DNA from: Candidatus Pacearchaeota archaeon
GTDB taxonomy: Archaea; Nanobdellota; Nanobdellia; Pacearchaeales; GW2011-AR1
DNA: 44,742 bases
Reading direction: 5' to 3'
Assembly: GCA_009694725.1 (NCBI GenBank)
Contig: SICV01000006.1
Location: forward strand, 1 to 44,742
Shown: positions 1 to 44,742 of the stretch, in pieces
Layout of the letters: the number at the start of each line of letters is the position of its first letter
Position numbering within the stretch: the stretch's first letter is position 1
Program-made: the position numbers and the translations under genes
Notes under the pieces: generated by a model
Databases searched by the model: none
What the model was told of the DNA's origin: nothing
What the model saw: the letters and a program-made list of their open reading frames with translations, nothing else

Positions 1-1784
1 TCCTTACGCGTGAATAGTGTTATTTCTTGATCCCCTTGTGTGTTGAGGAAGAGTGCATCTGAAGTATAGGGTTGTGCGATATTTTGCGTTGCTGTTCTTT
101 TTCTGTTAGTATTTCCATTCCCTCCGTTAGTAGTGGTTGTTTGATTGGTAGGATTTGCGATATTTGTTAGTGTACTTATGAGTGATGTAACAGGAATACC
201 TGAGCCGGCGCCTGAAGCGTTAAAAGTAAATATGCTGAGAGTGTATGCGGTGTTTGGTTGGAGGTTCAGTGCCGTGAAGTTTGTTGCTGAGGTGTTGAGT
301 TGGAAAATACCGTTGAGGTATATGCCCACATGGCTAAAGTTTGCGGAAGGGTTTGTCCAATTCCAGACAATACTTGTATTGGTGCGTGTGAGGGCTTGGA
401 GGTTTGCTACACCATTTGGAATGCCTAGGGAACTATTGCCCGTGCTATTGGTGTTATTGGTGCTATTGCTTCCTGATCCGGAAAGTGTACTCGTGGTGTT
501 GGTGATGCCGGTTGTATTGATGATGCTTGCGTTGTCTACGGTAAAGAGTGTAAGGGCGTATGAAGTGTTTGGTAATAAACCGAGTGCTGTGTACGATGTT
601 GCGGATGTATTTCCTACGAATAGATTGTTGAGGAAGAGTTGAACATGGGAGAAATCAGTATCTGCAGGATTGGTCCAATTCCAGGTGATGCTTGCAAGCG
701 TTTGATTTGTTGCGCGGAGATTGGTAACGGTTGCGGGAGGAAGATTGGTGAGATTGGTGAGATTGGTTGGAGGAACTGTGCCAGTGGCGATGGTGAAGGT
801 GACTGAAGCGAGCGTACTGCCTGCTGCGTTACTGGCGTTTGCGGTGAGTGTGTAGGTACCATTACTTAGATTTATTGTAAACGGGGCAGTATAGATTACC
901 GAGAGGTTTCCTGGAATCGAAACGGTTGTTGTGGTTGCATTGGTGAGTGAGAGATTAATGAGGATGGTGTTGTTCGGATAGGTGAGGCCGAGAGGGGAGA
1001 GGATGGTGACGAGTGGAAGAGAGGGTGTTCCAGTGGAGGTATTGGTTGGAAGCGTGCCCAGTGTAACGGTGCTTGTGTTTGTGCTTGAGGGAGATGCAAG
1101 ACAACGGGAATCAGTTGAGGTTGTGGTGAGTGTAGAAGTATAGGTTGCATTGGGGGCATTTGTTGTAATCGTGAATGTTTTTGTTTCTGAGAAGTTGAGC
1201 AGAGGCGATTGAGTTGTTGTTGTGGTGAATGTGCTATTGGCAAGGGTGAGTGTGAGTGTATTTGCCGTTTGATAGTGAGAGAGAAGGGTAGGGGGGACAA
1301 AGGGTAGGGGGCCAGTATGTGTAAACGGGGCAGGGAGTGTTCCGGTAATCGTTACATTTGTGCTGTTAGTAAGTGAAGTGAGGGTGAGGGGAATTGTACA
1401 ACTTTGTTTCTTGGAAAGGATTGTTTCTCCAGTCACGCTTCCGGTGCCTGCATAGGTGCTGCGTACTTCATAGGGGATGTACCCTGTTTTTGTGTAGAAG
1501 AGCGCGTAGCCAAATGGGCTGGTGAGAGACGTTGGATAGTCGATCGTTATACTACTTCCTGGAATGAGTGTGCTGGGAAGGAAGGTCCCTGAGCTGAATG
1601 TACACGTCGCATCTCCACAGAGATAGCCTTCAACGGATGCTCCGGTGAGAGGTGTGCGTGGACCGATGAATGCACCTGTGCCATCGATGATGTCCTGGTT
1701 TACAGCAACGAGTTCAAGTACGTTTGCTGATACGAGTGAGAAAGCGAAGAGTACCACGATAAGGGAGAGGATTTGTTTGATCAT
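1..1784 (-). CDS. Secreted/surface protein with fibronectin type III-like repeats, C-terminus beyond the window
   Basis: Open frame on the minus strand from ATG at 1784 (MIKQILSLIVVLFAFSLVSANVLELVAVNQD...) to the window edge; FN3-like repeats (TNLRATNQTLASITWNWTNPADTDFSHVQLFLNNLFVGNTSATSYTAL...); Thr/Asn/Ser rich. Missing from the ORF track, probably because it has no stop in the window. Confidence 0.8.
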   Translation of the reverse strand, partial: MIKQILSLIVVLFAFSLVSANVLELVAVNQDIIDGTGAFIGPRTPLTGASVEGYLCGDATCTFSSGTFLPSTLIPGSSITIDYPTSLTSPFGYALFYTKTGYIPYEVRSTYAGTGSVTGETILSKKQSCTIPLTLTSLTNSTNVTITGTLPAPFTHTGPLPFVPPTLLSHYQTANTLTLTLANSTFTTTTTQSPLLNFSETKTFTITTNAPNATYTSTLTTTSTDSRCLASPSSTNTSTVTLGTLPTNTSTGTPSLPLVTILSPLGLTYPNNTILINLSLTNATTTTVSIPGNLSVIYTAPFTINLSNGTYTLTANASNAAGSTLASVTFTIATGTVPPTNLTNLTNLPPATVTNLRATNQTLASITWNWTNPADTDFSHVQLFLNNLFVGNTSATSYTALGLLPNTSYALTLFTVDNASIINTTGITNTTSTLSGSGSNSTNNTNSTGNSSLGIPNGVANLQALTRTNTSIVWNWTNPSANFSHVGIYLNGIFQLNTSATNFTALNLQPNTAYTLSIFTFNASGAGSGIPVTSLISTLTNIANPTNQTTTTNGGNGNTNRKRTATQNIAQPYTSDALFLNTQGDQEITLFTRK

Positions 1785-2884
1785 CGTCCGCCTGCGCCTC
1801 CGGTGCTTCCACCGGTTACTCCTGTTGGAGTTGGAGCAGGAATTGTTTGGATTATTTTTTTTTCATGAGGGAATGCTCGAAGTGCACCAGCACTTGCCCC
1901 TACTTCTAATGCGCGCCAGAATAATCCCGCATAATGGGAACGTATGCTTTGTTCTCGTTCAGCAAGGAATGTATGTGCAGGGAGTTTTGCTTCTGTATTT
2001 GGTCCGGCGAGAGGATGTTTTGTATCGCGCCCATAGACTACGAGTGTTCCTGCAGGGGTGTGATGAAAATAGACGTTTTGAGCGTTGAGCTTCTGGGCTG
2101 TTTCAGTGAGGGCACGCACGCGGGCATGTTTGGTATCGAGATCTGAAATCGTGTACACTTTTGTTTTGGTAACTGCAGGATTGCGTGTGTTCCAGTAGAA
2201 CATTCCTTCGCGCACGGCTTGTCCTGCACCGAATATACCTCCTTCGAGTGGGACGATGGCCATGCCTATGCCGGTTGCTTCTGCAATGTTAATCAGTGCA
2301 AGGGTATTATGGTCGGTACTCTGTACTCGTGTGCTTGGTACGCCGGTCGTGATTGAAAAGGTGTAGCGTTCGGTGTCCTTTCCTTGTTTGATACTTGTTG
2401 TGCGATTAATTTTTACTCCTAGTGCATCGTTTGTTCCGGTATGATATAATTCAACGGCGAGTAATCCTGATTTTTGTCCGATAATTGCATACTTGTCGGG
2501 GAAGACGAGACGACTTACTCTTCCGGAAGAGGGGAGTTCTCGGGCAATTCTTTCAAGCGTAGGTATACTTTGATTGATAGCGGGGGCAGTGGTGTCCACA
2601 TTTCCTTCCCAGAGTTCGTTTGTGCTATTTCCTGCAGGTAGTGTATATGCAGTGTATGTTGCACGGGGGAAATCGACATATTGCAGCATTTGTTCAGGTG
2701 AGAGGGCCGGGAGTCGAAGTTTTGTCACTTCGTTTGTTCGTGGTTGTGCTGTGTAGTGGTGTGTTGCAACGAGTTGTTTCCATTGTCTTGAGGAAAGAGG
2801 ATTCATCTTAGGTTCGGTAACGGTGGTGGTACATCCCGCTATTCCAAGAAGTCCTGCGAGCCCTAGTACTTTGAAGGCGCTCAT
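1781..2884 (-). CDS. Putative lipoprotein (lipobox GIAGC)
   Basis: MSAFKVLGLAGLLGIAGCTTTVTEPK; ATGA overlap with both neighbours; the ORF-track start at 2899 is probably 5 codons too long. Confidence 0.7.
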   Translation of the reverse strand: MSAFKVLGLAGLLGIAGCTTTVTEPKMNPLSSRQWKQLVATHHYTAQPRTNEVTKLRLPALSPEQMLQYVDFPRATYTAYTLPAGNSTNELWEGNVDTTAPAINQSIPTLERIARELPSSGRVSRLVFPDKYAIIGQKSGLLAVELYHTGTNDALGVKINRTTSIKQGKDTERYTFSITTGVPSTRVQSTDHNTLALINIAEATGIGMAIVPLEGGIFGAGQAVREGMFYWNTRNPAVTKTKVYTISDLDTKHARVRALTETAQKLNAQNVYFHHTPAGTLVVYGRDTKHPLAGPNTEAKLPAHTFLAEREQSIRSHYAGLFWRALEVGASAGALRAFPHEKKIIQTIPAPTPTGVTGGSTGGAGGR

Positions 2885-4050
2885 TTTTCCCCTCTCCATG
2901 TGTTGAATCCATTTTCTGTACCGATCATGTGTACTCCATTCGTACTTGTCCAGGTAACGATGCCTGGTAACGGCCCGTTTAAGGAGAGGGCATAGGCTTT
3001 ACAGAGTGCTGCAGCACGATCATGTTGGAGAGGGGTATTTTTATAATCGGGAAATGCTTTGAGAGGTAATCCTGCTTGGTGTACCCAGTTTGAAAATGCG
3101 CCCTGCGTGTTCGTTGCTTTATAGCCGAGTGCACCAAGATGAGCGAGTGTTTCTCCTAATTGTTTAGTTGTGATGATGACGCGAGGGAGTGCAAACTGAT
3201 ACGTTGTTAGGTTTTCTAATCGTTTACCCTGTATATTCGCAGTAATGAGTGGTGAACCTGGAAGGGTGTAGCCTGGAGTGGCAAGTAAGGTTTGGACGAG
3301 TACATTTTCTATTTGTATTCTTTGTTTGAGCGCTTTTGCCTCTCGTTCTTCTTGTTGATATTCACTGAGAACATGTTTTGTACGTCTATGCCCTATTTGT
3401 TCTTCAGCGAGAGAGGAGCCGAGGCGATTATTGTCGTTGAGTAAGTTTCTGGTTGTTGCCTCATACTTTTGTATTGTCGCTTGTTGTGCCTTAGCTGTGT
3501 CGCGTGCTTGCACTAGTTGGCGTGCTTGGGCTTCATTTGTGCCGAGCGCACGTACATAGTTGTTAGAAAAGGAATGAGTAGCTTGCGTTTCGAGACGAGC
3601 ACGTTCTTCTACAGCAGCGAGTGTATAGAACTGCTTGGTGAGTTGTGTGCGTAGCGTTGCATTACTTGTTTGTAATCCTCCGAAGTTTTTTTGTAGTTGG
3701 GCCTGACTTTTTTGTGTTTCAGCAAGTTGGCGCGTTAGTTGAATATAATTGGTGTGGGCAGCAATATAACCAGCAGGAAGGGAATTAGTTGTGGAGGAGG
3801 AGAGAAGTGCAGAGGGATTTGTTGGAGAAGAGGGAAAGGGTTGAATAGGGTTTACTGTGTGCGGTGTTGGGGCGTTTGTTGTTCGTGGCTCATTTTTGAT
3901 TGCAAGATATTCGCGAACATCCTGGGCATGTGCTTCAAGATTCCAGGTAGGTGTGGGTTGAGAAGAAGGAACAGAAGATGAGGGTTTTGAACATCCGATA
4001 AGTGTGGTGAGAACTGCGAGTGCACTGAGGTTTTTAATGAAGTTTTTCAT
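2881..4050 (-). CDS. Putative lipoprotein with long coiled-coil segment
   Basis: MKNFIKNLSALAVLTTLIGCSKPSSS (lipobox LIGC) followed by Gln/Ala/Leu-rich heptad-like region. Confidence 0.7.
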   Translation of the reverse strand: MKNFIKNLSALAVLTTLIGCSKPSSSVPSSQPTPTWNLEAHAQDVREYLAIKNEPRTTNAPTPHTVNPIQPFPSSPTNPSALLSSSTTNSLPAGYIAAHTNYIQLTRQLAETQKSQAQLQKNFGGLQTSNATLRTQLTKQFYTLAAVEERARLETQATHSFSNNYVRALGTNEAQARQLVQARDTAKAQQATIQKYEATTRNLLNDNNRLGSSLAEEQIGHRRTKHVLSEYQQEEREAKALKQRIQIENVLVQTLLATPGYTLPGSPLITANIQGKRLENLTTYQFALPRVIITTKQLGETLAHLGALGYKATNTQGAFSNWVHQAGLPLKAFPDYKNTPLQHDRAAALCKAYALSLNGPLPGIVTWTSTNGVHMIGTENGFNTWRGEK

Positions 4051-4184
4051 GGTTTTGTTATAACCACCTCACTCTTCCTGGGCTCTTTGGTCTAGACCCC
4101 TTGTTCGGTATTTAAAGGTTCTGTTTGATACTACTTTTCGTTGGTACTCGTACGTTTTATAAATACTGATTTCTTTCTTTTGGT

Positions 4185-4745
4185 ATGCATATTCACAAAC
4201 GCACCTTGCTGGTAGGAGGGATAGGTTTATTAGTCGTTCTTGGAGTGTGGTATGCTATGGTTGGAACTTCTTCAGGATCTCTTGTAGTGCTTGAAACAAG
4301 TAAAGGGGTTATTGAAATTATGCTGGCGAAAGATATGCCTCTCACGACTGGTAATTTTGTTACTCTTGTTCAGCAAGGTTTGTATGATGGGACCCGATTT
4401 CATCGCGTTATTGAAGGGTTTATGATTCAAGGTGGAGATCCTCTTTCGAAAGATGTGAGTAAGGCACGCCTTTGGGGGACCGGAGGTTCAGCAGCTATTA
4501 AAGATGAATTCGGTTCTTTGAAAAATATACCTGGCACGATTGCAATGGCAAATGCAGGCCCGAACACAGGTAGCAGTCAATTTTTTATTAACACGGCAGA
4601 TAATTCTTTTCTTAATGGGAAGCACCCCGTATTTGGTACGGTTACCAAAGGCATGGATGTGGTTGATGCTATTTCGGGAACTGAAACCAATGCGCAAGAT
4701 AGGCCTTTGGAAGATGTTATTATTGTGAAAGCGTATGTGAAGTAA
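4185..4745 (+). CDS. Membrane-anchored cyclophilin-type peptidyl-prolyl isomerase
   Basis: N-terminal TM then GVIEIMLAKDMPLTTGNFVTLVQQGLYDGTRFHRVIEGFMIQGGDP...NTGSSQFFI. Confidence 0.92.
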   Translation: MHIHKRTLLVGGIGLLVVLGVWYAMVGTSSGSLVVLETSKGVIEIMLAKDMPLTTGNFVTLVQQGLYDGTRFHRVIEGFMIQGGDPLSKDVSKARLWGTGGSAAIKDEFGSLKNIPGTIAMANAGPNTGSSQFFINTADNSFLNGKHPVFGTVTKGMDVVDAISGTETNAQDRPLEDVIIVKAYVK

Positions 4746-4748
4746 TCA

Positions 4749-5261
4749 TTAAGCACATCCTTTGTTTAATTGAGTCAACGTTCGATGAATGCTGATAACT
4801 AATATCCCTATCACCCCATAACTTACTTCTTTACCTTGGAAGGGCAAGGCTGCAAAGGCACTCCCCATACCGAGTATTGCGGCTAGCCCTATACCGCAAC
4901 AGGTAGCACATCCAGGGACAATGGCCCCTACAAATATACCTATTTTTGTAAGTCCTGAAATTTTTGTTTTTGTCGTGAGTTGATAATTGTACAGTAATAG
5001 TGTGCATATTATTCCGATAAGTATTCCCGTTAAGATGAGCGTTAGGAGCATAGCGGGGAGCATTGTTGTAGAGAATCCTTTTATTAGCGTAAGGCTATAC
5101 AAAATAAGTGCACGAAATGAGGCTTGTTTACTAAATGAAAGGATATTTCCCATATTCAGCATAAGGGCATTGAAGAGATAAAATCCGCTTAGTCCAAGTA
5201 GAAAAGCACCCATATATTTTGGCTGTTTTAGTATTTTATAGAGTAACGTTAGTTTATTCAT
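4749..5261 (-). CDS. Membrane protein with GCATCCGIG motif, unknown function
   Basis: Several hydrophobic segments; PGCATCCGIGLAAILGMG. Start MNKLTLLYK preferred over the longer ORF, which runs through the upstream gene. Confidence 0.65.
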   Translation of the reverse strand: MNKLTLLYKILKQPKYMGAFLLGLSGFYLFNALMLNMGNILSFSKQASFRALILYSLTLIKGFSTTMLPAMLLTLILTGILIGIICTLLLYNYQLTTKTKISGLTKIGIFVGAIVPGCATCCGIGLAAILGMGSAFAALPFQGKEVSYGVIGILVISIHRTLTQLNKGCA

Positions 5262-5535
5262 TGAGTCCAAACGATGAGGTGAATTGTGCAATTGATTGGT
5301 ATTCAGTAAGATAGTGCATTCCTTTTTCGGTAATGTGATAGGTTCGACTCGTAGGGGTTTTCTGTTCTTTGATAAATTGCTTTTGCTTGAGTTCGGCAAG
5401 GTATTCTTCCATCATTCCATGAGAGAGGTTCGATTTGTAGAGAATATGAGTTGGTTTAATTCGTCCACTTTTCATTTTAATGACTTCAAGGATGTCTCTG
5501 ATGATCTCTAGTCTAGTTCTTTTTTTGTTTGCCAT
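5254..5535 (-). CDS. Winged-helix DNA-binding protein
   Basis: MANKKRTRLEIIRDILEVIKMKSGRIKPTHILYKSNLSHGMMEEYLAELKQKQFIKEQ...YHITEKGMHYL, typical archaeal wHTH pattern. Confidence 0.75.
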   Translation of the reverse strand: MANKKRTRLEIIRDILEVIKMKSGRIKPTHILYKSNLSHGMMEEYLAELKQKQFIKEQKTPTSRTYHITEKGMHYLTEYQSIAQFTSSFGLNE

Positions 5536-6190
5536 ATTTTTTTGTTTGTATGAGTGCATACCAGAAGGTTCCATAGGCTGCTAATTCAAAGAGATGCCCT
5601 ATGACGTATGCTTGATAGAATCGTGGAGAAAACATAAAATCAATGCTACTTACTAAGAGGAAAATGAAACCGATAAGGAGGGTTTTGGTACACGGGTTCT
5701 TGTTTGCAGTATAGCATCCCCAGTAATGATAGGCAATATAGGTGAGAAAGAAGAGGGCAACTACCCGAGATGTAGCGAATTTTTGAATACTAATCGTAAT
5801 GATTGTGAGGCTCAGACCAAGGAGGAGATAATACACTCCCGGTTTTTTGATATGGAGGGTTGCATAGACGAGACTGACCAATCCTGCGATGAACAGACCG
5901 GTATAAAGGTAGAGTCCCCCTTGACCAACTTCTCGTAAGCAACCAATACATATCCCTTCTACTGCATTCCCAATGGTCGCAAAGATAAAGGAATTAACTC
6001 CTGCCCAGATAATGTATGAAACGCTAATAAAGCCGAATCCTATTGCGAGATGTTTGATAGATTGTTCTGCTGAAATGCGATAGACTCGATAGGCTTGGTA
6101 GGTAATTAATGCTGCAATACATGCATAGAGAATTTCCATACCGATATCAAATCCAAAGAACCAAGCAGGTACCTGATAAGGGGTGTTCAT
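5513..6190 (-). CDS. Multi-pass (about 7 TM) membrane protein
   Basis: Repeated hydrophobic helices; overlaps the downstream wHTH gene; TATA-like CTTTAAATAC at 6211-6220, consistent with a leaderless start. Confidence 0.65.
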   Translation of the reverse strand: MNTPYQVPAWFFGFDIGMEILYACIAALITYQAYRVYRISAEQSIKHLAIGFGFISVSYIIWAGVNSFIFATIGNAVEGICIGCLREVGQGGLYLYTGLFIAGLVSLVYATLHIKKPGVYYLLLGLSLTIITISIQKFATSRVVALFFLTYIAYHYWGCYTANKNPCTKTLLIGFIFLLVSSIDFMFSPRFYQAYVIGHLFELAAYGTFWYALIQTKKYGKQKKN

Positions 6191-6335
6191 GGGTTACTAA
6201 GGCTGAAGATGTATTTAAAGCTCTCTGGAAGATACTTCCTTATTTCTTTTCTTGACTTTTCTTTCCTAAGTGTCTAATATATTCCATTTCTCTTGGATAT
6301 AACAAAAACACCAACATCCGGTGAGGAGGTGCTCT

Positions 6336-6452
6336 ATGGATGTTACTATTACGGGGAGGCGCTTGGCGTCTCCCCTTCTTACTCTTTCTAGTATGGGGGC
6401 AGATCAGCCATGGTCTGCTCTCGATAATTCTTTTTTACGCTCTTTTTTGTAA
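6336..6452 (+). CDS. Possible 38-aa small ORF, or ncRNA/leader region
   Basis: MDVTITGRRLASPLLTLSSMGADQPWSALDNSFLRSFL; GAGGAGGTG upstream of ATG; below the ORF-track length cut-off. Strong hairpins inside argue against simple translation. Confidence 0.3.
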   Translation: MDVTITGRRLASPLLTLSSMGADQPWSALDNSFLRSFL

Positions 6453-6518
6453 TGACTCGAACGCTTCAAACCTTGCTCTTTAAGGCAAGGCGTTCGTGAG
6501 CATCCAAAACACGAATGC

Positions 6519-7205
6519 TCAAGATCGTGTTTTTGACACGTCTTGTGCAATGACTGGATTTTCTTTTTTGAACCGTTGTATGAAGGTATTGAGAAGGGAA
6601 ACTTCTCCGCTTTTAAGATATATGTATCCGATGAGTGAGGAGAAGAGCGCCCCGAGATTATTGACCATCATGTCTCCCATGGTGTCTACCAATCCTGATT
6701 TTTGCATATTCAATCCAAATGCTTGATCCATACAGAATTCAAAAATCTCCCATATCCCTCCGCTTGCTGCTGCAAGCGAAAAGGCAAAGAGGGCGATCAT
6801 TCCTGGAGCAGCATTCAGGTTTTTTCTCCGCGAGAGTACTACGAGTGCGAGGAATCCGACTAATCCAATCATCGCTCCGGTGAGCGTATGAAGCGCTAGA
6901 TCCCACCACCAAAACGTTGCGTAATACCCCCGTAGTTCTCCTAAGAAAATGGACCCATAGACTAAGAAAATGAACCCTATTTCAAATTCTATGGGTATGT
7001 CCAAGGTATATCTTCGTTCAATAAAAACGGCAAGGAACGTGAGGATTAAGGTACACACTACAATGCTTCCGACATACCAGTTTTCAGATATAATTGATCG
7101 GTAGAGCGCAAGGACAAGTGTTATGCGCACAAACCAGAGCAACACATAATAAAATTTTTCTAAGGGGATGGTATGTACCGTACCTGCAGAGGGTTTCTTA
7201 ACCAT
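6519..7205 (-). CDS. YjdF/DUF2238-like membrane protein
   Basis: MVKKPSAG...; WWWDLALHTLTGAMIG...GGIWEIFEF..DQAFGLNMQKSGLVDTMGDMMVNNLGA pattern. Confidence 0.75.
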   Translation of the reverse strand: MVKKPSAGTVHTIPLEKFYYVLLWFVRITLVLALYRSIISENWYVGSIVVCTLILTFLAVFIERRYTLDIPIEFEIGFIFLVYGSIFLGELRGYYATFWWWDLALHTLTGAMIGLVGFLALVVLSRRKNLNAAPGMIALFAFSLAAASGGIWEIFEFCMDQAFGLNMQKSGLVDTMGDMMVNNLGALFSSLIGYIYLKSGEVSLLNTFIQRFKKENPVIAQDVSKTRS

Positions 7206-7257
7206 TCCTCTTCACACACACAATTCTTGATAAATGTACGCTTTGCCGTAAGGGTGA

Positions 7258-9234
7258 TTATCGGGGAGCGATCTTTACTCTCTGCTGGAATGATTTTGTT
7301 GATCGACCGTAGACCTTTGTTACTCCATATATCAGAAGTAGGATAATAATAATCCCCACTATTATTGACGTATAGTTTGTAGAGGGAGTGGATGGTTGTT
7401 GGTTGATTGCTTCAGTTGATTGTTCTTCAGTAGTGCTTGCTGTCGAGAGGACCTCTTGTTTTATTGTTTGTATAAATAGCTGTGCCTTTCCTATCGTTAT
7501 CCCTTCATAGCGTATGAGCAGATCATCCTGGCCGTCTGCATTACTATCCACCCTCATATCTGCTCCTGCTTGTGCCGATAGGTTGAAACTCTCCGAGTGT
7601 AGTGTTATTCGGGCACTGGTGGCATTATACCAGAATACTTTCAAGCTGTGCTCTTCGTTATAGAGTGTAAATAGAACAGTATCCTTGTAGGAAAGATTCA
7701 ACGTTATTCCCTTTTCAAGAGTATTCTTTGTGATCGAATAGTTCTGAGCATTGGTTCTTTCTCCACTGCTGCCCCCCGAACTAGAGGAAGTTGCGACTGT
7801 TGGTGCAGTAATGGTAAACGTTACGGTCCGAGATGAGTCTCCGTTTCCAATCGTATCCAGACAGAATGCTCTCAAGCTATGTGTTCCTGCGCTCAGGTCG
7901 CTGAGTGTTCCATTAAAGTGTGTTTGGGAATCGTTCGTGAGCGTCACCATGGTGGTGTTTGAATCTAATGTATAATTACAGGTACCATTCTGATTGATCG
8001 TAATATTGATGAGGATACTTGCCCCGACAGTATATGTCGTGCTCGTAGGAGAGCTTATGGTTACGTTTGGCGCAGACACATCGCTTATATTCTCCATTCT
8101 TAATTGGTAGAGTTTATCATCGTAGCTTCCCATGTATATATATCCGTTTGCGATTGCTGCAGAGGAAGCCACCGGGCCTCCTGTTGTGACATTGGCTATC
8201 GCTTGACTGATATTTGACGCATTCAATTGATAGATTTGATGGTCATTGCTTCCGATGTACACATAGCCATTTGCAACTGCTGGTGAAGAAGAAATAAATC
8301 CTCCAGTGGTGAAATTAGCAATCATTTGACTGATATTCGATGCATTCAACTGATAGAGTGTTCTATCATCTGATCCGACATAAGCGAATCCGTTTGCTAT
8401 TGCCACAGATGAAAAGACCTCCATGCCTGTAGTGAAATTAGCTACTCCTTGCGTGATATTAGAGGCGTTGAGTTGGTAGAGTTTATTATCGTAACTTCCA
8501 ATATAGAGAAATCCGTTGTATACTGCGGGTGACGAGGCAATAACTGATCCTGTTGTATAGGTCGCATATACTTGTGATATATTGGTCGCGTTGAGTTGGT
8601 AGAGTTTATTATCGTAACTTCCAATATAGAGAAATCCGTTCGCAATAGCGGGAGTTGAATAAATGGCGGCCATGGTGTAATTCGCTATCAACTGACTCAC
8701 ATTGGACGCATTCAATTGATAGAGCCTACCGCTCATATCTCCAATATAGGCGAAACCATTTGAGATGATTGGAGAAGATTGTATTGAATCGTTCGTTGTA
8801 TAATTTGTTATATACTGACTCACATTGGACGCATTCAATTGATAGATTTGACGGTCATTGCTTCCGATGTACACATAGCCATTCACTACCGCTGGCGATG
8901 AGGGGCCACCAGACCCTATGGAATAGTTAGCGATCATTTGACTGACATTCGATGCATTTACTTGATACAATACGCCGCTATGAGTACCAAAATAGACATA
9001 TCCATTCGCCACTGCCGGTGTTGCTTCGATATTCCCTCCAGCATCAAATGTAGCATTATTTAATCCCCAGACTAGGCTATATGTAACGCCATCCCAACTG
9101 GTGTGGTTTAACCAACGCGCTTTCATCGCCCATTCTGCTAATGAGCCTTCAGAATTTGCAGACATGACAAAAAACGACAGATATGCGATCATTATCGTAC
9201 TTACTGCTACACTAATTATCACTCTCTTATTCAC
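7258..9234 (-). CDS. Surface PQQ-like beta-propeller repeat protein with C-terminal TM
   Basis: Eight ~41-aa repeats (PAVANGYVYIGSNDxxIYQLNASNxSQxIANxTTG), C-terminal TM IIVGIIIILLLIYG. Start placed at GTG 9234 (VNKRVIISVAVST) because of the TATA box ATTATAAAG ~25 nt upstream. Confidence 0.85.
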   Translation of the reverse strand: MNKRVIISVAVSTIMIAYLSFFVMSANSEGSLAEWAMKARWLNHTSWDGVTYSLVWGLNNATFDAGGNIEATPAVANGYVYFGTHSGVLYQVNASNVSQMIANYSIGSGGPSSPAVVNGYVYIGSNDRQIYQLNASNVSQYITNYTTNDSIQSSPIISNGFAYIGDMSGRLYQLNASNVSQLIANYTMAAIYSTPAIANGFLYIGSYDNKLYQLNATNISQVYATYTTGSVIASSPAVYNGFLYIGSYDNKLYQLNASNITQGVANFTTGMEVFSSVAIANGFAYVGSDDRTLYQLNASNISQMIANFTTGGFISSSPAVANGYVYIGSNDHQIYQLNASNISQAIANVTTGGPVASSAAIANGYIYMGSYDDKLYQLRMENISDVSAPNVTISSPTSTTYTVGASILINITINQNGTCNYTLDSNTTMVTLTNDSQTHFNGTLSDLSAGTHSLRAFCLDTIGNGDSSRTVTFTITAPTVATSSSSGGSSGERTNAQNYSITKNTLEKGITLNLSYKDTVLFTLYNEEHSLKVFWYNATSARITLHSESFNLSAQAGADMRVDSNADGQDDLLIRYEGITIGKAQLFIQTIKQEVLSTASTTEEQSTEAINQQPSTPSTNYTSIIVGIIIILLLIYGVTKVYGRSTKSFQQRVKIAPR

Positions 9235-9406
9235 CAGATACCTCACTAATTTTACTTTATAATCCTTTCTAAGTGATACATGAGAGAAAACGCCCGGACC
9301 GGTCCACAAAAATAGAATTCTATTTTTGGGAACTTCAACTTACAGTGAAGTTGTAGTAATCGAACCTGTTGCAGGGTCGAGTAGTGAGAGGTAAAACCTC
9401 TCAAGA

Positions 9407-9537
9407 CGCCCGGACCAGGAATCGAACCTGGGTATCCGTAAGGAAACGAGTTTTCTTGAGTGCATCGTCTGGGGTGATGCGTGAGGGGTTTCCCCTACGC
9501 TTTCGAGACTCGCGCAGTGCCATTGTGCCATCCGGGC
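9407..9537 (-). tRNA. tRNA-Ser(CGA) with 49-nt intron (about 9453-9501)
   Basis: GCCCGGA/TCCGGGC acceptor, G73, anticodon stem CGAGT/ACTCG, loop CTCGAA(A), long variable arm TTTCCTTACGGATAC, T-arm CCAGGTTCGATTCCTGG. Confidence 0.88.
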
Positions 9538-9612
9538 TTGGTTAGATGCGTTATTGGTAACTTTTAAACATTCTTTCCGAGTGTTTTTAATCTCTCGTTT
9601 CTTTGTATAGGT

Positions 9613-10704
9613 ATGCGACAACGGGTTCTTTCGGGTGTGCTTTTTTCTTTGTTGATCGCCAGTATCCTTTTATTTTTTCTCCTTCCTTCTCGCTCTGGAG
9701 TGCAGAACGAATCTGTGCAGATACCAGAAGGGATGGCGAGTGCGGTTTTTGCAGGGGGATGTTTCTGGTGTACTGAAGCAGACTTTGAGAAAGTATTTGG
9801 CGTTCAGGAAGTGATTTCAGGATATGCAGGAGGAAGTGAACCCTCTCCTACCTATGCGCAAGTATCTGCCGGAATTACTGGTCATCGAGAAGCAGTGTTA
9901 GTACTGTATGATCCCTCCATTGTGTCCTATCGAGAATTAGTTGATTATTTTTGGCGTCATATTGACCCTATGGATGAGGGGGGTTCCTTTGTTGATCGAG
10001 GAATGCAGTATACATCGGCTATTTGGTATCGTACGGAAGAGGAACTTCAGCAAGCGGAACACTCTCGTGCAGAACTTATACGCTTGGGCATTTTTACACA
10101 ACCGATTGTAACTCCTTTTCTTCCGTTCACTACATTTTATCTTGCCGAGGACTATCATCAAAATTATTCTCGTGTTAATGCTTTAAAATATCAGTATTAT
10201 CGTGCTCGTTCAGGGCGGGATGCTTTTTTGGAAGCAACGTGGGGAACGCCTTTTTCCGGTTCTTCTTTTGATGAGGTTACGTTACGGGAACGTCTGACGG
10301 CGATACAATATGCCGTAACTCAAGAAAATGCTACTGAACCTCCCTTCAAAAATATGTACTGGGATATGCATGACGCTGGATTGTATGTTGATGTTGTATC
10401 TGGGGAGCCCCTCTTCAGCTCTTTGGATAAATATGATTCAGGTACGGGTTGGCCGAGTTTTACTCGTCCGTTGGATGTACAGCATATAGAGAAAGTTCTA
10501 GATACTTCTTTATTTAGTACTCGTGTTGAAATACGGGGAAGAGTCAGTAATGCCCATTTAGGGCATCTGTTTTCAGATGGTCCGGCTTTGACCGGATTAC
10601 GTTATTGTATGAATTCTGCTTCTCTTCGGTTTGTTCCCCTCTCTGATTTTGAAGAAGAAGGATATGGGCAGTATCGTGGATTGTTCAATAGCTCTATAAA
10701 CTGA
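9613..10704 (+). CDS. msrAB: Exported methionine sulfoxide reductase MsrA-MsrB fusion
   Basis: Signal anchor; Msr[18 protein letters not shown]; Msr[13 protein letters not shown] and [24 protein letters not shown]. Confidence 0.95.
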
Positions 10705-10721
10705 CTTTTTCTTCTCTTAGT

Positions 10722-11543
10722 ATGACACGCATTTCAGGTCCACCAGAAACACATAATCGTCATCGCATGCCTGTTGCGAAACAGGTGTTAGAAGTTATTC
10801 GCGTATCAGATATTGTTATTTTTGTGTTAGACGCACGAAATCCTCGTGCGACACGACAACCGTTGTTAGAACAAGAGGTTTTGGATCAAGGAAGACAGAT
10901 TGTGCATGTATTGAATAAAGCAGATTTGGTTGATTTACGCACGTATGATCCTGCGTTATTGGAAGGATTACACAATCCTATTTTTATGTCCTATGCGAAG
11001 AAGATTGGTATGGGTAAGTTAATGCTTAAATTGAAGATACTTGCAAAAAAAGCAAAGAAAGTGAATAACTTTGAACGTATTCATGTGGGTATTATTGGGT
11101 ATCCGAATGTGGGGAAGAGTAGCTTGGTTAATTTCTTGGCTCATCGACATGTAGCAATTGCTTCTGCTGAACGAGGATTGACCAAGGGAATGCAGAAGGT
11201 ACGTATTGGTCCAGGATTGTTATTATTAGATACGCCGGGGATTTTACAAGATACTGAAAAGAATCCGGATGATGTTGCGACGAAAGTACGACATTTGATG
11301 GTGGGTGCAGAGAGTTGGGATCGGTGTCGGGATCCGGATATGGTGGTGCATCGGTTGTATCAAAAACATCGGAAAGCGTTTGAAACATTTTATTCATGCA
11401 CGACTGACGATGGGGACACAGAAGTGTTGTTTGAACAACTGGGACAGCGGTGGAAGATGTTGAAACAGAAAGGGCAGGTTGATGAAGTGAGGGTTGCGCG
11501 ACATCTCTTGCGAGATTGGCAAGAAGGGAAGATTAAGGTTTAA
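10722..11543 (+). CDS. Circularly permuted GTPase, YlqF/RbgA-NOG2 type
   Basis: G4 NKADL precedes G1 GYPNVGKSSLVN and G3 DTPG. Confidence 0.9.
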   Translation: MTRISGPPETHNRHRMPVAKQVLEVIRVSDIVIFVLDARNPRATRQPLLEQEVLDQGRQIVHVLNKADLVDLRTYDPALLEGLHNPIFMSYAKKIGMGKLMLKLKILAKKAKKVNNFERIHVGIIGYPNVGKSSLVNFLAHRHVAIASAERGLTKGMQKVRIGPGLLLLDTPGILQDTEKNPDDVATKVRHLMVGAESWDRCRDPDMVVHRLYQKHRKAFETFYSCTTDDGDTEVLFEQLGQRWKMLKQKGQVDEVRVARHLLRDWQEGKIKV

Positions 11544-11767
11544 CCGAGTCGCGTGAATCTCGGTACGCGTTTACCTTTATGTTCTACTGAACTGAGGAAT
11601 TCATCTAATGATTGTGTCCAGATGGGATTTTCTCCATATGTTGGGTCAGTATAGTTGCCTTGATAGATGACCACTTGTTCTGCTGTTCGACGATCCCTCC
11701 CTAAGCAGAGTATTGTGTACTCGTTACCTTCATAATGCAGATACCGATGCCCTACTTCTGCGCTCAT
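11540..11767 (-). CDS. DUF1653-like small protein
   Basis: HRYLHYEGNEYTILCLGRDRRTAEQVVIYQGNY...PRF; ATGA overlap with cysS. Confidence 0.7.
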   Translation of the reverse strand: MSAEVGHRYLHYEGNEYTILCLGRDRRTAEQVVIYQGNYTDPTYGENPIWTQSLDEFLSSVEHKGKRVPRFTRLG

Positions 11768-13131
11768 ATTTTTTCCACCTTGGGCCCTTGGGAGGTATCC
11801 GTGAGAATGAAGCCTGCTTCTTTGATTCTCGTGCGGAGAATATCTGCTTCGGCCCATTGTTTGGTTGCTCGTGCTTCTTCTCGGGCTTGGACAAGTGCTT
11901 GCACTGCTTTTGGTACGGTTACTTTTTCTTCTTTCATATTTTTTACTTCAAGACCGAGAACTTCATCAAAGTGTTCGAGGAGGGCGAGACGTTTTTGCGA
12001 GTTGAATGAGATATCATCGAGCGTTTTGAGGAATACTTGTAAGGCTGCAGGGATGTTGATGTCGTTTTGGAGGGTGCTGGTGAATTGTGTTTGATAGTCT
12101 TTTGTTTTGTCTGCGCCTTTATGTGTGGTTGCTTTGAGTTCGATAATCTTTCGTTTCACGCGTTCATAGGCTTGCTTAGCTGCCTCAAGGTTTTCGAATG
12201 AGAATTGTAAGGAAGAACGATAGTGTGTTTGTAAACAGAGATAGCGATAGTGTGCCGGGAGGTATCCTTGTGTGATGAGTTCAGGAAGGGTGTGGATGTT
12301 GCCGAGGGATTTGGACATTTTTCCTTCTTTCATGGTGAGGAATCCCCCATGGAGCCAATAGTGTACGAATTTTTTACCTGTTGCTGCTTCTGACTGAGCA
12401 ATTTCATTGGTATGGTGCGGGAAAAGAAGGTCGATGGCCCCGGTATGGATATCGAATGAAGTGCCGAGGAGTTTCATAGACATTGCCGAGCACTCAATGT
12501 GCCAGCCCGGGCGACCCGGGCCAAAAGCAGCTGGCCAGACAACGTCTCCATCCTCAGGCATGTGAAACTTCCAGAGCGCGAAGTCATGCGCATGTTGTTT
12601 ATCGTACTCATCCCCTTTGATTCGTTCTTGTGACTTTTTTTGTTTATCAAGGTTGGCAAGTTTTCCATAGTTTTTTGATTTGGCGATTGAGAAATAAATG
12701 CCGTCTTGCGCTTTATAGGCATATTTTTTCTTTATGAGGGTTTCAATCAGAGTGATCATTTCGGGAATGTATTCGGTAGCACGTGTGATATGCGTAGGGT
12801 GAAGAATGTTGAGTGCAGTAAGGTCGGCGAGAAAGAGGTCTTCGTATTTCCGTGTTAAGGCTCGGAGGGGAATACCTTGCGCTTGACTTGCCTTGATTGT
12901 TTTATCATCTACATCTGTCATGTTCATAACCTGCGTTACGGTATAGCCGAGGTACTGAAGGGAGCGTTTGAGGACATCATTGAAGAGATAGGTGCGAAGG
13001 TTGCCGAGATGTGCTTGATTGTAGACGGTCGGGCCACAGGAATAGAGCGAGACTTTTCCTTTTTTCAATGGCTTAAATGGTTCTTCTGTTCGTGAGAGGG
13101 AATTGTAGAGCGTGAGCACATGCTTTGCCAT
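11764..13131 (-). CDS. cysS: Cysteinyl-tRNA synthetase
   Basis: SLYSCGPTVYNQAHLGNLRTYLFNDVLKR; KMSKSLGN. Confidence 0.96.
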   Translation of the reverse strand: MAKHVLTLYNSLSRTEEPFKPLKKGKVSLYSCGPTVYNQAHLGNLRTYLFNDVLKRSLQYLGYTVTQVMNMTDVDDKTIKASQAQGIPLRALTRKYEDLFLADLTALNILHPTHITRATEYIPEMITLIETLIKKKYAYKAQDGIYFSIAKSKNYGKLANLDKQKKSQERIKGDEYDKQHAHDFALWKFHMPEDGDVVWPAAFGPGRPGWHIECSAMSMKLLGTSFDIHTGAIDLLFPHHTNEIAQSEAATGKKFVHYWLHGGFLTMKEGKMSKSLGNIHTLPELITQGYLPAHYRYLCLQTHYRSSLQFSFENLEAAKQAYERVKRKIIELKATTHKGADKTKDYQTQFTSTLQNDINIPAALQVFLKTLDDISFNSQKRLALLEHFDEVLGLEVKNMKEEKVTVPKAVQALVQAREEARATKQWAEADILRTRIKEAGFILTDTSQGPKVEKI

Positions 13132-13200
13132 ATGTCTTCTTGGTTTTGTTCTCTTTAAGGGTTTCGGCAGACTTACAAGCTAGGATTTTTGGGTATTTCT

Positions 13201-13427
13201 ATGGAACAAGATGCACTTGTGCGTTGGTATACGCGTAGCCCTTTGGCAAAAAATCGTTGGTAGAAAGTATGCGCTTACAGATAGCTTTGCGTGCGCATGA
13301 AGAGGGTTTGACGTCGGAAGCATTCAAGTAAGAACTTGTAAGACGGAATGGGGATAGTTTTGTATATTTTTGTGATAACGAATCATACATTGCTCCGTCT
13401 TCTTGTTGGTTACAGCAACCCCAGTAG
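13201..13427 (+). pseudogene. Small gene with apparent frameshift and in-frame stop
   Basis: MEQDALVRWYTRSPLAKNRW* then, in another frame, VESMRLQIALRAHEEGLTSEAFK*ELVRRNGDSFVYFCDNESYIAPSSCWLQQPQ*; one extra A in the A6 run joins the first two parts. Confidence 0.35.
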
Positions 13428-13511
13428 GTTTAAATAGCGTCATTTCCGCATTTGTGTATTGGATACGTGGGAACGCCTTGACTTGTTCTCGTGTGGCATT
13501 ACCCCGAAAAA

Positions 13512-14912
13512 ATGGAATTATTTATAAAACTTGGACTCTCACCTACCTTGTGTAAGGCTCTGGCGGATGCCAAATTCACCGAACCTACTCCTATTCAAGC
13601 AGGAACGATTCCGTTAGGATTAGCGGGTAAAGATGTGTTGGGTGGTGCTTCAACTGGTTCGGGAAAGACGTTAGCGTTTGGTGCCCCTATTATTGAAAAA
13701 ATTACTCCTGGTGCGGGTGTGCAAGCGTTGATTATGGTCCCTACTCGTGAATTAGCTGAACAAGTGTCTCAGGAATTGCGGAAATTCAGTCGGTATTTTG
13801 ATATTGTGACTGAAGCAGTGTATGGTGGGGTTGGTATTGAACCCCAAATGCGTCGTCTTCGTCATGCAGAGATTGTGGTGGGAACTCCCGGACGATTATT
13901 GGATCATCTTGAACGTCGAACGCTTAATTTGAGTATGGTTCGTTTCTTAGTTTTGGATGAAGCAGATAGAATGTTGGATATGGGATTCGTGGATGACGTT
14001 ACTTCTATTATTGAACATTGTCCGAAAGAACGTCAGACGTTTTTGTTCTCGGCTACCCTTTCTTCAGACATTAATCAAATTGCCAAGCGCTATATGAAAC
14101 ATCCGGAACAAGTAGCTATTGATAGTTATGTTGACCCGAGTAAATTGAAACAGATCTTTTATGATGTACCCAAGGAATTGAAATTCTCATTATTGTTCCA
14201 TTTGTTACAACACGAACACCCGGGATTAATTATGGTATTTTGTAATACTCAACGCAATACTGATTTTGTTGCGAACCAATTGTCTGCACAAGGCATTGAT
14301 GCAACGGCGATTCATGGTGGGCTTTCGCAAAATCAACGTACGCGAGTTATGGAACATTTCAAATCGAATAAAGTGTCCGTGTTAGTCTGTACGGATGTTG
14401 CCGGACGAGGATTAGATGTGAAAGGTGTGAGTCATGTGTATAATTATGATATTCCGAATGCTGCAAAAGATTATGTACATCGTGTGGGACGAACTGCTCG
14501 TGCAGGTGCAGATGGTATTGCGATTAATGTTGTCTCCGTGTATGATTACGATAATTTCCGTGAAGTCTTGAAGCATGCGGATATGAATATCGAACAAGTG
14601 GCACTTCCTGAGTTTGCTCGTGTTTCTATTGCCCCTACGGAACATGATCGTCGGTTTGGTCGCTCAGGTGCTGGAGGGTATAGTCGTGGTGGTTCTCGTG
14701 GTGGAAGCTTTGGTCGAGGGGGTTCTCGTGGAGGGGATCGCAGAGCGGGCAGTTCACGTGATGTGCGAAGAAGTTTCAGAAGTGGTTCTCGAAGTAGTGG
14801 GAGAAGTTATGGGGGCAGTTCAGGCTCTCGTGGTGGCGGATCCCGGGGTCGTTCGAGTGATGGGGAACGAAGTTCTTCAGGATATTCACAACAGTCGAGT
14901 TATCGGGCTTAA
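13512..14912 (+). CDS. DEAD-box RNA helicase with Gly/Ser/Arg-rich tail
   Basis: ASTGSGKT, PTRELAEQ, VLDEADRMLDMGF, SAT, HRVGRTARAG; tail GRSGAGGYSRGGSRGGSFGRGGSRGGDRR. Confidence 0.95.
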   Translation: MELFIKLGLSPTLCKALADAKFTEPTPIQAGTIPLGLAGKDVLGGASTGSGKTLAFGAPIIEKITPGAGVQALIMVPTRELAEQVSQELRKFSRYFDIVTEAVYGGVGIEPQMRRLRHAEIVVGTPGRLLDHLERRTLNLSMVRFLVLDEADRMLDMGFVDDVTSIIEHCPKERQTFLFSATLSSDINQIAKRYMKHPEQVAIDSYVDPSKLKQIFYDVPKELKFSLLFHLLQHEHPGLIMVFCNTQRNTDFVANQLSAQGIDATAIHGGLSQNQRTRVMEHFKSNKVSVLVCTDVAGRGLDVKGVSHVYNYDIPNAAKDYVHRVGRTARAGADGIAINVVSVYDYDNFREVLKHADMNIEQVALPEFARVSIAPTEHDRRFGRSGAGGYSRGGSRGGSFGRGGSRGGDRRAGSSRDVRRSFRSGSRSSGRSYGGSSGSRGGGSRGRSSDGERSSSGYSQQSSYRA

Positions 14913-14987
14913 CGCTTTAGTCTTATTTTTCTTGTTAGGTATCTGATGTTCCTCTTTGTTTTATCTTCAAGGAATTTTTTATCATTT

Positions 14988-15932
14988 CTATTCTAGTTTT
15001 TGTATGAATATTTCAAGCTCTGCAAATGTTTTACAGGCGTGGAGGGCTTGTCTCTTTTGTGCGGCTTGAGGGAAGTCGGAGAGGAATGAGCCGGCGACTT
15101 GTTTGATACGGTGGAAGTCTTGGAAGTTGTACTGTTTACAATACGCAATGTATTTGGCGAGGTATGGGCGGTTGCGCGCAAAGTCTTTTTTCAGGATTGT
15201 GCCGTCCTTTGCGTAGGTGATGCAGCGGACGAAGAGATCGGGGTCGCCCATCGCTGCGCGTGCGATCATGACGCCATCACAGAGCGTGAGCATTTGTTTG
15301 GCACGTTCAGGAGAAGTGACGTCTCCGTTGCCGATGACGGGGATTTTGAGGGCTTGTTTTATTTTTGGAATCCAGGACCAGTCTGCAGGCGTTTTGTTTG
15401 AGTGGGTTGCAAGACGACAATGTACAGTGATGGCTTGTGCTCCTGCTTTTTCTACGGCTTGAGCAACTTCTAAGGCGTTGTATTCTTTGAAGCCCAGACG
15501 TATCTTGACAGTGGTGGTGATCCCGGCTTTGGTGAGGAGTTTTACTATCGAAGCGATCTTCTTCGGATTGGTCAGAAGATAACTGCCTGCTTTATTTCCG
15601 GTGATTCTGATGCTCGGGCAGCCGCAATTAAGATCGACGATATCATAGGTCTTGAGAATCGGGAGTGCTTTCTTGAATTCGGCGAGCGTGTTGCCCGTTA
15701 CTTGGATTATCTTGAGATCTTCTTGGGGTGAAGTCTCCATAAGTTTCTTCGTTGGTGCGTTTTCATGCGTGATGGCATCCACATAGAGCATCTCGGTGCA
15801 GGTGTAGCCTGCGCCTGCTTCTTGGCAGATGAGACGATAGGGGAGATCGGTGACATCGACCATAGGGGCACAGAAGAGTCGATTCTTGAGTGTGTGGGGG
15901 CCTATCTTGAGTGGTTCGAGGAGAGAGGACAT
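14988..15932 (-). CDS. tRNA-dihydrouridine synthase
   Basis: NRLFCAPMVDVTDLPYR, DLNCGCPSIRITGNKAGSYLL, TVKIRLGF, IGNGDV. Confidence 0.93.
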   Translation of the reverse strand: MSSLLEPLKIGPHTLKNRLFCAPMVDVTDLPYRLICQEAGAGYTCTEMLYVDAITHENAPTKKLMETSPQEDLKIIQVTGNTLAEFKKALPILKTYDIVDLNCGCPSIRITGNKAGSYLLTNPKKIASIVKLLTKAGITTTVKIRLGFKEYNALEVAQAVEKAGAQAITVHCRLATHSNKTPADWSWIPKIKQALKIPVIGNGDVTSPERAKQMLTLCDGVMIARAAMGDPDLFVRCITYAKDGTILKKDFARNRPYLAKYIAYCKQYNFQDFHRIKQVAGSFLSDFPQAAQKRQALHACKTFAELEIFIQKLE

Positions 15933-16027
15933 ACGTGGTTCTATTATTTTTGCCTTTTAAGCGTACTGTTATCTGATGTCTGTTCACTATACTCAAGATT
16001 ATTAACCTCTCTTGTTCTTCCTTTTTC

Positions 16028-16288
16028 ATGGAAAAAGATATTGATCGGATTCAGAAGAACCGCGATACGGAGATTGTGATTCGGATTGATGACTTTGGAG
16101 GGAAACCAGGGGTGACGATACGTGAATTTGTGAAATCACCGGCATATACTGGTTTTACGAAAGCAGGATTACGAATTCCGGGTGCGAAGTGGGAATTGTT
16201 TATGCGTTCGTTGTCGAGTATTGATGCTGCAGAGCTTCGTGTGCCGGATGGTTTAGAGCCGGGGAAAGATGCTCCCGGTTCTCGCTGA
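16028..16288 (+). CDS. PC4/Sub1-like transcriptional coactivator protein
   Basis: IRIDDFGGKPGVTIREFVKSPAYTGFTKAGLRIPGAKWELFMRSL. Confidence 0.75.
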   Translation: MEKDIDRIQKNRDTEIVIRIDDFGGKPGVTIREFVKSPAYTGFTKAGLRIPGAKWELFMRSLSSIDAAELRVPDGLEPGKDAPGSR

Positions 16289-16295
16289 AGACAGA

Positions 16296-16715
16296 TCAGG
16301 GATGTAGATCTTCACGTACTGAATCATGTTTCAACTTAAACGGGCGTATATTCATTCCTTCGGTGAGTGCTTGTTCCAACCCACATAGATACGCCATCCG
16401 CTTTTGTCCTTCATCGTCTGCTAAGATAAGGTATATTTCATTTGCAGTCACAAGTGATTGGGTAATATGTTCCCGATGTCTGTGCGCATATAACAACGGT
16501 GCGTTCTTTGGACGTGTGCAGGACGTCCCAAACTTGACGTCATAGATAATGCTTGTTCTTTGGAGTTTTCCTTGTGCATTGGTTCGTATTGCTTCACTCT
16601 CATCCAATAGTGCTTGTTTGACAAGCTGAGTGAGACGACGGTAATGTGCCGGGCTGTTAGACATTTCAATCTGTAAATCTCCTACTGCGTTTCCAAATGA
16701 TTCACGTACACTCAT
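16296..16715 (-). CDS. Hypothetical protein
   Basis: Long ORF with native-like codons; no family recognised. Confidence 0.55.
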   Translation of the reverse strand: MSVRESFGNAVGDLQIEMSNSPAHYRRLTQLVKQALLDESEAIRTNAQGKLQRTSIIYDVKFGTSCTRPKNAPLLYAHRHREHITQSLVTANEIYLILADDEGQKRMAYLCGLEQALTEGMNIRPFKLKHDSVREDLHP

Positions 16716-16783
16716 GGTTTATTTTGAAATAAAGAGGGGTTTAAAAAGAGAGTGGCATTCACCAGCGTGGATGGCTTGGAACA

Positions 16784-18493
16784 ATGACCTTACGACAACC
16801 AATAGTAACTGTATGCGGACACGTGGATCATGGCAAGACCAGTTTACTGGATTGCTTTCGTGGTTCGGGTGTTCAAGCAACTGAAGCGGGGGGCATTACC
16901 CAACGTATTAGTTTTACCAAGTATCCACAAGAACAGTTATTAAAATCCTGTCCGTTGATTCAGAAGGCTGGCATTACGTTGGATATTCCTGGATTCTTAT
17001 TTATTGATACCCCGGGGCATGCCGCGTTTACGAACCTTCGTAAGCGTGGAGGGGCGTTGGCAGATTTAGCGATTGTGGTGGTGAGTATTAAAGAAGGGAT
17101 TAAACCTCAGACGGCTGAGGTGTTGCAATTACTTAAAACGCATAAGACCCCGTTTGTAATTGCTTTAAATAAAGTCGATACGATTTCTGGGTGGAAGCCA
17201 CATCCTTTGGTGCGTGAAAGTGTGGATGTGCAGGCAATTCATGTACGGCAAGAATATGATATTTGTTTGTTACAGTTTCAAGCATCGTTGGAAGAGCACG
17301 GATTTATGTCTGCCCCGTATTGGGAAGTAAGCGATTTTACGAAACATGTCGCGTTGGTCCCCTGTTCTGCTCGGACGAAGGAAGGGATCTCTGAATTATT
17401 ATTTGTACTTGCAGGTCTTTGTCAGAAATTCTTGAAGGAACGATTGACATTGAACGAAGCTGCGAAAGGAGTTATTTTAGAAGTGAAGAAAAATAAAAAT
17501 CAAGAATGGGCTGAAGCGATTTTGTATGATGGGACGTTGGATGAGGGGGATGAAGTGGTGATTGCGAGTTTTGGAGAACCGATTGTTGCGAAAGTACGGA
17601 CGATTGCTGAAATTGTGCCGTTATCCCATCATTATCGGACTGCTTCAAGCATTACTGCTGCTACCGGCGCTAAAGTACAGTTTACCGCCTCTGCTGCAAT
17701 TCTTCCTGGGATGCCATTTCAAGAAGTGAAGGGAGATATGCAGGAAATTGTTGCAGGTTTTAAGAAAGAAGTAGGAGGGATTATGGCGCTTGATTCGTTG
17801 GGAATCATTGCTAAAGCTGATTCGTTGGGAAGCTTGGAAGCATTGTTAGTGTTGTTACGACAAGAACGTATTCAGGTGTTGCATGCAGGTATTGGTTTGA
17901 TTGGCAAGGGGGATTGTGCCCAAGCGAAGGCCAATCTTGAAAGGGCACCCGATAATGCAGTGATAGTTGGATTTAATGTGGGGCTTGAGAGTGATGTGGT
18001 TGTACCTTCTGGAGTGAAAGTTATTACGCATGAAGTAGTGTATAAACTGATTGAAGATGTAGCGAAGTGGCGGAAGGAACGTCAAGATGCATTGCTGAAA
18101 GAACGGTTATTGGGATTGGCTACGATTTGTAAAGTTGAAATTTTATCTCAGCACGTCTTTCGTAATAGTAATCCTGCGATCTTCGGCGTGCGGGTGGTGG
18201 GGGGTATTTTGAAAGAGGGTATTCATCTTATTGATGTACAAGGGAATGAAATGGGGCGTGTAAAGGGTGTGCAACATGAAAAGAAGGCAGTCAAAGAAGC
18301 CAGGGAAGGAAATGAAGTTGCGTTGTCGTTATCAGGAGCTAATTTTGAACGGCAACTTGCAGGGAAACAGTATTTATATGCCTCTCTCTTGCCAGGGCAC
18401 GTGAAGGCATTGAAGAAGGCAAAGGATTTACTGTCTGCATCTGAATTGCAAGTGGTGCAGGAAGTTATGCAGATATTGGGATTGAGTGTGTAA
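16784..18493 (+). CDS. infB: Translation initiation factor aIF5B/IF-2
   Basis: PIVTVCGHVDHGKTSLLDCFRGSGVQATEAGGITQRI; DTPGHAAF; NKVD. Confidence 0.96.
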   Translation: MTLRQPIVTVCGHVDHGKTSLLDCFRGSGVQATEAGGITQRISFTKYPQEQLLKSCPLIQKAGITLDIPGFLFIDTPGHAAFTNLRKRGGALADLAIVVVSIKEGIKPQTAEVLQLLKTHKTPFVIALNKVDTISGWKPHPLVRESVDVQAIHVRQEYDICLLQFQASLEEHGFMSAPYWEVSDFTKHVALVPCSARTKEGISELLFVLAGLCQKFLKERLTLNEAAKGVILEVKKNKNQEWAEAILYDGTLDEGDEVVIASFGEPIVAKVRTIAEIVPLSHHYRTASSITAATGAKVQFTASAAILPGMPFQEVKGDMQEIVAGFKKEVGGIMALDSLGIIAKADSLGSLEALLVLLRQERIQVLHAGIGLIGKGDCAQAKANLERAPDNAVIVGFNVGLESDVVVPSGVKVITHEVVYKLIEDVAKWRKERQDALLKERLLGLATICKVEILSQHVFRNSNPAIFGVRVVGGILKEGIHLIDVQGNEMGRVKGVQHEKKAVKEAREGNEVALSLSGANFERQLAGKQYLYASLLPGHVKALKKAKDLLSASELQVVQEVMQILGLSV

Positions 18494-18754
18494 TTAATTG
18501 CGTCTAGGGATTGTTTGTTCGTAGTTGATGGGTGTTGGCGCTTGTTTGATTGCTCGGTTTAGTTCATAGGCAAATGCGAAAGGCATGGCAATGATGATAC
18601 CGAGATAGAGATGATCTGTGGCACTTCTGAGTAATTCCATTTGATGATCACGATCTTTTAGTTTTTGATACTGATTATTGACTGGTTCAGCAAAGGCGTT
18701 CCAACTGGTATTCAGCATCTTTGCAAGATTCTCTGTGAATTCTCGGTTATTCAT
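18494..18754 (-). CDS. Hypothetical protein with one TM segment
   Basis: MNNREFTENLAKMLNTSWNAF...; start trimmed from 18922 because the longer ORF runs antisense through rps6e. Confidence 0.6.
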   Translation of the reverse strand: MNNREFTENLAKMLNTSWNAFAEPVNNQYQKLKDRDHQMELLRSATDHLYLGIIIAMPFAFAYELNRAIKQAPTPINYEQTIPRRN

Positions 18755-18774
18755 ACTGCAGGGGTCAGGAATAG

Positions 18775-18784
18775 CTTTAAAAAG
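18775..18784. promoter_or_regulatory. Shared TATA-like element CTTTAAAAAG between divergent leaderless genes
   Basis: Centre lies ~25-27 nt from both ATG 18754 (minus) and ATG 18806 (plus). Confidence 0.55.
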
Positions 18785-18805
18785 GCTTTGGGATAGGATG
18801 ATTTT

Positions 18806-19231
18806 ATGCCATGTAAAGTGATTATTGGAAGCAAGGATGGAAAAGCCTGGCGCTGTGAAATTGATCCTGAAGTCGTGAGCGGTAAGCAGGTTGGAGACAC
18901 ACTTGAAGGTGTTGCGATACATGCAGGTCTTGCAGGATATTCTTTGTTAGTTACGGGTGGAAGCGATAGCTCGGGATTTCCTTTGAAATCGGATGTTGAG
19001 GGTATTGGATTGAAGCGGGTGTTATTGAGTAAGGGTTGGGGCATGCAGGATAGTCATCAAGGTATTCGTCGGAGAAAGACTGTTCGTGGGAAACAATTAT
19101 CTGCTACGTTGGCTCAGTTGAATATGCAGGTTACCAAGACTGGAGCTACTCCCCTTGCAACGGTATTTGCTGATCAGAATAAACCTGCTGAAGCTCCTGC
19201 TCCTAAAGTTGCTGTTGCTTCTGTTGCTTAA
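18806..19231 (+). CDS. rps6e: Ribosomal protein S6e
   Basis: MPCKVIIGSKDGKAWRCEID...GGSDSSGFPLKSDVEGIGLKRVLLSKGWGM...RRRKTVRG. Confidence 0.93.
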   Translation: MPCKVIIGSKDGKAWRCEIDPEVVSGKQVGDTLEGVAIHAGLAGYSLLVTGGSDSSGFPLKSDVEGIGLKRVLLSKGWGMQDSHQGIRRRKTVRGKQLSATLAQLNMQVTKTGATPLATVFADQNKPAEAPAPKVAVASVA

Positions 19232-19270
19232 TACGAGTCTTTAAAAAAGGATTCTGACACTCTCGATTAT

Positions 19271-20467
19271 ATGGTTGTAAAGAAAACGCTTGTTTCATCT
19301 GATGTCTTACCTGTGTTAAATGTGGCTATTGTGGGGCATATTGACCATGGAAAGACGACTTTGTTACAAAAAGTAAGTGGGAAATGGACTGACACACATT
19401 CTGAAGAATTAAAGCGAGGGATTACGATTAAATTAGGATATGCTGATATCATTTTGTCCGAGGATAACGGCAGTTATAATCGTGCAGGGAAGGGGACGCC
19501 GATAAAGCACGTGAGTTTTGTGGATGCTCCAGGGCATGAGATGTTAATGGCCACTATGTTATCTGGTGCGGCGATTGTAGATGCTGCTATTTTAGTGGTC
19601 TCTGCAAAGGAAGGGATTCAGCCTCAGACGCGTGAGCATTTTATGGCGTTACAAGCGAAGCGTATTCCCTATGTGATTGTAGTTCAAAATAAAATTGACT
19701 TAGTGCAGAAAGAACAAGCACTCGCCAATTATGCTGAAATTAAAACTTTGTTGGGGAAGACGTATGCTTCTGCACCTGTTATTCCCGTATCTGCACAACA
19801 AGAAGTTTTGATTGATGAAATTTATCGGGCACTTGCTGAAATTCCATCCATTGTACGTCCTGTTGGGGGAGATCCTGTCTTTTTGGTGGCTCGGAGTTTT
19901 GATGTGAATAAGCCTGGTGCGACTCCTGAGAAGCTTGCAGGAGCAGTATTGGGTGGAACATTACGTTCGGGCACCTTAGTTGTTGGACAGAAATTAGAAA
20001 TTAAACCAGGGATTTTAGTGAAAGAAGCAAATCAGTATCATTACAAAGCGTTGACCACGACCGTACGGAAATTATTTAATGGGAGCACCAGTGTTGATTC
20101 ATTAACGCCGGGTGGAAGTATGAGTATTGAAACAACGTTAGATATGTCGTTGGCAAAGAATGATGCGCTTGCGGGGTGTCTGGCTGCTCCTCCAGGGATC
20201 TTGCCTGATGCACAGACCAGTGTAAAACTTGCGTATTCCCTCTTTCCTTCTTCTGCTGGCAAGGTCATTGAACCGTTGAAGGCAAGTGAGATGGTCCTCT
20301 TAAGTGTGGGAACGAGTATGGCTGTGGGAATCATTAAACGTTTGACTGCAACGAATGCAGAAGTGACGTTGAAGATTCCGACGATTGTGTTCAAGGGCGA
20401 TAATGTAGCGATTTCACGGCAAGTCGCAGGACATTGGCGACTTGTCGGCTACGGTACCGCCATCTAA
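19271..20467 (+). CDS. eif2g: Translation initiation factor aIF2 gamma subunit
   Basis: NVAIVGHIDHGKTTLLQKVSGKWTDTHSEELKRGITIKLGYAD; VSFVDAPGHEMLMATML; NKIDLV. Confidence 0.96.
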   Translation: MVVKKTLVSSDVLPVLNVAIVGHIDHGKTTLLQKVSGKWTDTHSEELKRGITIKLGYADIILSEDNGSYNRAGKGTPIKHVSFVDAPGHEMLMATMLSGAAIVDAAILVVSAKEGIQPQTREHFMALQAKRIPYVIVVQNKIDLVQKEQALANYAEIKTLLGKTYASAPVIPVSAQQEVLIDEIYRALAEIPSIVRPVGGDPVFLVARSFDVNKPGATPEKLAGAVLGGTLRSGTLVVGQKLEIKPGILVKEANQYHYKALTTTVRKLFNGSTSVDSLTPGGSMSIETTLDMSLAKNDALAGCLAAPPGILPDAQTSVKLAYSLFPSSAGKVIEPLKASEMVLLSVGTSMAVGIIKRLTATNAEVTLKIPTIVFKGDNVAISRQVAGHWRLVGYGTAI

Positions 20468-20501
20468 GTCCCCAAGCCTTCGCTTCTCACGAAGCTTCAG
20501 A

Positions 20502-20537
20502 CATTGGCGATTAGTTGGTTGGGGAACTGCACAGTAA
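20502..20537 (+). pseudogene. Second copy of the aIF2-gamma C-terminal coding tail
   Basis: CAT TGG CGA TTA GTT GGT TGG GGA ACT GCA CAG TAA (HWRLVGWGTAQ*) against the gene's own HWRLVGYGTAI* at 20432-20467. Confidence 0.75.
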
Positions 20538-20646
20538 GATTTGAGATATTCTTGAGGTATCGTGTGTTCGTTTTGTTGTGATGTTGAGGACAAGGAAAAT
20601 ATTTTTTGTGAGTAGCATAATGTTTAATATGGTTCTTTTTACTTGA

Positions 20647-23601
20647 GTGAGTATGGGTGTGTTACAGGATATTTGTGCGAAGATAACCGGGCCGTGTGTG
20701 GTGGTGGCCGGGGCAGGTACGGGGAAGACGTATACGATTGTAGAGAAGATTGTGCATATGGTGCGTGAGAAGCATTATACTCCGCAGGAGATTATTGCCA
20801 TTACGTTTTCAAATGAGGCTGCGGCGAACTTGGGAAGTCGGGTGACGGCTGCGTTGGGACAGACGGGGGTGACCATTCGTACATTTCATGCGCTTGGGGC
20901 TGATTTATTGCGGACCCATGGTGAGATTATTGGGGTGCCCAGTGATTTTCGTATTTTGACACCTGATGATGCCAAATTATTATTGCATAAGTCCTTACGT
21001 GTGGTGCCTGGATTGTGTCATCAGTATGTGCACAGTTTTTCACTTGCTCGGGATAAAGGCATTACCTCTATTCAAATTGACGGGTATCTCCAGAACGCGT
21101 TGGGAGGGCAGACGATTGACGCACTGACTGCAGTGCATATGGAAGCCAGTTTTATGTTACAGACCTTGCCTCCCGGGAGCGATAAAACGGTCAAGCGTGG
21201 ATTACAGGAGACAATTGAGCGTGCACGTACCTTGCTTTCGTTGCATAAATTTTTGTTATGTTGGAAAGCGTATGATAAATTGAAGAAAAAACATCATGCA
21301 CTTGATTATGCGGATTTACAAGATTCTTTTTTGGCGCTCTTGCTGGCGAAACCTGCCTGTGCGATGTGGCAGTATGTAATCGTTGATGAATTTCAGGACA
21401 CAAATGCAGTCCAATTGGCCCTTTTGCAAAAACTTGCTTTGCATCGGAACATCATGGTAGTAGGAGATCCGAATCAATCGATTTATCGTTTTCGCGGAGC
21501 TCATGGGGATGTGTTGCATCAGTTTATTGCCTTGTTTGGAGTGGGAACGGATGCGACGTTTACCTTGGATGCTTCATTTCGTTCACCGAATACGGTGTTA
21601 CGTGCTGCACATCGTGTGATTCAACGTAATTATGCGAAACCTGCAGACTGTTTCTTGGTAACGCATGCTACACAGCGTGAAGGTGCTCCGGTTGAAGTGT
21701 ATGAATGTAGTTCAGGCGTTGGTGAAGCGCGGAAAGTGGTTAGTTTGGTACAAGAAGAAGTGGGGAAGGGGAGGAAACCTGAAGACATTTGTTTGATTAC
21801 TCGGACGCATCAACAAAGTATGCTTTTTCGTCGGGCATTTGATGAGGAAGGTATTGCGTTTATGACGGCAACTGCAGGTAACTTATTACAACATCCGGTG
21901 GTGAAGACAGTGATTGATTATCTTACGGTTGCTCATTTGATTCAGACGAAGAAAGAAGGGGGCGTGCAGTCTTGGTGGGATCTCCTCTATCAGCTTGGTT
22001 TTCCTCGTGATGATTTGTTGGTGCTTGCGCGTTTGTTGAAAGAGAAAACGAAACCTACGTTTGTATCTCATGAAGTGTTTGCATTGTTATCTGGTCTTTC
22101 TCTCAGTGAACAGGGCAAGCGCTTGCTTGCTTCGTTACATGAACGTATTGTTGCGCTCCTTCCGTTACTTACCCAGCCGTTGAGTGAGTTGTTACCCTTG
22201 GTGTATACGCAGACAGGAATTGTGCCGTCTGAAGAAGGAAAACGACGAGCAGAAATTGTTGCGGTGCTTGCCCGTTTTCAGCAAGAGGCGCTTTCGTATA
22301 TGGGTGTGTACGGTCCTGATCTGGGAAGTTTCTTGCATCATATTGAATTATTACATGTGCTGGGTATCGTGCTTCCGGGACCTTCCCTTCGGAGCACCGG
22401 GGTACAGATTATGACCGGGCATGCGACGAAAGGATTAGAATATCCGGTGGTGATTCTTGCTTCTCTTGCAGGTAAACGTTTTCCACTTGAGCGGTTGACG
22501 CATACTCCTCTTCTTCCTGAGACGTTGTTTCCTGAATGTGCTCCGTATCTCACACTCCCTTCTGCTGAGCAAACTGAGGCAATTGAACGATATGAACGCG
22601 AGCATTTGGTGCGTGATGAACGACGGTTGTTCTATGTTGCGTGTACACGCACGAAAGAACGATTGATTCTGACCTATGCTACCTCGTATGCAGAGAAACC
22701 TGCTGTGCCGAGTGTCTTTTTAGAAGAGTTGGACTATAAGACGCATACGGAAGTGCGTTTTGTACACGATGCTGTGGTGGGGATGCCGTTTGCCACTCCT
22801 TCTACGCCCTTGACCTTTGCTTCGTTAGCTTTTGAATCAGTTTCTCTTGTTGCGTCTGTCGTACCCGAGCAATTGGTGTTTTCTCCTTCTTCGTTATTGC
22901 AATTTACCACGTGTCAGAAAGCATATGAATACAAATATGTGTTACACATGCCTGATAGGAAGCCGGTTTCGTGGGAAGCAATGCAGTTAGGTAGTTTTGT
23001 ACATCTCGTTATTGAAGACGGCGTGCGCGCGAATTATCCTTCGTTTGCGCTCTTTGAAGAGCGTGCTTTACATCTTCATCTTGATCCGACCTGGAACATG
23101 GTTCAACTTGATCAGGCGCTTGCCATGATTGCCGTCTTTTATGAACGTAATAAACAGAAGTATGCCCCTTCATCACTCATGGAACAAGAATTGTGTGCAA
23201 CGTTAGGGGAGTTTCAGTTCATAGGATATGCTGATCGGATTGATGTTCGTTCTGATGGATTGGAGATTATCGATTATAAAACGGGGAAGACGCCGGTGGG
23301 CCCCCGGCATAGGAATTGGCAACTAGGGTATTATGTCCTTGCTGCTGAACAGCAAGGGTTGGGAAAAGTCACAACCGTTACATTGGATATGTTACAACAG
23401 GAGAAACCTTTGACGTTTCGGATTGATGAGAAAGGGATTGCTCGGGCAGTTCAGGGCACTATGCAGTTTAGTGTTTCTGAAGTTGCGCAGGAATTGATTA
23501 TGACTGCTCAGGCAGTCATGGATGCGTATAAAACGGGGTTTCAAACATGCCCGTTGGAGAAAGGGTGTGAATTTTGTAATGAATATATGTATGGGGTGTA
23601 A
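20647..23601 (+). CDS. UvrD/Rep-family helicase with C-terminal RecB-like nuclease and probable Fe-S cysteines
   Basis: VVVAGAGTGKTYTIVEKI, AITFSNEAAANLGSRV, VDEFQDTN, GDPNQSIYRFRGA, TGHATKGLEYPVV, IDYKTGKTP, TTCQKAYEYKYV plus CPLEKGCEFC. Confidence 0.92.
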   Translation: MSMGVLQDICAKITGPCVVVAGAGTGKTYTIVEKIVHMVREKHYTPQEIIAITFSNEAAANLGSRVTAALGQTGVTIRTFHALGADLLRTHGEIIGVPSDFRILTPDDAKLLLHKSLRVVPGLCHQYVHSFSLARDKGITSIQIDGYLQNALGGQTIDALTAVHMEASFMLQTLPPGSDKTVKRGLQETIERARTLLSLHKFLLCWKAYDKLKKKHHALDYADLQDSFLALLLAKPACAMWQYVIVDEFQDTNAVQLALLQKLALHRNIMVVGDPNQSIYRFRGAHGDVLHQFIALFGVGTDATFTLDASFRSPNTVLRAAHRVIQRNYAKPADCFLVTHATQREGAPVEVYECSSGVGEARKVVSLVQEEVGKGRKPEDICLITRTHQQSMLFRRAFDEEGIAFMTATAGNLLQHPVVKTVIDYLTVAHLIQTKKEGGVQSWWDLLYQLGFPRDDLLVLARLLKEKTKPTFVSHEVFALLSGLSLSEQGKRLLASLHERIVALLPLLTQPLSELLPLVYTQTGIVPSEEGKRRAEIVAVLARFQQEALSYMGVYGPDLGSFLHHIELLHVLGIVLPGPSLRSTGVQIMTGHATKGLEYPVVILASLAGKRFPLERLTHTPLLPETLFPECAPYLTLPSAEQTEAIERYEREHLVRDERRLFYVACTRTKERLILTYATSYAEKPAVPSVFLEELDYKTHTEVRFVHDAVVGMPFATPSTPLTFASLAFESVSLVASVVPEQLVFSPSSLLQFTTCQKAYEYKYVLHMPDRKPVSWEAMQLGSFVHLVIEDGVRANYPSFALFEERALHLHLDPTWNMVQLDQALAMIAVFYERNKQKYAPSSLMEQELCATLGEFQFIGYADRIDVRSDGLEIIDYKTGKTPVGPRHRNWQLGYYVLAAEQQGLGKVTTVTLDMLQQEKPLTFRIDEKGIARAVQGTMQFSVSEVAQELIMTAQAVMDAYKTGFQTCPLEKGCEFCNEYMYGV

Positions 23602-23604
23602 GCC

Positions 23605-24264
23605 TTATATCTCAAGATGTGGAAGATGTGGTCTTCGATATCGTTTCTTTTTGAGGGTTGCTTGAGCATAGAGGTGTTGTATTTCTATTAAATGGCGAAA
23701 CGCCATATCTACTGGTGCTCGATAGGTGGGATCTTCTTGTTCTTTTTGAGTAAATCCTATTTTTTTGAGTATTTTCCCCCATAGTTCATCTTGTTGCGTT
23801 GAAGGGGCAATTGCTTCATATAACCAGAGATCAACTTCTTGTGCGAGTTCTCTTCTTTCCCCTTCTTCAAATATTAAAATATTTGTTCTTTTTCTTGAAT
23901 TGGGAACTTGTATTTTTCCGTTAACATTGAGTGCAGGATCTGTTTGATAGACCAATTGTTCGTCTGAAATAACCCAAAAACTATAATCTTCTTTACTTGC
24001 TTGTATTATTCCAGGAAGTAATCCTATAGTTACTTCTAATTTTCCTTCCTTAGTTCGTATCGGGATACTCCCTATTTGCATTACTTCTCCAAAAAAATAG
24101 AGCTTCGCTTTTTTCTTTTCTCCTTCTTCTTTACGTACTCTTAATTTTTCACACCGATGAACAAACATACGATAATCTTCTGAGCCTGTGTCATATTCTC
24201 TTTGTATTACAAAGCAATTACGTGAAGAAGTATGAATGGAATTATTTGTTTGTAAACCAATCAT
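23605..24264 (-). CDS. Hypothetical protein
   Basis: Single long ORF; no family recognised. Confidence 0.6.
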   Translation of the reverse strand: MIGLQTNNSIHTSSRNCFVIQREYDTGSEDYRMFVHRCEKLRVRKEEGEKKKAKLYFFGEVMQIGSIPIRTKEGKLEVTIGLLPGIIQASKEDYSFWVISDEQLVYQTDPALNVNGKIQVPNSRKRTNILIFEEGERRELAQEVDLWLYEAIAPSTQQDELWGKILKKIGFTQKEQEDPTYRAPVDMAFRHLIEIQHLYAQATLKKKRYRRPHLPHLEI

Positions 24265-24296
24265 AGAGCACCTTTGTTTTCTTCCCTTATAAGTTT

Positions 24297-25115
24297 TTAT
24301 TTGCTTTTGAAATAGAATGAGCCAAAGAGTGTTCCGAGTGTTGCGCCGAGGATGATGAGGCTGTAGATTTTGAGTGTGCTGAGGACTGCGGTGAGGAGGG
24401 CAAGGAGGTATGCATTGAGGAATGCGGGATCAGTTGGGAGAAAGGGCGTAAGATAGCGAAGACCTAAGACTGCGAGAGCTAAGAGGAGGAATCCGGTGAT
24501 GCCTAGTGCAACGGTTGTCCAGGCGAGAGCTGAGGCCCAGGAGTCATGATTGAGTGCAAGAAGGCTCAGGATGAGGACGAGTGCGAGTATGAACGTGATC
24601 CAGGTTATTTTTTTCACAAAGATGATTCCTTTTTTTGCTTGCGAGAATCCAGTAGTCAGTTTTGATTCAGTTTGACTTGTTACGTGTGATGTAGTATTCT
24701 CTACCGTTGCAGTAATAAGATTGACTGGAGCGTTTGGTTTACAGATTATTTTTCCGTTTTGGAGAGGTTGTTCTGCTGGTTGACAAGGGGGAAGCGCACC
24801 AAATATGGTTGTAAATTCACTGTCTGGAAGGGCCAGGTTAAAATCTAATGTCTGAGAAGTATCTGAGAGATAGGAAGTGATCAGGGGGAGATTAGTGGAA
24901 GCCAGCGTGGTTATGGCTGCAGGAGGGATAGAACTATTCGATTCGGTAGATAGTTCTTTTATCAGTCCGGCAATGAGGCCCGAATCAGTCAGTGCGTGCA
25001 TTTGTGTTTTTTCTTCTTGTAATGTTTGACTGGCAAAACCAATGGTTGCGCATGAGAGCGTGAGGAGTATCATTCCAACGAGGAATACTGAACCTGTTGT
25101 TTGAAGTACCCCCAT
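24297..25115 (-). CDS. Membrane protein: N-terminal TM, extracellular segment, four C-terminal TMs
   Basis: Hydropathy pattern read by eye. Confidence 0.65.
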   Translation of the reverse strand: MGVLQTTGSVFLVGMILLTLSCATIGFASQTLQEEKTQMHALTDSGLIAGLIKELSTESNSSIPPAAITTLASTNLPLITSYLSDTSQTLDFNLALPDSEFTTIFGALPPCQPAEQPLQNGKIICKPNAPVNLITATVENTTSHVTSQTESKLTTGFSQAKKGIIFVKKITWITFILALVLILSLLALNHDSWASALAWTTVALGITGFLLLALAVLGLRYLTPFLPTDPAFLNAYLLALLTAVLSTLKIYSLIILGATLGTLFGSFYFKSK

Positions 25116-25191
25116 GTGTCCTCACGAGTGGAATCGGTATAAAAAACTGTCGCCCCGGAAGCTTTTTAAAGCAACTCAGGAACTATGAATT

Positions 25192-25791
25192 ATGTTCTAT
25201 TTAGTACGCGTTGAAGACCACGTTCGTGTGGAACCTAAGCATTTTGCTTTAGCTACCAGTAAGGCTATTGAAGCACAGCTTTGTGAAAGTTATCTTGATA
25301 AAGTCTTCAAAGATCTCGGCTATGTTATTTCTGTTGTTTCGGTGGATACTGTTGAAGATGGCGTTATTATTCCAGGAGATGGTGCCGCTTATTATCGTAC
25401 GCTCTTCACTGTTGTTGCCTGGAAACCTGAATTGCATGAATTAGTGTATGGTACGATTGCTGAAATTACCGGCTTTGGTGCATTTATGGCAATTGGTCCT
25501 GCACAAGGGATGATTCATATTTCCCAAACGATGGAAGACTATGTGTCGATGAGCAAGACGGGTACACTTTCTGGTAAAGCTACGAAGCGTGTTCTTTCTA
25601 AAGATGATGAATGTATGGCCCGTATTGTTGCTATTAGTTACAAATCTGGACAACCGAAAATTGGTTTGACGATGCGTCAACCGGGTTTAGGCAAAGTTGA
25701 ATGGGTCGCTGAAGATAAACGTAAGAAAGAAGCAAGTGCAAAAGCTGCTGAAAAAAAGACTACCAAGAAGAAAAAGGGAGATGCGAACTAA
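25192..25791 (+). CDS. rpoE: RNA polymerase subunit RpoE'/Rpb7
   Basis: MFYLVRVEDHVRVEPKHF...; S1-like GTIAEITGFGAFMAIGPAQGMIHISQ. Confidence 0.95.
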   Translation: MFYLVRVEDHVRVEPKHFALATSKAIEAQLCESYLDKVFKDLGYVISVVSVDTVEDGVIIPGDGAAYYRTLFTVVAWKPELHELVYGTIAEITGFGAFMAIGPAQGMIHISQTMEDYVSMSKTGTLSGKATKRVLSKDDECMARIVAISYKSGQPKIGLTMRQPGLGKVEWVAEDKRKKEASAKAAEKKTTKKKKGDAN

Positions 25792-25973
25792 TGGCCGTTA
25801 AAGCATGTAAGGCTTGTAAGCATATTGTAGAAGGTTCATCCTGTCCTGCCTGTGGTGGAAGAGAATTTGCAGATAGTTTCAAAGGACGGGTGGCTATTGT
25901 CCAACCTGAGCACTCTGAAGTTGCGAAACAATTAAAACATGAGAAAAAAGGAGTATTTGCCCTTAAATTATAA
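25791..25973 (+). CDS. spt4: Spt4/RpoE''
   Basis: KACKACKHIVEGSSCPACGGREFADSFKGRVAIVQPEHSEVAKQL; TAATG coupling. Confidence 0.93.
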   Translation: MAVKACKACKHIVEGSSCPACGGREFADSFKGRVAIVQPEHSEVAKQLKHEKKGVFALKL

Positions 25974-25974
25974 C

Positions 25975-26244
25975 ATGGAAACTCGTTCAGACCATACCAA
26001 TACTTTGTTACATCGTCGAGATGTTGTCGTCATGCTTGAAGCTCCTTCCAATCCCGGTCTTCCCGCGGTTGTTACTCAGTTAGCTGAACATTTCAATTCT
26101 TCTCCTGAAGCTGTTGCGGTGAAGACTGTCAAAGGTTCGTATGGTACCCATGCTCTTATTATTACTGCTTCGATTTATGATTCGGCTGATTCTAAAGCTC
26201 GCATTGAACAGAAACCTTATGTTAAGAAGGAGAAAAAAGCATAA
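25975..26244 (+). CDS. rps24e: Ribosomal protein S24e
   Basis: [30 protein letters not shown]...[24 protein letters not shown]. Confidence 0.9.
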
Positions 26245-26435
26245 TGGCTGAAAAAGGAAAAGAAGGCAAGAAGAAGCATGTGAATAAGCCAACCAGTAAG
26301 AAATATTCTCATTACGCTTCAGGGAAGTCAACGCATAAACATTGTCCGAAGTGTGGTCAAGGTGTTTTCTTAGCCCAACATAAAGATCGACAATCGTGTG
26401 GTAAGTGCGGTTATACTGAATTTGCACGTAAGTAA
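26244..26435 (+). CDS. rps27ae: Ribosomal protein S27ae
   Basis: [44 protein letters not shown]. Confidence 0.92.
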
Positions 26436-26499
26436 GGATATTCCTTTTTCTTCTGTTTCCTTCTGAGTTTTGTTACGAGGGGTAACGTTTTTGATATGA

Positions 26500-26716
26500 T
26501 TAAAAAAGAATAGAATCTCACCTCTTTTTGGCGATTCGGATAGCCCCTTGTGCCTTATACAAGGACTTAGTTCAAGGGAGCTTGAAGAATCATTCTCTAA
26601 CTGGTCAGAAACGTGCTCCATGAGAGAGAAACGCTCTGAAATTATAAACCCATAGGGAAGAGGCCTCATCAATCAAGAAGAGCGATGAAACGTCTTCCCC
26701 TGGGAAAAAGAGGTGA
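26500..26716 (-). ncRNA. Candidate structured ncRNA, no known family recognised
   Basis: 12-bp perfect inverted repeat TCACCTCTTTTT (26518-26529)/AAAAAGAGGTGA (26705-26716) closes the region; internal hairpins GGGAAGA/TCTTCCC + TCATC/GATGA, TCAGA/TCTGA, TTCAAG/CTTGAA, CCTTGT/ACAAGG; TATA TTTAAATA centred ~25 nt upstream (26736-26747); T6 tract after the 3' end on the minus strand. Confidence 0.6.
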
Positions 26717-26825
26717 TACTACTTTACAGTTACAGGGGTATTTAAACCTTTCCTTTCTGTTGTAACTATCAAATGAGAACATATGGGGGGGAAAGCTACA
26801 AATAGCTTCCCGTTGTACGTGTTTG

Positions 26826-27782
26826 ATGGATGCAGCAGAAGGAGTATCATCTAGAGTGTTGGAGGGAGTCTTTGGTGAAGTGCAGGGAGGAGTAAAAGTG
26901 GGACAAGAACAGATTCAGGACTTATTGTTTGGAGATAAATTGAGTTGGCAAGACATTATCTATGATTTAGTGCATACCGAGCAATTAGATCCGTGGGATA
27001 TTGATCTTTCATTGCTTTCTGCACGGTTTTTAGTACGTGTGCGCTCTTTGGAAGAAGCAAATTTCTCTGTTTCAAGTAAAGTGCTTTTAGCTGCTTCGTT
27101 GTTGTTACGTATGAAATCTGAGTTATTATTATCTTCAGATATTGAACGTTTAGATGCAGTTTTATTTGGACGAAAAGAAGAGAAAAAATATAGTCAGGAT
27201 AGAATTGTCCTCGATGAAGAGATTCCTGGGCTTATTTCTCGTACCCCTTTACCACGGTATAAGAAAGTCAGTTTGGAAGAAATTATGCAAGCATTGGGCC
27301 ATGCGATTAAAACAGAAAATCGAAGAATTCAACGAGTTATTGTTGCTCGTCAGCAAGAATATGAAACAGCACTTTCTATGCCCAAGCGAAGACTTCATTT
27401 AGGTGATGCGATGCAGACTGTGCATACAAAGCTTGAGAAGCATTTTGCTTCTTCAACTGAGAAATTGGCTTTTTCTTCTATTGCTGGAGTTGGGAGAGAA
27501 GAACAGGTTGCGACGTTTGTTCCCTTATTACACTTGGATACTCAACATAAAGTCTGGTTGGAACAAGAGGGACATGTGGGTGAAATTTGGATTCTTTTGA
27601 AGCATTTATATGAAGCTCAACATAAAGAAGCTCTTCTTCAGTTTGCTTTAGAGGTTGATGCTGCTTTGAAAGAAGAAGGTATTGTGGAGCCCCTTTCAGA
27701 TGATACCGGCGATGATGCTGTTGCAGTGACTGAAATTATCGTGAATGATTTTAAACAACCGATTGGGGATTCATTTAGATAA
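26826..27782 (+). CDS. scpA: Segregation and condensation protein ScpA
   Basis: IQDLLFGDKLSWQDIIYDLVHTEQLDPWDIDLSLLSARFLVRV...VLLAASLLLRMKSELLL. Confidence 0.88.
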   Translation: MDAAEGVSSRVLEGVFGEVQGGVKVGQEQIQDLLFGDKLSWQDIIYDLVHTEQLDPWDIDLSLLSARFLVRVRSLEEANFSVSSKVLLAASLLLRMKSELLLSSDIERLDAVLFGRKEEKKYSQDRIVLDEEIPGLISRTPLPRYKKVSLEEIMQALGHAIKTENRRIQRVIVARQQEYETALSMPKRRLHLGDAMQTVHTKLEKHFASSTEKLAFSSIAGVGREEQVATFVPLLHLDTQHKVWLEQEGHVGEIWILLKHLYEAQHKEALLQFALEVDAALKEEGIVEPLSDDTGDDAVAVTEIIVNDFKQPIGDSFR

Positions 27783-27813
27783 TATTTAAATAGGCTTTCA
27801 AAGTATTTTTTAT

Positions 27814-28284
27814 ATGGCTTCGATACAAATACACGAGCATCCTTTTCTTGAATGTGCTCCTTATCGTCTCCGCGTTGACTTAACATTGCAGGAGCGAATA
27901 ATTCAGATTAATGCTCGTAAAGTGTATCAAATTGGAAATAGAATGGATTGGGGGGAAACAGATGCTTGGAGACAAGAGGGCATTCGTGAATTGCCTCATC
28001 CCCCTATAGGGTATTGCTATTTCTTTAATTCAATACGGCATAGGGTGGAGCTTCAGCCTATGGATGGAGTATCTTATCGGCATGTTCGTCGCAGTGTTGA
28101 TGACGCAATTGATATAGAACATCATCCGGGAGCCCAGGTACGTTTACATATGATTCAGAAATTGGCACAAGCAGAAAAAAGGGATATGCAAGAAGCTATT
28201 GCACAAACGTATGTTCAAGTTGCAGAAAAAAAAAAGTTTAGCAGTAAAGCAACTAAGAAGAAAGCTTTGCTAAATACGAAATAA
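27814..28284 (+). CDS. Hypothetical protein
   Basis: Long ORF with Lys-rich tail; convergent overlap with hisS 3' end. Confidence 0.55.
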   Translation: MASIQIHEHPFLECAPYRLRVDLTLQERIIQINARKVYQIGNRMDWGETDAWRQEGIRELPHPPIGYCYFFNSIRHRVELQPMDGVSYRHVRRSVDDAIDIEHHPGAQVRLHMIQKLAQAEKRDMQEAIAQTYVQVAEKKKFSSKATKKKALLNTK

Positions 28285-29506
28285 GCTGCTTCTCAGTGAG
28301 TTCTTTTTCTATACCTGTTTTCATATCTCTTAGTTTCCATTTCTTTTTCTTAATCTCGTCTTCACCAATAAATATTGCATAAGGGATACCATAGGCACTG
28401 GCGTATTCGAGGCATTTACCTGGTTTATCATAGAGTAGATTTACTGAGATGTTTTCCTTTCTTAGTTTCTGGGCAAGGATACGTGTTGCTTTTTCTTGTT
28501 GAATAGAAATGAGTTGCACAAGTGCGGGAGGTGGGACAACGAGGGAAGCGAGTTGTTCTTGGCAGAGGCCCATGAGTGCTTCAATGCTAAATGAAATGCC
28601 CACTGCAGGAATGTCTCGATTGAGATACTTACCCACTGTTTTATCATACCGCCCGCCCCCACAGAGAGCGGTCTTGGTGCCCGTAATAACGATTTCAAAT
28701 ACATTTCCGGTGTAGTAGCTAAATCCACGCATGAGACTGGGCTTAAAAATGGCCTTTATACCTTGGGCTTGTGTTGCAGTCATGAGTGCTTTGAGTTCTG
28801 CTGCCCCTTCGAATTTATTTTTTTCAAAGAATGAGATGTCTTTTTCCATAAGTTTGAATAAGGTGACTACTTGATTGGCGTCACCATATTTCTTGAGGTT
28901 CATTTTGACAAGGTCTTCTCCAATTTTATCGATTTTATCGATTTCTCGGAAGACTTGTTTTTTTTGCATGAGTTCACAGCTTTCTACGAGAGCATTGCTT
29001 AATTGGCGATTGTTGAGGGTGACTGTTGCTTCGATGCCTAATTCTGTGAAGATTTGCATAACTACTGCGAGGCATTCTGCTTCTGCTTGAACGCTTCCAT
29101 CTCCGAGGATATCAATATCACATTGGGTGAATTGACGTGTTCTGCCCAGGCGAATTGGTTCGTCTCTGAATTGCTCGCCGATTTGATAGCGTTTGAAAGG
29201 GAGTTTGAGTGTAGGATTTAATTTGAGAATACGCGCGAGTTGGAAGGTGAATTCATACCGCAAGCCAAGATTTCTTCCTGCACGGTCTTTCATTCTGAAT
29301 CGATCGGAGATTGCTTCGTCTTCTTGTTCACCCGGTAATGCTTCAGGGCGCATCAGTTCATCATACTCCACGATTGGTGTTTCAATTGGTTGGAATCCGT
29401 AGAGTCGATAGACTTTTTCAACTATCTGTTTTATTTGTGCTCGTTGCGCAGAGATCGGAGGTAAGTAATCTTGAAACCCTTTGACCGTATCGACCTCAAT
29501 GTTCAT
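28253..29506 (-). CDS. hisS: Histidyl-tRNA synthetase
   Basis: VKGFQDYLPPISAQRAQIKQIVEKVYRLYGFQPIETPIVEY...GLRYEFTFQLAR; CGGGRYDKTVGKY. Start trimmed from 29614 to MNIEVDTVKGF (ATGA overlap). Confidence 0.95.
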   Translation of the reverse strand: MNIEVDTVKGFQDYLPPISAQRAQIKQIVEKVYRLYGFQPIETPIVEYDELMRPEALPGEQEDEAISDRFRMKDRAGRNLGLRYEFTFQLARILKLNPTLKLPFKRYQIGEQFRDEPIRLGRTRQFTQCDIDILGDGSVQAEAECLAVVMQIFTELGIEATVTLNNRQLSNALVESCELMQKKQVFREIDKIDKIGEDLVKMNLKKYGDANQVVTLFKLMEKDISFFEKNKFEGAAELKALMTATQAQGIKAIFKPSLMRGFSYYTGNVFEIVITGTKTALCGGGRYDKTVGKYLNRDIPAVGISFSIEALMGLCQEQLASLVVPPPALVQLISIQQEKATRILAQKLRKENISVNLLYDKPGKCLEYASAYGIPYAIFIGEDEIKKKKWKLRDMKTGIEKELTEKQLISYLAKLSS

Positions 29507-29862
29507 AGTAGCACCTTGTTTGAGGGTTTTATTAAGGTTATGGGGGCTGGAGTCTGACTTCTTTTCTGGGTATCCCACTGTCCCACGTAATAGGTAAGTA
29601 TGCCTGTTTTGCACTCGTAGGTAACCCCCATCGTTCTGCAGAAATCTTCTCTACTTCTTCCTCCTTCCCAGCGTTGTTGTGTGGTATACTCATAGAATGT
29701 TAGTGTTCGCTCATCCCCTGTTTCATTAACCGTTGTACTATCGGTATATCCTTGGAGGACGAGCTCTCTTGAATAGAAATCTCGGAGTATAACGGGCGTT
29801 CTCCCTTTTTCTTGTATGCGGCGTTTTATTTCGATTCCTTCATTATGGGTCAATAGAATCAT
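29503..29862 (-). CDS. Hypothetical protein, ATGA-coupled to hisS
   Basis: MILLTHNEGIEIKRRIQEKGRTPVILRDFYSRELVLQGY...; 4-nt overlap with hisS start. Confidence 0.55.
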   Translation of the reverse strand: MILLTHNEGIEIKRRIQEKGRTPVILRDFYSRELVLQGYTDSTTVNETGDERTLTFYEYTTQQRWEGGRSREDFCRTMGVTYECKTGILTYYVGQWDTQKRSQTPAPITLIKPSNKVLL

Positions 29863-29891
29863 GGTGCTTTCCCCCTTGAAAGAGTGGCGAG

Positions 29892-29963
29892 AGCGAAAGG
29901 CGAGAATTGAACTCGCTCCTGAAGCTCCACATGCTTCTGCGCTACCGTTACGCTACAATCGCC
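29892..29963 (-). tRNA. tRNA-His(GUG), copy 1 (G-1 at 29963)
   Basis: D-arm GCGTAACGGTAGCGC, anticodon arm GAAGC-ATGTGGA-GCTTC, T-arm GCGAGTTCAATTCTCGC; acceptor GCGATTG/CTTTCGC has two U-U mismatches. Confidence 0.7.
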
Positions 29964-29975
29964 TATGAAATTCCA

Positions 29976-30115
29976 GAATTTAGAAGCAGGAACAGTGAAA
30001 ACAATCAGCGTTAGGTAACGCCTGTGCTCCGGGGTTTACTGAAGATATGAGAATTTGAGAGTTGGAACTAATGAAAACAACCAGTAGCAAGGGCTACCTG
30101 TGCTCCAGAGTAAAT
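29976..30115. repeat. Two tandem ~75-nt copies of a putative structured RNA motif
   Basis: Copy A 29976-30050, copy B 30051-30115; shared GAATTT..GGAAC..TGAAAACAAYCAG-[hairpin]-CCTGTGCTCC. Confidence 0.75.
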
Positions 30116-30232
30116 TGCATTGACTTTCATAGTTATTCTATCCCTTGAGAAGTTATAAATGTTCCGGTTGATGTGTGATTTTCTTCGAAAGTATCTGATG
30201 CACGTTCTTGATGAGGGGTTCAGAATTGAAGA

Positions 30233-31438
30233 TTATTTTCGTCTGTTTCGTGTTTCATGCCCTTTTTTGTTTTTAGTGCCCTGACCACGTCTGAAGAGAG
30301 GAACGACTGATCGGAAGTCGATTGTGTTTTTAAGGGGAATGAGTGGTGGGAGGCGTTGTTTTTCAATTTTAATCGTTGCTTCTCGACCAATGAGGCGCAG
30401 TTCCCCATGTTCTCCTGATGAGACGAAGCTGATAGCAGTTCCGTTTTTCCCCGCTCGTGCAGTTCTTCCTACTCGATGAATGTACTCGGTGCTTGTTTGA
30501 GGCATATCGTAGTTGTAGACATGACTCACATTGAGGATATCTAATCCGCGTGCTGCGACATTTGAACAGACCAAGATTGAAATTTCTCGTTTATGGAATG
30601 TTTCGAGATGTTCATTTCGTTGAACTTGTTCTAATCCTGCATGAATCGCAAGCGATTTGAGGCCGTAATAATTGAGGTTCATGGTGAGGCGATCAACGGT
30701 TCGACGAGTATTGCAGAAGATCATGACAATGCCCTTTGTTTTCTTGAGGAGATGAACTATCAAGGGGAATTTCTGTTCATGCGTGACATCATAGTAGGTG
30801 TGATAGAGTTGGTCGGGGTTCACATTTGTTTCTGTTTTGATATGGAAGGGAGTATGCATGTATTTTTTTGCTATTTGTTTGCTTTCTTTTGAGAGTGTTG
30901 CTGAGAAGAGGAGGGTTTGTCGTTTGGTCGGGCAGGCTTTGAGAATAGCGTGTACTTCTTTGTTGAATCCTGCTTCAAGCATTCTATCTGCTTCATCAAG
31001 CACGAGATATTGAAGCTTTGTGAGGGAGAGGCTTTTTGTTGTCAGATGGTCCAGGATTCTTCCCGGTGTTCCAACAATGATGTGTGCACTTCGTATCTCT
31101 TGTCTTTGTGTTGCAAGGTCTACTCCCCCGGTAAGTTCCGTTATGTGTATACTGAGGGGCTGGGCACATTTTTGTAAGGTTGTCGTTACTTGGAGAGCCA
31201 ATTCTCTCGTGGGGGTGAGAATGAGTGCTTGGATGCCTCCCCATTTGGTACAGGTGTTGAGTATCCCTGCGCCAAAGGCGAGCGTTTTCCCTGATCCGGT
31301 GGGGGAACAGGCGAGGATATCTTTGCCGTTGAGTACTTGCGGGATCACTTTTGCTTGTATGTCCGTTGGTTCGGTATATCCTTGAGATTCGATTGCAGTC
31401 ACTAGTTCTGCGGTGAGTCCGAGTTGGTTGAATTTCAT
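30233..31438 (-). CDS. DEAD-box RNA helicase
   Basis: SPTGSGKTLAFGAG, TPTRELALQ, VLDEADRMLEAGF, FSATLS, HRVGRTARAGKNGTAIS. Confidence 0.95.
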   Translation of the reverse strand: MKFNQLGLTAELVTAIESQGYTEPTDIQAKVIPQVLNGKDILACSPTGSGKTLAFGAGILNTCTKWGGIQALILTPTRELALQVTTTLQKCAQPLSIHITELTGGVDLATQRQEIRSAHIIVGTPGRILDHLTTKSLSLTKLQYLVLDEADRMLEAGFNKEVHAILKACPTKRQTLLFSATLSKESKQIAKKYMHTPFHIKTETNVNPDQLYHTYYDVTHEQKFPLIVHLLKKTKGIVMIFCNTRRTVDRLTMNLNYYGLKSLAIHAGLEQVQRNEHLETFHKREISILVCSNVAARGLDILNVSHVYNYDMPQTSTEYIHRVGRTARAGKNGTAISFVSSGEHGELRLIGREATIKIEKQRLPPLIPLKNTIDFRSVVPLFRRGQGTKNKKGHETRNRRK

Positions 31439-31568
31439 AGCTTTGGGAGAGAGATGAGGGCTATAAAGGTGTGGTTTAGGGTTTCTTTTGTAAAGTATCT
31501 GATGTACGTTTGGTGAGGGGTTCAGGAAAGTAAAAAGGAAAAAGTACTCCCACTCACGAGCTTAGAAA

Positions 31569-31640
31569 AGCGAGGGGTGGGAGTCGAACCCACTCTAACG
31601 GCGCCACAGGCCGTTGTGCTACCGTTACACCACGATCGCC
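31569..31640 (-). tRNA. tRNA-His(GUG), copy 2 (G-1 at 31640)
   Basis: D-arm GTGTAACGGTAGCAC, anticodon arm ACGGC-CTGTGGC-GCCGT, T-arm GTGGGTTCGACTCCCAC; acceptor GCGATCG/CCCTCGC mismatched at 5:68 and 6:67. Confidence 0.72.
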
Positions 31641-31669
31641 ATGGTCTCAATCGGGATTGGGAGTTTTTT

Positions 31670-31691
31670 AAACTATTGCCTGCAATAGTTT
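31670..31691. repeat. Perfect inverted repeat AAACTATTGC-CT-GCAATAGTTT
   Basis: 10-bp arms, between tRNA-His copy 2 and the rhomboid gene. Confidence 0.8.
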
Positions 31692-31802
31692 ACTGTTTCT
31701 CTGCGATTTGAGAGGTATCTGATGTACGTTTTGATGAGAGGTTTTGGTACGTCTACTTTTTCTTTCAGTAACTTTATTAGGCATTTCTTCTTTCTTTGTA
31801 TC

Positions 31803-32399
31803 ATGAAGTATACGTTTAGTATTATGGGTGTATGTGCTCTTTTTGGTTTGTTCCAGTGGGGCATTCCCGGATTTACGGATGCGTTGTTGTTGACTTCTGA
31901 TGCCTGGAGTGAGCCCTGGCGATTTTTCACGGCGATGTTCTTGCATGGGGATATTCAACACTTCTTTTACAATATGCTCGCGTTACTTGTTTTTGGTTTA
32001 GTGCTTGAACATGATCTGGGGAGTAAGCGATTTCTTTTGTTGTATGGGTGTGCGGGAGTGGGAGCTAACCTTGTTTCCGTCTTTTTCTATCCTGCGTCTT
32101 TGGGTGCGTCGGGTGCAATCTTCGGGATGATTGGGGCATTGGTGGTGATGCGGCCCGGGATGATGGTGTATGTGATGGGCTTGCCGATGCCGATGCTTCT
32201 TGCGGGTCTGGTGTATGTGGGTGTTGATCTCTTTGGATTATTTGTTCCTTCGGGGACGGCCAATCTTGCACATTTGGTCGGTATGGCGGTTGGTTTAATG
32301 TTCGGGAGTATCTATCGTTCTCGGAGTGCGCGTGTTTCTGATCGTCCGCTTGTTGTTGACGAGCGCAGTATGCGCCAGTGGGAAGATAGGTATCTGTAA
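31803..32399 (+). CDS. Rhomboid-family intramembrane serine protease
   Basis: FTAMFLHGDIQHFFYNMLAL...GASGAIFGMIGAL...NLAHLVGMAVG. Start trimmed from 31722. Confidence 0.92.
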   Translation: MKYTFSIMGVCALFGLFQWGIPGFTDALLLTSDAWSEPWRFFTAMFLHGDIQHFFYNMLALLVFGLVLEHDLGSKRFLLLYGCAGVGANLVSVFFYPASLGASGAIFGMIGALVVMRPGMMVYVMGLPMPMLLAGLVYVGVDLFGLFVPSGTANLAHLVGMAVGLMFGSIYRSRSARVSDRPLVVDERSMRQWEDRYL

Positions 32400-32402
32400 T
32401 CG

Positions 32403-32651
32403 TTACTGTTCGTCTTTGTGATAGAAATCTAATATATACACGATATTTTGTTCTTTGTTGTACTCGTATGAAAGCCTGTGTGGAGCAATATATAATTCTC
32501 GTGTTCCCTTTCTTACGTTTCTCATAGGTTTTCCAATTTCTGGATCTGATTTAATTTTTTCTATTTGTTTGATGATACGCTCTTTTGTTAGTGGATCTTT
32601 TATTTTTGTGAATAATCTCTTAAACTGTTCATCGATAATAACAGTCACCAT
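32403..32651 (-). CDS. RelE/ParE-type toxin
   Basis: MVTVIIDEQFKRLFTKIKDPLTKERIIKQIEKI...GKPMRNVRKGTRELYIAPHRLSYEYNKEQNIVYILDFYHKDEQ. Confidence 0.85.
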   Translation of the reverse strand: MVTVIIDEQFKRLFTKIKDPLTKERIIKQIEKIKSDPEIGKPMRNVRKGTRELYIAPHRLSYEYNKEQNIVYILDFYHKDEQ

Positions 32652-32914
32652 GTACGCATTTCTTTAATGAATTCGTCAAATTCCATCCTCTTGTACTTTC
32701 CTTGTTCTATACGTTTGTATGCCGCTTCTGTTCTCCGAGCAAATTCTAACTCTTCGGCTATATTCTCATCGAACTTATCTGCCTTTTTGATAATAATCTG
32801 GTCATTGCTTCTGATAATCACGAGTTTGTCTCCTTCGTCTATTCCTTTTCGTAAATCTGCAGGAATAACTATTTGACCTTTCGAACTCATACGTGTAATG
32901 TCTATTTGTGCCAT
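32645..32914 (-). CDS. AbrB-type antitoxin
   Basis: MAQIDITRMSSKGQIVIPADLRKGIDEGDKLVIIRSNDQIIIKK; overlaps the toxin start. Confidence 0.88.
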   Translation of the reverse strand: MAQIDITRMSSKGQIVIPADLRKGIDEGDKLVIIRSNDQIIIKKADKFDENIAEELEFARRTEAAYKRIEQGKYKRMEFDEFIKEMRTW

Positions 32915-33021
32915 GGTAAGATTATTCTTACAAACTATATAAACGCTTCGTTTCCTTGCTTCTTTTCTCTTTTTCTACCCAGTGATAAGCTTTTAAAAGC
33001 ACCTGGGCGTGACATGAACAT

Positions 33022-33094
33022 GCCCTTGTCGTCTAGAGGTCAAGGACGAGGCCCTTTCGCGGCCTAAACCCGGGTTCAAATCCCGGCGGGGGCA
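33022..33094 (+). tRNA. tRNA-Glu(UUC)
   Basis: GCCCTTG..CGGGGGC acceptor, anticodon arm AGGCC-CTTTCGC-GGCCT, T-arm CCGGGTTCAAATCCCGG; TATA-like CTTTTAAAAG upstream; no encoded CCA. Confidence 0.92.
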
Positions 33095-33172
33095 TATTAC
33101 TTTTATGAACACGTTTGTGTGTCTTTTTTGAGTGAGGGGAAACGCATATAAAGGGGATTTCTACTCATATTC

Positions 33173-34126
33173 ATGCAAGTCAATGATTTAATCTTTAAAG
33201 AACTGTTAAAACGCGGATATTCTTTGGAAGGGAACACGCGCGTTTGGAATATTGCTGATTCGAAGTTATGGTATTTGACTCCTGAACAGGCAAAGGGATA
33301 TCTCTCGCTTGATTCCGAACCTAATTATCGGAATGCAACCGGACAACCGCAAGGGCAAGATTTATTGAAAGAAAGCGCTCAAGAGATCTTGGAATTGGTA
33401 GGTGATGCAGTGTTTAATATTGTAGATCTGGGTTGCGGAGATGGTAAAAAGGCAGCTTCTCTTATTATAGAACTGAAAAAACAACGCCCTACTCTTAAGT
33501 TGCGCTATTGTCCCGTTGATATTAGTGGATATATGGTTTCTGCTGCTATTGAAACCTTTTCTAAGCTTAAAATTGGTGAAATTGTTGAGTTTAAGTATAA
33601 TATTTCTGATTTTGAGAACTTAGAAAACATCACTCCCTTGTTGCGTAAAGAAGGGTTCAAACGGAATGTAATTTTACTCTTGGGAAATACCTTGGGTAAC
33701 TTTGAAGTTAATGAACTGCTCTATGAAATTCGTACAGGGATGACGGACGGAGATGTCTTTATTGTTGATACTGCTATTGATGATCATAAACAAGAAGCTC
33801 GTGCAGAATCATATCGTTTAAACAAACAAGCAAATGAATGGATGATTCATATTCCGTTGCAACTTGGCTTGACCCGGAAAGAAGTAGAGTTTGGAGCTCG
33901 TTTCCGTAATCAACGCATTGAAATTTATTATTCTATCTTAGTTGATAAAAATATTAAGTTTCAGGATAAATCGGTGCGTTTCACGAAAGGGGATCAGATT
34001 ATTGTTGCGGTTGGGTACAAGCATGATCTCTCTGACTTGCTTACGTACCTCAATATGCATTTTGATGCGGTTACCGTGAAGGTTTCGCACGATAAGTCGA
34101 AAGTGTTGGCTATTTGTACGAGATAG
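33173..34126 (+). CDS. EgtD-like SAM-dependent methyltransferase
   Basis: VDLGCGDGKKAASLI..., YCPVDISGYM, LLGNTLGNF, DVFIVDTAID. Confidence 0.75.
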   Translation: MQVNDLIFKELLKRGYSLEGNTRVWNIADSKLWYLTPEQAKGYLSLDSEPNYRNATGQPQGQDLLKESAQEILELVGDAVFNIVDLGCGDGKKAASLIIELKKQRPTLKLRYCPVDISGYMVSAAIETFSKLKIGEIVEFKYNISDFENLENITPLLRKEGFKRNVILLLGNTLGNFEVNELLYEIRTGMTDGDVFIVDTAIDDHKQEARAESYRLNKQANEWMIHIPLQLGLTRKEVEFGARFRNQRIEIYYSILVDKNIKFQDKSVRFTKGDQIIVAVGYKHDLSDLLTYLNMHFDAVTVKVSHDKSKVLAICTR

Positions 34127-34143
34127 TTTTGTGTAAGAAGTAA

Positions 34144-34545
34144 TTATTTTTGTAGTTCGAGTCCTTGTGCAGTCCGTCTTTCTTGTTCTCTTTGTTTGAG
34201 ATGTTCTTTACGTGCTTCGTTCCATTGCGTATAGTTGTATTGCAATTGGCAGGGTTTGTCGGGATCTGAATAAGTGAGAAGTCCTTCTCTGAGTTTTATA
34301 TAATCTCGATAGACTCTCGGGTTGGTCTGTCTATTGTTTAACCAGCCCTGTATATAGGTTGCTTCTCGTTGCATGAGGGAAGGATCAAGCCTAAATATCT
34401 CAACTATTTCTTTATCTTCGATTATTTCTTTGACACGTAATGCGTCCACCCTTTCAGGAATACATATTTCAATTGAACAGTCTTGTGAATTTTCACGCAC
34501 TAAAAGGTATAATCCGTTCTCCACATCCGTAGTTTGTTTAATCAT
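34144..34545 (-). CDS. Hypothetical protein
   Basis: Single ORF; no family recognised. Confidence 0.5.
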   Translation of the reverse strand: MIKQTTDVENGLYLLVRENSQDCSIEICIPERVDALRVKEIIEDKEIVEIFRLDPSLMQREATYIQGWLNNRQTNPRVYRDYIKLREGLLTYSDPDKPCQLQYNYTQWNEARKEHLKQREQERRTAQGLELQK

Positions 34546-34582
34546 TTTTCTTATATATGGCGATTATTTTTAAAGATAGTGA

Positions 34583-34737
34583 TGGTCCTGCCAAGATTTG
34601 AACTTGGGACCCCCGCTGTCCTCAGGCGTAGGGGGAAACCCCTTACGCATCACCCCTAAACGGGAGACGACAACCTCTTCCTTATGGAGGAGGCTCATAT
34701 AAGAGCGGTGCTCTAAACCGGGCTGAGCTACAGGACC
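34583..34737 (-). tRNA. tRNA-Ile(UAU) with 79-nt intron (about 34619-34697)
   Basis: GGTCCTG/CAGGACC acceptor, D-arm GCTC..GAGC, anticodon stem CCGCT/AGCGG, loop CTTATA(C), T-arm CCAAGTTCAAATCTTGG. Confidence 0.85.
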
Positions 34738-34775
34738 GATGAAGCAAACGGGGCGAGGTTCTTTAAGGTTACGGT

Positions 34776-35891
34776 TTAGTAATGTTCTCGTCGTTGTGCG
34801 CGCATCACTACTCGTGTTTGTGCTTCCTGTGCGAGCATGTTAAAGAGGGGCAAGATACTTCGTTGGGTGCCTAGTTTACCGGTGCAGGTTATAGGGAGAC
34901 CTAATTCGGAGAGTAACGAGGGTTTAATACCAAACATATCGGCAACGTCTCCTGGTTTGAGATAAAAAGTGTCTGTTCGTTTGAGCGCCCAACGTGCGAG
35001 ATCACTTCCGGACACTTTTCTTGTTTTGTTTATGAGGCATGAGGGAAGGGTGCCTCGGGTGGTGTTGTCTCGGATACGTTCTTTCTTTTTTCCGGTATGC
35101 TGGGCTGCTTCTGCAAGGGTATATCGTTCGAGAGGATTCAAGCTATGCTCTTGGAGATAGCGTTCAATACGAGCAGGGAGATAGTCCCGGGTGAGTCCTT
35201 GATAGAACTCATCGTTCTTTTTGGGGAGGAACGTGTGTTCGAGTGTAGTGTTATGTACTTTTGCAAGTAATGCTCCTAACTGGTAGGTGTCCAGATAATT
35301 TTGAGGTGGCCAGCTATGTGTTGGCTGGTTTTTGGCAGGTTGTACAAATCCTGCTTTGAGGATTCGTTCGGCGAGCGGATGATCACAGACAAGCCAATCA
35401 GTGAGTGTTTCATGGGGAATGAGGTGCCATTCGCGTACACGAGGAGGGGCTTGTTTATTTCGTCTCCGTTGTTCAGCAATGTGGTGCTGTTGTTTTGTAA
35501 AGTAATCAAACCAGCTTACGCCCGTGTATGCGTTATACAGTGTTTCGAGTCTTTCTTCTGGTTTCTTTTTTTCGAGCTGTGGGGGACTTATTCCCTTTGA
35601 GCCAATTATAATCTCTTCACATGGTTTTTCCCATTGCATACTAATGACGCTTGCAAGTGTGTTTGTTTGATAAGGGATCCGTTCCCCTTCAAGTGGTCTG
35701 TGTATTCCTTCATGTACTAAGAGTCTTGCTTGTTCGAGTTGTCGAATACAATAGGCACTCATCCCTAGTTTTCGTTGTACTCCTCGCCCATAGTAGTCTT
35801 CCCCCCCTATTACTAAGGGGCAGGAGAGGGAGGGAACCACGGTTTGTTGATGTTTGATAAGGATGCGGAGATCTAGTTCTGAGTTGAGCAT
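34776..35891 (-). CDS. Protein with two MerR/Xis-like helix-turn-helix segments
   Basis: YTLAEAAQHTGKKKERIRDNTTRGTLPSCLINKTRKVSGSDLARWALKR and FYLKPGDVADMFGIKPSLLSELGLP near the C-terminus. Confidence 0.55.
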   Translation of the reverse strand: MLNSELDLRILIKHQQTVVPSLSCPLVIGGEDYYGRGVQRKLGMSAYCIRQLEQARLLVHEGIHRPLEGERIPYQTNTLASVISMQWEKPCEEIIIGSKGISPPQLEKKKPEERLETLYNAYTGVSWFDYFTKQQHHIAEQRRRNKQAPPRVREWHLIPHETLTDWLVCDHPLAERILKAGFVQPAKNQPTHSWPPQNYLDTYQLGALLAKVHNTTLEHTFLPKKNDEFYQGLTRDYLPARIERYLQEHSLNPLERYTLAEAAQHTGKKKERIRDNTTRGTLPSCLINKTRKVSGSDLARWALKRTDTFYLKPGDVADMFGIKPSLLSELGLPITCTGKLGTQRSILPLFNMLAQEAQTRVVMRAQRREHY

Positions 35892-35940
35892 ACTTTTTTC
35901 TCCCCTCAATCTATATATACTTTATCGCAATTTTGTATCC

Positions 35941-36504
35941 ATGATTATTGGTGTGACCGGATTGATTGGTTCGGGAAAGGGGGCGGTGGCGACTATGTTG
36001 GTTGCGCGAAGTTTTATTAGATTTGGGTGTTCAGATATTATTGCCGAAGAAGTTCGTACGCGAGGATTGGAGGTCACTCGTGCGCATTTGATTATGGTGG
36101 GGAATGAGATACGTGAACGTGAAGGGTCGGATGCTTTGGCGCGACGTATTATTGCAAAGATACAGGTAGGGAATAACTACGTGGTGGAAGGGTTTCGGAA
36201 TATTGCAGAAGTCAAGGCATTTCGTGAACTTCCTGACTTTTTATTGTTAGGGGTCGCTGCTGGAAAACAACGTCGGATGCACTGGGTATTTGATCGCAAG
36301 CGTGTGGGTGACCCGAATACTCTTGCTGAATTTGATGCGCTTGAACAACGGGACTTTTTACAATTTACACCCCATGGACAACAGAATGCTCTGTGTTTTG
36401 CTCTTTCTGATTACTATCTTTCGAATGAAGGGACGTTAGCGGAATTACGTACACAGTTATTTGCTGCGTTGCATCAGGGTACCAAAGCACCGGTTTCTTT
36501 ATAA
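35941..36504 (+). CDS. P-loop (deoxy)nucleoside monophosphate kinase / dephospho-CoA kinase-like
   Basis: MIIGVTGLIGSGKGAVATML; start trimmed from 35854. Confidence 0.75.
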   Translation: MIIGVTGLIGSGKGAVATMLVARSFIRFGCSDIIAEEVRTRGLEVTRAHLIMVGNEIREREGSDALARRIIAKIQVGNNYVVEGFRNIAEVKAFRELPDFLLLGVAAGKQRRMHWVFDRKRVGDPNTLAEFDALEQRDFLQFTPHGQQNALCFALSDYYLSNEGTLAELRTQLFAALHQGTKAPVSL

Positions 36505-36509
36505 TTGGA

Positions 36510-36849
36510 GTGAGCGTATTGGCGTATTGGCCTATGTCGTCTCTCGTGCTCATTTCAATGGAAAGAATATTTTTGAAGTGATTCATGTCGTGACTGGCTC
36601 TCATTTGATTTGCCCTGCAGCCGTTACAACCTATGAAGCATTATGTCAAGAAATTGCCTGTGTTCGTTTTCGAGTGAAACTGTTTCATTTGACGTTGCTT
36701 CATTTACTCCACGATCGGATGATTCGAAGCACTATGAATCTCTTGCTTCTTCTCAGCAGAAAGCCCTTGATCGTATAGCTGACTCGTATCGGACACGAAA
36801 GAATGAGTTGCCGAATGGGAAGTTTCTTCCTGACAACTGGTCAGCGTAA
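36510..36849 (+). pseudogene. Conserved-looking gene with two frame lesions
   Basis: Removing an 8-bp tandem duplication (GCGTATTG x2, 36514-36529) and adding one T at TTTT 36667-36670 gives one frame: (V)SVLAYVVSRAHFNGKNIFEVIHVVTGSHLICPAAVTTYEALCQEIACVRFSSETVSFDVASFTPRSDDSKHYESLASSQQKALDRIADSYRTRKNELPNGKFLPDNWSA*. Confidence 0.6.
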
Positions 36850-36881
36850 GAATTAAGTAGGCTTCTTTAATCATTTCTGGT

Positions 36882-38057
36882 ATGTTATTGGGTCTTGTTG
36901 GTCGTCCGAACGCGGGAAAAAGCACGTTTTTCAAAGCGGCGACGCTCGTGGATGTGTTGATTGCCAATTATCCGTTTGCGACGATTAAACCGAATACAGG
37001 AATTGCGTATGTGCAGATTGCGGATCTTGCTGCTGATTTTGGGAAAGTGAGTAACCCGCGTGAAGGATATGTGAAGGCAGGGAAGCGGTTTGTACCGTTT
37101 CAACTTATGGATGTTGCAGGATTGGTAGAGGGAGCGAGTGAAGGGAAAGGATTGGGGAATGCATTCTTAAGTGATTTATCTGCAGCTGATGCCTTCTTGC
37201 ATGTGGTTGATATGAGTGGGGAGACGGATAGTGAAGGGAAGCCGGCAGAGAATCATGATCCTGCTGCAGATATTCGTATTATTGAGCGAGAATTGGACTT
37301 GTGGTATCATGGGATCTTGGGAAAAGTCTGGACTGTGTTTGCACGGACGATGGAGATGCAGAAGCAGAAATTTGAACAGGCAGTGGCGAAGCAATTTTCT
37401 GGATTGAAAGTGAGTGAAGATGATGTTCGTGCAGTAGTGTTGAAGTCAAAATTGAATCAGGAGAAGCCGACTACCTGGACGGGGCAAGAAGTGTTTCAGT
37501 TTGCCCAGTTGTTGCGGAAGTATACGAAACCGATGATTATTGTGGCCAATAAAGTGGATAGACCCAATGGAAAGGGGAATTACGAACGGATGAAAACTCT
37601 CTTTGATTATTCTATTATCCCTGTGTTTGCTGATGGGGAATTGAGTTTACGTCAAGCGGATAAAGCTGGACTCATTGACTATGTGCCTGGCGCTTCTTCG
37701 TTTACTTTGAAGGAAGGGCTGAATGATAAACAGAAAGAGGCGTTACAGAGTATTCAAGAATTAATGACCACGTTTGGAAGTACGGGTGTGCAAACGGTGC
37801 TGAATCAGGCCGTGTTTGAGGTCTTACAGTATGTTGCCGTCTATCCTGCGGGATTGAAATTGGTCGATAGTAAAGGAAATGTGTTGCCTGATTGTTATTT
37901 GATGCCTCCCGGTTCAACGGCGCTTGATTTTGCATTCCGTCTCCATAGTGATATTGGGCGAGATTTTGTCAAGGCGATGCATATTAAGACCCGACAAGCA
38001 GTGGGGAAGGATTATATCATCAAGAGCGGGGATGGGTTAGAAATCCTGACGAAATAA
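36882..38057 (+). CDS. YchF/OLA1-like GTPase, archaeal branch
   Basis: LLGLVGRPNAGKSTFFKAATLVDVLIANYPFATIKPNTG; DVAGLVEGASEGKGLGNAFL; C-terminal TGS-like end. Confidence 0.93.
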   Translation: MLLGLVGRPNAGKSTFFKAATLVDVLIANYPFATIKPNTGIAYVQIADLAADFGKVSNPREGYVKAGKRFVPFQLMDVAGLVEGASEGKGLGNAFLSDLSAADAFLHVVDMSGETDSEGKPAENHDPAADIRIIERELDLWYHGILGKVWTVFARTMEMQKQKFEQAVAKQFSGLKVSEDDVRAVVLKSKLNQEKPTTWTGQEVFQFAQLLRKYTKPMIIVANKVDRPNGKGNYERMKTLFDYSIIPVFADGELSLRQADKAGLIDYVPGASSFTLKEGLNDKQKEALQSIQELMTTFGSTGVQTVLNQAVFEVLQYVAVYPAGLKLVDSKGNVLPDCYLMPPGSTALDFAFRLHSDIGRDFVKAMHIKTRQAVGKDYIIKSGDGLEILTK

Positions 38058-38086
38058 GATATTTTTATAAACTTTAACTCTTTTTG

Positions 38087-38236
38087 ATGACTGTGGTTAT
38101 ATCTTCAAGTAAAAAATTAACGCGGAATATAACTTTTAAGCAGTATGTAACACAATTCCTTCGGTCTCAAGAAGGTTATATCTCCATTAAGGAAGCGTTG
38201 AGAGAAGCTGAGAAGAAGTGGCCACGAGTTCGTTAG
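38087..38236 (+). CDS. Possible 49-aa small protein
   Basis: MTVVISSSKKLTRNITFKQYVTQFLRSQEGYISIKEALREAEKKWPRVR; TTTTTATAAA ~20 nt upstream; below the ORF-track cut-off. Confidence 0.5.
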   Translation: MTVVISSSKKLTRNITFKQYVTQFLRSQEGYISIKEALREAEKKWPRVR

Positions 38237-38243
38237 CTGGATA

Positions 38244-38444
38244 TTATTTCAGTCGTTTTCGTGAAAATAATCCTACAAATTTATCATCTAATTTGTCTGA
38301 GTGTGACGATTTGAGATTGATGACTGAGCGACGAATGATAGACTCGGCACATTCGGGAACTGATTGGAGTTCACGTTTTGCTCGCTTTTCTAAGCGTTGA
38401 TAGACTTCCCGATCGACTGAAACGGTGAAGGAGGTACGTGCCAT
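38244..38444 (-). CDS. Ribbon-helix-helix-like small protein
   Basis: MARTSFTVSVDREVYQRLEKRAKRELQSVPECAESIIRRSV. Confidence 0.6.
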   Translation of the reverse strand: MARTSFTVSVDREVYQRLEKRAKRELQSVPECAESIIRRSVINLKSSHSDKLDDKFVGLFSRKRLK

Positions 38445-38722
38445 TATTTCTTCCGTTCAACATATACTTTCTGAACTGCAAACGACTTGTAGATGCCTTC
38501 TAAGATGTCAGTGCCGGCATAGCCTGCAAGCAAACTCAAGCGTTTATCAAAGTCAAAGATGATGCCTGTGAAGACGCCAATGATAATGGCAATCACGATT
38601 GTAATGAGGTAATAGTGCCAGAGGATACGTCGTCTGAGGGAAAGTGCTTTCAATAAACCTACGACGCCCCTCGTGAGTCCACCGAGTGCGCCTAAGAGAG
38701 CAGCAGCAACAATCACTTCCAT
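38444..38722 (-). CDS. Small membrane protein, unknown function
   Basis: ALLGALGGLTRGVVGLLKAL...TIVIAIIIGVFTGIIF...GYAGTDILEGIYK; 1-nt overlap with the RHH gene. Confidence 0.6.
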   Translation of the reverse strand: MEVIVAAALLGALGGLTRGVVGLLKALSLRRRILWHYYLITIVIAIIIGVFTGIIFDFDKRLSLLAGYAGTDILEGIYKSFAVQKVYVERKK

Positions 38723-38813
38723 TATGACGAGTGAGCGATTGTTGTATATAAGAGTTACGTTTCTACTTCTCTACCGCATACAATCTTAAAAAGGATGTTC
38801 TTTTCTCAAGGAG

Positions 38814-39035
38814 ATGGGGATGAAGATTACAGTCAAAGCGCGGTTTAATACATCGCATGAGAAGCTTGAAGCGTTCGGGAATAATATGTATCTGGCCTAT
38901 CTTATGCTCCCTGAAGATGCAGAGAGTGGGAAGGTCTTGGCGATGTTGTTATCTAAGAAAATGGGTGTTCCTCCGACTCGTGTGGAGTTTGCAGGGAAAG
39001 ATGTACGCGGTTATTTTGTGTTTGAGTATTTGTAA
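38814..39035 (+). CDS. DUF167/YggU-like protein
   Basis: MKITVKARFNTSHEKLEAFGNNMYLAYLMLPEDAESGKVLAMLLSKKMGVPPTRVEFAGKDVRGYFVFE. Confidence 0.65.
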   Translation: MGMKITVKARFNTSHEKLEAFGNNMYLAYLMLPEDAESGKVLAMLLSKKMGVPPTRVEFAGKDVRGYFVFEYL

Positions 39036-39181
39036 TTTTTGTTATTTTACTGGTTTGATATCGAGTGTATGTTCTTGATGAAGAGTTTAGGGCAGCCAGG
39101 TGTACTTTTCTGAGTATTCAGGTTTATCCTCCTGAATCCTTAAATAGGGATGATTTCTTCTGATGCGATGAGAGGTGTGGT

Positions 39182-39622
39182 ATGAAGTATGTGTATGCGC
39201 CGGAGTTACAGGCACGAATGGAAGTGATTGTTGGTGCGTTAGGTATGGATCATGTGATTATTGAACGGGTGAAGTGCTATCGAAGTAGTGGGAGTAGCAC
39301 CAAACGGACCATTGCGCGATGTCATACGATTGGAAAGCTCATGCAACAGACGATTGGATGTCAAGCACACTATGCGATTGAATTTTTAGAGCGGTTTGGT
39401 CGAATGAGTCAAGAGGAACAAGATAAGGTGATTATTCATGAGCTGTTGCATATTCCTAAGACGTTCGGTGGGGGGTTCAGACAGCATGACTTTGTGTGTG
39501 AAGAGAACATTGAGAAGCTGTATACCCAGCTTATGCGCTTGGAAGGGAAGCAGGTACGTTCTCCTACACCTGTTCGTTCACTTCTTCCTTCTTTTTTCAG
39601 AGTTTCATTTTCAGGATCGTAG
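39182..39622 (+). CDS. Putative metallopeptidase (HELLH)
   Basis: DKVIIHELLHIPKTFGGGFRQHDFVCEENIEKLYTQL. Confidence 0.85.
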   Translation: MKYVYAPELQARMEVIVGALGMDHVIIERVKCYRSSGSSTKRTIARCHTIGKLMQQTIGCQAHYAIEFLERFGRMSQEEQDKVIIHELLHIPKTFGGGFRQHDFVCEENIEKLYTQLMRLEGKQVRSPTPVRSLLPSFFRVSFSGS

Positions 39623-39707
39623 GAGAACTTCTTTTTTGTCGTCGCTAAGTCTACGAACATGTTTATATACTTGTAGATAATGATTGTGCTGAGGGATTGA
39701 AAGAAAA

Positions 39708-42700
39708 GTGGTGCATGAGAAGTTTACGTATAAAGATGGCAAGCAGTATGGACCCTATTTGTATGAAAATAAACGTGTTGATGGGAAAGTAATTACGTCG
39801 TATATGGGAAAACAGGGGCCTTTCCCTTTGCGTTATTGGATTGGTTTTTTTATACTTATTTTGGTTGTTGTTGTCTTACTTGGTTTCGTCTCTTTTACAC
39901 CCGCTCCTTCCACTAGTCAGGTTTCAGTTGAGTTTGATCCTGTTTTTGTCACCGGAGAACCTTTGGCAGGTACTGTAAAATTTAATCTTAAAGCGGGTGA
40001 ATTAGTGCCACAAGATGCGAGAGTGGTATTGTGGAGTGGAAATCAATCTGCGGAATTTTTATTGTCTGAAGTATCAGTACAAGCTGATTTGTTATCAGGG
40101 GCTTTTTTTGCTGAGGGAGTCTCGTTAGAGGGAAATGGGGAAGGATACGGGGCGTATGGTACAAAGGTGTCTCGTCCTACACTCGATTTTCAATTACTGA
40201 TTACCTCTTCTGTTGATGATTCTTCTTCTGAAGAAGATTCTGAGGCGCCTTCTTTGGGTGAGGTGTCAGGGGGAGTTGTTGAACAGATAGGTAGTGAAGA
40301 AGATACCTCTGAAGCTGCTTCCGAGGCTTCTTCTGAAGAAGCGGCCAGTGCTGTAACCGGTAATGCGATTATTGAACGCGCTTTTACGGTAGATGGACAG
40401 GTTTCTGTCGATGAACCTTTCTCGTATACGCTTGAAACAGGACAAGAGGCATCTCTTGTGCGAGGAAGTGTACGTGATGGCACAACTGCGTTACAGGATG
40501 ATCTTCTATCTGTTGCTACTTCTGCTTCGTCTGTTGGGGTAACAACCGACTATACGCTCGAAGAGCAAGGATTTGGGGAAGAGTATCTGGGCGAATATGA
40601 AGTGGTGTTGACGTTGGACTTAGCGTCATTTGATTTTGTTGCTATCTCTCCGGTATTTACGGTTCAGTTAGCTTATGCAAATGTTTCTATTGCGACTGCT
40701 TCGGTTGATTTGACGGTTGTTCCTACTCAGAATGCGAGTGTGATAGATGGCCCTTTATCCGGTTTGTTTGATAATACCACTTTCAATGGAACAATTGCGA
40801 ATGATACCTTGGTGAGCGGTTTTAATATTTCTGCCCCTTCTCTCTCTTTCATAGGGATTATTCCCCTCCAGCGATTGAGCATCAATGATTCTCTTATTTT
40901 GGATACTTCGGTTTATTTTGTTGGTGCAGAGAATGTTACGTTGAATGGGGAGCATGTGCATGCAACGAGTGTAGACTTGAATCTAACAGTACGTGCAGAT
41001 GAAGGATTTAAGGGGGCTATTCGAGCGACGGTTACGGGTTGGAACGGAACGGACTCCGTTACAAGTAATCAATTTACGGTGTTAGTTTCTTCAGGAGCTA
41101 CACGTATTACGACTGCTCGTACTCAGATTAAAGTGGGTGAACCGGTGCACTGGGTGACAAATATATCGTTAGATACTCCTGAAAATGTTACGTTTGCATT
41201 ACCTCCTGAAACATATAATATTACGGTTATTGCTCATACTGCAGAAGGGACACAGGAAATAGTGAATCCTTCTTCTTTATTCACGGGAGAAGTGACTGTT
41301 GATATTGATCTAGACCGTGAATTCTTTGTAAAACGTTGGTTCCGTGCATTGTTTAAAGGAATTACCGGCAATGTTGTAGATGAGGAAACTATCCCCGATG
41401 TAACACTTACCTTAGATGCACCTGCGGCGATTGGGTATGCTATTTCGTATTATACGGAAGCGCCTACTGCGAACGAAACCAGTACTGCACAGGGCAAGGA
41501 CATTGTTATTTCTGGACCGGACACGGTACATTATACGGATGTGATTGCATTTACTACGTTAGATAATACGTTCTCGGTTGGAGACCACGGGAAGATAGGA
41601 TTGTATTGGCATACGATGGTTGGTGAAATGGGGACTGAACTGAAAGAAGTTGCCGATGTGCCTGCACTAGAAGTGATTGAGACGACTGATGCTACTGTTG
41701 ATTCTGATATCGTGGTGAATGAATCTGAGCCTGTTGAGGAAGAAGCAGCTGTTTCGTTGTTTGGTAGTTTGTTATCGGGGAATGTGATCATTCAGATTGC
41801 TAATGAAACCATTTCCAATGTGAACACCACATCCCTTGTGCGGGTTACCTCTTCGTTACAAGCGATGCCGTTTGATGCGTATGATGTCGATGGAGATGGA
41901 TACCTGGATTATATGGAATGGGTTGTCCCTCATTTATCCGATCAAGTTTTTAGTTTGGTGTTTACGAGTGCTAATTCTTCAGTGCCTGGAGGGAATATTA
42001 CGTTTGAAGGAACGACTAATCAATTTTCACATCTGACGATTTCTTCTCTTGCGCCTTATGATTCTTTAGTCGGTTATTGGCCTTTTGATAGGAACGATGT
42101 TGCTAACGGAATCGTGTATGATTATACTCGAGAAGAAAATGATGCAACGGGTAGTGGCGGAATAAATATTGCTGGTCAATCCTGCCTTTACGGTATGTGT
42201 CTTGATTATGACGGGGTGGATGATTATTTAGATGCTACTAATGATTCAAGTTTACAAATATATGATAATGGAACAATAATGGCTTGGATTAATAATACTC
42301 ATTATGAAACAGTTTTTGGTTATCAGTTTATTGCCTCTAAAAAATATAATTACGGTCTCCTTACAAATAATGGTAACTTTGCGACCTATGACTGGGGAGA
42401 TAATGCACCAAGAGATAGTGGTGTACCGGTTAATGATAGTAACTGGCATCACGTAGCCGTAAGCTGGGTTGATGGCGTTGCTGATGCAACTCAACTCTAT
42501 GTCGATGGAATCAGAGTAATGAATACTACGGTAACCATAGTTCCAAATGGACAACCTTACGTTTCTCTTTGGCTAGGTTCGACTTGGGGTAATGCGCAAA
42601 TGAAATTTCTTGGTCAAATAGATGAAGTAATGGTATTTAATAAATCTTTAAATGATTCAGATATTCTGAGCATCTATCAGAATCAATCAGCACGATTTGT

Positions 42701-44048
42701 TGTGCGAGGAGAGCAAGAAACAAAATTCTTTAATATTAGTCAGGGCTTGACCTCTCTTAACCTTTCATTACAACAGTATCTGCGAGCAGGGGGAACGAAT
42801 ATTTCTGCGCGTGTGGGGGCGTGGGATAGTTCGTTGGATTATAATATAAGTGATTTGAATAGCACGGCGAATAGCCTTGTATTATATTATAATTTTGATA
42901 ATCGTTCGGCGATTGGAGAGAATCAAACGTTAGTTGTTGACCGAAAGGGAATGAGTAATGGTTCGGTATTTGGGGGAAATGGTACGATTGCAAACGGCAT
43001 TTTTGGTCGAGCTTTACAATTTGATGGGGTTGATGATTACGCTTTATTTTCCGATACAATTTTGCCTGCAGATAATTTACCTCGAACCGTTGCTTTGTGG
43101 GCAAAAACGATATCTGATTCGACTGAAATCTATGCCTTTTCTTATGGAACGTATTCTAGTAATGCTGATTTTATGCTTGGAATGCATAGTAGCCGTATCG
43201 TTGTTGCGAGTCAAGATTATGCATTATTTGGTGTTGGGACGCTTATTAATAATGGGGAATGGCATCATTTAGTTGTTACTCATGATGGCACTATTTCTAC
43301 GTTATATGTCGATGGCTCTTTTGATGTTGCAGGGCCGCTTACCTTTGCAACAACGTTAAATCAAGGTAAGATTGGAGGGCCTTCAAGTAATGCTGCTTAT
43401 TGGGATGGGTCAATCGATGAAGTCATGATCTTCGATCGGTCGTTAACAAGTGCAGAAGTGAAAGAGTTGTATGTGAAAGGGCGGGCTTTGTGGAGTTATA
43501 CTGCGTATCAAAATTTATCTGGTTTGTATTCGGCAGATAATGAATCGAGGAATACCTTTACGATTGCTTCTCTAACGACGCATATTTTGCCGAACTTTTT
43601 GTTAACGAGTGATGCGAATCGTTTTTATTCTCCGGTGTTGCAAGCGACAAAAAGTGCTCCCGCAAATGTAACGGTTGCTCAGGGGCTTGATACGTGTACG
43701 TATAGTGGTAGTGGCAATTGGGCGGTGACTGCAGGAGATAATTGCACGATTACTTCCAATGTGAATCTTAATAAAAATAATTTTACGATTACAGGTGTTG
43801 GACGGTTTACCTTGAACGGGGCAAATATTAGTAACTTTACGAAAGGGAAAATTGCAGGAACTTCAGGAGTGAATGCTGTTGCCGTACGTGTTATTAATGG
43901 GGGGAAATTTGTGACTTCCTTTGTGTTAGGCCTCTTTTCTTTACTTGGTAGTTGGTTCATGCTTCCTGTTCTCCTACAAGGTTTATCGTCGGTGAAAGCA
44001 CAGACATCTTTATATAGCTCGAAGCAGATTCTAGGAGGATTACAATGA
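39708..44048 (+). CDS. Giant membrane-anchored surface protein with two LamG-like domains
   Basis: TM near N-terminus; Ser/Thr/Asn-rich; LamG-like SLVGYWPFDRNDVANGIVYDYT...LDYDGVDDYLD and SLVLYYNFDNRSAI...ALQFDGVDDYALF; C-terminal hydrophobic segment. GTG start assumed. Confidence 0.85.
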   Translation: MVHEKFTYKDGKQYGPYLYENKRVDGKVITSYMGKQGPFPLRYWIGFFILILVVVVLLGFVSFTPAPSTSQVSVEFDPVFVTGEPLAGTVKFNLKAGELVPQDARVVLWSGNQSAEFLLSEVSVQADLLSGAFFAEGVSLEGNGEGYGAYGTKVSRPTLDFQLLITSSVDDSSSEEDSEAPSLGEVSGGVVEQIGSEEDTSEAASEASSEEAASAVTGNAIIERAFTVDGQVSVDEPFSYTLETGQEASLVRGSVRDGTTALQDDLLSVATSASSVGVTTDYTLEEQGFGEEYLGEYEVVLTLDLASFDFVAISPVFTVQLAYANVSIATASVDLTVVPTQNASVIDGPLSGLFDNTTFNGTIANDTLVSGFNISAPSLSFIGIIPLQRLSINDSLILDTSVYFVGAENVTLNGEHVHATSVDLNLTVRADEGFKGAIRATVTGWNGTDSVTSNQFTVLVSSGATRITTARTQIKVGEPVHWVTNISLDTPENVTFALPPETYNITVIAHTAEGTQEIVNPSSLFTGEVTVDIDLDREFFVKRWFRALFKGITGNVVDEETIPDVTLTLDAPAAIGYAISYYTEAPTANETSTAQGKDIVISGPDTVHYTDVIAFTTLDNTFSVGDHGKIGLYWHTMVGEMGTELKEVADVPALEVIETTDATVDSDIVVNESEPVEEEAAVSLFGSLLSGNVIIQIANETISNVNTTSLVRVTSSLQAMPFDAYDVDGDGYLDYMEWVVPHLSDQVFSLVFTSANSSVPGGNITFEGTTNQFSHLTISSLAPYDSLVGYWPFDRNDVANGIVYDYTREENDATGSGGINIAGQSCLYGMCLDYDGVDDYLDATNDSSLQIYDNGTIMAWINNTHYETVFGYQFIASKKYNYGLLTNNGNFATYDWGDNAPRDSGVPVNDSNWHHVAVSWVDGVADATQLYVDGIRVMNTTVTIVPNGQPYVSLWLGSTWGNAQMKFLGQIDEVMVFNKSLNDSDILSIYQNQSARFVVRGEQETKFFNISQGLTSLNLSLQQYLRAGGTNISARVGAWDSSLDYNISDLNSTANSLVLYYNFDNRSAIGENQTLVVDRKGMSNGSVFGGNGTIANGIFGRALQFDGVDDYALFSDTILPADNLPRTVALWAKTISDSTEIYAFSYGTYSSNADFMLGMHSSRIVVASQDYALFGVGTLINNGEWHHLVVTHDGTISTLYVDGSFDVAGPLTFATTLNQGKIGGPSSNAAYWDGSIDEVMIFDRSLTSAEVKELYVKGRALWSYTAYQNLSGLYSADNESRNTFTIASLTTHILPNFLLTSDANRFYSPVLQATKSAPANVTVAQGLDTCTYSGSGNWAVTAGDNCTITSNVNLNKNNFTITGVGRFTLNGANISNFTKGKIAGTSGVNAVAVRVINGGKFVTSFVLGLFSLLGSWFMLPVLLQGLSSVKAQTSLYSSKQILGGLQ

Positions 44049-44742
44049 TGGTGATGCGAGGGATTTTTGTTCTGGTAAGTATCGTGTTCTTACTAGCTGT
44101 TGTTTCTGCTGCTGATCCAGGGCACGGTGCAAGCGTGATAAGTGCAGGGACTTTTGAATCGGGTGCGTATATCTTTCCGGGGAATCTGAGTATTGTAGGA
44201 AACTTATCGGTAGGTTCAAGTATTTTATTTGTGAATCCCACTGTAGGATATGTGGGTATTGGGACTGCAACCCCTCTTTCTGCTTTGGATGTACGTGGGC
44301 ATGTGAATGTTTCAGGTAACGTGACTGCTACGTACTTCCTCGGTTCGGGACAATTTTTGACCGGTATTTCGAGTGGGGCGTATAACGCAACCTATGCTTC
44401 CTTCGCGTACAATCAAACCTATGGAGGATCAACCTTCAACAGCACCTATGCAGCAAATGTTATCAACGCATCATTCAATCAAACCTTAACTGATGCATTG
44501 TACTCCACGACGTACAATGCCTCGTATGCTTCTTTCGCATACAATCAATCTGATGGCTCATATAACGCATCGTATGCTTCGTATGCATACAACCAAACAC
44601 TTGCTGCTATTTCCAATCTTGTTTCACAATATCTCAATCTCTCTGGGACGAATGCAAATCAGAATCTCAATGTTGGTGTGTACAACATCACCGCTGGAGC
44701 ATTCATCGGTGATGGGCGATACCTTCAGAATATTTCTACGTT
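44045..44742 (+). CDS. Secreted repeat protein, C-terminus beyond the window
   Basis: MMVMRGIFVLVSIVFLLAVVSAADPGHGAS...VGIGTATPLSALDVRGHVNVSGNVTATYFLGSGQFLTG then (YNATYASFAYNQT)-type repeats; ATGA overlap with previous gene; no stop before the window end. Confidence 0.82.
   Translation, partial: MMVMRGIFVLVSIVFLLAVVSAADPGHGASVISAGTFESGAYIFPGNLSIVGNLSVGSSILFVNPTVGYVGIGTATPLSALDVRGHVNVSGNVTATYFLGSGQFLTGISSGAYNATYASFAYNQTYGGSTFNSTYAANVINASFNQTLTDALYSTTYNASYASFAYNQSDGSYNASYASYAYNQTLAAISNLVSQYLNLSGTNANQNLNVGVYNITAGAFIGDGRYLQNIST

Follow-up and report, generated by a model that had tools for sequence, protein, structure and literature searches.

tRNA Genes of the Window and Their Introns

The window, the whole 44,742 nt stretch analysed here, makes up contig C10 in an archaeal draft genome (G000) of ten contigs and 636 kb, 86.5% complete and 0.5% contaminated. 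Genome size and gene content suggest a DPANN-like archaeon. The two tRNA genes of interest in the window carry introns, the borders of which were set with ARAGORN and by checking the spliced product, and both genes lie on the minus strand, as the first-pass annotation had stated and as their matches to Rfam RF00005 bear out. The gene for tRNA-Ser(CGA) (9407..9537; exons 9502-9537 and 9407-9452; 39.5 bits) has a 49-nt intron at position 37/38 (9453..9501), and that for tRNA-Ile(UAU) (34583..34737; exons 34698-34737 and 34583-34618; 52.1 bits) has a 79-nt intron (34619..34697). A tRNA-Ile with the anticodon UAU is unusual among archaea, and the gene is intron-bearing in all three members of the genus that were compared (G000, G001 and G002). 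With introns removed, ARAGORN reads clean tRNA-Ser(CGA) and tRNA-Ile(UAU), as well as clean tRNA-Thr(UGU) and tRNA-Tyr(GUA) at two further loci described below.

The two introns of the window contain copies of the same element. In the Ser intron, which is nearly all element, the copy is in sense orientation (9462..9500, minus strand), with a first hairpin at 9479-9500 and a second stem-loop at about 9462-9480 (GCATC...GATGC), and it is detected by pattern, covariance model, folding and nhmmer (E=2e-8). The copy in the Ile intron lies on the plus strand, antisense to the tRNA (34626..34671), with the first hairpin at 34626-34648 and the tail and second stem-loop at 34649-34671, and is detected by pattern, covariance model, alignment and nhmmer (E=7e-9). 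A shared hairpin of about 31 nt had been annotated at 9471-9500 (minus strand) and 34626-34656 (plus strand), and both its placement and the match of 29/31 positions are confirmed, the differences being one inserted G and one C/T. As also annotated, AGACGA follows in both introns, as AGACGA in Ser and as TAAACGGG-AGACGA in Ile. The extent given was too short: the hairpin is real but the second hairpin had been missed, and the element spans about 40-47 nt. A 21-nt core pattern matches the window only at these two copies, with none expected from 100 dinucleotide shuffles, and a repeat search of the window returned the pair as the second inverted repeat (25 nt at 96%).

Elsewhere in the window, a minus-strand open reading frame at 7258-9309 has seven 41-residue (123-nt) tandem repeats and looks like a surface protein of the beta-propeller type. 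Two genes for tRNA-His(GUG) lie on the same strand within 2 kb (29891-29962 and 31568-31640); G001 likewise has two tRNA-His genes, which differ from each other.

Copies in the Genome and in Relatives

Further copies were sought with the pattern GCRTAGN{8,30}ACGCWTCACC, using the reversed pattern as a control, and with a covariance model. The pattern matches six times in G000, once in G002 and not at all in other relatives, and the reversed pattern is absent from G000; the covariance model gives six matches in G000 (E 1e-8 to 2e-6) and two in G002. All six strong copies of G000 are at tRNA loci, and none is scattered between genes genome-wide. Besides the Ser (C10:9473-9500, sense) and Ile (C10:34626-34654, antisense) introns, where the coordinates are pattern spans, they occupy the introns of tRNA-Thr(UGU) (C5:64168-64197, sense) and tRNA-Tyr(GUA) (C8:34707-34734, sense), the leader about 100 nt upstream of tRNA-Tyr(GUA) (C8:34861-34890, on the tRNA's own strand), and the 16S-23S rRNA spacer, where the copy abuts the 5' end of tRNA-Ala(UGC) and is antisense to the operon (C2:9930-9962). 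A decayed additional copy is present in the Tyr intron at C8:34667. G002 has an exact copy in its Ser(CGA) intron, a diverged one in its Arg(UCG) intron, and a decayed third in its Tyr leader (model E=9.5), the last identified from where it lies and from how it aligns with the G002 Arg copy. In the Ser and Thr genes the element is approximately the whole intron, and in the Ile, Tyr and G002 Arg genes it sits within an older one.

The copies thus form one homologous family, with at least six strong members at tRNA loci and in both orientations. The first-pass annotation had pictured a mobile hairpin resident in tRNA introns. More copies do exist, all at tRNA loci, in both orientations and in the introns of unrelated tRNAs, and comparison with congeners shows them to be recent gains, but the Tyr-leader and rRNA-spacer copies lie outside introns, so that the element is not confined to them.

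No copy at useful significance was found in G001, and no strong copy in about 90 other relatives. A covariance search of 92 genomes gave a single match in another genus (G022, E=0.23) and nothing further below E=0.2 except one in G000 (C2:9676, E=0.007), which is within a reading frame and was judged to be chance, as were model matches on C7 and C8 (E 3.7-5.3). A laxer search of four genomes picked up a weak element-like hairpin in G008, a member of another genus of the same family (GCCTAGGA...TCCTAAGGC TTCACCCTCCTT, E=0.007, G008:C56:1876-1910); this hairpin and a similar repeat lie between the gene for an RtcB-like tRNA ligase and the next gene. In a wider pattern scan of genome contigs, none of the matches listed had the full hairpin, and the 23 matches to a 17-nt pattern in viral contigs were all without it, so no viral carrier was seen.

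The tRNA footprint is about 2.7% of the genome, and the chance of all six strong copies falling inside it is roughly 4e-10, or 4e-4 if only non-coding DNA, taken as 10% of the genome, can receive insertions. Confinement to tRNA loci may reflect targeting, survival, or an origin from tRNA-derived RNA.

At the Tyr locus, tRNA finders detected the 5' half alone, and a split tRNA was therefore entertained; this reading was dropped when the missing 3' half turned up some 170 nt downstream and the spliced product proved to be tRNA-Tyr. The leader of this gene in G000 (C8, about 34780-34950) and G002 is long and has a TATA-like box ahead of it, and is absent from G001. A base-paired stem surrounds the element there, with ACA near the end, and the leader could be a co-transcribed small RNA. 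Apart from tRNA, no curated model of Rfam 15 matches in the window or at the Tyr locus.

Anatomy and Folding of the Element

The element consists of two tandem hairpins, about 40-50 nt in all: GCGTAGGGG-loop-CCCCTNACGC comes first, then [A/T]TCACCC, then another stem-loop. The first hairpin is GCGT-AGGGG / CCCCT-N-ACGC, and its 3' arm bears a one-nucleotide bulge in every copy. The second begins within the closing GC of the first and continues [A/T]TCACC..., its 3' arm tracking the 5' arm copy by copy (TTCACC/GGTGAA in Thr, GCATC/GATGC in Ser, CCTCC/GGAGG in G002 Arg). Two subtypes were distinguished, type A with GGGG/CCCC and type B with GGAACC/GGTTCC. Pairwise alignments among type-A copies exceed shuffled sequences by z=9 to 16 for most pairs; the G002 Arg copy aligns to the G000 spacer copy at z=12, and the G002 Ser intron to the Ile copy over 43 nt at z=15. 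After insertion, the second hairpin would be expected to drift, with the first hairpin and the TCACCC tail remaining similar.

Folds with both hairpins reach z=-5.3 (Thr copy), the second stem still forms in diverged copies, and the G002 Arg copy has a compensatory change of G-C to A-U. Covariation is formally weak, with one pair changed on both sides and 66/500 shuffles reaching as much. In 9/10 copies the better fold is that of the complementary strand. On the element strand, wobble-type mismatches comprise 27 A.C against 5 G.U, an A.C there being a G.U on the other strand. Composition accounts for part of this one-sided count; if the strand bias is real, the strand left untranscribed in the Ser, Thr and Tyr introns is the one on which structure is, or once was, maintained.

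Features of this kind might be expected if the element were functional as RNA or DNA, for instance as a hairpin bound by a protein during tRNA or rRNA processing, and had been selected or had arisen by convergence. Its structure has been kept, as seen from the Arg pair and the persistent second stem, and the mismatches are nearly all of one kind, as if the structure of the complementary strand mattered. The thin covariation and the compositional part of the mismatch count weaken this reading, and it sits poorly with high sequence identity in unrelated genes and in both orientations, with the orthologous Thr gene of a congener that has no element, and with the lack of a strong copy in about 90 relatives. 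We give it a slim chance. The antisense motif GTGATG...CTGA was considered as a box C/D or K-turn element and set aside, there being no guide arrangement and no Rfam match.

Filled and Empty Sites

Gains within the genus were assessed by comparison with its two other genomes, G001 and G002. The clearest case is Thr(UGU): the G002 gene is intronless, all 73 of its exon bases equal the spliced G000 tRNA, and a neighbouring tRNA-Val is common to both genomes, while the G000 gene has a 50-nt intron with full-length homology to the Ser intron. The insertion is exact but for an A ambiguity, and no target-site duplication is visible. The Ser(CGA) intron is present in G000 and G002 and absent in G001. 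The gene for tRNA-Tyr(GUA) has an old intron common to G000, G001, G002 and G008, to which G000 alone adds a block of about 95 nt consisting of two copies, one clear and the other decayed; G002 has 4 nt at this place. At Ile(UAU), the introns of G001 and G002 have two hairpins and no element, showing that the intron is older than the element, and in G000 the antisense element occupies the position of the second hairpin. The rRNA spacer of G000 is about 85 nt longer than that of G002 right before tRNA-Ala, and the extra sequence ends in the antisense copy. At the Ile and spacer sites the element replaces diverged older sequence rather than filling a clean empty site. Lastly, Arg(UCG) has an intron in G001 and G002, with the element in that of G002 only. 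The element therefore both creates new introns and nests in old ones, and, judged from these sequence comparisons, the cases show that it was gained recently at several sites.

Ectopic gene conversion or template switching could instead have homogenised existing intron and spacer hairpins, with no mobile unit. The Tyr-leader copy would suit such exchange, being type A in G000 and type B in G002, like the G002 Arg intron copy. The core of the Ser intron is identical over 29 nt between G000 and G002, set against 84% nucleotide identity in a neighbouring gene, a difference that at the sequence level suggests constraint or homogenisation. Conversion has difficulty, however, with the Thr gene, which gained an entire intron and had no prior hairpin to convert, and with the Tyr and spacer copies, which are net insertions of about 85-95 nt. 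We regard conversion as improbable.

Orientation and Route of Insertion

The opposite orientation of the Ser and Ile copies had been noted from the asymmetry of the hairpin, and it is borne out. In local alignment with 1000 shuffles the pair scores 54 when inverted (z=11.5) and 20 when direct; against the Ser copies, the Ile copy gives inverted scores of 54 and 66 and a direct score of 20. The gap between inverted and direct scores indicates that the inversion is no artefact of the palindrome. The spacer copy behaves similarly, scoring 52 inverted and 32 direct against the G002 Arg copy, and 47 and 13 against the decayed Tyr copy. The bulge (CCCCT-N-ACGC) and the tail ATCACCCC fall on the same side of the hairpin in the Ser and Ile copies, and this agreement of bulge and tail establishes opposite orientation for the Ile and spacer copies, the two on which the evidence for antisense insertion stands.

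If the element spread by RNA only, an excised (circular) intron would reverse-splice into another pre-tRNA, be reverse transcribed and recombine into the gene. The Ser and Thr introns fit this route well, as their homology covers the full length, each is a sense intron placed exactly at 37/38, and their 3' ends are shared; such placement is what intron-specific transposition would give, and it counts against a DNA-level mobile repeat. Similar transposed introns are reported from Thermoproteales (Fujishima 2010, as cited in PMC4033280). Reverse splicing cannot, however, give the antisense copies (Ile and spacer) or a copy in the rRNA spacer beside tRNA-Ala unless non-homologous insertion of cDNA follows, and insertion at the DNA or cDNA level is favoured for this reason. 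The mechanism of archaeal tRNA intron transposition is stated to be unknown in a review, which supposes a DNA-level process (PMC4090602). We think an RNA-only route unlikely.

On balance, we favour the reading that the element is a mobile but non-autonomous repeat, a unit of two tandem hairpins that is restricted to one genus and strongly prefers tRNA transcription units. We hold this to be somewhat better than an even proposition; the element's mobility we infer from the distribution of the copies. Weighing against it, a search for Y1 transposase found no mobilising enzyme, and target-site duplications are not visible. Insertion would occur at the DNA level, directly or via cDNA of the excised intron, and either orientation could therefore arise. 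When the element landed in sense at tRNA position 37/38, its hairpins would form the body of the intron, and pairing of a short 3' segment with the anticodon loop would create a splice site of the bulge-helix type. The splicing endonuclease would then remove the element and the tRNA would survive, so that the insertion is tolerated. An antisense copy would persist only if its sequence is removed by other means, as part of an older intron (Ile) or in the processing of the spacer (rRNA ITS), and it is only in such places that antisense copies are seen.

The Ser and Thr introns comprise the element plus about nine nucleotides, some of them able to base-pair with the anticodon loop. In the predicted fold of the G002 Ser precursor, a 6-bp CUCGAA/UUCGAG helix with a 3-nt bulge may provide a usable endonuclease site. 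The G000 Thr and Ser precursors fold into only a weak, relaxed bulge-helix-bulge form.

Comparison with Known Systems

The closest known system is the transposition of tRNA introns in Thermoproteales (2010, MBE 27:2233), as outlined in PMC4033280 and PMC4090602. In the accounts given there, near-identical introns occur in tRNAs of different specificity, at splice-competent positions, and were gained after species divergence; here, similar intron sequence is found across Ser, Thr, Tyr and Ile in G000, and across Ser and Arg in G002. The present element differs from the introns so described in that not every copy is a sense intron: one copy is antisense within an older intron, and two lie outside introns, one of them in a tRNA leader and the other, again antisense, in an rRNA spacer. 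Its host, moreover, is a small-genome archaeon outside Thermoproteales, and Thr(UGU) offers a clean filled/empty pair. In Caldiarchaeum populations, a tRNA-Thr(GGU) intron was gained through an integrating element (PMC3293823). That case is alike in that an intron was gained in a short time, close genomes were compared and a mobile element was credited, but its model is integrase recombination of attP with attB in the tRNA, whereas the present element is a multi-copy repeat of about 45 nt with no integrase or att duplication in evidence.

REP/RAYT and IS200/IS605-derived repeats are likewise short palindromic hairpins with a conserved single-strand foot, found in either orientation. They differ in being scattered between genes rather than placed at tRNA loci, and the G000 assembly (87% complete) has no match to the Y1 transposase (PF01797), in a search that covered Y1 alone and gave a positive control in 5/14 genomes. 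Classical MITE features are also missing, as the hairpins are tandem rather than terminal inverted repeats and the Thr pair is without a target-site duplication.

Introner elements of eukaryotes, mobile spliceosomal introns mentioned in PMC11782384, resemble the present element in that insertion turns a short repeat into a spliced intron, which lets it spread at low cost. The element would use the tRNA splicing endonuclease and ligase rather than the spliceosome, and neither transposon ends nor target-site duplications were seen. It could tentatively be viewed as an archaeal counterpart of introners, a non-autonomous repeat that inserts into DNA at tRNA loci either way round and becomes a spliced intron when in sense in the anticodon loop, in which case tRNA intron gain would be DNA (or cDNA) transposition and not reverse splicing; we rate this further step as possible, though open to doubt. 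No inverted or non-intron repeat comparable to this one turned up in a literature search that had most subscription papers outside its reach. The element bears on how archaeal tRNA genes acquire introns and on how such introns move. Its family combines young copies that have matched empty sites, antisense copies, and copies nested in older introns, which together let RNA-level reverse splicing be told from DNA-level insertion, and it gives a traceable source sequence for new tRNA introns.

Other Two-Hairpin Blocks

In the Tyr intron of G001, a separate block of two hairpins, about 57 nt long and unrelated in sequence, stands in the same place as the G000 element. The intron of tRNA-Lys(CUU) (G000:C7:38735-38863) is 54 nt long with two tandem hairpins, and measures 14 nt in G002, a difference that may reflect the gain of a further two-hairpin block with a sequence of its own.
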